Part shown: positions 1 to 32,757 of the stretch, one piece after another
How positions within the stretch are numbered: position 1 is the first letter of the stretch
How the letters are laid out: every line of letters begins with the position of its first letter
DNA from: Psychrobacillus vulpis
Lineage (GTDB): Bacteria; Bacillota; Bacilli; Bacillales_A; Planococcaceae
Length of the DNA: 32,757 nucleotides
Direction of reading: 5' to 3'
Assembly (NCBI RefSeq): GCF_006861825.1
Contig: NZ_VDGI01000021.1
Location: forward strand, 1 to 32,757
Program-made: the position numbers and the translations under genes
The notes under the pieces: model-generated
Told to the model about the DNA's origin: nothing
The model's input: the letters and a program-made list of their open reading frames with translations, nothing else
Database searches by the model: none

Positions 1-58
1 CATGTATTAGGCACGCCGCCAGCGTTCGTCCTGAGCCAGGATCAAACTCTCCATAATA
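1..58 (-). rRNA. 16S ribosomal RNA, 5' end only
   Basis: The reverse complement carries the universal 16S 5' sequence GAGTTTGATCCTGGCTCAGG, followed by GACGAACGCTGGCGGCG and the CCTAATACATG segment. The gene runs off the left edge of the window, so only about the first 58 nucleotides are present. The mature 5' end was placed six bases before GGAGAG by comparison with the usual Bacillus start, and is accurate to a few bases. It is transcribed leftward from the two promoters at 224-252 and 308-336. Confidence 0.97.
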
Positions 59-216
59 GAGAACTTAAAAAGCTCATTTTGTTTTGCTGGCATCATCATT
101 AAATGATGTCAAAATTGTTTGCTATCGAACTAACCGAAGTTAGTCTTTCAAGCTATATGTCTTAACGTTTTGCATGTTCAGTTTTCAATGTTCATGTTGC
201 CGTCTTGTTTTGACGA
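59..216 (-). other. rrn leader region with boxA-like site and processing hairpins
   Basis: This is the transcribed leader between the rrn promoters and 16S, read on the minus strand. At 175-192 it contains a boxA-like antitermination segment with the core ATTGAAAACTGAAC, resembling the TTTGAAAACT motif of Bacillus rrn leaders. At 130-143 a CTAAC-TTCG-GTTAG hairpin has a stable UUCG tetraloop. A short CATCATT/AATGATG stem lies at about 92-107. No protein is supported here. Assigning boxA is by similarity to known leaders. Confidence 0.6.
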
Positions 217-223
217 CTTTATT

Positions 224-252
224 AGTATAACTTCTTTCAGATTCGAAGTCAA
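224..252 (-). promoter_or_regulatory. rrn P2 sigma-A promoter
   Basis: On the minus strand the -35 is TTGACT (247-252) and the -10 is TATACT (224-229), separated by exactly 17 bp. The downstream sequence TATACTAATA is shared with the upstream promoter. It is the promoter nearer to 16S, and transcription should start near position 217. Confidence 0.88.
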
Positions 253-307
253 CAACTTTTTTTAAATATTTCAAATTGTTTGACTGTCGTTCTGAAGGAC
301 AAGTATT

Positions 308-336
308 AGTATATATAGTAATAAGATAAAAATCAA
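308..336 (-). promoter_or_regulatory. rrn P1 sigma-A promoter
   Basis: On the minus strand the -35 is TTGATT (331-336) and the -10 is TATACT (308-313), with a 17-bp spacer. It forms a tandem pair with P2, 84 bp further downstream. The -35 hexamer contains the TGA stop codon of the upstream co-directional EamA gene, so the two units abut without any gap. Confidence 0.85.
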
Positions 337-1235
337 CTACTTTTTTTAAAAAAGACTCGTTTGATAAATTGTTCATCCATAACAAATAGTAAAATCCCTA
401 TCATAACAACGATTCCACCGACTAATTGAATCGTTGTTATCAGTTCATTAAATATGTAATAAGCCAATATTGCAGCTCCAACTGGCTCAAATATAATGGC
501 AATCGACAGTGTATTTGTACTTACATACTTTAGAGACCAGTTAAAAAGAGTATGCCCTAACAGATTTGGTATTAATGCTAGTAATAAAAACCAAAACCAA
601 TCTATTGAAGGATGACCAACAAACGACTCCCCTTTTATTAGTACATAAAAAAACAATGTAATGGAGCTAATACCATAAACAACATACGTATAAGTAATAA
701 GTGATAGACGCTTACGAACATCTTGTCCAAAAAGTAAATAAGCCGTCACTAATGCACAAGCAATAAGAGCTAAAACATCCCCAAATAATGCAGTCCCGCT
801 TACTTTGAAGTCACCCCAACTGATAATCACGCTACCAGTAATTGCAATTAGTCCTGATAGAAATGTCTTTAGCGTAATTTTTTCTTTAAAAAATAAGTAT
901 GTTCCTGCAAAAGCAAAAATAGGTTGCAACGTTACTAAAACTGTAGAACTAGCTACTGATGTGTAATTTAATGATTCGAACCACAATATAAAATGAAAGG
1001 ATAAAAACACTCCTGCTATTGTGGAAAAAATCCAGTCGCGTTTGCTCATCAATTTTAGTTCTCTAAAATATTTCATGAAAAATAAAGGTGTCATGAGTAA
1101 TACTGAAAAAAACATACGGTAAAATGCAATAACTCCTGATTCAGCAGAAGCTAATTTAACTAGTATCGCAGATATAGAAACAGATATTACTCCAATAATA
1201 ATAGGTATGTAGGGGTTGATTTTAGGCTTTTCCAT
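333..1235 (-). CDS. EamA-family (drug/metabolite) membrane transporter
   Basis: A 300-residue protein with about ten hydrophobic segments and the two-fold internal repeat typical of EamA/RhaT transporters. The first half contains SAESGVIAFYRMFFSVLLM and the second half contains FEPVGAAILAYY, both characteristic of the fold. The substrate cannot be read from sequence; relatives export amino acids or small metabolites. I chose ATG at 1235 because AGAAAGTGAAGTG, close to the anti-Shine-Dalgarno complement, sits six bases upstream. An in-frame GTG at 1244 would lie inside that ribosome site. The stop codon overlaps the rrn P1 -35 hexamer. No terminator separates it from the rRNA operon, so read-through into rrn is possible. 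Confidence 0.88.
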   Translation of the reverse strand: MEKPKINPYIPIIIGVISVSISAILVKLASAESGVIAFYRMFFSVLLMTPLFFMKYFRELKLMSKRDWIFSTIAGVFLSFHFILWFESLNYTSVASSTVLVTLQPIFAFAGTYLFFKEKITLKTFLSGLIAITGSVIISWGDFKVSGTALFGDVLALIACALVTAYLLFGQDVRKRLSLITYTYVVYGISSITLFFYVLIKGESFVGHPSIDWFWFLLLALIPNLLGHTLFNWSLKYVSTNTLSIAIIFEPVGAAILAYYIFNELITTIQLVGGIVVMIGILLFVMDEQFIKRVFFKKSS

Positions 1236-1307
1236 TTGAAGCACTTCACTTTCTTACTGATATTGCGTTTATAGATGTAGGAATAAAAGGTATTGTATAT
1301 CTTAACC

Positions 1308-1337
1308 TTAACATTTCCACATACATTTTATTATACA
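1308..1337 (+). promoter_or_regulatory. weak candidate promoter for the mgtC-like gene
   Basis: TTAACA (1308-1313) and TATACA (1332-1337) are separated by 18 bp upstream of the gene at 1365. Both boxes deviate from consensus. It lies in the 129-bp gap between the divergent EamA and MgtC genes, which is where a promoter is expected. Confidence 0.35.
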
Positions 1338-1364
1338 CAGAAATAAGAAGTGGGGGAATAGCAC

Positions 1365-2084
1365 ATGGAATTGCTTCAACATTACGTTTACGATACTGAA
1401 ATATTATTTAAATTATGTTTTGCTGCGTTATTAAGTTTAATAATAGGTATTGAAAGGGAACTAAAGAAGAAACCTATTGGTTTAAAAACAAGTATTGTTA
1501 TCGCAACCTTTAGTTGTTTATTAACATATATTTCAATTGAATCGGCCTATACCGCTCACTCTCGTGACGGTATCAATATTACAATGGATCCTCTTCGTCT
1601 TGCTTCTCAAATAGTAAGCGGGATTGGTTTTTTAGGTGCTGGTGTAATTTTACGAAAAGGAAACGATAGTATCACAGGTTTAACAACTGCTGCAATGATA
1701 TGGGGTGCAGGCGGGATTGGAATTGCAGTTGGCGCTGGGTTTTATATAGAAGCTGCATTAACTGTTTGTATTGTGCTAATTGGCATTGAAATAATCCCTC
1801 CACTTCTGACGAAATTTGGACCTAAACGATTACGCTCAAAAGAATTATTTTTGAAAGTACTAGTCCCTAATACAGAGAGCATTACAAAGATCCATCAATT
1901 ATTAAATGAACGTGGAGTATATATTGAAAGTATTCGGATTAAAGACATGATTTTAGAGAATAATGCAATAAAACATGAAATTGAAATGCGTTTATCCATT
2001 CTTACCCAAAAAAATACAATAGAATTTTATCACATGATGAAACGTGAGGACTTTATAGAACGTATAGAAGTCGAATCCATCTAA
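1365..2084 (+). CDS. MgtC/SapB-family membrane protein
   Basis: A 239-residue protein. The first ~145 residues are hydrophobic with four or five membrane spans and contain the MgtC/SapB hallmarks: ERELKKKPIGLKTSIVIA near residue 30, and LRLASQIVSGIGFLGAGVIL followed by TTAAMIWGAGGIGIAVGAGF. The C-terminal ~90 residues are soluble, with an ACT-like pattern seen in longer family members. Family members are linked to growth in low Mg2+ and to P-type ATPase control; the actual role here is not known. A GGGGGAA ribosome site precedes the ATG. The next gene, a metal-ion transporter, starts 15 bp after its stop, so the pair is probably an operon concerned with divalent cations. Confidence 0.9.
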   Translation: MELLQHYVYDTEILFKLCFAALLSLIIGIERELKKKPIGLKTSIVIATFSCLLTYISIESAYTAHSRDGINITMDPLRLASQIVSGIGFLGAGVILRKGNDSITGLTTAAMIWGAGGIGIAVGAGFYIEAALTVCIVLIGIEIIPPLLTKFGPKRLRSKELFLKVLVPNTESITKIHQLLNERGVYIESIRIKDMILENNAIKHEIEMRLSILTQKNTIEFYHMMKREDFIERIEVESI

Positions 2085-2099
2085 TAAAGGAGAAACTAT

Positions 2100-3089
2100 A
2101 TGAGTGAATTTTTCAAACTACTTAAAGGCGGTAATAAACCTTCTTTAACTGCGGCGATCGTTAATACAATAATTGCAGCATTAAAAGCTGGTGCATTCTT
2201 TATAACAGGAAACGTAGCAATGTTTGCAGAAATGATGCACTCCATAGGAGATGCAGCTAATCAATTTTTCGTATTTATCGGCTCTGCACTATCTAAAAAA
2301 GCTCCAACACCAAGATTTCCGAACGGCTTTGGACGTTTAGTCAATCTAGTATGTTTAGGAGCAGTTTTATTAGTTGGTATCCTTTCTTATGAAACTATTA
2401 AAGAAGGGTGGCATCATATACAACATCCTGCTGCTTCTTCTGGTATGGCAATTAGTCTTATCGTTTTAGGAATAGGGATTATTTTAGAATTTGTTGTTCT
2501 ATATAAAGCCGGAAAAGAAATTTTACACGATGTTAGTGTAAAAGGCTCCTTTCTTGCACCTCTTACAACTAGCTTCGCCCACTTAAATCGTGCTAAACCT
2601 GCTACAAAGCTTGTTTTTATGGAAGATTTAGTAGCTACGTCAGGTGGAATTCTTGCGTTTATTGCCGTATTGATTTCACATTTCACAGGATTTTTACAGG
2701 CAGAAGGAATAGCTTCTATTATGATTGGTCTTATGATGTTTTATGTTGTAGGAAAAGTGTTTCTAGATAATGCAAGAGGTGCACTTGGTGAAACGGATGA
2801 ACAGATGCTAGTCCACATTGCACATATAATTTCCGAAAATCCTCATGTAAAAGATATAAGTGAATTAGAAGTAATAAAAGAAGGTGAATTTTTGCATGTT
2901 AAGTTAGTTGCAGAAGTAGATCCTTCATTATCATTTGCTCAAGTAGATGATATACATGATGTATTAAAAGATCTCATTCTGAACCAACAAGGTGTTACTG
3001 ACGTAACAATCGCATTTGATGAAGATGACGGTATCAAAAAATGGGTTCACCATAAAGATCCGCAAACTATATTAAAAACACATGACTGA
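2100..3089 (+). CDS. cation diffusion facilitator (CDF) family transporter
   Basis: A 329-residue protein with about five or six membrane segments and a soluble C-terminal domain. The metal-site HxxxD pattern of CDF transporters is visible as MMHSIGDAANQFF near residue 45, and a second acidic patch, MEDLVATSGG, lies near residue 180. The C-terminal ~90 residues (from ISENPHVKDISELEV) have the small ferredoxin-like regulatory fold of the family. It probably exports Zn2+, Fe2+ or Mn2+ in exchange for protons; the metal cannot be assigned. AAAGGAG precedes the ATG. It follows the MgtC-like gene by 15 bp and ends inside a bidirectional terminator. Confidence 0.9.
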   Translation: MSEFFKLLKGGNKPSLTAAIVNTIIAALKAGAFFITGNVAMFAEMMHSIGDAANQFFVFIGSALSKKAPTPRFPNGFGRLVNLVCLGAVLLVGILSYETIKEGWHHIQHPAASSGMAISLIVLGIGIILEFVVLYKAGKEILHDVSVKGSFLAPLTTSFAHLNRAKPATKLVFMEDLVATSGGILAFIAVLISHFTGFLQAEGIASIMIGLMMFYVVGKVFLDNARGALGETDEQMLVHIAHIISENPHVKDISELEVIKEGEFLHVKLVAEVDPSLSFAQVDDIHDVLKDLILNQQGVTDVTIAFDEDDGIKKWVHHKDPQTILKTHD

Positions 3090-3117
3090 GCTAACGCTCT
3101 GGTCATGTGTTTTTTTA
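3075..3117. terminator. bidirectional rho-independent terminator
   Basis: AAAACACATGAC pairs with GTCATGTGTTTT around an inner GAGC/GCTC stem, with A-run and T-run flanks. It serves both the plus-strand CDF gene, whose stop codon (3087-3089) lies inside the hairpin, and the converging alcohol dehydrogenase gene ending at 3115. Confidence 0.85.
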
Positions 3118-4278
3118 TAGACATGCAGTAAGTATTTGTTTCGTATCTTCTGCATTTAATTTATTAAAATTACCATATTCTCCTAGAGCCATTGCTTTTT
3201 CAACCATTAAATCGATTTTTGAATCATCAATGTTGTAATCTGATAAATTGGTTGGAGCGTCTAATGAAGCCCAAAACTCTGCAAGTCGATCTATACCTTC
3301 CATTGCAATCTCTTCAGTTGACTTGCCAACAGGATTAACATGAAATACTTTCTGTGCAAGCTTAGCAAAACGTTCTGGATTTACGTTTACGTTATGACGC
3401 ATCCATCTTGGGAATATGATGGCTAATCCTCCTGCATGAGGGATGTCGTATACTGCCGAGACAGCATGTTCGATATTGTGACTAGCCCAATCTCCGTTGT
3501 ATCCCATTCGTAAAAAGCCATTTAACCCCAAAGTACCGGCAAATAAAATCGTTTTACGTAGTTCATAGTTTTCAAGATCCTTAACTAGTTTTGGTGCAGT
3601 TTCAATCACAGCACGAAGAACACCTTCAATCATTTCATCTTGTACAGGTGTATTCGTTGCTTCATTGTAGTATTGCTCAAACATATGAGACATCATATCG
3701 ACAATTCCATAGACTGTCTGATCTAGAGGTACCGAAAATGTATTTACTGGATCTAGAATCGAAAATTTAGGGAACACAAGTGGATTACCCCATCCATATT
3801 TTTCTTGGGTTTCTTCATTCGTTATAACAGAACCTGCATTCATCTCAGAACCAGTCGCTGCTAACGTTAAAATGGTTCCAAATGGAAGTGCTTCTGTCGG
3901 GATTGCTTTACGCGTCACTATATCCCACGCATCTCCATCATATTTTGCCGCAGCTACGATAAGTTTTGTACAATCTATAACAGAGCCTCCTCCAACTGCT
4001 AATACAACATCAATTCCTTCTTTTTTACAAAGGTCTCCACCACGTTTTGCTGTAGACAATCTCGGATTGGGTTCAACACCTGCTAATTCAAATACTTCCA
4101 TATTTGCTTCCTTTAAAGCGGACATGACTTGTTCATATAAACCGTTCTTCTTTATACTTCCCCCACCATAAACAACAAGCACCTTTTTACCATACTGAGT
4201 AAGCTCTTCAGTTAATTTGGTAATTTGACCTTTACCGAATATTAATTTGACTGGATTATAAAATGAAAAAGCGTTCAT
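3115..4278 (-). CDS. yugJ: iron-containing alcohol dehydrogenase (butanol dehydrogenase type)
   Basis: A 387-residue cytosolic enzyme of the Fe-dependent alcohol dehydrogenase family that reduces aldehydes or oxidises alcohols with NAD(P)H. The nucleotide-binding GGGSVID motif is at residues 96-102. Likely metal ligands are D194, H198, H267 and H281, in [16 protein letters not shown] and DIPHAGG. Length and the N-terminal [16 protein letters not shown] match B. subtilis YugJ/YugK as I remember them. AAAGGAGGATG precedes the start. It lies downstream of rocG, but a terminator at 4316-4345 separates them, so it is probably its own unit. The natural substrate is not evident. Confidence 0.9.
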
Positions 4279-4315
4279 CTAAACATCCTCCTTTACCATA
4301 TCTATCTAAATGATA

Positions 4316-4345
4316 TAAAAAACCGCTTGTAATATACAAGCGGTT
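4316..4345 (-). terminator. rho-independent terminator of rocG
   Basis: AACCGCTTGT (4321-4330) pairs perfectly with ACAAGCGGTT (4336-4345) around a 5-nt loop. On the minus strand it is followed by TTTTTTAT. It lies 17 bp after the rocG stop and before the alcohol dehydrogenase start. Confidence 0.88.
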
Positions 4346-4361
4346 CGTCTTTGATCAATTA

Positions 4362-5606
4362 TTATACCCAGCCACGGAAGCGTGATGCTTCTGCAGTTCT
4401 ACGTACTCCTACCATATAAGCGGCTAAACGCATATTAATATTACGAGTAGTTGCTACATCATATATATTTTCAAAGGCTTCTACCATTTTCTTAATAAGC
4501 TTTTCATTTACTTCTTCTTCTGACCAGTAGTAACCTTGGTTGTTTTGAACCCATTCGAAGTAAGAAACTGTAACCCCACCAGCGCTTGCTAGTACATCAG
4601 GAACTAATAGAATACCTCTATCGTAAAGTATTTTTGTAGCTTCCGAAGTTGTCGGTCCATTAGCAGCCTCTACTACAATATTAGCTTTAATATTATGAGC
4701 ATTTTCAGCTGTAATTTGGTTTTCGATTGCAGCTGGAACAAGAATATCACAATCTAACTCTAATAATTCTTGGTTAGTGAGCGTATTTTCAAATAGAGTT
4801 GTTACAGTACCAAAACTATCGCGACGATCCAATAAATAATCGATATCCAAACCGTTTGGATCATGTAATGCACCATAAGCGTCAGAAATACCAATAACTT
4901 TCGCGCCTTGATCACTCAAGAACTTCGCTAAGAAGCTTCCTGCGTTACCAAAACCTTGGATAACTACTCGAGCACCAGTCATATCAATTCCACGTTTTTT
5001 GGCAGCTTCGTTAATCACAATCGTTACACCTTGCGCAGTAGCGCGGTCACGACCTTGTGAACCCCCTAGTACTAGAGGTTTACCAGTAATAAATCCAGGA
5101 GAGTTAAATTGGTCCATACGACTATACTCATCCATCATCCATGCCATGATTTGCGCATTTGTGAAAACGTCTGGAGCAGGAATATCTTTTGTCGGTCCAA
5201 CTATTTGACCAATAGCTCTAACATATCCGCGACTTAAACGCTCGATTTCTCCCATAGACATTTCACGTGGATCACAAGTTACTCCACCTTTACCACCGCC
5301 ATAAGGTAGATCTACAATTCCAGCCTTTAGAGTCATCCACATAGAAAGTGCTTTCATTTCCTCTTGTGTTACTCCTGGATGGAATCGAACTCCACCTTTA
5401 GTTGGTCCCACTGCATCATTATGTTGAGATCGGTAACCAGTGAAAACTTTCACTGTGTTGTCATCCATTCTCACTGGAATTCGAACTTCCATCATTCGTA
5501 GTGGTTCTTTTAGTAACTCATACATCGCTTCGTCATAACCTAATTTTTGCAGAGCCTCTTTAATGACAGCCTGCGTTGATGTGAACAGGTTTAAATTTTC
5601 AGCCAT
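4362..5606 (-). CDS. rocG: NAD-type glutamate dehydrogenase
   Basis: A 414-residue enzyme that deaminates glutamate to 2-oxoglutarate and ammonia, the last step of arginine/ornithine/proline use. Visible motifs are GPTKGGVRFHPGVT near residue 68, TLKAGIVDLPYGGGKGG (catalytic lysine about K106), and the Rossmann VVIQGFGNAGSFLAKF. It could be orthologous to rocG or gudB; the roc neighbourhood favours rocG. There is no in-frame duplication near the active site of the kind that inactivates laboratory GudB. I chose ATG 5606 because AAAGAGGCG precedes it; the open frame extends upstream to 5660 without a good ribosome site. A TACAATTGTA palindrome in the 82-bp gap to rocD may be regulatory. Confidence 0.93.
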   Translation of the reverse strand: MAENLNLFTSTQAVIKEALQKLGYDEAMYELLKEPLRMMEVRIPVRMDDNTVKVFTGYRSQHNDAVGPTKGGVRFHPGVTQEEMKALSMWMTLKAGIVDLPYGGGKGGVTCDPREMSMGEIERLSRGYVRAIGQIVGPTKDIPAPDVFTNAQIMAWMMDEYSRMDQFNSPGFITGKPLVLGGSQGRDRATAQGVTIVINEAAKKRGIDMTGARVVIQGFGNAGSFLAKFLSDQGAKVIGISDAYGALHDPNGLDIDYLLDRRDSFGTVTTLFENTLTNQELLELDCDILVPAAIENQITAENAHNIKANIVVEAANGPTTSEATKILYDRGILLVPDVLASAGGVTVSYFEWVQNNQGYYWSEEEVNEKLIKKMVEAFENIYDVATTRNINMRLAAYMVGVRRTAEASRFRGWV

Positions 5607-5688
5607 TTGATTGTTTCGCCTCTTTAATTCATAATGATTTCTTCGGTACAATTGTAACATATCTTACTTGTTATTTGTCTATCAAATA

Positions 5689-6882
5689 TTATTTAGTGAA
5701 TACTTTTTTAATTTTTTCAATAGCCCAGTCTAATTCTTCTTTTGAAATAACTAGTGGTGGAGCGAATCGAATTACAGTATCATGTGTTTCTTTACATAAT
5801 AATCCTAGTTCTTTCAAAGCTTCACAGTATGGACGTGCTTCTTCTGTTAATTCCATACCAATAAATAATCCACGACCACGTACTTCTTTAATAGAAGAAT
5901 GTTGAATTTCTTTTAATGCGTCCATGAAGTAATTTCCTAGTTCAAGAGAACGTTCTGCTAACTTTTCATCTACTAGAACATCAAGAGCTGCTAAAGAAAC
6001 AGCACATGCCATTGGATTTCCACCAAATGTAGAACCATGTGAACCTGGGTTAAACACGCTTAACACATCACGGTTAGCTACTATACATGAGATAGGGAAT
6101 ACTCCGCCTCCAAGCGCTTTACCTAAAATGTACATATCTGGCTCTACTTCTTCCCATTCACATGCAAACATTTTACCAGTACGACAAAGTCCAGCTTGAA
6201 TTTCATCGGCAATAAATAAAACATTATTTTCACGACATAATTCACGTGCAGCTTTCATGAAACCTGCAGAAGGAATAATGATACCAGCTTCACCTTGAAT
6301 TGGTTCGATTAAGAATGCAGCAGTATTTGGTGTAATTGCAGCTTTAAGTGCTTCTAAATCACCGTAAGGAATTAATTTAATTCCTGGAAGCATTGGTCCA
6401 AATCCACGTTTGTATTCAGGGTCAGATGATAAAGATACAGCTCCCATTGTACGACCATGGAAGTTACCATTACATGCAATTACTTCTGCTTTATCTGTTT
6501 CTACACCTTTTACATCATAAGCCCATCTACGAGCAGCTTTAAAAGCTGTTTCAACAGCTTCTGCACCAGTATTCATTGGTAATACCATTTCTTTGCCAGT
6601 AAGTTCACTTACTTTTGCATACCATGGACCTAATTGATCATTGTGGAACGCACGTGAAGTAAGAGTTACTTTATCCGCTTGATCTTTTAAAGCTTGAATA
6701 ATCTTCGGATGACGATGACCTTGGTTTACTGCAGAATAAGCAGAAAGCATATCCATGTATTTATTACCTTCTGGATCTTTTACCCATACTCCCTCAGCTT
6801 CTGAAACAACTATTGGAAGTGGATTATAGTTATTAGCACCAAATTTCTCAGTTTGTTCAATTACTTTTTGTGAAATAGTCAT
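5689..6882 (-). CDS. rocD: ornithine aminotransferase
   Basis: A 397-residue PLP enzyme that transfers the delta-amino group of ornithine to 2-oxoglutarate, giving glutamate-5-semialdehyde. Class III aminotransferase motifs are present: [17 protein letters not shown] at about 104-120, [15 protein letters not shown] with the pyridine-binding Asp at about 226, and the PLP lysine K255 in [11 protein letters not shown]. Length matches B. subtilis RocD. ATG at 6882 was chosen because AAAGGAG precedes it; an in-frame start at 6921 lacks a ribosome site. It lies between rocA and rocG. A strong hairpin (6912-6942) separates it from rocA and may tune expression. Confidence 0.94.
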
Positions 6883-6911
6883 GGATACATACTCCTTTGT
6901 TTTTAAAGGGT

Positions 6912-6942
6912 AGGTAGACACATCATTGTGATGTGTCTACCT
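6912..6942 (-). promoter_or_regulatory. 14-bp perfect hairpin between rocA and rocD
   Basis: AGGTAGACACATCA (6912-6925) pairs perfectly with TGATGTGTCTACCT (6929-6942) around a 3-nt loop. On the minus strand it is followed by ACCCTTTAAAAAC, not a clean T-run. It is therefore a poor terminator and more likely a partial terminator, an mRNA-stabilising stem or a processing site within a rocA-rocD transcript. Confidence 0.65.
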
Positions 6943-6951
6943 CCGTAAATA

Positions 6952-8496
6952 TTAAAGCATTTCAGAAGTTGTTTTTGCTTGCATATGAAGTCCGATATAG
7001 TCAGGACCACCTGCTTTTGAATCTGTACCTGACATATTGAATCCACCAAATGGTTGGTATCCAACAATTGCACCAGTACATCCACGGTTAAAGTAAAGGT
7101 TACCTACGTGGAAGTCTTCACGAGCTTTTTCTAAATTCATGCGGTTATTAGTAATAACAGCACCAGTTAAGCCGTATTCAGTGTTGTTAGCAATTTCGAT
7201 TGCTTCGTCGAAATCTTTAGCTTTTGTAATACCTACAACTGGTCCAAAGATTTCTTCTTGCATAATACGTGCTGTTGGAGATAGGTCAGCAATTACTGTT
7301 GGTTGAATGAAGAAACCTTTTGAATCATCACCAGTACCACCAGATACTAGACGGCCTTCTTCTTTACCGATTTCGATGTATTCCATAATTTTATTGAAAG
7401 CAGCACCATCAATAACTGGTCCAACAAAATGTTCGTCGTTATCAGGAACACCAACTGTTAATGCGTTTGTTAACTCTTCTACACGAGCAACTACTTGATC
7501 ATAAACGTCTTCAACAATTACAGCACGAGAACAAGCTGAACATTTTTGTCCGCTAAATCCAAATGCTGATTTCACGATAGATTGAGCAGCTAATTCTAAA
7601 TCTGCTTCTTTATCTACAACGATTGTATCTTTACCGCCCATTTCAAGGATTGTACGTTTAATCCAAATTTGACCATCAGATAATTTAGATGATTTTTCAA
7701 CGATTCCTAAACCTACATCACGTGAACCTGTGAAGCTGATTAAACGTGTACGTGGGTGTTCAACTAGGAAGTCACCAATTTCAGCTCCTGATCCTGGGAT
7801 GAAGTTTACAACTCCTGCAGGCATACCAGCTTCTTCTAATACTTCAACGAATTTATAAGATACGATTGGAGTAGTTGAAGCAGGTTTTAGTAATACTGTA
7901 TTTCCAGCTACCATAGCTGCAACAGTTGTACCAGCCATGATTGCAAATGGGAAGTTCCAAGGAGAAATAACAACTGTTACACCTAATGGAATATAGTCAT
8001 AACGATTGTATTCGCCTGGACGGCTTTCTACTGGTTGACCATCTTTCAAACGAAGCATTTGACGACCATAGTATTCTAAGAAATCGATCGCTTCAGCTGC
8101 TTCAACGTCTGCTTCTACCCAAGTTTTACCTGCTTCTCTTGATAATAAAGCAGAAAACTCAAACTTACGACGACGCATAATTGCTGCCGCTTTGAAAAGT
8201 ACATCTGCACGTACTTCTGGTTTTACTTTTTTCCAAGTGTTAAAAGTTTCATCTGCAATTTCCATTGCTTTTGCTGCAATATCTCTAGTTGCTTTAGAAA
8301 CAATACCAACTACCTGTTCTTTATTTGCTGGGTTATAAGAAGTGATTTTACCTTCTGTTGTAATTCTTTCCCCACCAACAATTAGTGGATACTCTTCACC
8401 TAAATATGCGTCAACTACTTTATAACCTTCTTTAATCGCTTTTTTGTTTTCTTCTTTAGAAAAATCTGTAAATGCTTCATGTTTATAAGGTATCAT
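6952..8496 (-). CDS. rocA: 1-pyrroline-5-carboxylate dehydrogenase
   Basis: A 514-residue aldehyde dehydrogenase that oxidises glutamate-5-semialdehyde/P5C to glutamate with NAD+. Catalytic features are visible: the oxyanion Asn in SPWNFPF (N181), the general-base Glu in LEMGGKD (E285) and the nucleophile C319 in [10 protein letters not shown]. Length is essentially that of B. subtilis RocA. An AAAGGAGG site precedes the ATG. It is the first gene of the minus-strand roc block and diverges from the RocR-like regulator across 135 bp that contains two GCAA-N7-TTGC dyads and a sigma-A-like promoter. Confidence 0.95.
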
Positions 8497-8520
8497 GTAA
8501 ATCCTCCTTTAATTGTTAGA

Positions 8521-8535
8521 GCAAAAAAAATTTGC
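8521..8535. promoter_or_regulatory. GCAA-N7-TTGC dyad 1 (candidate RocR-type operator)
   Basis: GCAA (8521-8524), seven bases, TTGC (8532-8535). It lies 25-39 bp upstream of the rocA start. The arm sequence and 7-nt spacing match the second dyad, centred 44 bp away. Binding by the adjacent regulator is an inference from position and symmetry. Confidence 0.5.
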
Positions 8536-8559
8536 GCTTTTAATTCAATTACATATATA

Positions 8560-8588
8560 ATAATGCAAAAGATTGTTGCGTATTTCAA
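8560..8588 (-). promoter_or_regulatory. candidate sigma-A promoter of rocA
   Basis: On the minus strand TTGAAA (8583-8588) and CATTAT (8560-8565) are separated by 17 bp. I found no GG/GC-spaced -24/-12 sigma-54 element upstream of rocA. Dyad 2 fills the spacer of this promoter. The -10 is only 4/6, so confidence is moderate. Confidence 0.45.
8565..8579. promoter_or_regulatory. GCAA-N7-TTGC dyad 2 (candidate RocR-type operator)
   Basis: GCAA (8565-8568), seven bases, TTGC (8576-8579). It is identical in arms and spacing to dyad 1. It lies between the -35 and -10 boxes of the candidate rocA promoter, a position more typical of repression or promoter remodelling than of enhancer-type activation. 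Confidence 0.5.
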
Positions 8589-8612
8589 GTATTAAATTTT
8601 AAAATGTATAAT
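8584..8612 (+). promoter_or_regulatory. candidate sigma-A promoter of the rocR-like gene
   Basis: A consensus TATAAT lies at 8607-8612, with a weak TTCAAG -35 (8584-8589) at 17 bp. The -35 region overlaps that of the divergent rocA promoter on the other strand. Transcription would start about 13 bp before the ATG, leaving just room for GAGGTGA. Confidence 0.4.
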
Positions 8613-8631
8613 TTTTTTTGAGGTGAGTCAG

Positions 8632-9945
8632 ATGGATATCCAATTAGATAAGCTCCTCCCTTTTTATAAATTTGCAACGGAACAAGTAGCTGTCGGTATT
8701 CATGCAGTTGATACGACAGGAAAAACAGTTATTTACAATGAAAAAATGAAAGAAATTGAAGGATTAAATTCTGTTGATGTGGTCGATCGAACGATACTCG
8801 AGCTTTTTCAATTTGAACAACAAGATAGTACACTCCTGAAAGTACTCCATAGTGGTGAAGCAGTATTACGGGTAAAACAAACATATTGGAACAGAAACGG
8901 GCAAGAAATTACTACGATTAATGATACATACCCTATATCAGAGGATGAAAAACTAATCGGTGCCATTGAATTTTCACGGGATATTACTGCTTTAGAAAGA
9001 CTCATTTATCAACCTTTAAAACGGTATAACGAATCGATTTCACTTTCTACGATTACCGCTGTCTCTCTACCCATGCAAGAAGTAATGGATCGGTCCATAA
9101 AAGCTGCCCAAGTTCGAATGCCAGTATTACTAATTGGAGAGGCTGGTACTGGAAAGGATTTAATTGCAGAAGGTATTCACAACCAGCTTTCTCCAGCAAA
9201 TCATCAATTCATTTCTCTTTATTGCCATAGTTCCGATAGTCATTTAATCAATAAATTTCAAAAAGAACTAGAGAATATCACGAACTGTACAATATTTTGT
9301 GAAAGAATCGATTTATTATCCATCGAACTTCAAAATCAACTTTTGCATATTTTAAATTCGAATAAAGGTAAAAACAATTTATTCATTGCAAGCATTGGAC
9401 AAGATCCTGTGGATTTAATATCCACGAATAAATTAAGTAAGGAACTATATTATTATTTTGCAACGGTAGCAATCACCATTCCGCCTCTTCGTAATCGAAC
9501 AGACGATATCCTACCTTTTATTCATGATTATTTTCATCGATATCTAAATCGTTACGGCTCAACGATTCAAGAAATCGAGGATGAAGTAATACAAGCATTT
9601 TTAACTTATGAATGGCCTGGAAATTTAAAAGAACTAGAGCTACTTTTAGATGAAATAAGCTCTATGATTACAACAGAAAGTGCATTAAAGTTTGATATGC
9701 TTCCACTTCACTTTAAATTGAAAGTACAGGATTTTAATGAAACAACAAAAAAAGCGGAAGACTTTGTCGTTTCTTCTGAAAAGGAAATGCTCCCACTTGA
9801 CGAGTATTTAAGGGAAGCGGAAACATATTATTTACGAAAAGCAATGGATAAATACGATGGAAATATAACAAAAGCAGCTGAAGCATTAGGTATGAGTCGC
9901 CAAAATCTACAATATCGACTGAGAAAAATGAAAAACGATAAATAA
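8632..9945 (+). CDS. rocR: RocR-like regulator with a degenerate AAA+ (sigma-54 contact) domain
   Basis: A 437-residue protein: PAS-like sensor (about 10-120, strongly resembling RocR, with GQEITTINDTYPI at 90-102), AAA+ domain (about 145-365) and a Fis-type helix-turn-helix (about 408-437, NITKAAEALGMSRQNLQYRL). Family members sense ornithine/arginine and activate roc operons with sigma-54. Here Walker A (GEAGTGKD, 169-176) survives. The GAFTGA loop is absent, and the Walker A to Walker B distance is about 15-20 residues short. Walker B reads CTIFCERI instead of GTLFLDEI, and the arginine-finger region reads SKELYYYF where RxDLYYR is expected. It may therefore bind DNA and sense ligand without driving sigma-54 polymerase. 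ATG 8632 was chosen over GTG 8623 because GAGGTGA (8620-8626) is its ribosome site. Confidence 0.85.
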   Translation: MDIQLDKLLPFYKFATEQVAVGIHAVDTTGKTVIYNEKMKEIEGLNSVDVVDRTILELFQFEQQDSTLLKVLHSGEAVLRVKQTYWNRNGQEITTINDTYPISEDEKLIGAIEFSRDITALERLIYQPLKRYNESISLSTITAVSLPMQEVMDRSIKAAQVRMPVLLIGEAGTGKDLIAEGIHNQLSPANHQFISLYCHSSDSHLINKFQKELENITNCTIFCERIDLLSIELQNQLLHILNSNKGKNNLFIASIGQDPVDLISTNKLSKELYYYFATVAITIPPLRNRTDDILPFIHDYFHRYLNRYGSTIQEIEDEVIQAFLTYEWPGNLKELELLLDEISSMITTESALKFDMLPLHFKLKVQDFNETTKKAEDFVVSSEKEMLPLDEYLREAETYYLRKAMDKYDGNITKAAEALGMSRQNLQYRLRKMKNDK

Positions 9946-9954
9946 AGGTTATTG

Positions 9955-10495
9955 GGGAATTTGCGGTTAAACGGCGGCAATTTGCACATAGCTAAGATGA
10001 AGATGAATTTGCGTTTTCACAGATGAATTTGCGCATAATGAGATTGAATTTGCGATTTGTATATTTCCCAAAAGAATTGATGCGGAGTTTGCGATTAAGC
10101 GACATCAATTTGCACATGGCTAGGATGAAATTGCGATTAGCAGAGATTAATTTGCGCATAATGAGATTGAATTTGCGGATAACGCTTATGAACTTGCGAT
10201 TTGTATATTTTCCAAAAGAATTGATACGGAGTTTGCGATTAAGCGGCATCAATTTGCACATGGCTAGGATGAAATTGCGATTAGCAGAGATTAATTTGCG
10301 CATAATGAGATTGAATTTGCGGATAATGCTTATGAACTTGCGATTTGTATATTTCCCAAAAGAATTGATAGATACGGAGTTTGCGATTAAGCGGCATCAA
10401 TTTGCACATAGCTAAGATTAATTTGCGATTAGCAGAGATTAATTTGCTCATAGAGAGATTCAATTTGCGGATAATGCTTATGAACTTGGGATTTT
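9955..10495. repeat. 21-bp-periodic TTGC array organised in 144-bp modules
   Basis: Twenty-three TTGC/TTGG cores, usually within AATTTGCG, recur at 9961, 9982, 10009, 10029, 10050, 10089, 10110, 10131, 10152, 10173, 10194, 10233, 10254, 10275, 10296, 10317, 10338, 10381, 10402, 10423, 10444, 10465 and 10486. The step is exactly 21 bp inside modules. Longer 39-43 bp steps occur where a segment starting GATTTGTATATTT is inserted, at 10054, 10198 and 10342, which is a 144-bp higher-order period. Both strands are open only because 21 and 144 are multiples of three. The third module carries a 4-bp GATA duplication that shifts the frame, which argues against coding. It lies between the RocR-like gene and the yugI terminator. 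Confidence 0.9.
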
Positions 10496-10507
10496 TATAA
10501 ATCCTTC

Positions 10508-10560
10508 AAAAAAGGGTGTTCCCTAGGATTGTTTCAACAATTCTAGGGAACACCCTTTCG
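10508..10560 (-). terminator. rho-independent terminator of yugI
   Basis: A long hairpin of about 21 bp: AAAGGGTGTTCCCTAG on the left pairs with CTAGGGAACACCCTTT on the right, extended by GATTGTT/AACAATT with one wobble. On the minus strand it ends in CCCTTTTTTGAAGG. It lies directly after the yugI stop and separates it from the 21-bp array. Confidence 0.9.
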
Positions 10561-10564
10561 CTTA

Positions 10565-10939
10565 TTACTGAACGGATTGTTTAATCCAATCAGCTAGCTT
10601 CTCTTTTAATGTGTTAAAGCCTTCTTCGTCGTGCTCGTCAACACGAGCTTGGAGTGATTTACGTGGTCTTTCGTCTTTTTTGGGTGCGACAGGTTTTTCT
10701 TGTAATTCGCGGATTGACAAACTTATTTTACCAGCCACTTCGTCTACTTCAAGTACCTTTACTTCTACTTCTTGCCCAACGGTTAGAAATTCACCAACTT
10801 CTTTGACATAGCCGTACGTAATTTCGGAAATATGCACAAGTCCTTGTGTATCTTCATCTAAACTAACGAAGGCGCCGTATGGCTGAATACCAGTAACTTT
10901 TCCGGTGACAACATCCCCTACCAAATAATCTTTGCTCAT
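10565..10939 (-). CDS. yugI: S1-domain RNA-binding general stress protein (GSP13/YugI)
   Basis: A 124-residue protein that is almost entirely one S1 OB-fold: VGDVVTGKVTGIQPYGAFVS, then GLVHISEITYGYV and VKVLEVDEVAGKISLSIREL. This is the exact layout of ribosome-associated S1 proteins such as YugI/CvfD of Firmicutes, which bind RNA and affect translation under stress. The C-terminal ~45 residues are basic/acidic and lack a recognised domain. ATG 10939 follows AGGAG by eight bases; an in-frame GTG at 10948 overlaps the ribosome site. It has its own extended -10 promoter and a strong terminator. Confidence 0.92.
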   Translation of the reverse strand: MSKDYLVGDVVTGKVTGIQPYGAFVSLDEDTQGLVHISEITYGYVKEVGEFLTVGQEVEVKVLEVDEVAGKISLSIRELQEKPVAPKKDERPRKSLQARVDEHDEEGFNTLKEKLADWIKQSVQ

Positions 10940-10993
10940 AGTGTCCACTCCTACTTTTCTCTATGTTCGTATCTACCTAAATGGTCATCATAA

Positions 10994-11023
10994 AGTATAG
11001 CATAGTAGAAAGGGAGCGAGCAA
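10994..11023 (-). promoter_or_regulatory. extended -10 promoter of yugI
   Basis: On the minus strand TATACT (10994-10999) is preceded by TGC, giving an extended -10. A TTGCTC -35 (11018-11023) lies 18 bp upstream. It is 55-85 bp upstream of the yugI start and just past the end of the preceding co-directional gene. Confidence 0.55.
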
Positions 11024-11026
11024 AAA

Positions 11027-12463
11027 TCACTGTGTCGGCATAAATGCAGCTCTCCAACCGTTTTCGGTGTGAATAAGTTGGAAACCGATTACCGTATCTT
11101 GCGTATATAATGTCTGATTCGGATGAAGCGTTAAAATTGCTACTCCCTCCTCAGCAGAATTCTGTTGAAAACGAATCGAAGAAATTTCATTACGAATGTC
11201 GCCAATTTTTTGCTTAGGAGCATTCATATATTCTTCTTTTGGAATTTGTTGATACTGGTCATCTTTAATATACAATTCATATTTAGTTTCATCATCTTCT
11301 AATTGTATACAATAATAATAAAGTCCAACTATTTCTTCTGCACCTGCATCTTTCAAAACCGTTTGATCATGTGTTCCGGTAAAAGATTTATACAAAGAGT
11401 GGACGTTTTGAACGAAATCATCATCTATAAGACTTTCACTGTCGTCATAAACAGGGTACTCAAGGAACTTTTCCAAATCACCAGTTATCGCTAGATGAAG
11501 TGCATCATCAATGTCATTATAGTCTAGTTTTGCCCAACTATCAGATTGTACCCAATTAGTTGCTTCAAATTCACTTACAATTGGTGTTAACAAAAAGTCG
11601 ACTGGTGAATTGCTCGTTTCGGCAATCATTACTTTCCAAAGCTCTCGATATTGTTGTTTCACTGTTCCATCATGATTATAGATTGATTGATCGTTAGTCC
11701 CTTTCACAACTGCATGAAAGATTTCTGTGTAGGCTGCTTTCATTTTGTCGTTATCCTTATAGTAATCCGAGCTTTCCAATAAATAATTTTCAAATAAAAA
11801 CATTAGAGCTACTGAATCCTCAATAGAATATATGAGTTCCCCTGCGTATGTGAATGGTTCCTTTTCAAGCATAATAAAATACCCTTCGGCAGATGGGGCT
11901 AAAGATTTTATTAAATTATTATACAGGTCATTTTCTTTTATTTGATAGTGCAATTCCCCCTCCACTAAGTAAAGCCACTCTTTCTCAAGCATCTTAATTT
12001 GTTCATCCGAAATACTCCTCATAGCATCATAGGACTTTTTCAAGTCTTCAATTCTATAAGAATACAAATCAAAAAATTGGGCTGTTTCTTTTTCAGGTAA
12101 AGTTATTTTATTCTGTACGAGCTCTTCTATCATCTCTGAAGGAAGATATGGATTAAATCTTAATTTTTGTATAAATTGATCTACCGTCATTTTAGCTTCT
12201 TCCTCGCGTTGGTTCTGAACGATGTTAACTTCCTCATTTATTAATGGTGCTCCTAGTATTCCAATAATAAATACACAAGCCATGCTAATTGCCCATATAG
12301 TAACATTCTGCCATTTGGAACTAATATTCTTTGTTATCTTTGTTAATGGAAGATTTTCCTTTTCAATCATTTTTATTACATCTTCAATATTTAAGGAATG
12401 TGGTAATCGATCATAAGAATTTTTCAACAAATCCAATCGTTCTTCCAGTTGTTTATCGTCCAT
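11027..12463 (-). CDS. putative membrane anti-sigma factor / large extracytoplasmic protein
   Basis: A 478-residue protein of unknown family. It has a ~50-residue charged cytoplasmic N-terminus, one membrane segment at about 52-74 (WAISMACVFIIGILGAPLI), then about 400 outward-facing, largely helical, Glu/Asp/Lys-rich residues without a motif I recognise. The start overlaps the upstream ECF sigma gene by 11 bp, with GGGGGTG as ribosome site. That translational coupling and the single-span topology are typical of sigma/anti-sigma pairs, so it is probably the cognate anti-sigma factor. No zinc-binding HxxxCxxC motif is present. The very long outer domain is unusual and could be a sensor. Function is an inference from position. 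Confidence 0.6.
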   Translation of the reverse strand: MDDKQLEERLDLLKNSYDRLPHSLNIEDVIKMIEKENLPLTKITKNISSKWQNVTIWAISMACVFIIGILGAPLINEEVNIVQNQREEEAKMTVDQFIQKLRFNPYLPSEMIEELVQNKITLPEKETAQFFDLYSYRIEDLKKSYDAMRSISDEQIKMLEKEWLYLVEGELHYQIKENDLYNNLIKSLAPSAEGYFIMLEKEPFTYAGELIYSIEDSVALMFLFENYLLESSDYYKDNDKMKAAYTEIFHAVVKGTNDQSIYNHDGTVKQQYRELWKVMIAETSNSPVDFLLTPIVSEFEATNWVQSDSWAKLDYNDIDDALHLAITGDLEKFLEYPVYDDSESLIDDDFVQNVHSLYKSFTGTHDQTVLKDAGAEEIVGLYYYCIQLEDDETKYELYIKDDQYQQIPKEEYMNAPKQKIGDIRNEISSIRFQQNSAEEGVAILTLHPNQTLYTQDTVIGFQLIHTENGWRAAFMPTQ

Positions 12464-13010
12464 ACTTTGCACCCCCACTCATTGAAAGTTGCTTTTTTAG
12501 TTGTCCTTTTGCTCGGAGTAATCTTGTTTTGACTGATGTAAGTGGAACATTTAAAACATCTGATATTTGCTCGTATGATAAATCATGAAAGTAAAATAAA
12601 ATGATAGGATGGCGATACTTTTCATCTAGTGACAAAATGGCGAGATGAAGTTGTTTATCCTCTTCAAAAACAAGTACTCGATCTTCTGCCGATTTTGAAA
12701 AGGTTGTATTTCCATCGTTGTGATGTAGCTTATCCTCTTTTTCTTTCTCCTTTGTTTCTTTTCGATAATAATCTCTCGTTGCATTTAAAGTTATTTTGTA
12801 TAACCATGTTGTAAATCGCTCACGCTTGAATTGATGCAAAAAACAATATAGCTTTACAAATACCTCTTGGGTAACATCAGGAATATCATTTACTTTGACT
12901 CCACATTGAAATGCAAACTTCTCTACAGTGCGATGATGTTTTTGGATAAGCTCGGTATAGGCTGCTTTGTCGCCTAATTGTGCTCGCTCGATTAAATCGT
13001 TATCTGACAT
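12453..13010 (-). CDS. ECF (sigma-70 family) RNA polymerase sigma factor
   Basis: A 185-residue ECF sigma factor. Region 2 spans about 10-85, including DVTQEVFVKLY and the aromatic FTTWLYKITLNATRDYYR. Region 4 spans about 120-172 with the HTH LSYEQISDVLNVPLTSVKTRLLRAKGQL. A lysine/glutamate-rich linker (85-118) joins them. It directs polymerase to TGAAAC...CGTA promoters, and such a promoter lies directly upstream, implying autoregulation. It overlaps by 11 bp the membrane protein that probably restrains it. It belongs broadly with SigX/SigV/SigW types; I cannot assign a named orthologue. GAGGGGGAAC precedes the ATG. Confidence 0.93.
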   Translation of the reverse strand: MSDNDLIERAQLGDKAAYTELIQKHHRTVEKFAFQCGVKVNDIPDVTQEVFVKLYCFLHQFKRERFTTWLYKITLNATRDYYRKETKEKEKEDKLHHNDGNTTFSKSAEDRVLVFEEDKQLHLAILSLDEKYRHPIILFYFHDLSYEQISDVLNVPLTSVKTRLLRAKGQLKKQLSMSGGAKYGR

Positions 13011-13040
13011 TGTTCCCCCTCACTCTCTCTGTATGGGTGA

Positions 13041-13067
13041 TACGAAAGTTCTTTCCATTATGTTTCA
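13041..13067 (-). promoter_or_regulatory. ECF-type autoregulatory promoter
   Basis: On the minus strand TGAAAC (13062-13067) and CGTA (13041-13044) are separated by 17 bp, matching the AAC/CGT architecture of Bacillus ECF promoters. It is about 30 bp upstream of the sigma gene start, as expected for positive autoregulation. Confidence 0.75.
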
Positions 13068-13135
13068 CAAATAACTATACATTTTATCTAAAACCTCGTG
13101 TACAATAAGACAGTCCTATAAAAGGAGGAATTACT

Positions 13136-14473
13136 ATGACAAAACGAGATCACTTTGGTTCGAAAATAGGATTTATTCTAGCAGCAGCAGGCAGTGCTAT
13201 AGGCTTGGGGGCTATCTGGAAGTTTCCATATATGGCTGGAACTAATGGAGGAAGTGTTTTTTTAATACTATTTATTATTAGTACACTTTTGATAGGCCTA
13301 CCTATTCTGCTCGCAGAATTCATCATTGGGAGACGTGGGCAAGCAGATCCCGTAACTTCTTTAAAAAAACAAGCACCAGGAAAACCATGGTATCTAATTG
13401 GATGGTCTGGTTTAATATTTTCTGCTATTATTTTATCTTTTTATAGCGTTGTTGGAGGATGGATTTTAAGCTACCTTGTACGCTCTCTATTTTTTAAACT
13501 TGAAGGTGGAAGCGATAATTATTTCAGTGAGCTGTTCGGTTCTATTATTCAAAATCCTTGGGAGGTAATTATTGCACAAGGAGCATTTATGTTTTTGACG
13601 ATATGGATTGTGCAAGGTGGGATTAAAGGTGGGATTGAACGTGCAAGTAAATGGATGATGCCACTATTATTTGTTTTCTTCATCGCACTTGTCATTCGTT
13701 CTTTAACACTCGATGGAGCTATAGACGGACTAAAATTTTTGTTTGTTCCAGATTGGTCTTATTTTACCGGAAAAACGATTTTATTGGCTCTTGGACAAGC
13801 GTTCTTCTCCTTGAGTGTTGGTGTAGCAGTAATGATTACATATGCTTCCTATTTGTCTAAAGAAGAAAAGCTAGGAAGTTCTGCATTGAATGTTGCTCTT
13901 ATGAATATTGGTGTATCGATCTTAGCTGGACTTGTAATATTCCCGGCTGTCTTTGCACTTGGATATACTCCTGATCAAGGACCTGGTTTAGTATTTATCA
14001 TTTTACCGGCAGTATTTGAACAAATACCTTTCGGTGCATTTTTTATGATAATTTTCTTCATTTTATTATTATTCGCGACACTTACATCGTCCATCTCGAT
14101 GTTAGAGATAGCAGTGTCGATTGGCATTCGTTCTAAATACAATCGCCGCAGAAAAGCCTCTTGGGTATATGGCTTAATTATTTTCTTAGTTGGTATTCCT
14201 AGTGCCTTATCTTTTGGGGTGTTATCGGATTTTCATATTTTAGGAATGACGTTCTTCGATTTTGCAGATTTTATCACTAGTAGCTTCGGCTTACCTTTAG
14301 GTGCATTGTTCATCTCCATTTTTGCAGGATATAAGTTAACAAAATTGGAGCTTTCAAATGAGTTAATGTTAGGGGATTCATTGTTTAATGCATGGTATCT
14401 GATTGTTCGTTATGCTGCACCTCTTGCAATCATTGTTATTTTTGTTCAAGGGATTATTAAAGTATTTATGTAA
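13136..14473 (+). CDS. sodium-dependent (NSS/SNF family) transporter
   Basis: A 445-residue membrane protein with the 11-12 spans of bacterial neurotransmitter:sodium symporters. The N-terminus carries the signature FGSKIGFILAAAGSAIGLGA and WKFPYMAGTNGG, containing the unwound TM1 substrate/Na+ site. LLALGQAFFSLSVGVAVMITYASYL is the TM6 region with the second Na+ site. Relatives (LeuT, MhsT) import amino acids with Na+; the substrate here is unknown. The energy source fits a cell that also has the Mrp sodium antiporter. AAAGGAGG precedes the ATG. It diverges from the ECF sigma gene. I see no clear terminator after it. Confidence 0.93.
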   Translation: MTKRDHFGSKIGFILAAAGSAIGLGAIWKFPYMAGTNGGSVFLILFIISTLLIGLPILLAEFIIGRRGQADPVTSLKKQAPGKPWYLIGWSGLIFSAIILSFYSVVGGWILSYLVRSLFFKLEGGSDNYFSELFGSIIQNPWEVIIAQGAFMFLTIWIVQGGIKGGIERASKWMMPLLFVFFIALVIRSLTLDGAIDGLKFLFVPDWSYFTGKTILLALGQAFFSLSVGVAVMITYASYLSKEEKLGSSALNVALMNIGVSILAGLVIFPAVFALGYTPDQGPGLVFIILPAVFEQIPFGAFFMIIFFILLLFATLTSSISMLEIAVSIGIRSKYNRRRKASWVYGLIIFLVGIPSALSFGVLSDFHILGMTFFDFADFITSSFGLPLGALFISIFAGYKLTKLELSNELMLGDSLFNAWYLIVRYAAPLAIIVIFVQGIIKVFM

Positions 14474-14501
14474 AAAAAGTGCTTTTTCTGACATTTATTC
14501 T

Positions 14502-14531
14502 TTCAAGTTCTAAAAAGAATCGTGCTATAAT
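14502..14531 (+). promoter_or_regulatory. extended -10 promoter of the XRE gene
   Basis: A perfect TATAAT (14526-14531) is preceded by TGC, giving an extended -10. A weak TTCAAG -35 (14502-14507) lies 18 bp upstream. It is about 42 bp before the XRE start. Confidence 0.65.
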
Positions 14532-14572
14532 ATATAAATACTTACGACTTCTTTGAAAGGATGGATGTAATC

Positions 14573-14785
14573 ATGAAACAACATTTACACGAACAATTAC
14601 GTCAATTAAGAGAAGAACGAAATATTTCATTAGAAACACTTTCACTAAAAACTAGAATTGGTACAGGAAAACTAGAAGCTTATGAGGCTGGGATTGAAAC
14701 TCCTTCTGTACAAACATTATTAAAACTATCGAATGCATTGGAAGTACCAGCATCTAACCTTCTAGACGGGTTACAAAATGCATAA
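14573..14785 (+). CDS. small XRE/Cro-type HTH transcriptional regulator
   Basis: A 70-residue protein consisting of one helix-turn-helix: LREERNISLETLSLKTRIGT then LEAYEAGIETPSVQTLLKLS, the canonical XRE five-helix domain with no effector domain. It probably acts as a dimeric DNA-binding repressor; its targets are unknown. ATG 14573 was preferred to ATG 14561, which sits immediately after AAAGG and so would lack ribosome-site spacing. It is a single-gene unit with its own promoter and a strong terminator. B. subtilis has similar short regulators of unknown role. Confidence 0.85.
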   Translation: MKQHLHEQLRQLREERNISLETLSLKTRIGTGKLEAYEAGIETPSVQTLLKLSNALEVPASNLLDGLQNA

Positions 14786-14820
14786 AAGCTTTCGGTTTTT
14801 ACACCGAAAGCTTTTTGCTT
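14784..14820 (+). terminator. rho-independent terminator of the XRE gene
   Basis: AAAAGCTTTCGGT (14784-14796) pairs with ACCGAAAGCTTTT (14803-14815) around a 6-nt loop. It is followed by TTTGCTTT. Confidence 0.9.
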
Positions 14821-14877
14821 TAATAAGTATATTATGTCATTCCTTATAAAATATAGGGTGCTCTTAGGCACTTTAAT

Positions 14878-15138
14878 TTAAATTATGCATTTCATCTCGT
14901 ATTTTAAAGCTATTAATTTATATGATATCTCCACACATTTTTCGAGTGGAATCCACTGTTCAAAAGAATGTTCATAAATTGTTTGGATCCTTTTTGCTAG
15001 TTCAGAAGGGTGATCAATACTTTGTAAATCTGCAACAACATCTGCAGCTTCAGTATCATAACTATCGACGCCTAATTCAAAAGGGTCCCATTGCTGTAGT
15101 GTCCAAACTGCTTTTCTATTCATTTCAATTGTGTCCAT
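14878..15138 (-). CDS. yugE: DUF1871 family protein (YugE-like)
   Basis: An 86-residue acidic, helical cytosolic protein containing WDPFELGVDSYDTEAADVV and an LAKRIQTIYEHSFEQWIP segment. The size, the helical WDP...YDTE pattern and adjacency to patB match B. subtilis YugE (DUF1871). Its function is not established; structural-genomics work shows only a small helical bundle. AAGGTGA precedes the ATG. It diverges from patB with a gap of only 76 bp. The family call rests on recall of the YugE sequence and gene order. Confidence 0.65.
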   Translation of the reverse strand: MDTIEMNRKAVWTLQQWDPFELGVDSYDTEAADVVADLQSIDHPSELAKRIQTIYEHSFEQWIPLEKCVEISYKLIALKYEMKCII

Positions 15139-15214
15139 TTATTTTCACCTTACTAGTTTTTATTAGTTAGGGTTATAATAACATAATAATCTCAAATTGA
15201 AAGGGGTAATTATT

Positions 15215-16384
15215 TTGCCTGATTTTACTACTGTTTATGAAAGACGTAACACAAATTGCGTGAAGTGGGATCTAATTGAACAAATCTATTCTATTAAAGA
15301 TGCGTCTGAGATACTTCCAATGTGGATTGCAGATATGGATTTTGCTATACCATCTGTCATTGTTGACGCTTTACATAGAAGACTAGAACATCCAGTTTTC
15401 GGTTACTCTATAGCACCTGAAGAATCTAAAGCAGCTCTCTCAAATTGGTTATATAAAAAACATGAACTTCAAATCGAAAATAACTGGATTTTATTTCAAC
15501 AAGGTGTAATTCCTGCTATGGCAGCAGTTATCGAAGCTTTTACAGAAGAAGGAGACAAAGTATTAATACATTCTCCTGTATATCCCCCATTTACGCAAGT
15601 ACCAGAAAGACTAGGACGAATTGTTGAAACTTGTTGTTTGTTAGAGCAGGATAATTCATACGAAATTGATTTTTATGATTTCGAGAAAAAATTACAACAA
15701 GGCGTAAAAGCATTTATCCTTTGTAGCCCACATAATCCAGGCGGAAAAGTATGGAGCAAAGAGGATTTAACAAAAATAGCAACTCTTTGTCAACGTTATA
15801 ATGTCCTAGTTGTATCGGATGAAATACACTCTGATCTTGTTTTCAAACCAAATAAACATATTCCTATTTTATCTGTTGCAGAAGATCCTAATAATATTAT
15901 TACCTTCTTTGCACCAACTAAAACTTTTAATTTGGCAGGAATTCAAGCGGCTACTATTATTGTTCCTGATGAGCGCAAACGAAAAATTTTAGAAGAACAA
16001 GCAATGATGCGCGGTCAAATGGAGTTAAGTATATTTTCATTAACAGCTTTTCAAGCAGCGTACGAACATGGAGAAGCATGGTTAGATGAACTATTAGAAA
16101 TAGTATCTTCTAATATGGATTATGTAGCAGAACAACTGACTTCTAATTTGAATGGGGTAAAAGTAACAAAACCGGATGCTACCTATTTATTATGGATTGA
16201 TTACCGTGATACTGGATTATCTGAAAAAGAAATAATGGATCTACTTTTAACAAAGGGTAAATTAGCATTAGAACCTGGAACTAAATATGGAAAAGCAGGA
16301 GCTGGCTTTTTACGTATGAATGTTGCATGTCCTAGAAAAACTTTGGAAGATGGAGTAGCTCGAATTATCAAAGCGTTGTCATAA
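15215..16384 (+). CDS. patB: PatB/MalY-type PLP-dependent C-S lyase
   Basis: A 389-residue fold-type I PLP enzyme of the MalY/PatB family. These cleave the C-S bond of cystathionine and cysteine conjugates, giving pyruvate, ammonia and a thiol. Family features: WDLIEQIYSIKDASEILPMWIADMD near the N-terminus (shown in two parts as WDLIEQIY and LPMWIADMDF), SPHNPGGKVWSKEDL, VVSDEIHSDLVF and the PLP lysine in APTKTFNLAG. I chose TTG 15215, which has GAAAGGGG about seven bases upstream; an in-frame TTG at 15197 overlaps that site. In B. subtilis patB also lies beside yugE. A strong terminator follows directly. Confidence 0.88.
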   Translation: MPDFTTVYERRNTNCVKWDLIEQIYSIKDASEILPMWIADMDFAIPSVIVDALHRRLEHPVFGYSIAPEESKAALSNWLYKKHELQIENNWILFQQGVIPAMAAVIEAFTEEGDKVLIHSPVYPPFTQVPERLGRIVETCCLLEQDNSYEIDFYDFEKKLQQGVKAFILCSPHNPGGKVWSKEDLTKIATLCQRYNVLVVSDEIHSDLVFKPNKHIPILSVAEDPNNIITFFAPTKTFNLAGIQAATIIVPDERKRKILEEQAMMRGQMELSIFSLTAFQAAYEHGEAWLDELLEIVSSNMDYVAEQLTSNLNGVKVTKPDATYLLWIDYRDTGLSEKEIMDLLLTKGKLALEPGTKYGKAGAGFLRMNVACPRKTLEDGVARIIKALS

Positions 16385-16390
16385 GAAAAG

Positions 16391-16430
16391 CAAAAGGAGT
16401 CACCTCAGTTTGAGATGACTCCTTTTGTTG
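16391..16430 (+). terminator. rho-independent terminator of patB
   Basis: AAAAGGAGTCACCTCA (16392-16407) pairs with TGAGATGACTCCTTTT (16411-16426) with one G-U wobble and a 3-nt loop, followed by GTTGT. Its stem closely resembles the terminator at 16838-16876 on the other side of the repeat element. Confidence 0.85.
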
Positions 16431-16478
16431 TAGACTAAATTTAGTAATGTGAGTTTGAGACCCTGCAGGGAGCATGGT

Positions 16479-16754
16479 AAGGGCACTGAAAAAGTGTTAT
16501 TCTAATAAATTCCATTAAATAGTCGTTAAGAGAGTTTATCGCTTTGGCATTCGCTTTCCGCGGGCGAGCAACGAGCCTCCTCCTTCGCTCCGCTTCGTGC
16601 GGGGTCTCGTCTGTCTCGCGAAGACCCCGGAGCGAAGCGAGGAGGCTGAGCTACGCCCGTGGAAAGGGAGCCGTTTCAACGATTTTCTTTTTCTTGGAGT
16701 TTCGCACAACCTCATCTGGTAGCGTCGAATAATAGGGACTTTTTCAATGCCCTC
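16479..16754. mobile_element. MITE-like element, chimeric (type D left half, type F right half)
   Basis: A 276-bp element with ends AAGGGCACTGAAAAAGT and ACTTTTTCAATGCCCTC. Its left 90 bp match the left arm of the type-D element at 31738, and its right arm matches the type-F elements at 32387-32607. They join inside the GC-rich core near 16620, where a B-type half-core ending CGTCTGTCTCGC meets an A-type half-core starting GAAGACCCCGGAGCG. The flanks show no matching 8-bp duplication (AGCATGGT versus ACGCGTAG), as expected for a recombinant. Open frames here on both strands are GC-rich repeat artefacts. It fills the gap between the patB terminator and the next gene's terminator. Confidence 0.75.
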
Positions 16755-16837
16755 ACGCGTAGCGAAGGAGTAGGCTCGGCGGCCATGCAGAGCACTAAAT
16801 CCTACTTGCATAATAATTTCATAAAGTTTCATATCTA

Positions 16838-16876
16838 TTAAAAAAAAGAGTCATCTCAATTCTGAGATAACTCCTT
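16838..16876 (-). terminator. rho-independent terminator of the small membrane protein operon
   Basis: On the minus strand AGGAGTTATCTCA pairs with TGAGATGACTCT around GAAT, followed by TTTTTTTAATAG. The hairpin overlaps the last codons of the gene ending at 16856. Confidence 0.8.
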
Positions 16877-17083
16877 TTCCAATGCTTCTTTTCTAGCTTG
16901 CATTACTTTCTCTTCGATCTCTCTTGCTTTTGCAGCTTCTTTAACGGATTTTCTTTTTAGCCATCTAAAAACAAGTGTACAAATAATGATTAATAGGATT
17001 AACTCTAATACTACAGGAATGTATTCTGTTTTATCTTCTGGAAAATATAAATATAGAAAACCTGGCTGTAAAAAATGTAACAT
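16856..17083 (-). CDS. small single-span membrane protein, unknown function
   Basis: A 75-residue protein I do not recognise. A short hydrophobic N-terminus is followed by one membrane helix at about 22-40 (VVLELILLIIICTLVFRWL). A strongly charged helix, probably coiled coil, runs from 42 to the end (KEAAKAREIEEKVMQARKEA). Its ribosome site, AGGGAAG, overlaps the stop region of the cyclophilin gene 16 bp upstream, so the two are co-transcribed and end at the terminator at 16838-16876. The topology suggests a small membrane anchor or scaffold. Nothing more specific can be said. Confidence 0.7.
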   Translation of the reverse strand: MLHFLQPGFLYLYFPEDKTEYIPVVLELILLIIICTLVFRWLKRKSVKEAAKAREIEEKVMQARKEALEKELSQN

Positions 17084-17099
17084 CTCGACACTTCCCTAC

Positions 17100-17843
17100 T
17101 TATTTTTGAACGATTTCAATTGAATCAATTGTAATATCTTCTAGTGGTTTGTCATTAGCATCTTTCTCTACTGCCGCAATTTGGTCGACAACATCCATGC
17201 CTTCAATAACTTGTCCAAATACTGTATGCTTTTGGTCCAAGTTCGGTGTTCCACCAATTTGTCCGTACGCATCTGCAATCTCTTCTGGCCATCCACCTGA
17301 TTTTAATTGGTCTACCGAATATTGTGATTGTGAGGCTTGGACGATAAAAAACTGACTTCCATTCGTATGTGGTCCAGCATTCGCCATGGATAGAGCTCCT
17401 CTAAAGTTAAAAAGGTTCATGGAAAATTCGTCTTCAAACTCTTGTCCGTAAATACTTTCGCCACCCATACCTGTTCCTGTTGGGTCTCCACCTTGAATCA
17501 TAAAATCTTCAATCACTCGATGAAAAATAATACCGTTATAGTACCCATTTTCTGCGTGTGTTAAGAAGTTTTCTACCGTTTTTGGTGCAAGTTCAGGAAA
17601 TAGCTTTATTTTTATAGCTCCCTTTGAAGTGTTCATGATAACTACTGCTTCATTTGAAGCGATTTCTGTAGAAAGTTGTGGATACATATTATTTTCTCCT
17701 TGTTGTTCAGCTTTTGTTGCTTCTTTAGACTCTGTGTCAGTTTCATTTACTACTTTTTCTTTTTGTGCATCAACTGATTTTGTACCGCATGCACTTAATA
17801 AAAACAGCGCACTAACAATACATAAAAATAATAATTTTTTCAC
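17100..17843 (-). CDS. cyclophilin-type peptidyl-prolyl isomerase lipoprotein
   Basis: A 247-residue secreted lipoprotein. The signal peptide [19 protein letters not shown] ends in the lipobox LSAC, with the lipid-modified Cys at about 19. A ~45-residue Glu/Lys/Thr-rich linker follows. The cyclophilin domain (about 65-245) includes [19 protein letters not shown] with the catalytic Arg and [19 protein letters not shown]. It would catalyse proline isomerisation of exported proteins at the outer face of the membrane. Start: GTG 17843 with GGGGTGA seven bases upstream gives a textbook lipoprotein signal; the frame stays open further upstream but without one. B. subtilis PpiB is cytosolic and lacks this leader, so this is a different cyclophilin form. 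Confidence 0.9.
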
Positions 17844-17981
17844 GAATCTTTCACCCCAAATAAGTTTATCATAATGAATTCTCTTTTTCAGTGACAAAGT
17901 ATCTAACTTTCTTAGATACATGAAATGCCCTATAATAGGAATTATGACAAAGTACGCGTCAAATAGAAAGAAGGGATTTGG

Positions 17982-19220
17982 ATGAGCGTACAAAAAAGAA
18001 ACTTTATCATTATGTGGTTTTCGAATTTTCTAGTTGCTGGAACTATGACGATGATTATGCCCTTTTTATCCTTATATATAAAAACAATGGGAGACTTTTC
18101 GGATGCATATGTCCAAAAGTGGTCTGGACTTGTATTTGGTGCTACATTTGTTTCTGCTTTTATTATGTCGCCTATATGGGGACGAATTGCTGATAAATAT
18201 GGGTACAAGCCAATTTTGATTATCAATGGTTTCGGTATTGCAACTAGTGTTTTTTTGATGGGATTCGTTCATTCCGTCGAGGCATTTTTTGTTCTTCGAT
18301 TATTCATGGGGGTTGTTACTGGCTTTATCCCAACTTCTTTAGCATTTATTAGTTCCCAAACACCCAAGAAAATTGCGGGAAAAACGATGGGAACACTACA
18401 AATGGGAAGTGTTTCTGGAACGCTTTTTGGACCAGTTTTCGGTGGTTTTCTAGCTGACACTTTCGGATTTCAATATACATTTGTCATTACTTCCTGTGCT
18501 GTATCAGCTGCTGCGTTACTCGTTATATTCGGTATCCATGAAGTGAAAAAAGCGAAAGCAAAAGGTGCTCATGAATACACTAGAAAAACAATTATCTCTG
18601 GTATTTTTCATCATAGGCTAATTTTAAACGTCTTAATGATTACATCACTTATCCAAATTGGATTATTTAGCATTCAACCACTTTTATCTTTATATGTATC
18701 TCATTTAACGAATTCAAATGAAGTTGCCCTACTTGCTGGTATTACATTTAGTGCAACTGGTGTAGGTAATTTATTGTTTGCAAGAACTTGGGGGAAACTA
18801 GGAGATTCAATAGGGTACGAAAAAATATTATCTACATTACTTGTCCTTGCATTTATTTTCATTGTTCCTCAAGCATTGGTAACAGATTTATGGCAACTAA
18901 TCGTGCTGCGCTTCCTTTTCGGAATTGCTGCAGGAGGACTAATTCCAATCACCACTGCACTTATTAGAAGAGAAGCTCCAATTGAAGTACAAGGTGAATT
19001 AATGGGTTATAATACAAGCTTCCGCTTTTTAGGGAATATTATCGGTCCTATGTTTGGTGGTTTTATTAGCGGATTTATCGGTATTTCTTCTGTTTTCTTT
19101 GTTACGGGGGCACTATTCCTTATTGCTTTCCTAGTCATTTATTTTGCAAGAAAAAAACCTCTTCAAGATTTTGAAGAAGTTTTGTTAGAAGAAGAGTTAC
19201 ATGAAAAAGTAAGTAGCTAA
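17982..19220 (+). CDS. yuxJ: MFS multidrug-type exporter (YuxJ-like)
   Basis: A 412-residue, 12-span major facilitator. Motif A is present as [11 protein letters not shown] after TM2, and the TM5 region carries [14 protein letters not shown], resembling motif C of drug/H+ antiporters. A second half-repeat has [12 protein letters not shown]. Substrates cannot be deduced; relatives export drugs or metabolites with protons. In B. subtilis yuxJ lies directly before pbpD, as here. AGAAGGGAT precedes the ATG. A TATAAT at 17931-17936 is the likely -10, with no good -35. It diverges from the cyclophilin gene and ends at its own terminator 5 bp downstream. Confidence 0.85.
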
Positions 19221-19225
19221 AAATG

Positions 19226-19263
19226 AGCACACTTTCTATATGAAAGTGTGCTATTCTTTTTTT
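19226..19263 (+). terminator. rho-independent terminator of yuxJ
   Basis: AGCACACTTTC (19226-19236) pairs perfectly with GAAAGTGTGCT (19242-19252) around a 5-nt loop, followed by ATTCTTTTTTT. Confidence 0.9.
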
Positions 19264-19293
19264 AGAGTTTATATGATTGGAGTGCAGCAGCAA

Positions 19294-21150
19294 ATGCGTC
19301 AAGCAATAGGGTTTTTCATCATTCTTATATGCTTCCCGATGATATGGATATTATATTCTTTCATCCATTCAGAATTATTATCAGCTTCATCATATAAAGA
19401 GGATTTGGCTCAATCTATCCAATTGTCTAGTCCAACTATTTCCTCGCCTATTGTTTTGTTAGATGAAAGCGACAATGTTTTTTCAGAGGATTACGTAGAA
19501 TGGCGAGATCCAATTCCGTTAGAGTCCATCCCATTATTTGCTCAAGAGTTGTTTATTCAAAGTGAGGATGTTGAATTTTATAATCATATTGGTTTTAACT
19601 TTAGTGCGATTTTTCGAGCAGTATTTGCTAATGCTTCTGCAAACGCTAGAGATCAAGGAGCAAGTACAATTACGCAGCAATTAGTAAGGCTACGATATTT
19701 ATCTACAGAAAAAACTTATGAACGGAAAGTAACTGAACTCGTCTATGCATATGAGATGGAAAAACAATCTACAAAAGAAGAAATACTATCCAATTATTTA
19801 AATGAAATCTATTTTAGTAACCAAGTATATGGAATTGGAGCCGCCGCTACCTATTATTTTGGACGTCCGTTAAACCAATTAACTGAAGCCGAGCTAGCAT
19901 TTATTAGTGCCATTCCAAACAATCCAACCATTTATAATCCTTTAGAGAACTTTGATGCAACTAAGAAGCGACAAGAACTACTGATAGATATACTAGTGAA
20001 AAACGGGAAAATTTCATCAGAACATGGCAAATCATTAAAGGCAGACCCAATTGTTCTAGTAACAAAAACGAAAAAGCAACTATATCCCGCTTATAGTACG
20101 TATGTGTTGGAAGAGTTAAAGGATCTCATTGCAACAAAAGAAGGATTTACGGAAAAGATAGAAGCTGCTCAAAATGAACAACAAAAACTTCAGCTCGAAA
20201 ATGAGCTCCAAACGAAAGTGAACGAAGTCATTGCAAAAGGCGTTAAAGTTTATACTGCTCTTAACCCTTTGAAACAAAACGATGATGAAAAGTATGTTAA
20301 TAGTCTATTAAATAAAACACCTAACCTGCAAGCAGCATCAGTTGTCATAAACAATGAAACAAGAGAAATTATAAGTTTATTTGGTGGAAAAGATTATAAA
20401 AAATTTGATTTCAATCGCGCTTATCAAGCAGTTCGGCAGCCTGGTTCTTCTTTAAAACCGTTACTTGTGTATGCACCTGTTTTCGAGATGACAACCTTAA
20501 CACCAAATAATTCGATTAATGCAGGAAAACTATGTATAGGTACTTATTGCCCTCAAAACTATGGAGGAGCAGTATATGGAAATGTAACAATAAAACAAGC
20601 TTTTCGTTTTAGCCATAACACTCCTGCTGTTAGACTTTTAAATACTGTGGGGATTGAAAGTGCTTTCGCAAAACTAAATCAGTTCCAATTTAGTCATTTA
20701 ACGAATGAAGATTATTCATATGCCTCTGCATTAGGTGGCCTTACAAAAGGTGTAACAGTACTTGAAATGGCAGATGCATATACTAGTTTTATTAATGGAA
20801 TGTATAAGCCAGCTCATGCTATTCGAAAAGTAACAGATAAAAATGGTGTTATATTGTACGAATGGAAGGAAGATAAAGAAGAGGTATGGACTCCTAAAAC
20901 AGTGCAAACAATGAGAGGTTTGCTTACAGATGTCGTTCAAAATGGGACAGGAAAAGGGATATCTACCTCATCTTCTTATGTAGGCGCTAAAACAGGAACA
21001 ACAAATGATTACTACGATTATTGGATTGCTGGTCTGACAGATTCCTATACATCAGCTGTTTGGATTGGTTACGATATACCTAAGAATATGAAACAAATTG
21101 AATCAAAAAAAATCCATCATTCCATTTTCAATAAAATCATGAAAGACTAA
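19294..21150 (+). CDS. pbpD: class A penicillin-binding protein (PBP4 type)
   Basis: A 618-residue bifunctional peptidoglycan synthase, anchored by an N-terminal membrane helix (about 4-24). The glycosyltransferase (GT51) domain spans about 70-240, with the catalytic Glu in QSEDVEFYNHIGF and DQGASTITQQLVR. The transpeptidase domain spans about 330-610: SxxK in RQPGSSLKPL (Ser about 385), SxN in FSHNTPAVR and KTG in GAKTGTTNDYYDYW. Overall similarity to B. subtilis PbpD is clear, and the C-terminus lacks the extra domains of PBP1. ATG 19294 was chosen because GGAGTG lies nine bases upstream; earlier in-frame starts run into the yuxJ terminator. It follows yuxJ as in B. subtilis. Confidence 0.93.
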   Translation: MRQAIGFFIILICFPMIWILYSFIHSELLSASSYKEDLAQSIQLSSPTISSPIVLLDESDNVFSEDYVEWRDPIPLESIPLFAQELFIQSEDVEFYNHIGFNFSAIFRAVFANASANARDQGASTITQQLVRLRYLSTEKTYERKVTELVYAYEMEKQSTKEEILSNYLNEIYFSNQVYGIGAAATYYFGRPLNQLTEAELAFISAIPNNPTIYNPLENFDATKKRQELLIDILVKNGKISSEHGKSLKADPIVLVTKTKKQLYPAYSTYVLEELKDLIATKEGFTEKIEAAQNEQQKLQLENELQTKVNEVIAKGVKVYTALNPLKQNDDEKYVNSLLNKTPNLQAASVVINNETREIISLFGGKDYKKFDFNRAYQAVRQPGSSLKPLLVYAPVFEMTTLTPNNSINAGKLCIGTYCPQNYGGAVYGNVTIKQAFRFSHNTPAVRLLNTVGIESAFAKLNQFQFSHLTNEDYSYASALGGLTKGVTVLEMADAYTSFINGMYKPAHAIRKVTDKNGVILYEWKEDKEEVWTPKTVQTMRGLLTDVVQNGTGKGISTSSSYVGAKTGTTNDYYDYWIAGLTDSYTSAVWIGYDIPKNMKQIESKKIHHSIFNKIMKD

Positions 21151-21173
21151 CTTCCTGCTTTTATCACTCTTCT

Positions 21174-21209
21174 GAGGTACAGAGACGCACTCCTGTACCT
21201 CTTTTTTTA
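21174..21209 (+). terminator. rho-independent terminator of pbpD
   Basis: GAGGTACAG (21174-21182) pairs perfectly with CTGTACCTC (21193-21201) around a 10-nt loop, followed by seven Ts. Confidence 0.88.
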
Positions 21210-21382
21210 ATACAAAAAGTTGTAAGCAATATATATCAAGACCTATTTTGGATAATAGGAAAAACTAAAAAGTGAGGGATCCTCAACAATCCACACTCTA
21301 CTTTTTTAGTTCAAGAAAATCGTTGAAAAAGGCGACACTCCTGCTGGAAAAGCATTAGTCGAAGACCCCACAGCGAAGCGAG

Positions 21383-21622
21383 GAGGCCACTGAAAAACTC
21401 AAAATTATTATTTTTATAGGAACTATTTGCTGTATATCATTCAAAGAATTTAGCGCGACGCATGAGACTCCTGCGGGAAAGCGAGACAGACGAGACCCCG
21501 CACGAAGCGAAGCGTAGGAGGAGGCTCGTCGCTCGCCCGCGGAAAGCGAATGCCAAAGCGCTAAATTCTCTTAGGACTATTTGATAGATAATTTATATGA
21601 ATGACACTTTTTCAGTGCCCTC
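21383..21622. mobile_element. type-D MITE-like element, copy 1
   Basis: 240 bp with ends GAGGCCACTGAAAAA and TTTTTCAGTGCCCTC. It is flanked by GAAGCGAG (21375-21382) and AAAGCGAG (21623-21630), a 7/8 direct repeat consistent with an 8-bp target duplication. It carries a 123-bp B-type GC-rich module (21446-21568) bounded by GAATTTAGCGC/GCGCTAAATTC. No coding capacity for a transposase. Confidence 0.8.
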
Positions 21623-21657
21623 AAAGCGAGGAGGCTGAGGCAACGCCCGCGGAAAGG

Positions 21658-21817
21658 GAGGCCACTGAATAACCAAAATTCAGAAAATAAAGTCACCACT
21701 TGAGAAGTATATTTGTATCAAAATTGGCATGACGTCCCCATAAACACCCTAAAAAGTGAAGGAATTATGGGATATCGTTTTTATTTTTTGAAAAAAAGTG
21801 ACTTTTTCAGTGACCTC
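21658..21817. mobile_element. type-E MITE-like element, copy 1
   Basis: 160 bp, A/T-rich, with ends GAGGCCACTGAAT and GACTTTTTCAGTGACCTC. It is flanked by perfect 8-bp direct repeats CGGAAAGG (21650-21657 and 21818-21825). It lacks a GC-rich module. It interrupts the 3' box of the A module. Confidence 0.8.
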
Positions 21818-22001
21818 CGGAAAGGGAGCCGTTTCAACGATTTTATTATTAACTGGGTTATTGGACACCCCCCTCTAGCAAAGTCAGATTATAAGGACCT
21901 TTTTAGTGCCCTCATCCACACTCTACTTTTCTAGAAAATCGTTGAAAATGGCGACACTCCTGCTGGAAAAGCATTAGTAGAAGACCCCACAGCGAAGCGA
22001 G

Positions 22002-22241
22002 GAGGCCACTGAAAAACTCAAAATTATTATTTTTATAGGAACTATTTGCTGTATATCATTCAAAGAATTTAGCGCGACGCATGAGACTCCTGCGGGAAAG
22101 CGAGACACACGAGACCCCGCACGAAGCGAAGCGTAGGAGGAGGCTCGTCGCTCGCCCGCGGAAAGCGAATGCCAAAGCGCTAAATTCTCTTAGGACTATT
22201 TGATAGATATTTTATATGAATGACACTTTTTCAGTGCCCTC
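22002..22241. mobile_element. type-D MITE-like element, copy 2
   Basis: 240 bp, flanked by GAAGCGAG (21994-22001) and AAAGCGAG (22242-22249), exactly as in copy 1. It contains the second B-type module with GAATTTAGCGC/GCGCTAAATTC ends. Confidence 0.8.
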
Positions 22242-22276
22242 AAAGCGAGGAGTCTGAGGCAACGCCCGCGGAAAGG

Positions 22277-22436
22277 GAGGCCACTGAAAAACAAAAATTC
22301 AGAAAATAAAGTCACCACTTGAGAAGTATATTTGTATCAAAATTGGCATGACGTCCCCATAAACACCCTAAAAAGTGAAGGAATTATGGGATTTCGTTTT
22401 TATTTTTTGAAAAAAAGTGACTTTTTCAGTGGCCCG
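22277..22436. mobile_element. type-E MITE-like element, copy 2
   Basis: 160 bp, flanked by CGGAAAGG on both sides (22269-22276 and 22437-22444). The right terminus reads TTTTTCAGTGGCCCG instead of GTGACCTC, so it has changed since duplication. Confidence 0.78.
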
Positions 22437-22511
22437 CGGAAAGGGAGCCGTTTCAACGATTTTCTTATCGAAAAGTGAGAGGTAAGCTTGGAAAACCTTA
22501 TCTATCCCTAT

Positions 22512-22562
22512 ATAAAAAACAAAAAGACTATAGACAACTCGTTTTGAGTTTATCTACAGTCT
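22512..22562 (-). terminator. rho-independent terminator of the yufK-like gene
   Basis: On the minus strand AGACTGTAGATAAACTC pairs with GAGTTGTCTATAGTCT (a few mismatches) around AAAAC, followed by TTTTTGTTTTTTATA. Confidence 0.82.
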
Positions 22563-22604
22563 GAAGGATAGATACAGCAATATTTGCACTGTTCATTCAC
22601 TTGT

Positions 22605-23165
22605 TTATAAAAATGGTAAACTTGCAATAATTCCATTGTACAGTTTAACAATCACATAAATTACTAAAGCTAAAAATAAACTCCATACAAGAATCTCAAA
22701 CATGATTAAACCTATTGTTCCTAATAAACTCATCGAACTGCTTAATTTAAACACGACATAAACAAAATATATCAAAGCAGTCACTAAGAAAACAATAAGC
22801 AAAATTTGAATAGATTGAAATCCTACAGTAGAAATAACAGCTCCAATAAAGAAAATGACATAACCCCCACGTGCTTGGGAAATAGTCTTTCCTTCTAGGT
22901 CTCTCGAAAAAAATAGCATTCCTAACTCATGTATCGTTTCTGCCATAAGTTTTAACGCAGAAAACATCATAAAATAAACAAGTGCAAATACAATAAGTAA
23001 AAATAATTTCAGCTCTAAGTCGGAAAGAAATTCTCTCATCCCACTATACACGCCGATGACTTTGAATAGATCCATTGCTTTATTCATTGTAAATATAGAA
23101 AAAGACAAACTAAATAATAAAATCGTTATTAATGGTAGAAATCCAAACACGTATGGGTTTTTCAT
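22605..23165 (-). CDS. yufK: multi-span membrane protein, YufK/DUF5366-like
   Basis: A 186-residue very hydrophobic protein with about five membrane helices (near 7-27, 52-75, 97-115, 118-140 and 150-175) and a short polar stretch ETIHELGMLFFSRDLEGKTI between the second and third. I know no function. Size, the MKNPY...GFLPLI N-terminus and its location between pbpD and the mrp operon agree with B. subtilis YufK (DUF5366), recalled by position more than by motif. AGAGGAGC precedes the ATG. It diverges from mrpA and ends convergently with pbpD, leaving the large repeat cluster between their terminators. Confidence 0.65.
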   Translation of the reverse strand: MKNPYVFGFLPLITILLFSLSFSIFTMNKAMDLFKVIGVYSGMREFLSDLELKLFLLIVFALVYFMMFSALKLMAETIHELGMLFFSRDLEGKTISQARGGYVIFFIGAVISTVGFQSIQILLIVFLVTALIYFVYVVFKLSSSMSLLGTIGLIMFEILVWSLFLALVIYVIVKLYNGIIASLPFL

Positions 23166-23237
23166 AGCTGCTCCTCTTACTCTAAAATTATATATTCTTT
23201 CTTAATAGTTAAGAGAGTTAAATAACTTTCTAATCTC

Positions 23238-23337
23238 CATGCAATTACTCTTTTCTCATCATATCGAAGAAAAGGTAAGTTCTGCAAGTATGTTTCGGTT
23301 TTTACGTCATGCAATTACTGGTCTTTTACGTTATAAT
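23238..23337 (+). promoter_or_regulatory. mrp operon upstream region: 12-bp direct repeats and -10
   Basis: CATGCAATTACT occurs twice, at 23238-23249 and 23308-23319, 70 bp apart. A perfect TATAAT at 23332-23337 is the likely -10 of the mrp operon, 45 bp before mrpA, but the -35 is not recognisable. TTTTACGT also repeats around the second copy. The repeats could bind a regulator of Na+ or pH response; this is an inference. Confidence 0.4.
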
Positions 23338-23381
23338 CTTATAGATGCATTTAAATACATACCTTTGAAAGGAGGATTCCA

Positions 23382-25814
23382 TTGTCCTTAGTTTTTGCAA
23401 TATTCACACCTGTAATTGCTGCGTTGTTGATTCCTTTATTGTATAAGAGAGTTTCTGCCATTCATACAGGTTGGTTTGTTCTACTTATCCCTGTTGCTCT
23501 TGTTTCTCTCTACGCAACCTACATACCTCCTATTATAGATGGAACGACGTATAAAGACGAGTTACCTTGGATTCCATCATTAGGACTATCATTTATCTCT
23601 TACTTAGATGGTTTAAGTTTACTTTTTTCACTTTTGATTACTGGTATTGGAGCTCTTGTTGTTCTGTACTCGATTTTTTATTTGGATAAGAAAAAAGAAA
23701 AACTAGGAAACTTCTATGTTTACTTATTATTGTTTATGAGTGCTATGCTTGGAGTCGTTCAATCTGATCATTTAATTAGCTTATATTTCTTTTGGGAGTT
23801 AACATCTATATCCTCTTTCCTTCTTATTGGATATTGGTATACGAAGGATCGCTCCCGTTTTGGTGCTTTAAAGTCCATGATGATCACCGTTTTTGGTGGA
23901 CTTATGATGCTCGGAGGGTTTGTAATACTTGGTATCCTTGGTGATACTTATTCGATACGTGAATTGATTGCACAAGCTCCTGATCTTGTAGACCATAAGT
24001 TTTTTGTTTGGGCGCTAGTTTTAGTGTTGCTAGGTGCATTTACGAAATCAGCACAGTTTCCATTTTATATTTGGTTACCAGATGCTATGGAAGCGCCTAC
24101 ACCGGTAAGTGCATATTTACACTCTGCAACGATGGTAAAAGCAGGTTTATACTTGGTTGCAAGATTCACACCTATATTTGCTCTTTCTGAAGTTTGGGTT
24201 TGGCTTGTTACCGGGATTGGTATTCTCACGTTATTATGGGGTTCATTTTTTGCTGTAAAACAGACTGATTTAAAAGCAATATTAGCTTTTTCTACTGTTA
24301 GTCAGCTTGGTTTAATCATGTCTTTATTAGGTATTGGTTCAATTGCGTATCATGTTACAGGTGATTTAGTAACTACCTTTACATTTGCAACTTTCGCAGC
24401 AATTTTCCATTTAATGAACCATGCAACCTTTAAAGGAAGCTTATTCATGATTGCGGGAATTGTCGATCATGAAACGGGTACGAGAGATATTCGAAAACTC
24501 GGTGGTCTTATGAGTTTAATGCCTATCAGCTTTACGATTGCTTTAATTGGAAGCTTATCGATGGCAGGTGTCCCACCTTTTAATGGATTTTTGAGTAAGG
24601 AAATGTTTTTAGATGCTGTTTTGAATTTAAAAAATTTTGACCTTCATGCATTGGATTCTTGGTGGATTTTATTCCCGATTATCGCATGGATTGCAAGTGT
24701 ATTTACATTTGTATACAGTTTGTATTTTGTATTTCACACATTCCGTGGAAAGCATAAACCAGAGCAATTACCGAAAGCTGCTCATGAAGCTCCAGTTGGG
24801 ATGCTTCTGTCACCAGGGATATTAGCTTCACTAGTAGTTATTATTTTCTTTGTTCCAAATTTTTTCGGTAATACATTTATTAAACCAGCTGTAGCAGCTA
24901 TTCAGCCGCTTGCATATCAAGTACCAGCAGATGTTGGATTCACGATTAAAGCATGGCATGGTTTTGACTCGTTAGCTATGTATATGACGCTTGGAGTATT
25001 CTTAGTTGGCTATTTATTGTTCAAAACGATCCCAAAATGGTCACCTATTTATAAAACATTTCCTACCAAACTTTCTTTAAATGGAATGTATGATGGATTA
25101 ATGAGACTTGGCGACAGTGGGGCTAATCGTTTTTCATCTATCTATATGACTGGTTCGATACGGTCCTATTTTGTATACATGTTTACCGCAATTATTGTAT
25201 TGCTAGGCGGTACAATGTGGATTAAAGACGCATTTGTAATTAGTTACGAAAACTTGGCACCAATCCGATTCTTTGAAATACTAATTTCCATCATATTAAT
25301 TGTTGGTACGATTACTATTCTAGTTACGAAGTCGAGACTAACTGCAATTATTGCACTTGGGGCAGTTGGATATACGGTAGCGCTGTTCTATATCCTCTTT
25401 AAAGCACCGGATCTAGCGCTAACACAATTGGTTATCGAGACAGTTTCTGTAGCATTGTTTTTAGGTGCATTTTACCATTTACCACAAATGAATAAGCATG
25501 AAAAAGGTAAAGAGGATAGAGGTTTCCGATTAGGTAATTTCCTCATTGCACTTGGAGTTGGTGTGATGGTGACACTGATCGCTATTTCTTCACATTCCCA
25601 AAAACTTATCCCATCTATCTCTGAGTATTATAAAGAAACAGTCTACTCTGAAGCTGGTGGAGGAAATATCGTAAACGTTATTTTAGTAGATTATCGTGGA
25701 TTCGATACATTATTTGAAATAAGTGTATTAACAATTGCTTCACTTGGTATCATCGGGATGATTACATTACGACTTGCAAAAAAGAAAGGAGATAGAAAAG
25801 TTGAAAACAAATGA
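23382..25814 (+). CDS. mrpA: Mrp Na+/H+ antiporter subunit A
   Basis: An 810-residue, roughly 20-span subunit, the largest of the Mrp complex and homologous to NuoL of complex I with a C-terminal MbhD/E-like extension. Key proton-path features are visible: the TM5 Glu in YFFWELTSISSFLLIGYW (about E140) and GAFTKSAQFPFYIWLPDAM with its conserved Lys. The C-terminal LFKAPDLALTQLVIETVSVALF is the MbhD-like signature. With B-G it exchanges Na+ for H+ at the cell membrane, supporting alkali and salt tolerance. TTG start with AAAGGAGG seven bases upstream. First gene of a seven-gene operon; its end overlaps mrpB by 14 bp. Confidence 0.97.
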   Translation: MSLVFAIFTPVIAALLIPLLYKRVSAIHTGWFVLLIPVALVSLYATYIPPIIDGTTYKDELPWIPSLGLSFISYLDGLSLLFSLLITGIGALVVLYSIFYLDKKKEKLGNFYVYLLLFMSAMLGVVQSDHLISLYFFWELTSISSFLLIGYWYTKDRSRFGALKSMMITVFGGLMMLGGFVILGILGDTYSIRELIAQAPDLVDHKFFVWALVLVLLGAFTKSAQFPFYIWLPDAMEAPTPVSAYLHSATMVKAGLYLVARFTPIFALSEVWVWLVTGIGILTLLWGSFFAVKQTDLKAILAFSTVSQLGLIMSLLGIGSIAYHVTGDLVTTFTFATFAAIFHLMNHATFKGSLFMIAGIVDHETGTRDIRKLGGLMSLMPISFTIALIGSLSMAGVPPFNGFLSKEMFLDAVLNLKNFDLHALDSWWILFPIIAWIASVFTFVYSLYFVFHTFRGKHKPEQLPKAAHEAPVGMLLSPGILASLVVIIFFVPNFFGNTFIKPAVAAIQPLAYQVPADVGFTIKAWHGFDSLAMYMTLGVFLVGYLLFKTIPKWSPIYKTFPTKLSLNGMYDGLMRLGDSGANRFSSIYMTGSIRSYFVYMFTAIIVLLGGTMWIKDAFVISYENLAPIRFFEILISIILIVGTITILVTKSRLTAIIALGAVGYTVALFYILFKAPDLALTQLVIETVSVALFLGAFYHLPQMNKHEKGKEDRGFRLGNFLIALGVGVMVTLIAISSHSQKLIPSISEYYKETVYSEAGGGNIVNVILVDYRGFDTLFEISVLTIASLGIIGMITLRLAKKKGDRKVENK

Positions 25815-26223
25815 TTTAATTATTCAAACGACAACAAAAGTAGTTTTTTACATCATCTTTCTATTCTCCATTCATATCTTTTTTGCAGGTCACTACACTC
25901 CTGGTGGGGGATTTGTCGGAGGTTTATTAATGTCTAGTGCTATTGTTTTATTACTACTAGCATTTGACTTAAAAACGGTACAAGCTATGTTACCAGTCAA
26001 CTACACTGTCGTAACAGCAATTGGATTATTAATCGCTCTTGCTACAGCATCTGGCTCTATTTTCTTTAATGTTCCATTTTTTACACATGCGTTTGATTAT
26101 TACAACTTACCTTTGTTAGGTAAAACTTCTATTCATACTGCTATGTTTTTTGATACAGGTGTTTACTTAGTAGTTGTTGGAGTAACAATGACCATTATTC
26201 AAATGATAGGAGGAGATGAGTAA
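25801..26223 (+). CDS. mrpB: Mrp Na+/H+ antiporter subunit B
   Basis: A 140-residue subunit with four membrane spans and the family signature FAGHYTPGGGFVGGLLMSSA at about 30-50. Part of the MrpA-G membrane complex, where it packs beside the C-terminal part of MrpA. I chose TTG 25801 because AAAGGAGATAG precedes it; the frame is open to 25774 inside mrpA but without a suitable site, and the TTG gives the family length. Its stop TAA shares a base with the mrpC ATG (TAATG). Confidence 0.94.
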   Translation: MKTNDLIIQTTTKVVFYIIFLFSIHIFFAGHYTPGGGFVGGLLMSSAIVLLLLAFDLKTVQAMLPVNYTVVTAIGLLIALATASGSIFFNVPFFTHAFDYYNLPLLGKTSIHTAMFFDTGVYLVVVGVTMTIIQMIGGDE

Positions 26224-26564
26224 TGGAAATATTAATGTCCATTTTAATCGGCTTTCTATTCATGGCAGCCATTTATCTAATTCTTTCTAGAAGTTTACTT
26301 CGAATCATCATTGGAACAGGATTATTAAGTCATGGAACGCATCTGTTACTAATAACAATGGGAGGCTTAGGCGGGAAAAACGCTCCAGTGTTATCCGAGG
26401 GAGTGACAGATTATGTAGATCCCCTTCCACAAGCATTAATATTAACTGCCATTGTAATTAGTTTTGGTGTCACAGCATTTTCTTTAGTACTTGCTTATCG
26501 TACATATAAAGAGCTTGGCACAGATAATATGAGTTTAATGAAAGGAACAGAAGACAATGATTAA
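26223..26564 (+). CDS. mrpC: Mrp Na+/H+ antiporter subunit C
   Basis: A 113-residue, three-span subunit homologous to NuoK. LLSRSLLRIIIGTGLLSHGTHL-type sequence (here SRSLLRIIIGTGLLSHGTHL) and the late motif DPLPQALILTAIVISFGVTA are hallmarks of MrpC/MnhC. AGGAGGAGATGAG precedes the ATG, and the coding sequence overlaps both neighbours (1 bp with mrpB, 8 bp with mrpD), indicating translational coupling. Confidence 0.95.
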   Translation: MEILMSILIGFLFMAAIYLILSRSLLRIIIGTGLLSHGTHLLLITMGGLGGKNAPVLSEGVTDYVDPLPQALILTAIVISFGVTAFSLVLAYRTYKELGTDNMSLMKGTEDND

Positions 26565-28044
26565 TTTATTATTATTTCCAGTCCTCATACCGTTCCTTTT
26601 TGCTACTATCTTGTTGTTTTTCCCTAAGAAAGTAAAGGCACAGCGTATAATGGTTACGATTGGACTCTTACTTTCACTTATATCAGCAATCATGCTGCTT
26701 ATAAAAGTAAAAACAGACGGTGTTCAAGCTATTACTTTAGGTAGTTGGGCTCCTCCTTTCGGAATCACAATGACTTCTGATATGATTTCAGCATTATTGG
26801 TTACTTCATCTATTATTATTTCTCTATTTGTTGTTTGGTATAGTTTCACCTCTATTGGAGAAGATCGTGAGAAAGCATTTTATTACCCAGCGATCCTATT
26901 CATGTTAACGGGTGTAAATGGTGCTTTTACAACGGGTGATATTTTCAATATGTTCGTTTTCTTTGAAGTATTATTAATGTCTTCCTATGTACTGATCGTA
27001 TTGGGCGGAGAAAAAGTTCAGTTAAGAGAATCTATTAAGTACATACTTGTGAATATCGTATCATCTTCCTTATTTGTTATTACAGTAGGTTACTTATATT
27101 CAGTTGTTGGAACACTTAATATGGCGGATATTTCAGTTAAACTAGCTACTATTGGACAATCTGGAATTGTTACAGTAATTGCTGTACTATTTCTCGTTGT
27201 ATTTGGTATTAAAGGAGCCATTTTCCCACTGTTCTTTTGGTTACCAGGGTCATATGCAGCTCCGCCCCTACCTGTACTTACACTTTTCGGAGCATTACTG
27301 ACAAAGGTAGGAGTATACGCGATTATGCGTACATATACTTTGTTCTTTACAACAGATGTTGGATTCACACATGAACTACTCATGATTCTCTCTATCATCA
27401 CTATCGTCGCAGGTTGTATTGGTGCACTAGCTTATTTCGATCTAAAACAAATCATTATTTACAATATTGTAATCGCTGTTGGTGTCATCCTGTTCGGTGC
27501 ATCTACTATGAATGAAAATGGAATGTTAGGTTCTGTATTTTATTTAATTCATGATATTCTAATTAAAGGTGCATTGTTCTTATTGATCGGGATTATTATT
27601 AAAATTACGGGCACTTCCGATTTGCGTAAAATGGGCGGGCTAATGAAACGTTATCCTGTTCTAGCATGGAGTTATTTAATTGCCGCATTTGGACTCGCTG
27701 GGATTCCTCCACTAAGTGGATTTGTAGGCAAGCTCCTTATTGTTCAAGGTGGATTTGAAGGAGAATATTTATGGCAAAGCATTTTCATTCTTGCTTCCAG
27801 CTTAATTGTTTTACTTTCTGCCATTCGTATATTCATCTATGCATTTTGGGGTGAAGAAAAAGGAGTAAAGGATATTAGTATAAAAACGTACCGTCATTTA
27901 TTAGCTCCAACCATTTGTTTAGTTATTGTAACGGTTTTATATGGAATTGGTTCGGAGTACTTAGTTCCATTTATGACGGATGCAGCAACCGTTTTACTTG
28001 ATCCTTCTGTTTACACAGATGCAGTATTTGGAGGGGTGAAATAA
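26557..28044 (+). CDS. mrpD: Mrp Na+/H+ antiporter subunit D
   Basis: A 495-residue, about 14-span subunit homologous to NuoM/NuoN of complex I. The conserved TM5 Glu is in MFVFFEVLLMSSYVLIV (about E137) and the proton-path Lys in VVFGIKGAIFPLFFWLPGSY. A second Lys lies in LFGALLTKVGVYAIMR. Together with MrpA it forms the proton-translocating core of the antiporter. Overlaps mrpC by 8 bp and mrpE by 1 bp. Confidence 0.96.
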   Translation: MINLLLFPVLIPFLFATILLFFPKKVKAQRIMVTIGLLLSLISAIMLLIKVKTDGVQAITLGSWAPPFGITMTSDMISALLVTSSIIISLFVVWYSFTSIGEDREKAFYYPAILFMLTGVNGAFTTGDIFNMFVFFEVLLMSSYVLIVLGGEKVQLRESIKYILVNIVSSSLFVITVGYLYSVVGTLNMADISVKLATIGQSGIVTVIAVLFLVVFGIKGAIFPLFFWLPGSYAAPPLPVLTLFGALLTKVGVYAIMRTYTLFFTTDVGFTHELLMILSIITIVAGCIGALAYFDLKQIIIYNIVIAVGVILFGASTMNENGMLGSVFYLIHDILIKGALFLLIGIIIKITGTSDLRKMGGLMKRYPVLAWSYLIAAFGLAGIPPLSGFVGKLLIVQGGFEGEYLWQSIFILASSLIVLLSAIRIFIYAFWGEEKGVKDISIKTYRHLLAPTICLVIVTVLYGIGSEYLVPFMTDAATVLLDPSVYTDAVFGGVK

Positions 28045-28523
28045 TGGCTTTTCAAATATTATTGAATGTATTTATTGCTATAACTTGGATGTTTTTATCT
28101 GTATCCTTTAAACCAACTACCTTTATCATCGGTTATATATTAGGTTTACTTATGCTACTTATGCTTAGAAAATCTTTTAGCTCCAGATTTTATTTGGATA
28201 GAATATGGGCAGTTATTAAATTAGCTTTCTTATTTTTAAAGGAACTCACATTATCCAACTTTTCTGTTTTAATGTTGATTATTAAACCGAAGATGCCGAT
28301 ACGCCCTGCTATTTTCGCAATGCCAACTGTGCTTGAGAAAGATTGGGAAATAACATTGTTATCGAATCTTATTACTTTAACTCCTGGGACAATAGTAATT
28401 GACGTCTCAGATGATAATAAAACTCTTTATATACACTCAATCGATTTCGATAACGTGGATGAAGCGATTAATTCGATAAAAGAAACGTTTGAAAAAGCAA
28501 TTTTGGAGGTGAGTAGGTCATGA
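28044..28523 (+). CDS. mrpE: Mrp Na+/H+ antiporter subunit E
   Basis: A 159-residue subunit with two or three N-terminal spans and a soluble C-terminal part. The segment TLLSNLITLTPGTIVIDVSDDNKTLYIHSID (seen as LLSNLITLTPGT and LYIHSIDFDN) is diagnostic of MrpE/MnhE. In studied systems MrpE is less strictly needed than A-D, yet is required for full activity. GGAGGGGTGAA precedes the ATG. Overlaps mrpD by 1 bp and mrpF by 4 bp (ATGA). Confidence 0.95.
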   Translation: MAFQILLNVFIAITWMFLSVSFKPTTFIIGYILGLLMLLMLRKSFSSRFYLDRIWAVIKLAFLFLKELTLSNFSVLMLIIKPKMPIRPAIFAMPTVLEKDWEITLLSNLITLTPGTIVIDVSDDNKTLYIHSIDFDNVDEAINSIKETFEKAILEVSRS

Positions 28524-28801
28524 CAACGTTTCTATGGGTAATAGTTGTATTAATTGGCGTATCCCTTTTAGGCTTCTTATATCGTCTTGTGAAGGGGCCT
28601 ACTACACCTGACCGAGTAATAGCATTAGATGCAATTGGGGTTGGCTTAATTGCATTAATTGGCTTAATTTCTATCCTATTCGATACAGGCTTCTTCTTAG
28701 AAGTAATACTTCTTTTAGCAGTCCTCTCTTTCATCGGAACTGTTGCGTTTTCTAAATTCACGGAGAAGGGAGAAATCATTCAACGTGACCGTAATAGCTA
28801 A
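28520..28801 (+). CDS. mrpF: Mrp Na+/H+ antiporter subunit F
   Basis: A 93-residue, three-span subunit. RLVKGPTTPDRVIALDAIGV at about 21-40 is the MrpF/MnhF signature, and LLAVLSFIGTVAFSKF is the third span. In B. subtilis MrpF also contributes to bile-salt (cholate) efflux, from published work as I recall. GGAGGTGAG lies about seven bases before the ATG, inside mrpE. Its end overlaps the likely start of mrpG. Confidence 0.95.
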   Translation: MTTFLWVIVVLIGVSLLGFLYRLVKGPTTPDRVIALDAIGVGLIALIGLISILFDTGFFLEVILLLAVLSFIGTVAFSKFTEKGEIIQRDRNS

Positions 28802-29144
28802 TATATTAATAATTGCTACAATCTCTTTTGGAACGATATTTATTTTAGTTACTGCCCTTGGATTGATTCGCCTACCGGATGCATATTCAAGAGCACATGC
28901 TGCGTCGAAAAGCGCAACGCTTGGTATCATGAGCATATTACTCGGTGTATTTTTTCATTTTTGGTTAAAAGAAGGTATTTTTAACTCCCGAATATTACTT
29001 GGAATTGTGTTTCTTTTCGTTACTGGACCAGTTGGAGGTCATATGATGGGAAGAGCAGCATATTTATCTGGTGTGAAGTTGTGGGATAAATCTGTACGAG
29101 ATGATCTTGCTGAAGTAGTGAAGAAAAAAAGGGAACAACAATAA
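28785..29144 (+). CDS. mrpG: Mrp Na+/H+ antiporter subunit G
   Basis: A 119-residue, three-span subunit with the conserved ALGLIRLPDAYSRAHAASKS and TGPVGGHMMGRAAYLSG motifs of MrpG/MnhG. I chose GTG 28785, which lies inside the end of mrpF and gives the usual length. AGAAGGGAG is 11-13 bases upstream, a little far but the only candidate. Earlier in-frame codons would add an atypical arginine-rich extension. Last gene of the operon; a strong terminator begins at its stop. Confidence 0.93.
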   Translation: MTVIANILIIATISFGTIFILVTALGLIRLPDAYSRAHAASKSATLGIMSILLGVFFHFWLKEGIFNSRILLGIVFLFVTGPVGGHMMGRAAYLSGVKLWDKSVRDDLAEVVKKKREQQ

Positions 29145-29195
29145 AAAGCTTTTGCAACCGCATAATTCTGCTGGTTGCATAAGCTTTTGTTTTTC
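29143..29195 (+). terminator. rho-independent terminator of the mrp operon
   Basis: AAAAGCTTTTGCAACC pairs with GGTTGCATAAGCTTTT (one mismatch) around a 13-nt loop, followed by GTTTTTC. It overlaps the mrpG stop. Read the other way, its A-rich flank may also serve the convergent gene ending at 29198. Confidence 0.85.
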
Positions 29196-29197
29196 TA

Positions 29198-29425
29198 TTA
29201 ATAACCTCCATAATAGTTTTGATAAGGATATGGCGGATAGTAATATGGATATGGTGGATAGTAATATGGATATGGCGGATAGGTTGGCTGTCTATAACCT
29301 CCATAACCTCCATAGCCACCTAGTGAAGAACCTAGAAGTCCCCCGACAAAGCTTCCTAGAAATGGACCTCCAAAGCCCCCAATAAAGGGACTCCTAAAAA
29401 AACCACCTCGATGAAATCTTCCCAT
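29198..29425 (-). CDS. small Gly/Pro/Tyr-rich repeat protein, unknown function
   Basis: A 75-residue low-complexity protein. It has a basic N-terminus (GRFHRGGFFRSPF), a Gly-rich hydrophobic middle (GGPFLGSFVGGLLGSSLGG) and a C-terminal tract with tandem YPPYPYY heptads ending YQNYYGGY. The heptads come from 21-bp DNA repeats at about 29222-29285. ATG 29425 was chosen because AAAGGAGG lies six bases before it; the frame is open upstream to 29467 without such a site. Composition is reminiscent of spore-coat or cell-surface proteins of Bacillales, but no family assignment is possible. It ends convergently with mrpG. Confidence 0.75.
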   Translation of the reverse strand: MGRFHRGGFFRSPFIGGFGGPFLGSFVGGLLGSSLGGYGGYGGYRQPTYPPYPYYYPPYPYYYPPYPYQNYYGGY

Positions 29426-29484
29426 GCTGTTCCTCCTTTCATCCCAGTGTATGCGACTTAGGAGCAACAGGCTGTGCGCTTTCC

Positions 29485-30990
29485 CTATTCTTCTTCCGCC
29501 ATTCTTTCTATCAGCGTTGCAAGTGTACGAACCATTACACCTGTTCCACCTTTAGGTCCAAAATCATGAGAGGACTTTGTATCAGATGTTCCAGCAATAT
29601 CTAAATGAATCCAAGGTGTATCCTCTACAAATTCTCCTACAAATCCTCCACCAAAGATCATATGACCATCACTTCCTGGCGAATTATTTAAATCAGCAAC
29701 ATCACTTTTACGAATTCGTTTTTTATCGTTTTCTGTTAACGGTAATCTCCATGTAAATTCTCCTGTTTCAAGAGATGATTCCATGAATGTTTCAAAAAAC
29801 TCTTCATTATTCGTAAGAGCACCAGTTTTATCATATCCGAGTGCTGTAATGACGCCTCCAGTTAAAGTAGCAACATCGACGATGAAATTTGCTCCTTGTT
29901 GCTTCGCATAAGTCACCGAGTCTGCTAATACTAAACGGCCTTCCGCATCAGTATTTAATATTTCTATTGTTTTACCACTCATTGATGTAATAACATCATC
30001 TGGTTTAAAGGCATTACCGGAAATCATATTATCAGTTGATGCGATAACAGCAAGGACGTTTTTATTAGGTCGAAGCTCACCGATAATTTTCATCGCGCCT
30101 AATACAGCTGCTGCTCCTCCCATATCACCTTTCATACCAACAATTCCAGTTTTTGGTTTAATCGAATACCCACCAGTATCAAACGTAATCCCTTTACCAA
30201 CAAGAGCCACTACATCTTCCCATTTATCAGTTGCTTGGTACTTTAATACAATTAATCTTGGTTCTTCAACAGATCCTTGGTTAACTGCAAGTAGAGCACC
30301 CATACCTAGCTCTTCTATTTCTTTCTTGCCTAATATTTCAGTTTCAAAATCATATGTACTTCCTAGTTCTCTAGCATATTCACCTAACTCTGTTGAAGTT
30401 AGAATATTTCCTGGCATATTTACTAGAGTTCTTGCTTCATTTACCGCTTCTGCATAAATAGAACCTACTTCAAAATAAGAAACAACCTCTTCTAAATCTT
30501 CCTCTGATAAAAGTTCAATTGCAGGTAAATAGTAATCAGGTAGATTCGATGAAGTTTTATATCCATCATATTTGTATGCACCCATGCCTAGCCCTTCTGC
30601 TGCCAAATAAGCTACATCAAAATCAGAAATCGACTCTGTTGTAAATGAAGGTATCCAAATAGATAATGATTCTGGCTTGCTCGCTAATAACTCTTTCCCT
30701 ACAAGACCAAAAATCTCTCTTACGTTATCTTGTGTTAATTGTTTACGATCACCAATTCCAACAAAAAGAATTCGTTTTAAGTCTCCTTTTCCACTAACAG
30801 GAATTGAACTAATCTTTTTTAAGTTAGATGAAATATCTCCACTTTTCACCCATTCCGTTATTTCGTTACCAAAATACCCTAAAAATTCATTCCACTTATT
30901 TGTATTTTCCACATGCTTCGAAACACCTACAACTAGGCTTTCTGATTGAATTTCTTCAAATAACACTGCATTTGTACTTATTATCATCAT
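29485..30990 (-). CDS. pepA: leucyl aminopeptidase (M17)
   Basis: A 501-residue cytosolic metallo-aminopeptidase that removes N-terminal residues from peptides. The C-terminal catalytic domain (about 190-500) has the two-metal site in GKGITFDTGGYSIKP, MKGDMGGAAAVLGAM and the family signature NTDAEGRLVLADSV. The N-terminal ~160 residues form the usual alpha/beta hexamerisation domain. It corresponds to B. subtilis YuiE. GTAGGAGGAAAA precedes two adjacent ATGs (30990 and 30987); either may be used. It diverges from yuiD, its neighbour also in B. subtilis. No clear terminator follows. Confidence 0.94.
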   Translation of the reverse strand: MMIISTNAVLFEEIQSESLVVGVSKHVENTNKWNEFLGYFGNEITEWVKSGDISSNLKKISSIPVSGKGDLKRILFVGIGDRKQLTQDNVREIFGLVGKELLASKPESLSIWIPSFTTESISDFDVAYLAAEGLGMGAYKYDGYKTSSNLPDYYLPAIELLSEEDLEEVVSYFEVGSIYAEAVNEARTLVNMPGNILTSTELGEYARELGSTYDFETEILGKKEIEELGMGALLAVNQGSVEEPRLIVLKYQATDKWEDVVALVGKGITFDTGGYSIKPKTGIVGMKGDMGGAAAVLGAMKIIGELRPNKNVLAVIASTDNMISGNAFKPDDVITSMSGKTIEILNTDAEGRLVLADSVTYAKQQGANFIVDVATLTGGVITALGYDKTGALTNNEEFFETFMESSLETGEFTWRLPLTENDKKRIRKSDVADLNNSPGSDGHMIFGGGFVGEFVEDTPWIHLDIAGTSDTKSSHDFGPKGGTGVMVRTLATLIERMAEEE

Positions 30991-31064
30991 TTTTCCTCCT
31001 ACTAATTCGGATACAATTTTATTATATAGGAAGAAGTCGTATTTTTCGAATAGTATGAATGTGT

Positions 31065-31070
31065 TATACT
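31065..31070 (+). promoter_or_regulatory. extended -10 element upstream of yuiD
   Basis: TATACT preceded by TGT forms an extended -10; no good -35 is visible. Transcription would begin near 31077. That leaves only about 5 bases before the first in-frame ATG (31082) but about 32 before the TTG at 31109, which supports the TTG start. Confidence 0.5.
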
Positions 31071-31108
31071 AGACTTACTTAATGTATTTAACGAAAGTTG
31101 GTGTCTAC

Positions 31109-31585
31109 TTGGCAATCCTCCAAAACACTCCATTAATGGCTGCACTTTTTTCTATTTTCTTTGCACAATTTGTAAAAATTCCAATACATTTTTTAATGAC
31201 CAAAAAGTTAGATTGGAAATTATTCACTTCTACTGGTGGAATGCCTAGCTCCCACTCTGCTGCCGTAACATCTCTTTGTACTGCAATTGCATTTGAAACT
31301 GGGCTAGATTCTCCACTCTTTGGAGTAGCAACTGTTTTTGCTGTAATCGTTATGTTTGACGCAACAGGCGTTCGCTTTCAAGCGGGACAACAAGCAATTA
31401 TTATCAATCAAATGAGGGCTGACTTTCAGATGTTCGTAGAGCAAACAAAGGGATGGGCTCATAAGAAAAACGAAGAAAAGATGAAAGAGTTAAAAACTTT
31501 ACTTGGTCATAAACCTATGGAAGTGTTCATGGGTGCGCTTACCGGAATTATAATATCTATCATTATTTACACAACAATCCTATAG
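31109..31585 (+). CDS. yuiD: DUF212 / divergent PAP2-family membrane protein (YuiD)
   Basis: A 158-residue membrane protein with the family core STGGMPSSHSAAVTSL and MFDATGVRFQAG, related to acid phosphatase/vanadium haloperoxidase (PAP2) signatures, plus hydrophobic segments at both ends. B. subtilis YuiD is unassigned; a lipid-phosphate phosphatase role is only a guess. TTG 31109 was chosen: AAAGTTGGTG resembles a ribosome site five bases upstream, the length equals YuiD, and the inferred transcript start disfavours ATG 31082. Single-gene unit ending in a strong terminator. Confidence 0.85.
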   Translation: MAILQNTPLMAALFSIFFAQFVKIPIHFLMTKKLDWKLFTSTGGMPSSHSAAVTSLCTAIAFETGLDSPLFGVATVFAVIVMFDATGVRFQAGQQAIIINQMRADFQMFVEQTKGWAHKKNEEKMKELKTLLGHKPMEVFMGALTGIIISIIIYTTIL

Positions 31586-31613
31586 AAAATGGCTGACTAA
31601 ATAAAGTCATTTT

Positions 31614-31653
31614 AGACTGAAGATAAACTCGATTTTATCTTCAGTCTTTTTTC
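31614..31653 (+). terminator. rho-independent terminator of yuiD
   Basis: AGACTGAAGATAAA (31614-31627) pairs perfectly with TTTATCTTCAGTCT (31634-31647), followed by TTTTTTCTT. The tail marks the edge of a segment duplicated 468 bp downstream. Confidence 0.9.
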
Positions 31654-31684
31654 TTATTAAATAGAATGAGGACTAATTGAGTTC

Positions 31685-32040
31685 GGAAAAAGCCACTCGC
31701 TTTCCGCGGACGAATCGCGAAGACTCCTCGCAACGCTGCGGTCACTGAAAAGGTGTCATTCAAATAAATTATCCATCAAATTAGTCCTAAGAGAATTTAG
31801 CGCTTTGGCATTCGCTTTCCGCGGGCGAGCGACGAGTCTCCTCCTACGCTTCGCTACGTGCGGGGTCTCGTCTGTCTCGCATTCCCGCAGGAGTCTCATG
31901 CGTCGCGCTAAATTCTTTTAAATGGAATACAGAAAATAGTTCCTATAAAAATAATAATTTTAATTTTTTCAGTGGCCTCGCGACGCTCGTGCGGTGTCTT
32001 GAACGCTCCGTTTTTCCGCAGGAGTCTCGCAGCTTTTTCC
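31685..32040. repeat. C-type GC-rich module split by a type-D element
   Basis: It starts GGAAAAAGCCACTCGCTTTCC and ends GAGTCTCGCAGCTTTTTCC, an inverted-repeat frame. It is interrupted by the element at 31738-31979. Removing 242+8 bp from 356 leaves 106 bp, matching the intact 108-bp copy at 32153-32260. No gene is supported here. Confidence 0.8.
31738..31979. mobile_element. type-D MITE-like element, inverted relative to 21383-21622
   Basis: 242 bp with ends GCGGTCACTGAAAAG and TTTTTTCAGTGGCCTC. It is flanked by GCAACGCT (31730-31737) and GCGACGCT (31980-31987), 7/8 identical, consistent with an 8-bp target duplication. It contains a 123-bp B module (31793-31915) with GAATTTAGCGC/GCGCTAAATTC ends, the reverse complement of those in the pbpD-yufK cluster. 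Confidence 0.8.
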
Positions 32041-32111
32041 TCTACTTATTGAATCAAGGAGTGCTATCCCAGATGTCTAAAACAACCAAAATGACGCGTC
32101 TAGTTAGTTAC

Positions 32112-32275
32112 GTCTTTTTTCTTATTAAATAGAATGAGAACTAATTGAGTTCGGAAAAAGCCACTCGCTTTCCGCGGACGAATCACCAAGCCTCCTCTTC
32201 GTTACGCTCATGCGGGGTCTTGGACGCTCCGTTTTTCCGCAGGAGTCTCGCGGCTTTTCCTCTATGTATTGAATC
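32112..32275. repeat. second copy of the C-module segment, with intact C module at 32153-32260
   Basis: GTCTTTTTTCTTATTAAATA and the following bases repeat 31644 onward at an offset of 468 bp, including the T-tail of the yuiD terminator. The C module here (108 bp, GGAAAAAGCC to GGCTTTTCC) is uninterrupted. After about 32275 the sequence switches to the right half of an A module. Confidence 0.75.
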
Positions 32276-32378
32276 AGGCAACGTCCGCGGAAAGGGAGCC
32301 ATTTCAACTCTTATTTATTGGAATATTGAACACCCTATCTGGTAAAGCAGAATTATAGTATCTTTTTCAGTTCCCTCC
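32276..32378 (+). repeat. right-half fragment of a type-F element (A module)
   Basis: It starts GGCAACGTCCGCGGAAAGGG and continues through CATTTCAAC, ATTGGAATATTGAACACCC and TCTTTTTCAGTTCCCTC. This matches the right half of 32387-32607. The left half is missing, replaced by C-module flank, so the junction is a recombination scar. Confidence 0.7.
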
Positions 32379-32386
32379 CTACGCTT

Positions 32387-32607
32387 GAAGCACTGAAAAG
32401 CTGTCATTTATTTTAAGAAAAATACTAGAAAATCGTTGAAAAAGGCGACACTCCTGCGGGAATAGCGTTAGTCGAAGACCCCACAGCGCAGCGAGGAGGC
32501 TGAGGCAACGCCCGCGGAAAGGGAGCCATTTCAACGATTTTCTTTTTATTGGAATATTGAACACCCTATCTGGTAAAGCAGAACTATAGTAACTTTTTCA
32601 GTTCCCC
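32387..32607 (+). mobile_element. type-F MITE-like element with intact A module
   Basis: 221 bp with ends GAAGCACTGAAAAG and AACTTTTTCAGTTCCCC. It carries an uninterrupted 115-bp A module (32428-32542) framed by GAAAATCGTTGAAA/TTTCAACGATTTTC. It is flanked by CTACGCTT on both sides (32379-32386 and 32608-32615). The 229-bp period to the next copy equals the element plus one 8-bp flank. Confidence 0.8.
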
Positions 32608-32615
32608 CTACGCTT

Positions 32616-32757
32616 GAAGCACTGAAAAGCTGTCATTTATTTTAAGAAAAATACTAGAAAATCGTTGAAAAAGGCGACACTCCTGCGGGAATAGCGTTAG
32701 TCGAAGACCCCACAGCGCAGCGAGGAGGCTGAGGCAACGCCCGCGGAAAGGGAGGCC
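32616..32757 (+). mobile_element. type-F MITE-like element, truncated by the window end
   Basis: A near-identical second copy of 32387-32528, starting GAAGCACTGAAAAGCTGTC and running into the A module until the last base. How many further copies follow cannot be seen. Confidence 0.78.

Follow-up and report, generated by a model that had tools for sequence, protein, structure and literature searches.

Two short elements that interrupt a GC-rich hairpin repeat in Psychrobacillus vulpis, here called D and E, are in all likelihood non-autonomous MITEs of the IS1182 family that are moved in trans and nest in hairpin repeats, many of them cores of the family's own older elements. The window, i.e. 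the whole stretch of DNA analysed, comprises 32,757 nucleotides (contig NZ_VDGI01000021.1). The ends of the elements, their target duplications, the choice of site, a candidate autonomous partner and the nesting can be read directly from the sequence. An earlier note on this DNA had drawn attention to the two elements. It missed that the host module is itself apparently the core of an older element (F), that E occupies an invariant site in the copies examined and that, most likely, the pair has been duplicated in tandem.

The first copy of the GC-rich hairpin module (21315-21845, forward strand, as are all features below unless indicated) is split by both elements and appears to be the core of an old F. 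D (21383-21622, 240 bp) is bounded by the terminal inverted repeats (TIRs) GAGGCCACTGAAAAA and TTTTTCAGTGCCCTC and carries a GC-rich core of its own. Its left target duplication is GAAGCGAG (21375-21382), a site also used by other D copies, and its right one is AAAGCGAG (21623-21630), which shows one mismatch and becomes exact with a one-base shift of the boundary. E (21658-21817, 160 bp) lies between two copies of CGGAAAGG (21650-21657 and 21818-21825). Removal of each element with one 8-bp flank, as put forward in the earlier note, leaves 115 bp, exactly the length of the module at 32428-32542, to which it is identical at 109/115 positions. This second module, previously taken as an intact host and used here as the empty site for joined-module comparisons, is indeed uninterrupted but sits within a decayed older TIR-bounded unit, F. 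A right TIR of F, CTTTTTAGTGCCCTC, is found at 21899-21913 and is similar to the right ends seen in further copies of F. The description of D and E as MITE-like, with common ends and without a transposase, is borne out as well: no stop-to-stop stretch exceeds 62 aa in D or 38 aa in E. Folding of the intact module gave z values of -5.0 as DNA and -5.4 as RNA; in these folds the D site is the apical loop and the E site lies at the edge of a stem and an internal loop. Rfam searches of the window returned nothing at gathering score, and those of seven module-holding loci returned only five matches to microRNA families, at 28-33 bits, under gathering scores of 68-135.

A second module with D (22002-22241, 99.2% identical to copy 1) and E (22277-22436, with an altered right end and 97.5% identical to copy 1 over 22277-22434) occupies positions 21934-22464. 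Its excision also yields 115 bp, identical to 32428-32542 at 107/115 positions. The two pairs are 619 bp apart, align at 523/536 positions and leave joined modules that are alike at 111/115 positions. In both, the flank to the right of D has A in place of G, which among the 40 D copies examined (see below) recurs only in L033. Rather than by two sets of insertions, they are most simply explained by one tandem duplication of 619 bp, of which the second module would be the second unit. A third D copy is located on the reverse strand (31738-31979, 93.75% identical to D) with 8-bp flanks AGCGTCGC and AGCGTTGC. Remnants occur elsewhere in the window. At 16480-16681 a truncated D (positions 99-239) adjoins part of a core of the module type (A-type), as in a decayed or recombined array. 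At 32377-32757 decayed F elements form tandem units of about 229 bp, and a further E seems to start at the window end (L248).

With up to one mismatch allowed, the genome contains 353 occurrences of the ends GAGGSCACTGAAAAA (176 and 177 by strand), against a single one of a reversed control pattern. The best-scoring matches to D and E were read with their flanks, giving 40 full-length D and 43 E copies, so that the genome holds at least 40 D and at least 43 E. Duplications were counted with an end shift of up to two bases allowed, as exact for E and with up to one mismatch for D. The earlier note had drawn the element boundaries at the CACTGAAAAA ends; an 8-bp duplication abuts those ends in all 43 E copies examined, exactly in each case, and in 28 of the 40 D copies (21 exact). 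Every one of the 43 E copies occupies a single module position (CGGAAAGG or a variant), with 19 copies facing one way and 24 the other. The duplicated sites of D are this same position and the module's apical loop (GAAGCGAG, AGCGTAGC, AGCCTGCG and others); L161, among the 28, apparently lies outside a module. By eye, most of the 12 D copies that lack a duplication seem to be recombinants or decayed.

A single module position for all E copies examined could also be the outcome of one E insertion, followed by the spread of the composite of module and E through mobility of the module, gene conversion or recombination; the D-E pair of the window has itself probably been copied by tandem duplication. 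Such a history is very unlikely. E is common in both orientations, and host variants private to one locus appear in both copies of the target duplication: CTTTGCCG in L041, TCTTTCCG in L178 and TGGAAAGG in L184 for E, and TGGAAAGG in L023 for D. Moreover, when the sequences on either side of E are joined, a module of 75-110 nt is restored for 29 of the 43 copies, and among these 29 the host modules diverge by 8.5% pairwise against 0.67% for E, a figure biased low in part by selection because the E copies are the best-scoring 40 matches. The private variants on both sides and the two orientations together indicate that E entered this one position many times independently, in a repeat that was dispersed beforehand.

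Taken regardless of whether they belong to D or E, 22 TIR matches in 400 kb have module-like 60-nt flanks in 12 cases, compared with 40/2000 random 60-mers; the other 10 have no such flank, and look like chance matches in some cases and not in others. At least two insertions lie apparently outside modules, the D of L161 and an F in L183.

The earlier note had suggested looking for a full-length IS with the same ends. A transposase-bearing IS with the same 15-bp ends is present in several copies in this genome. A profile search with DDE_Tnp_1_6, the sole transposase family model run genome-wide, gave three matches, of which two exceed the cut-off and are located at contig ends and the third is weak. 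The protein of L057 scores 367 bits against the NCBIfam model NF033551 (cut-off 270) and is thus an IS1182 transposase, which names the family that the note could not; the sequence signs of insertion that it reported stand. The truncated copy in L058 scores 168 bits, under the same cut-off. The draft assembly of the genome spans no copy of the IS from one end to the other: the TIRs that bound the transposase gene are seen here on separate copies, the left end GAGGCCACTGAAAAAGTCC in L057 and the right end GAGGACACTGAAAAACC in L058, and on one and the same copy in relatives. The ends of the IS are of the GAGGSCACTGAAAAAGTCC type. In D as in E, one end resembles the left end of the IS (..AAAAAGTS) and the other its right end (..AAAAACY).

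The IS also shares the insertion site of E. Of 152 contig ends, 40 were tested; an IS end lies within 230 bp in nine, and all nine adjoin the module at CGGAAAGG/CCTTTCCG. Seven further IS ends occur at the E site of modules (L057, L058, L180 at the end of C3, two in L031 and two in L160), the four from L031 and L160 belonging to deleted derivatives, which brings the total to 16 of the 16 IS ends seen. In L031, a piece of 515 bp (332-846) between a left and a right IS end is probably an internally deleted IS; the modules that flank it are in opposite orientation.

D and E combine small size (240 and 160 bp), lack of coding capacity, TIRs and target duplication with a partner that has the same ends, and are very probably MITEs moved by the IS1182-type IS of their own genome. 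D, E and F are inferred to be mobilised by this transposase. It is very improbable that the elements belong to another family whose ends are alike by coincidence. One transposase model was searched genome-wide and other transposases with like ends may exist, but the genome's IS1182 element shares both the 15-bp ends and the insertion site of E, and its relatives produce duplications of 8-9 bp.

From the sequence around them, many modules appear to form the core of F, an older element bounded by TIRs of the kind seen in D, E and the IS. Thirteen A-type modules were examined: eight have a proper end (up to three mismatches) at a distance of some 50-60 bp on one or, in a single case, both sides, and five have none. 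A search for complete F elements (ends with up to four mismatches) returned mostly D or mixed pairs. The F copies in L186 and L183 have an exact 8-bp duplication, AAGCAGAG within a D-type core and AAGAAAAA away from any module, respectively; in L035 and L030 the duplication of F has one mismatch. The GC-rich core is present in D itself, and insertion of D into D is seen in L031 and at C13:17853-18093, where halves of another D flank the insert. The leader of the IS in L057 also carries the core. Because of the duplications around F copies, the hosting of D by a D core and the core in the IS leader, the three elements F, D and IS resemble layers of a single family that inserts into its own repeats. 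With many modules as F cores, the family lands inside its own kind.

The transposase was followed in named genomes. The scan gave 80 loci, of which 56 were kept and 24 left out, in most cases for want of a usable end (cut off, masked or missing); L115 is among the latter, with both ends readable and no duplication. The ends of several relatives were placed by hand at their GAGG start. A duplication of 8-9 bp is present in 52/56 (none in L066, L068, L124 and L136). In 34/52 the duplication is flanked by a stem with a score of at least 5, whereas such a stem is found at 1.2% among 3767 random positions and 6% among 200 re-paired flanks; the other 18 include four module targets and, by eye, terminators with bulges or offsets. 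In 48/52 targets there is an A or T tract, against a background of 30%. After exclusion of the four module targets (L082, L090, L091 and L093), 96 half-sites from 48 sites define a pattern with A at -12 to -9 and CC at -3 and -2 on both sides of an 8-9-bp gap. In a leave-one-out analysis, 46/48 sites rank in the top 1% of background positions, the background being the window's own genome rather than that of each host. Most targets of the IS relatives in other Bacillota are thus read as loops of putative intrinsic terminators, with the loop duplicated. The resulting terminator-type matrix was tried as an account of the module sites and set aside for its poor fit, the E site falling in the top 7% and the apical D site in the top 13% of positions.

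Module motifs are found in the leaders of 11 of the 13 named IS whose leader exceeds 240 bp and in none of the 43 with a shorter one. In the leaders of L075, L078, L079, L085, L092, L114, L129-L132 and L139 a GC-rich module lies between the left end and the transposase gene, and some of these also carry a separate terminator-like hairpin. A link between a module-bearing leader and module targets was considered and dropped: the named IS with such a leader are mostly inserted in terminators.

Within the genus both kinds of target occur. In G013, IS copies are found in the apical loop of a module (L274), in a terminator (L276) and at an ambiguous site (L273); two others (L272 and L275) have reciprocally exchanged 8-bp flanks (AACGAAGC and CTTGGTAC), pointing to recombination or inversion between the two copies. 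In G011 the IS occupies a terminator-like site (L277) and another place (L278), and in G010 a terminator (L279). The last corresponds to the same IS insertion as L067 (L279 is in G010:C14; L067 is in NZ_VDGG01000002.1, Psychrobacillus soli NHI-2).

The feature of the module that is recognised may be its hairpin form or its dyad symmetry, as the terminator targets of the relatives would suggest. It has a substantial chance, though one short of even, of being primary sequence instead, i.e. the 8-mer and its flanks. A single 8-mer with few variants is found at all E copies and IS ends seen, and the module sites have no outstanding dyad signal: in a dyad and loop scan at six settings, the E site was matched or beaten by 14-41 and the D site by 8-80 of 129-145 positions, the site itself being counted. 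However, of the 25 occurrences of CGGAAAGG in 432,757 bases, 20 are within modules and five outside (5/25), and yet none of the 43 E copies lies at a site of the latter kind. In addition, D uses several different 8-mers, and the IS relatives use terminator loops of varied loop sequence.

The distribution of the components differs. E was found in 2/31 genomes, that of the window and G011, the latter with three copies at 82-83% identity and one match of 31 bases; by eye, the E-like copies of G011 lie in a GC-rich module at a different point, with flanks alike at 7/8 positions. The module is present in 18/19 genomes of the genus, the window's own included, and relatives of the transposase in 12/19, near full-length in G000, G010, G011 and G013. 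These counts suggest that the burst of E is so far confined to the lineage of the window and that the repeat is more widespread and presumably older. At the orthologous locus of 15 relatives, no D, E or full A-type module was found, the PBP gene being reachable in 11. Other module-like pieces do occur at these loci: a D-core-like sequence in L197 of G016 (75% over 84 bp), short matches in L202 and L193 and, by eye, a GC-rich module in L201. In G003, L280-L288 contain many modules with apical-loop inserts of about 70 or 104 bp that look palindromic, are partly nested and lack GAGGSCACTGAAAAA ends.

The following mechanism would account for the arrays. The IS1182 transposase, of DDE type by family, would recognise the GAGGSCACTGAAAAA ends of D and E in trans and insert the elements by 8-bp staggered cuts. 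The target would be the GC-rich hairpin repeat, entered by E and the IS at CGGAAAGG in either orientation and by D at the same position or in the apical loop. Many copies of this repeat would be the core of an older F, and D would supply the core too; the family would therefore provide its own landing sites and build nested arrays. A further step, to which we give just under an even chance, is that these landing sites are safe ones: F and D, mobile in the way of the IS, would spread the hairpin core through the genome, the IS and E would insert almost exclusively there, and the lineage would have switched from the terminators of its host to its own repeats. The ancestral habit, insertion at the dyad axis of intrinsic terminators with duplication of the loop, would be retained in relatives.

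The system offers a natural case of a seemingly DDE transposase with targeting close to a single position (43/43 MITE copies examined and 16/16 IS ends seen). Together with relatives that use terminator loops and have a definable palindromic pattern, it makes the reading of palindromes by sequence or by structure directly testable. It also illustrates how a genome can accumulate nested non-coding arrays.

Some IS1182 members have been reported to target palindromes (Siguier et al., as stated in PMC5678879). The IS described here resembles the family in a transposase above the family cut-off and in its terminal inverted repeats; in the relatives studied the loop is duplicated over 8-9 bp and the stem kept, whereas the target here is a dispersed GC-rich repeat. 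IS1272 and TnSha1, IS1182-family elements of staphylococci, use hairpin targets that include transcription terminators (PMC4923244, PMC5678879). According to the same sources, IS1272 removes the stem-loop partly or wholly without duplication, in contrast to the target described here, which is kept and duplicated; stem-loop loss without duplication was not found for D, E or the IS relatives. Duplication of the loop corresponds to pathway c of the model in PMC5678879, where it is put as a possibility. The discussion of PMC12056078 states that IS1182-related transposases act with or without target duplication, and by either the sequence or the structure of the target. In a search without ISfinder, TnPedia and most subscription papers, we recognised no paper on this repeat or on observed loop duplication by an IS1182 member.

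MITEs of the family have a precedent in ISMac2 of Methanosarcina acetivorans, with forms of 160 and 169 bp in 14 and 7 copies (PMC3852290). Their duplications are 4 and 0 bp and the account of them in that paper describes no repeat-specific site, whereas E, also of 160 bp, has an 8-bp duplication. Insertion at one point of a dispersed palindromic repeat, as in all 43 E copies examined and the 16 IS ends seen, is known for REP-targeting ISs (IS1397, IS621, ISPsy8, ISRm22 and others; PMC1525189). ISRm22 inserts on the axis of palindromy, and imperfect duplications in some of its copies are put down to recombination (PMC1525189). These ISs belong to the IS3, IS110, IS4, IS256 and IS5 families, in contrast to the IS1182 partner found here, and, as presented in PMC1525189, the REP repeats that they enter are not said to be cores of the family that inserts there, unlike the module. 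Since each part has a precedent in the cited work, IS1182 MITEs and repeat-targeting ISs being already known, their combination in Psychrobacillus vulpis is a new variation on a known theme.
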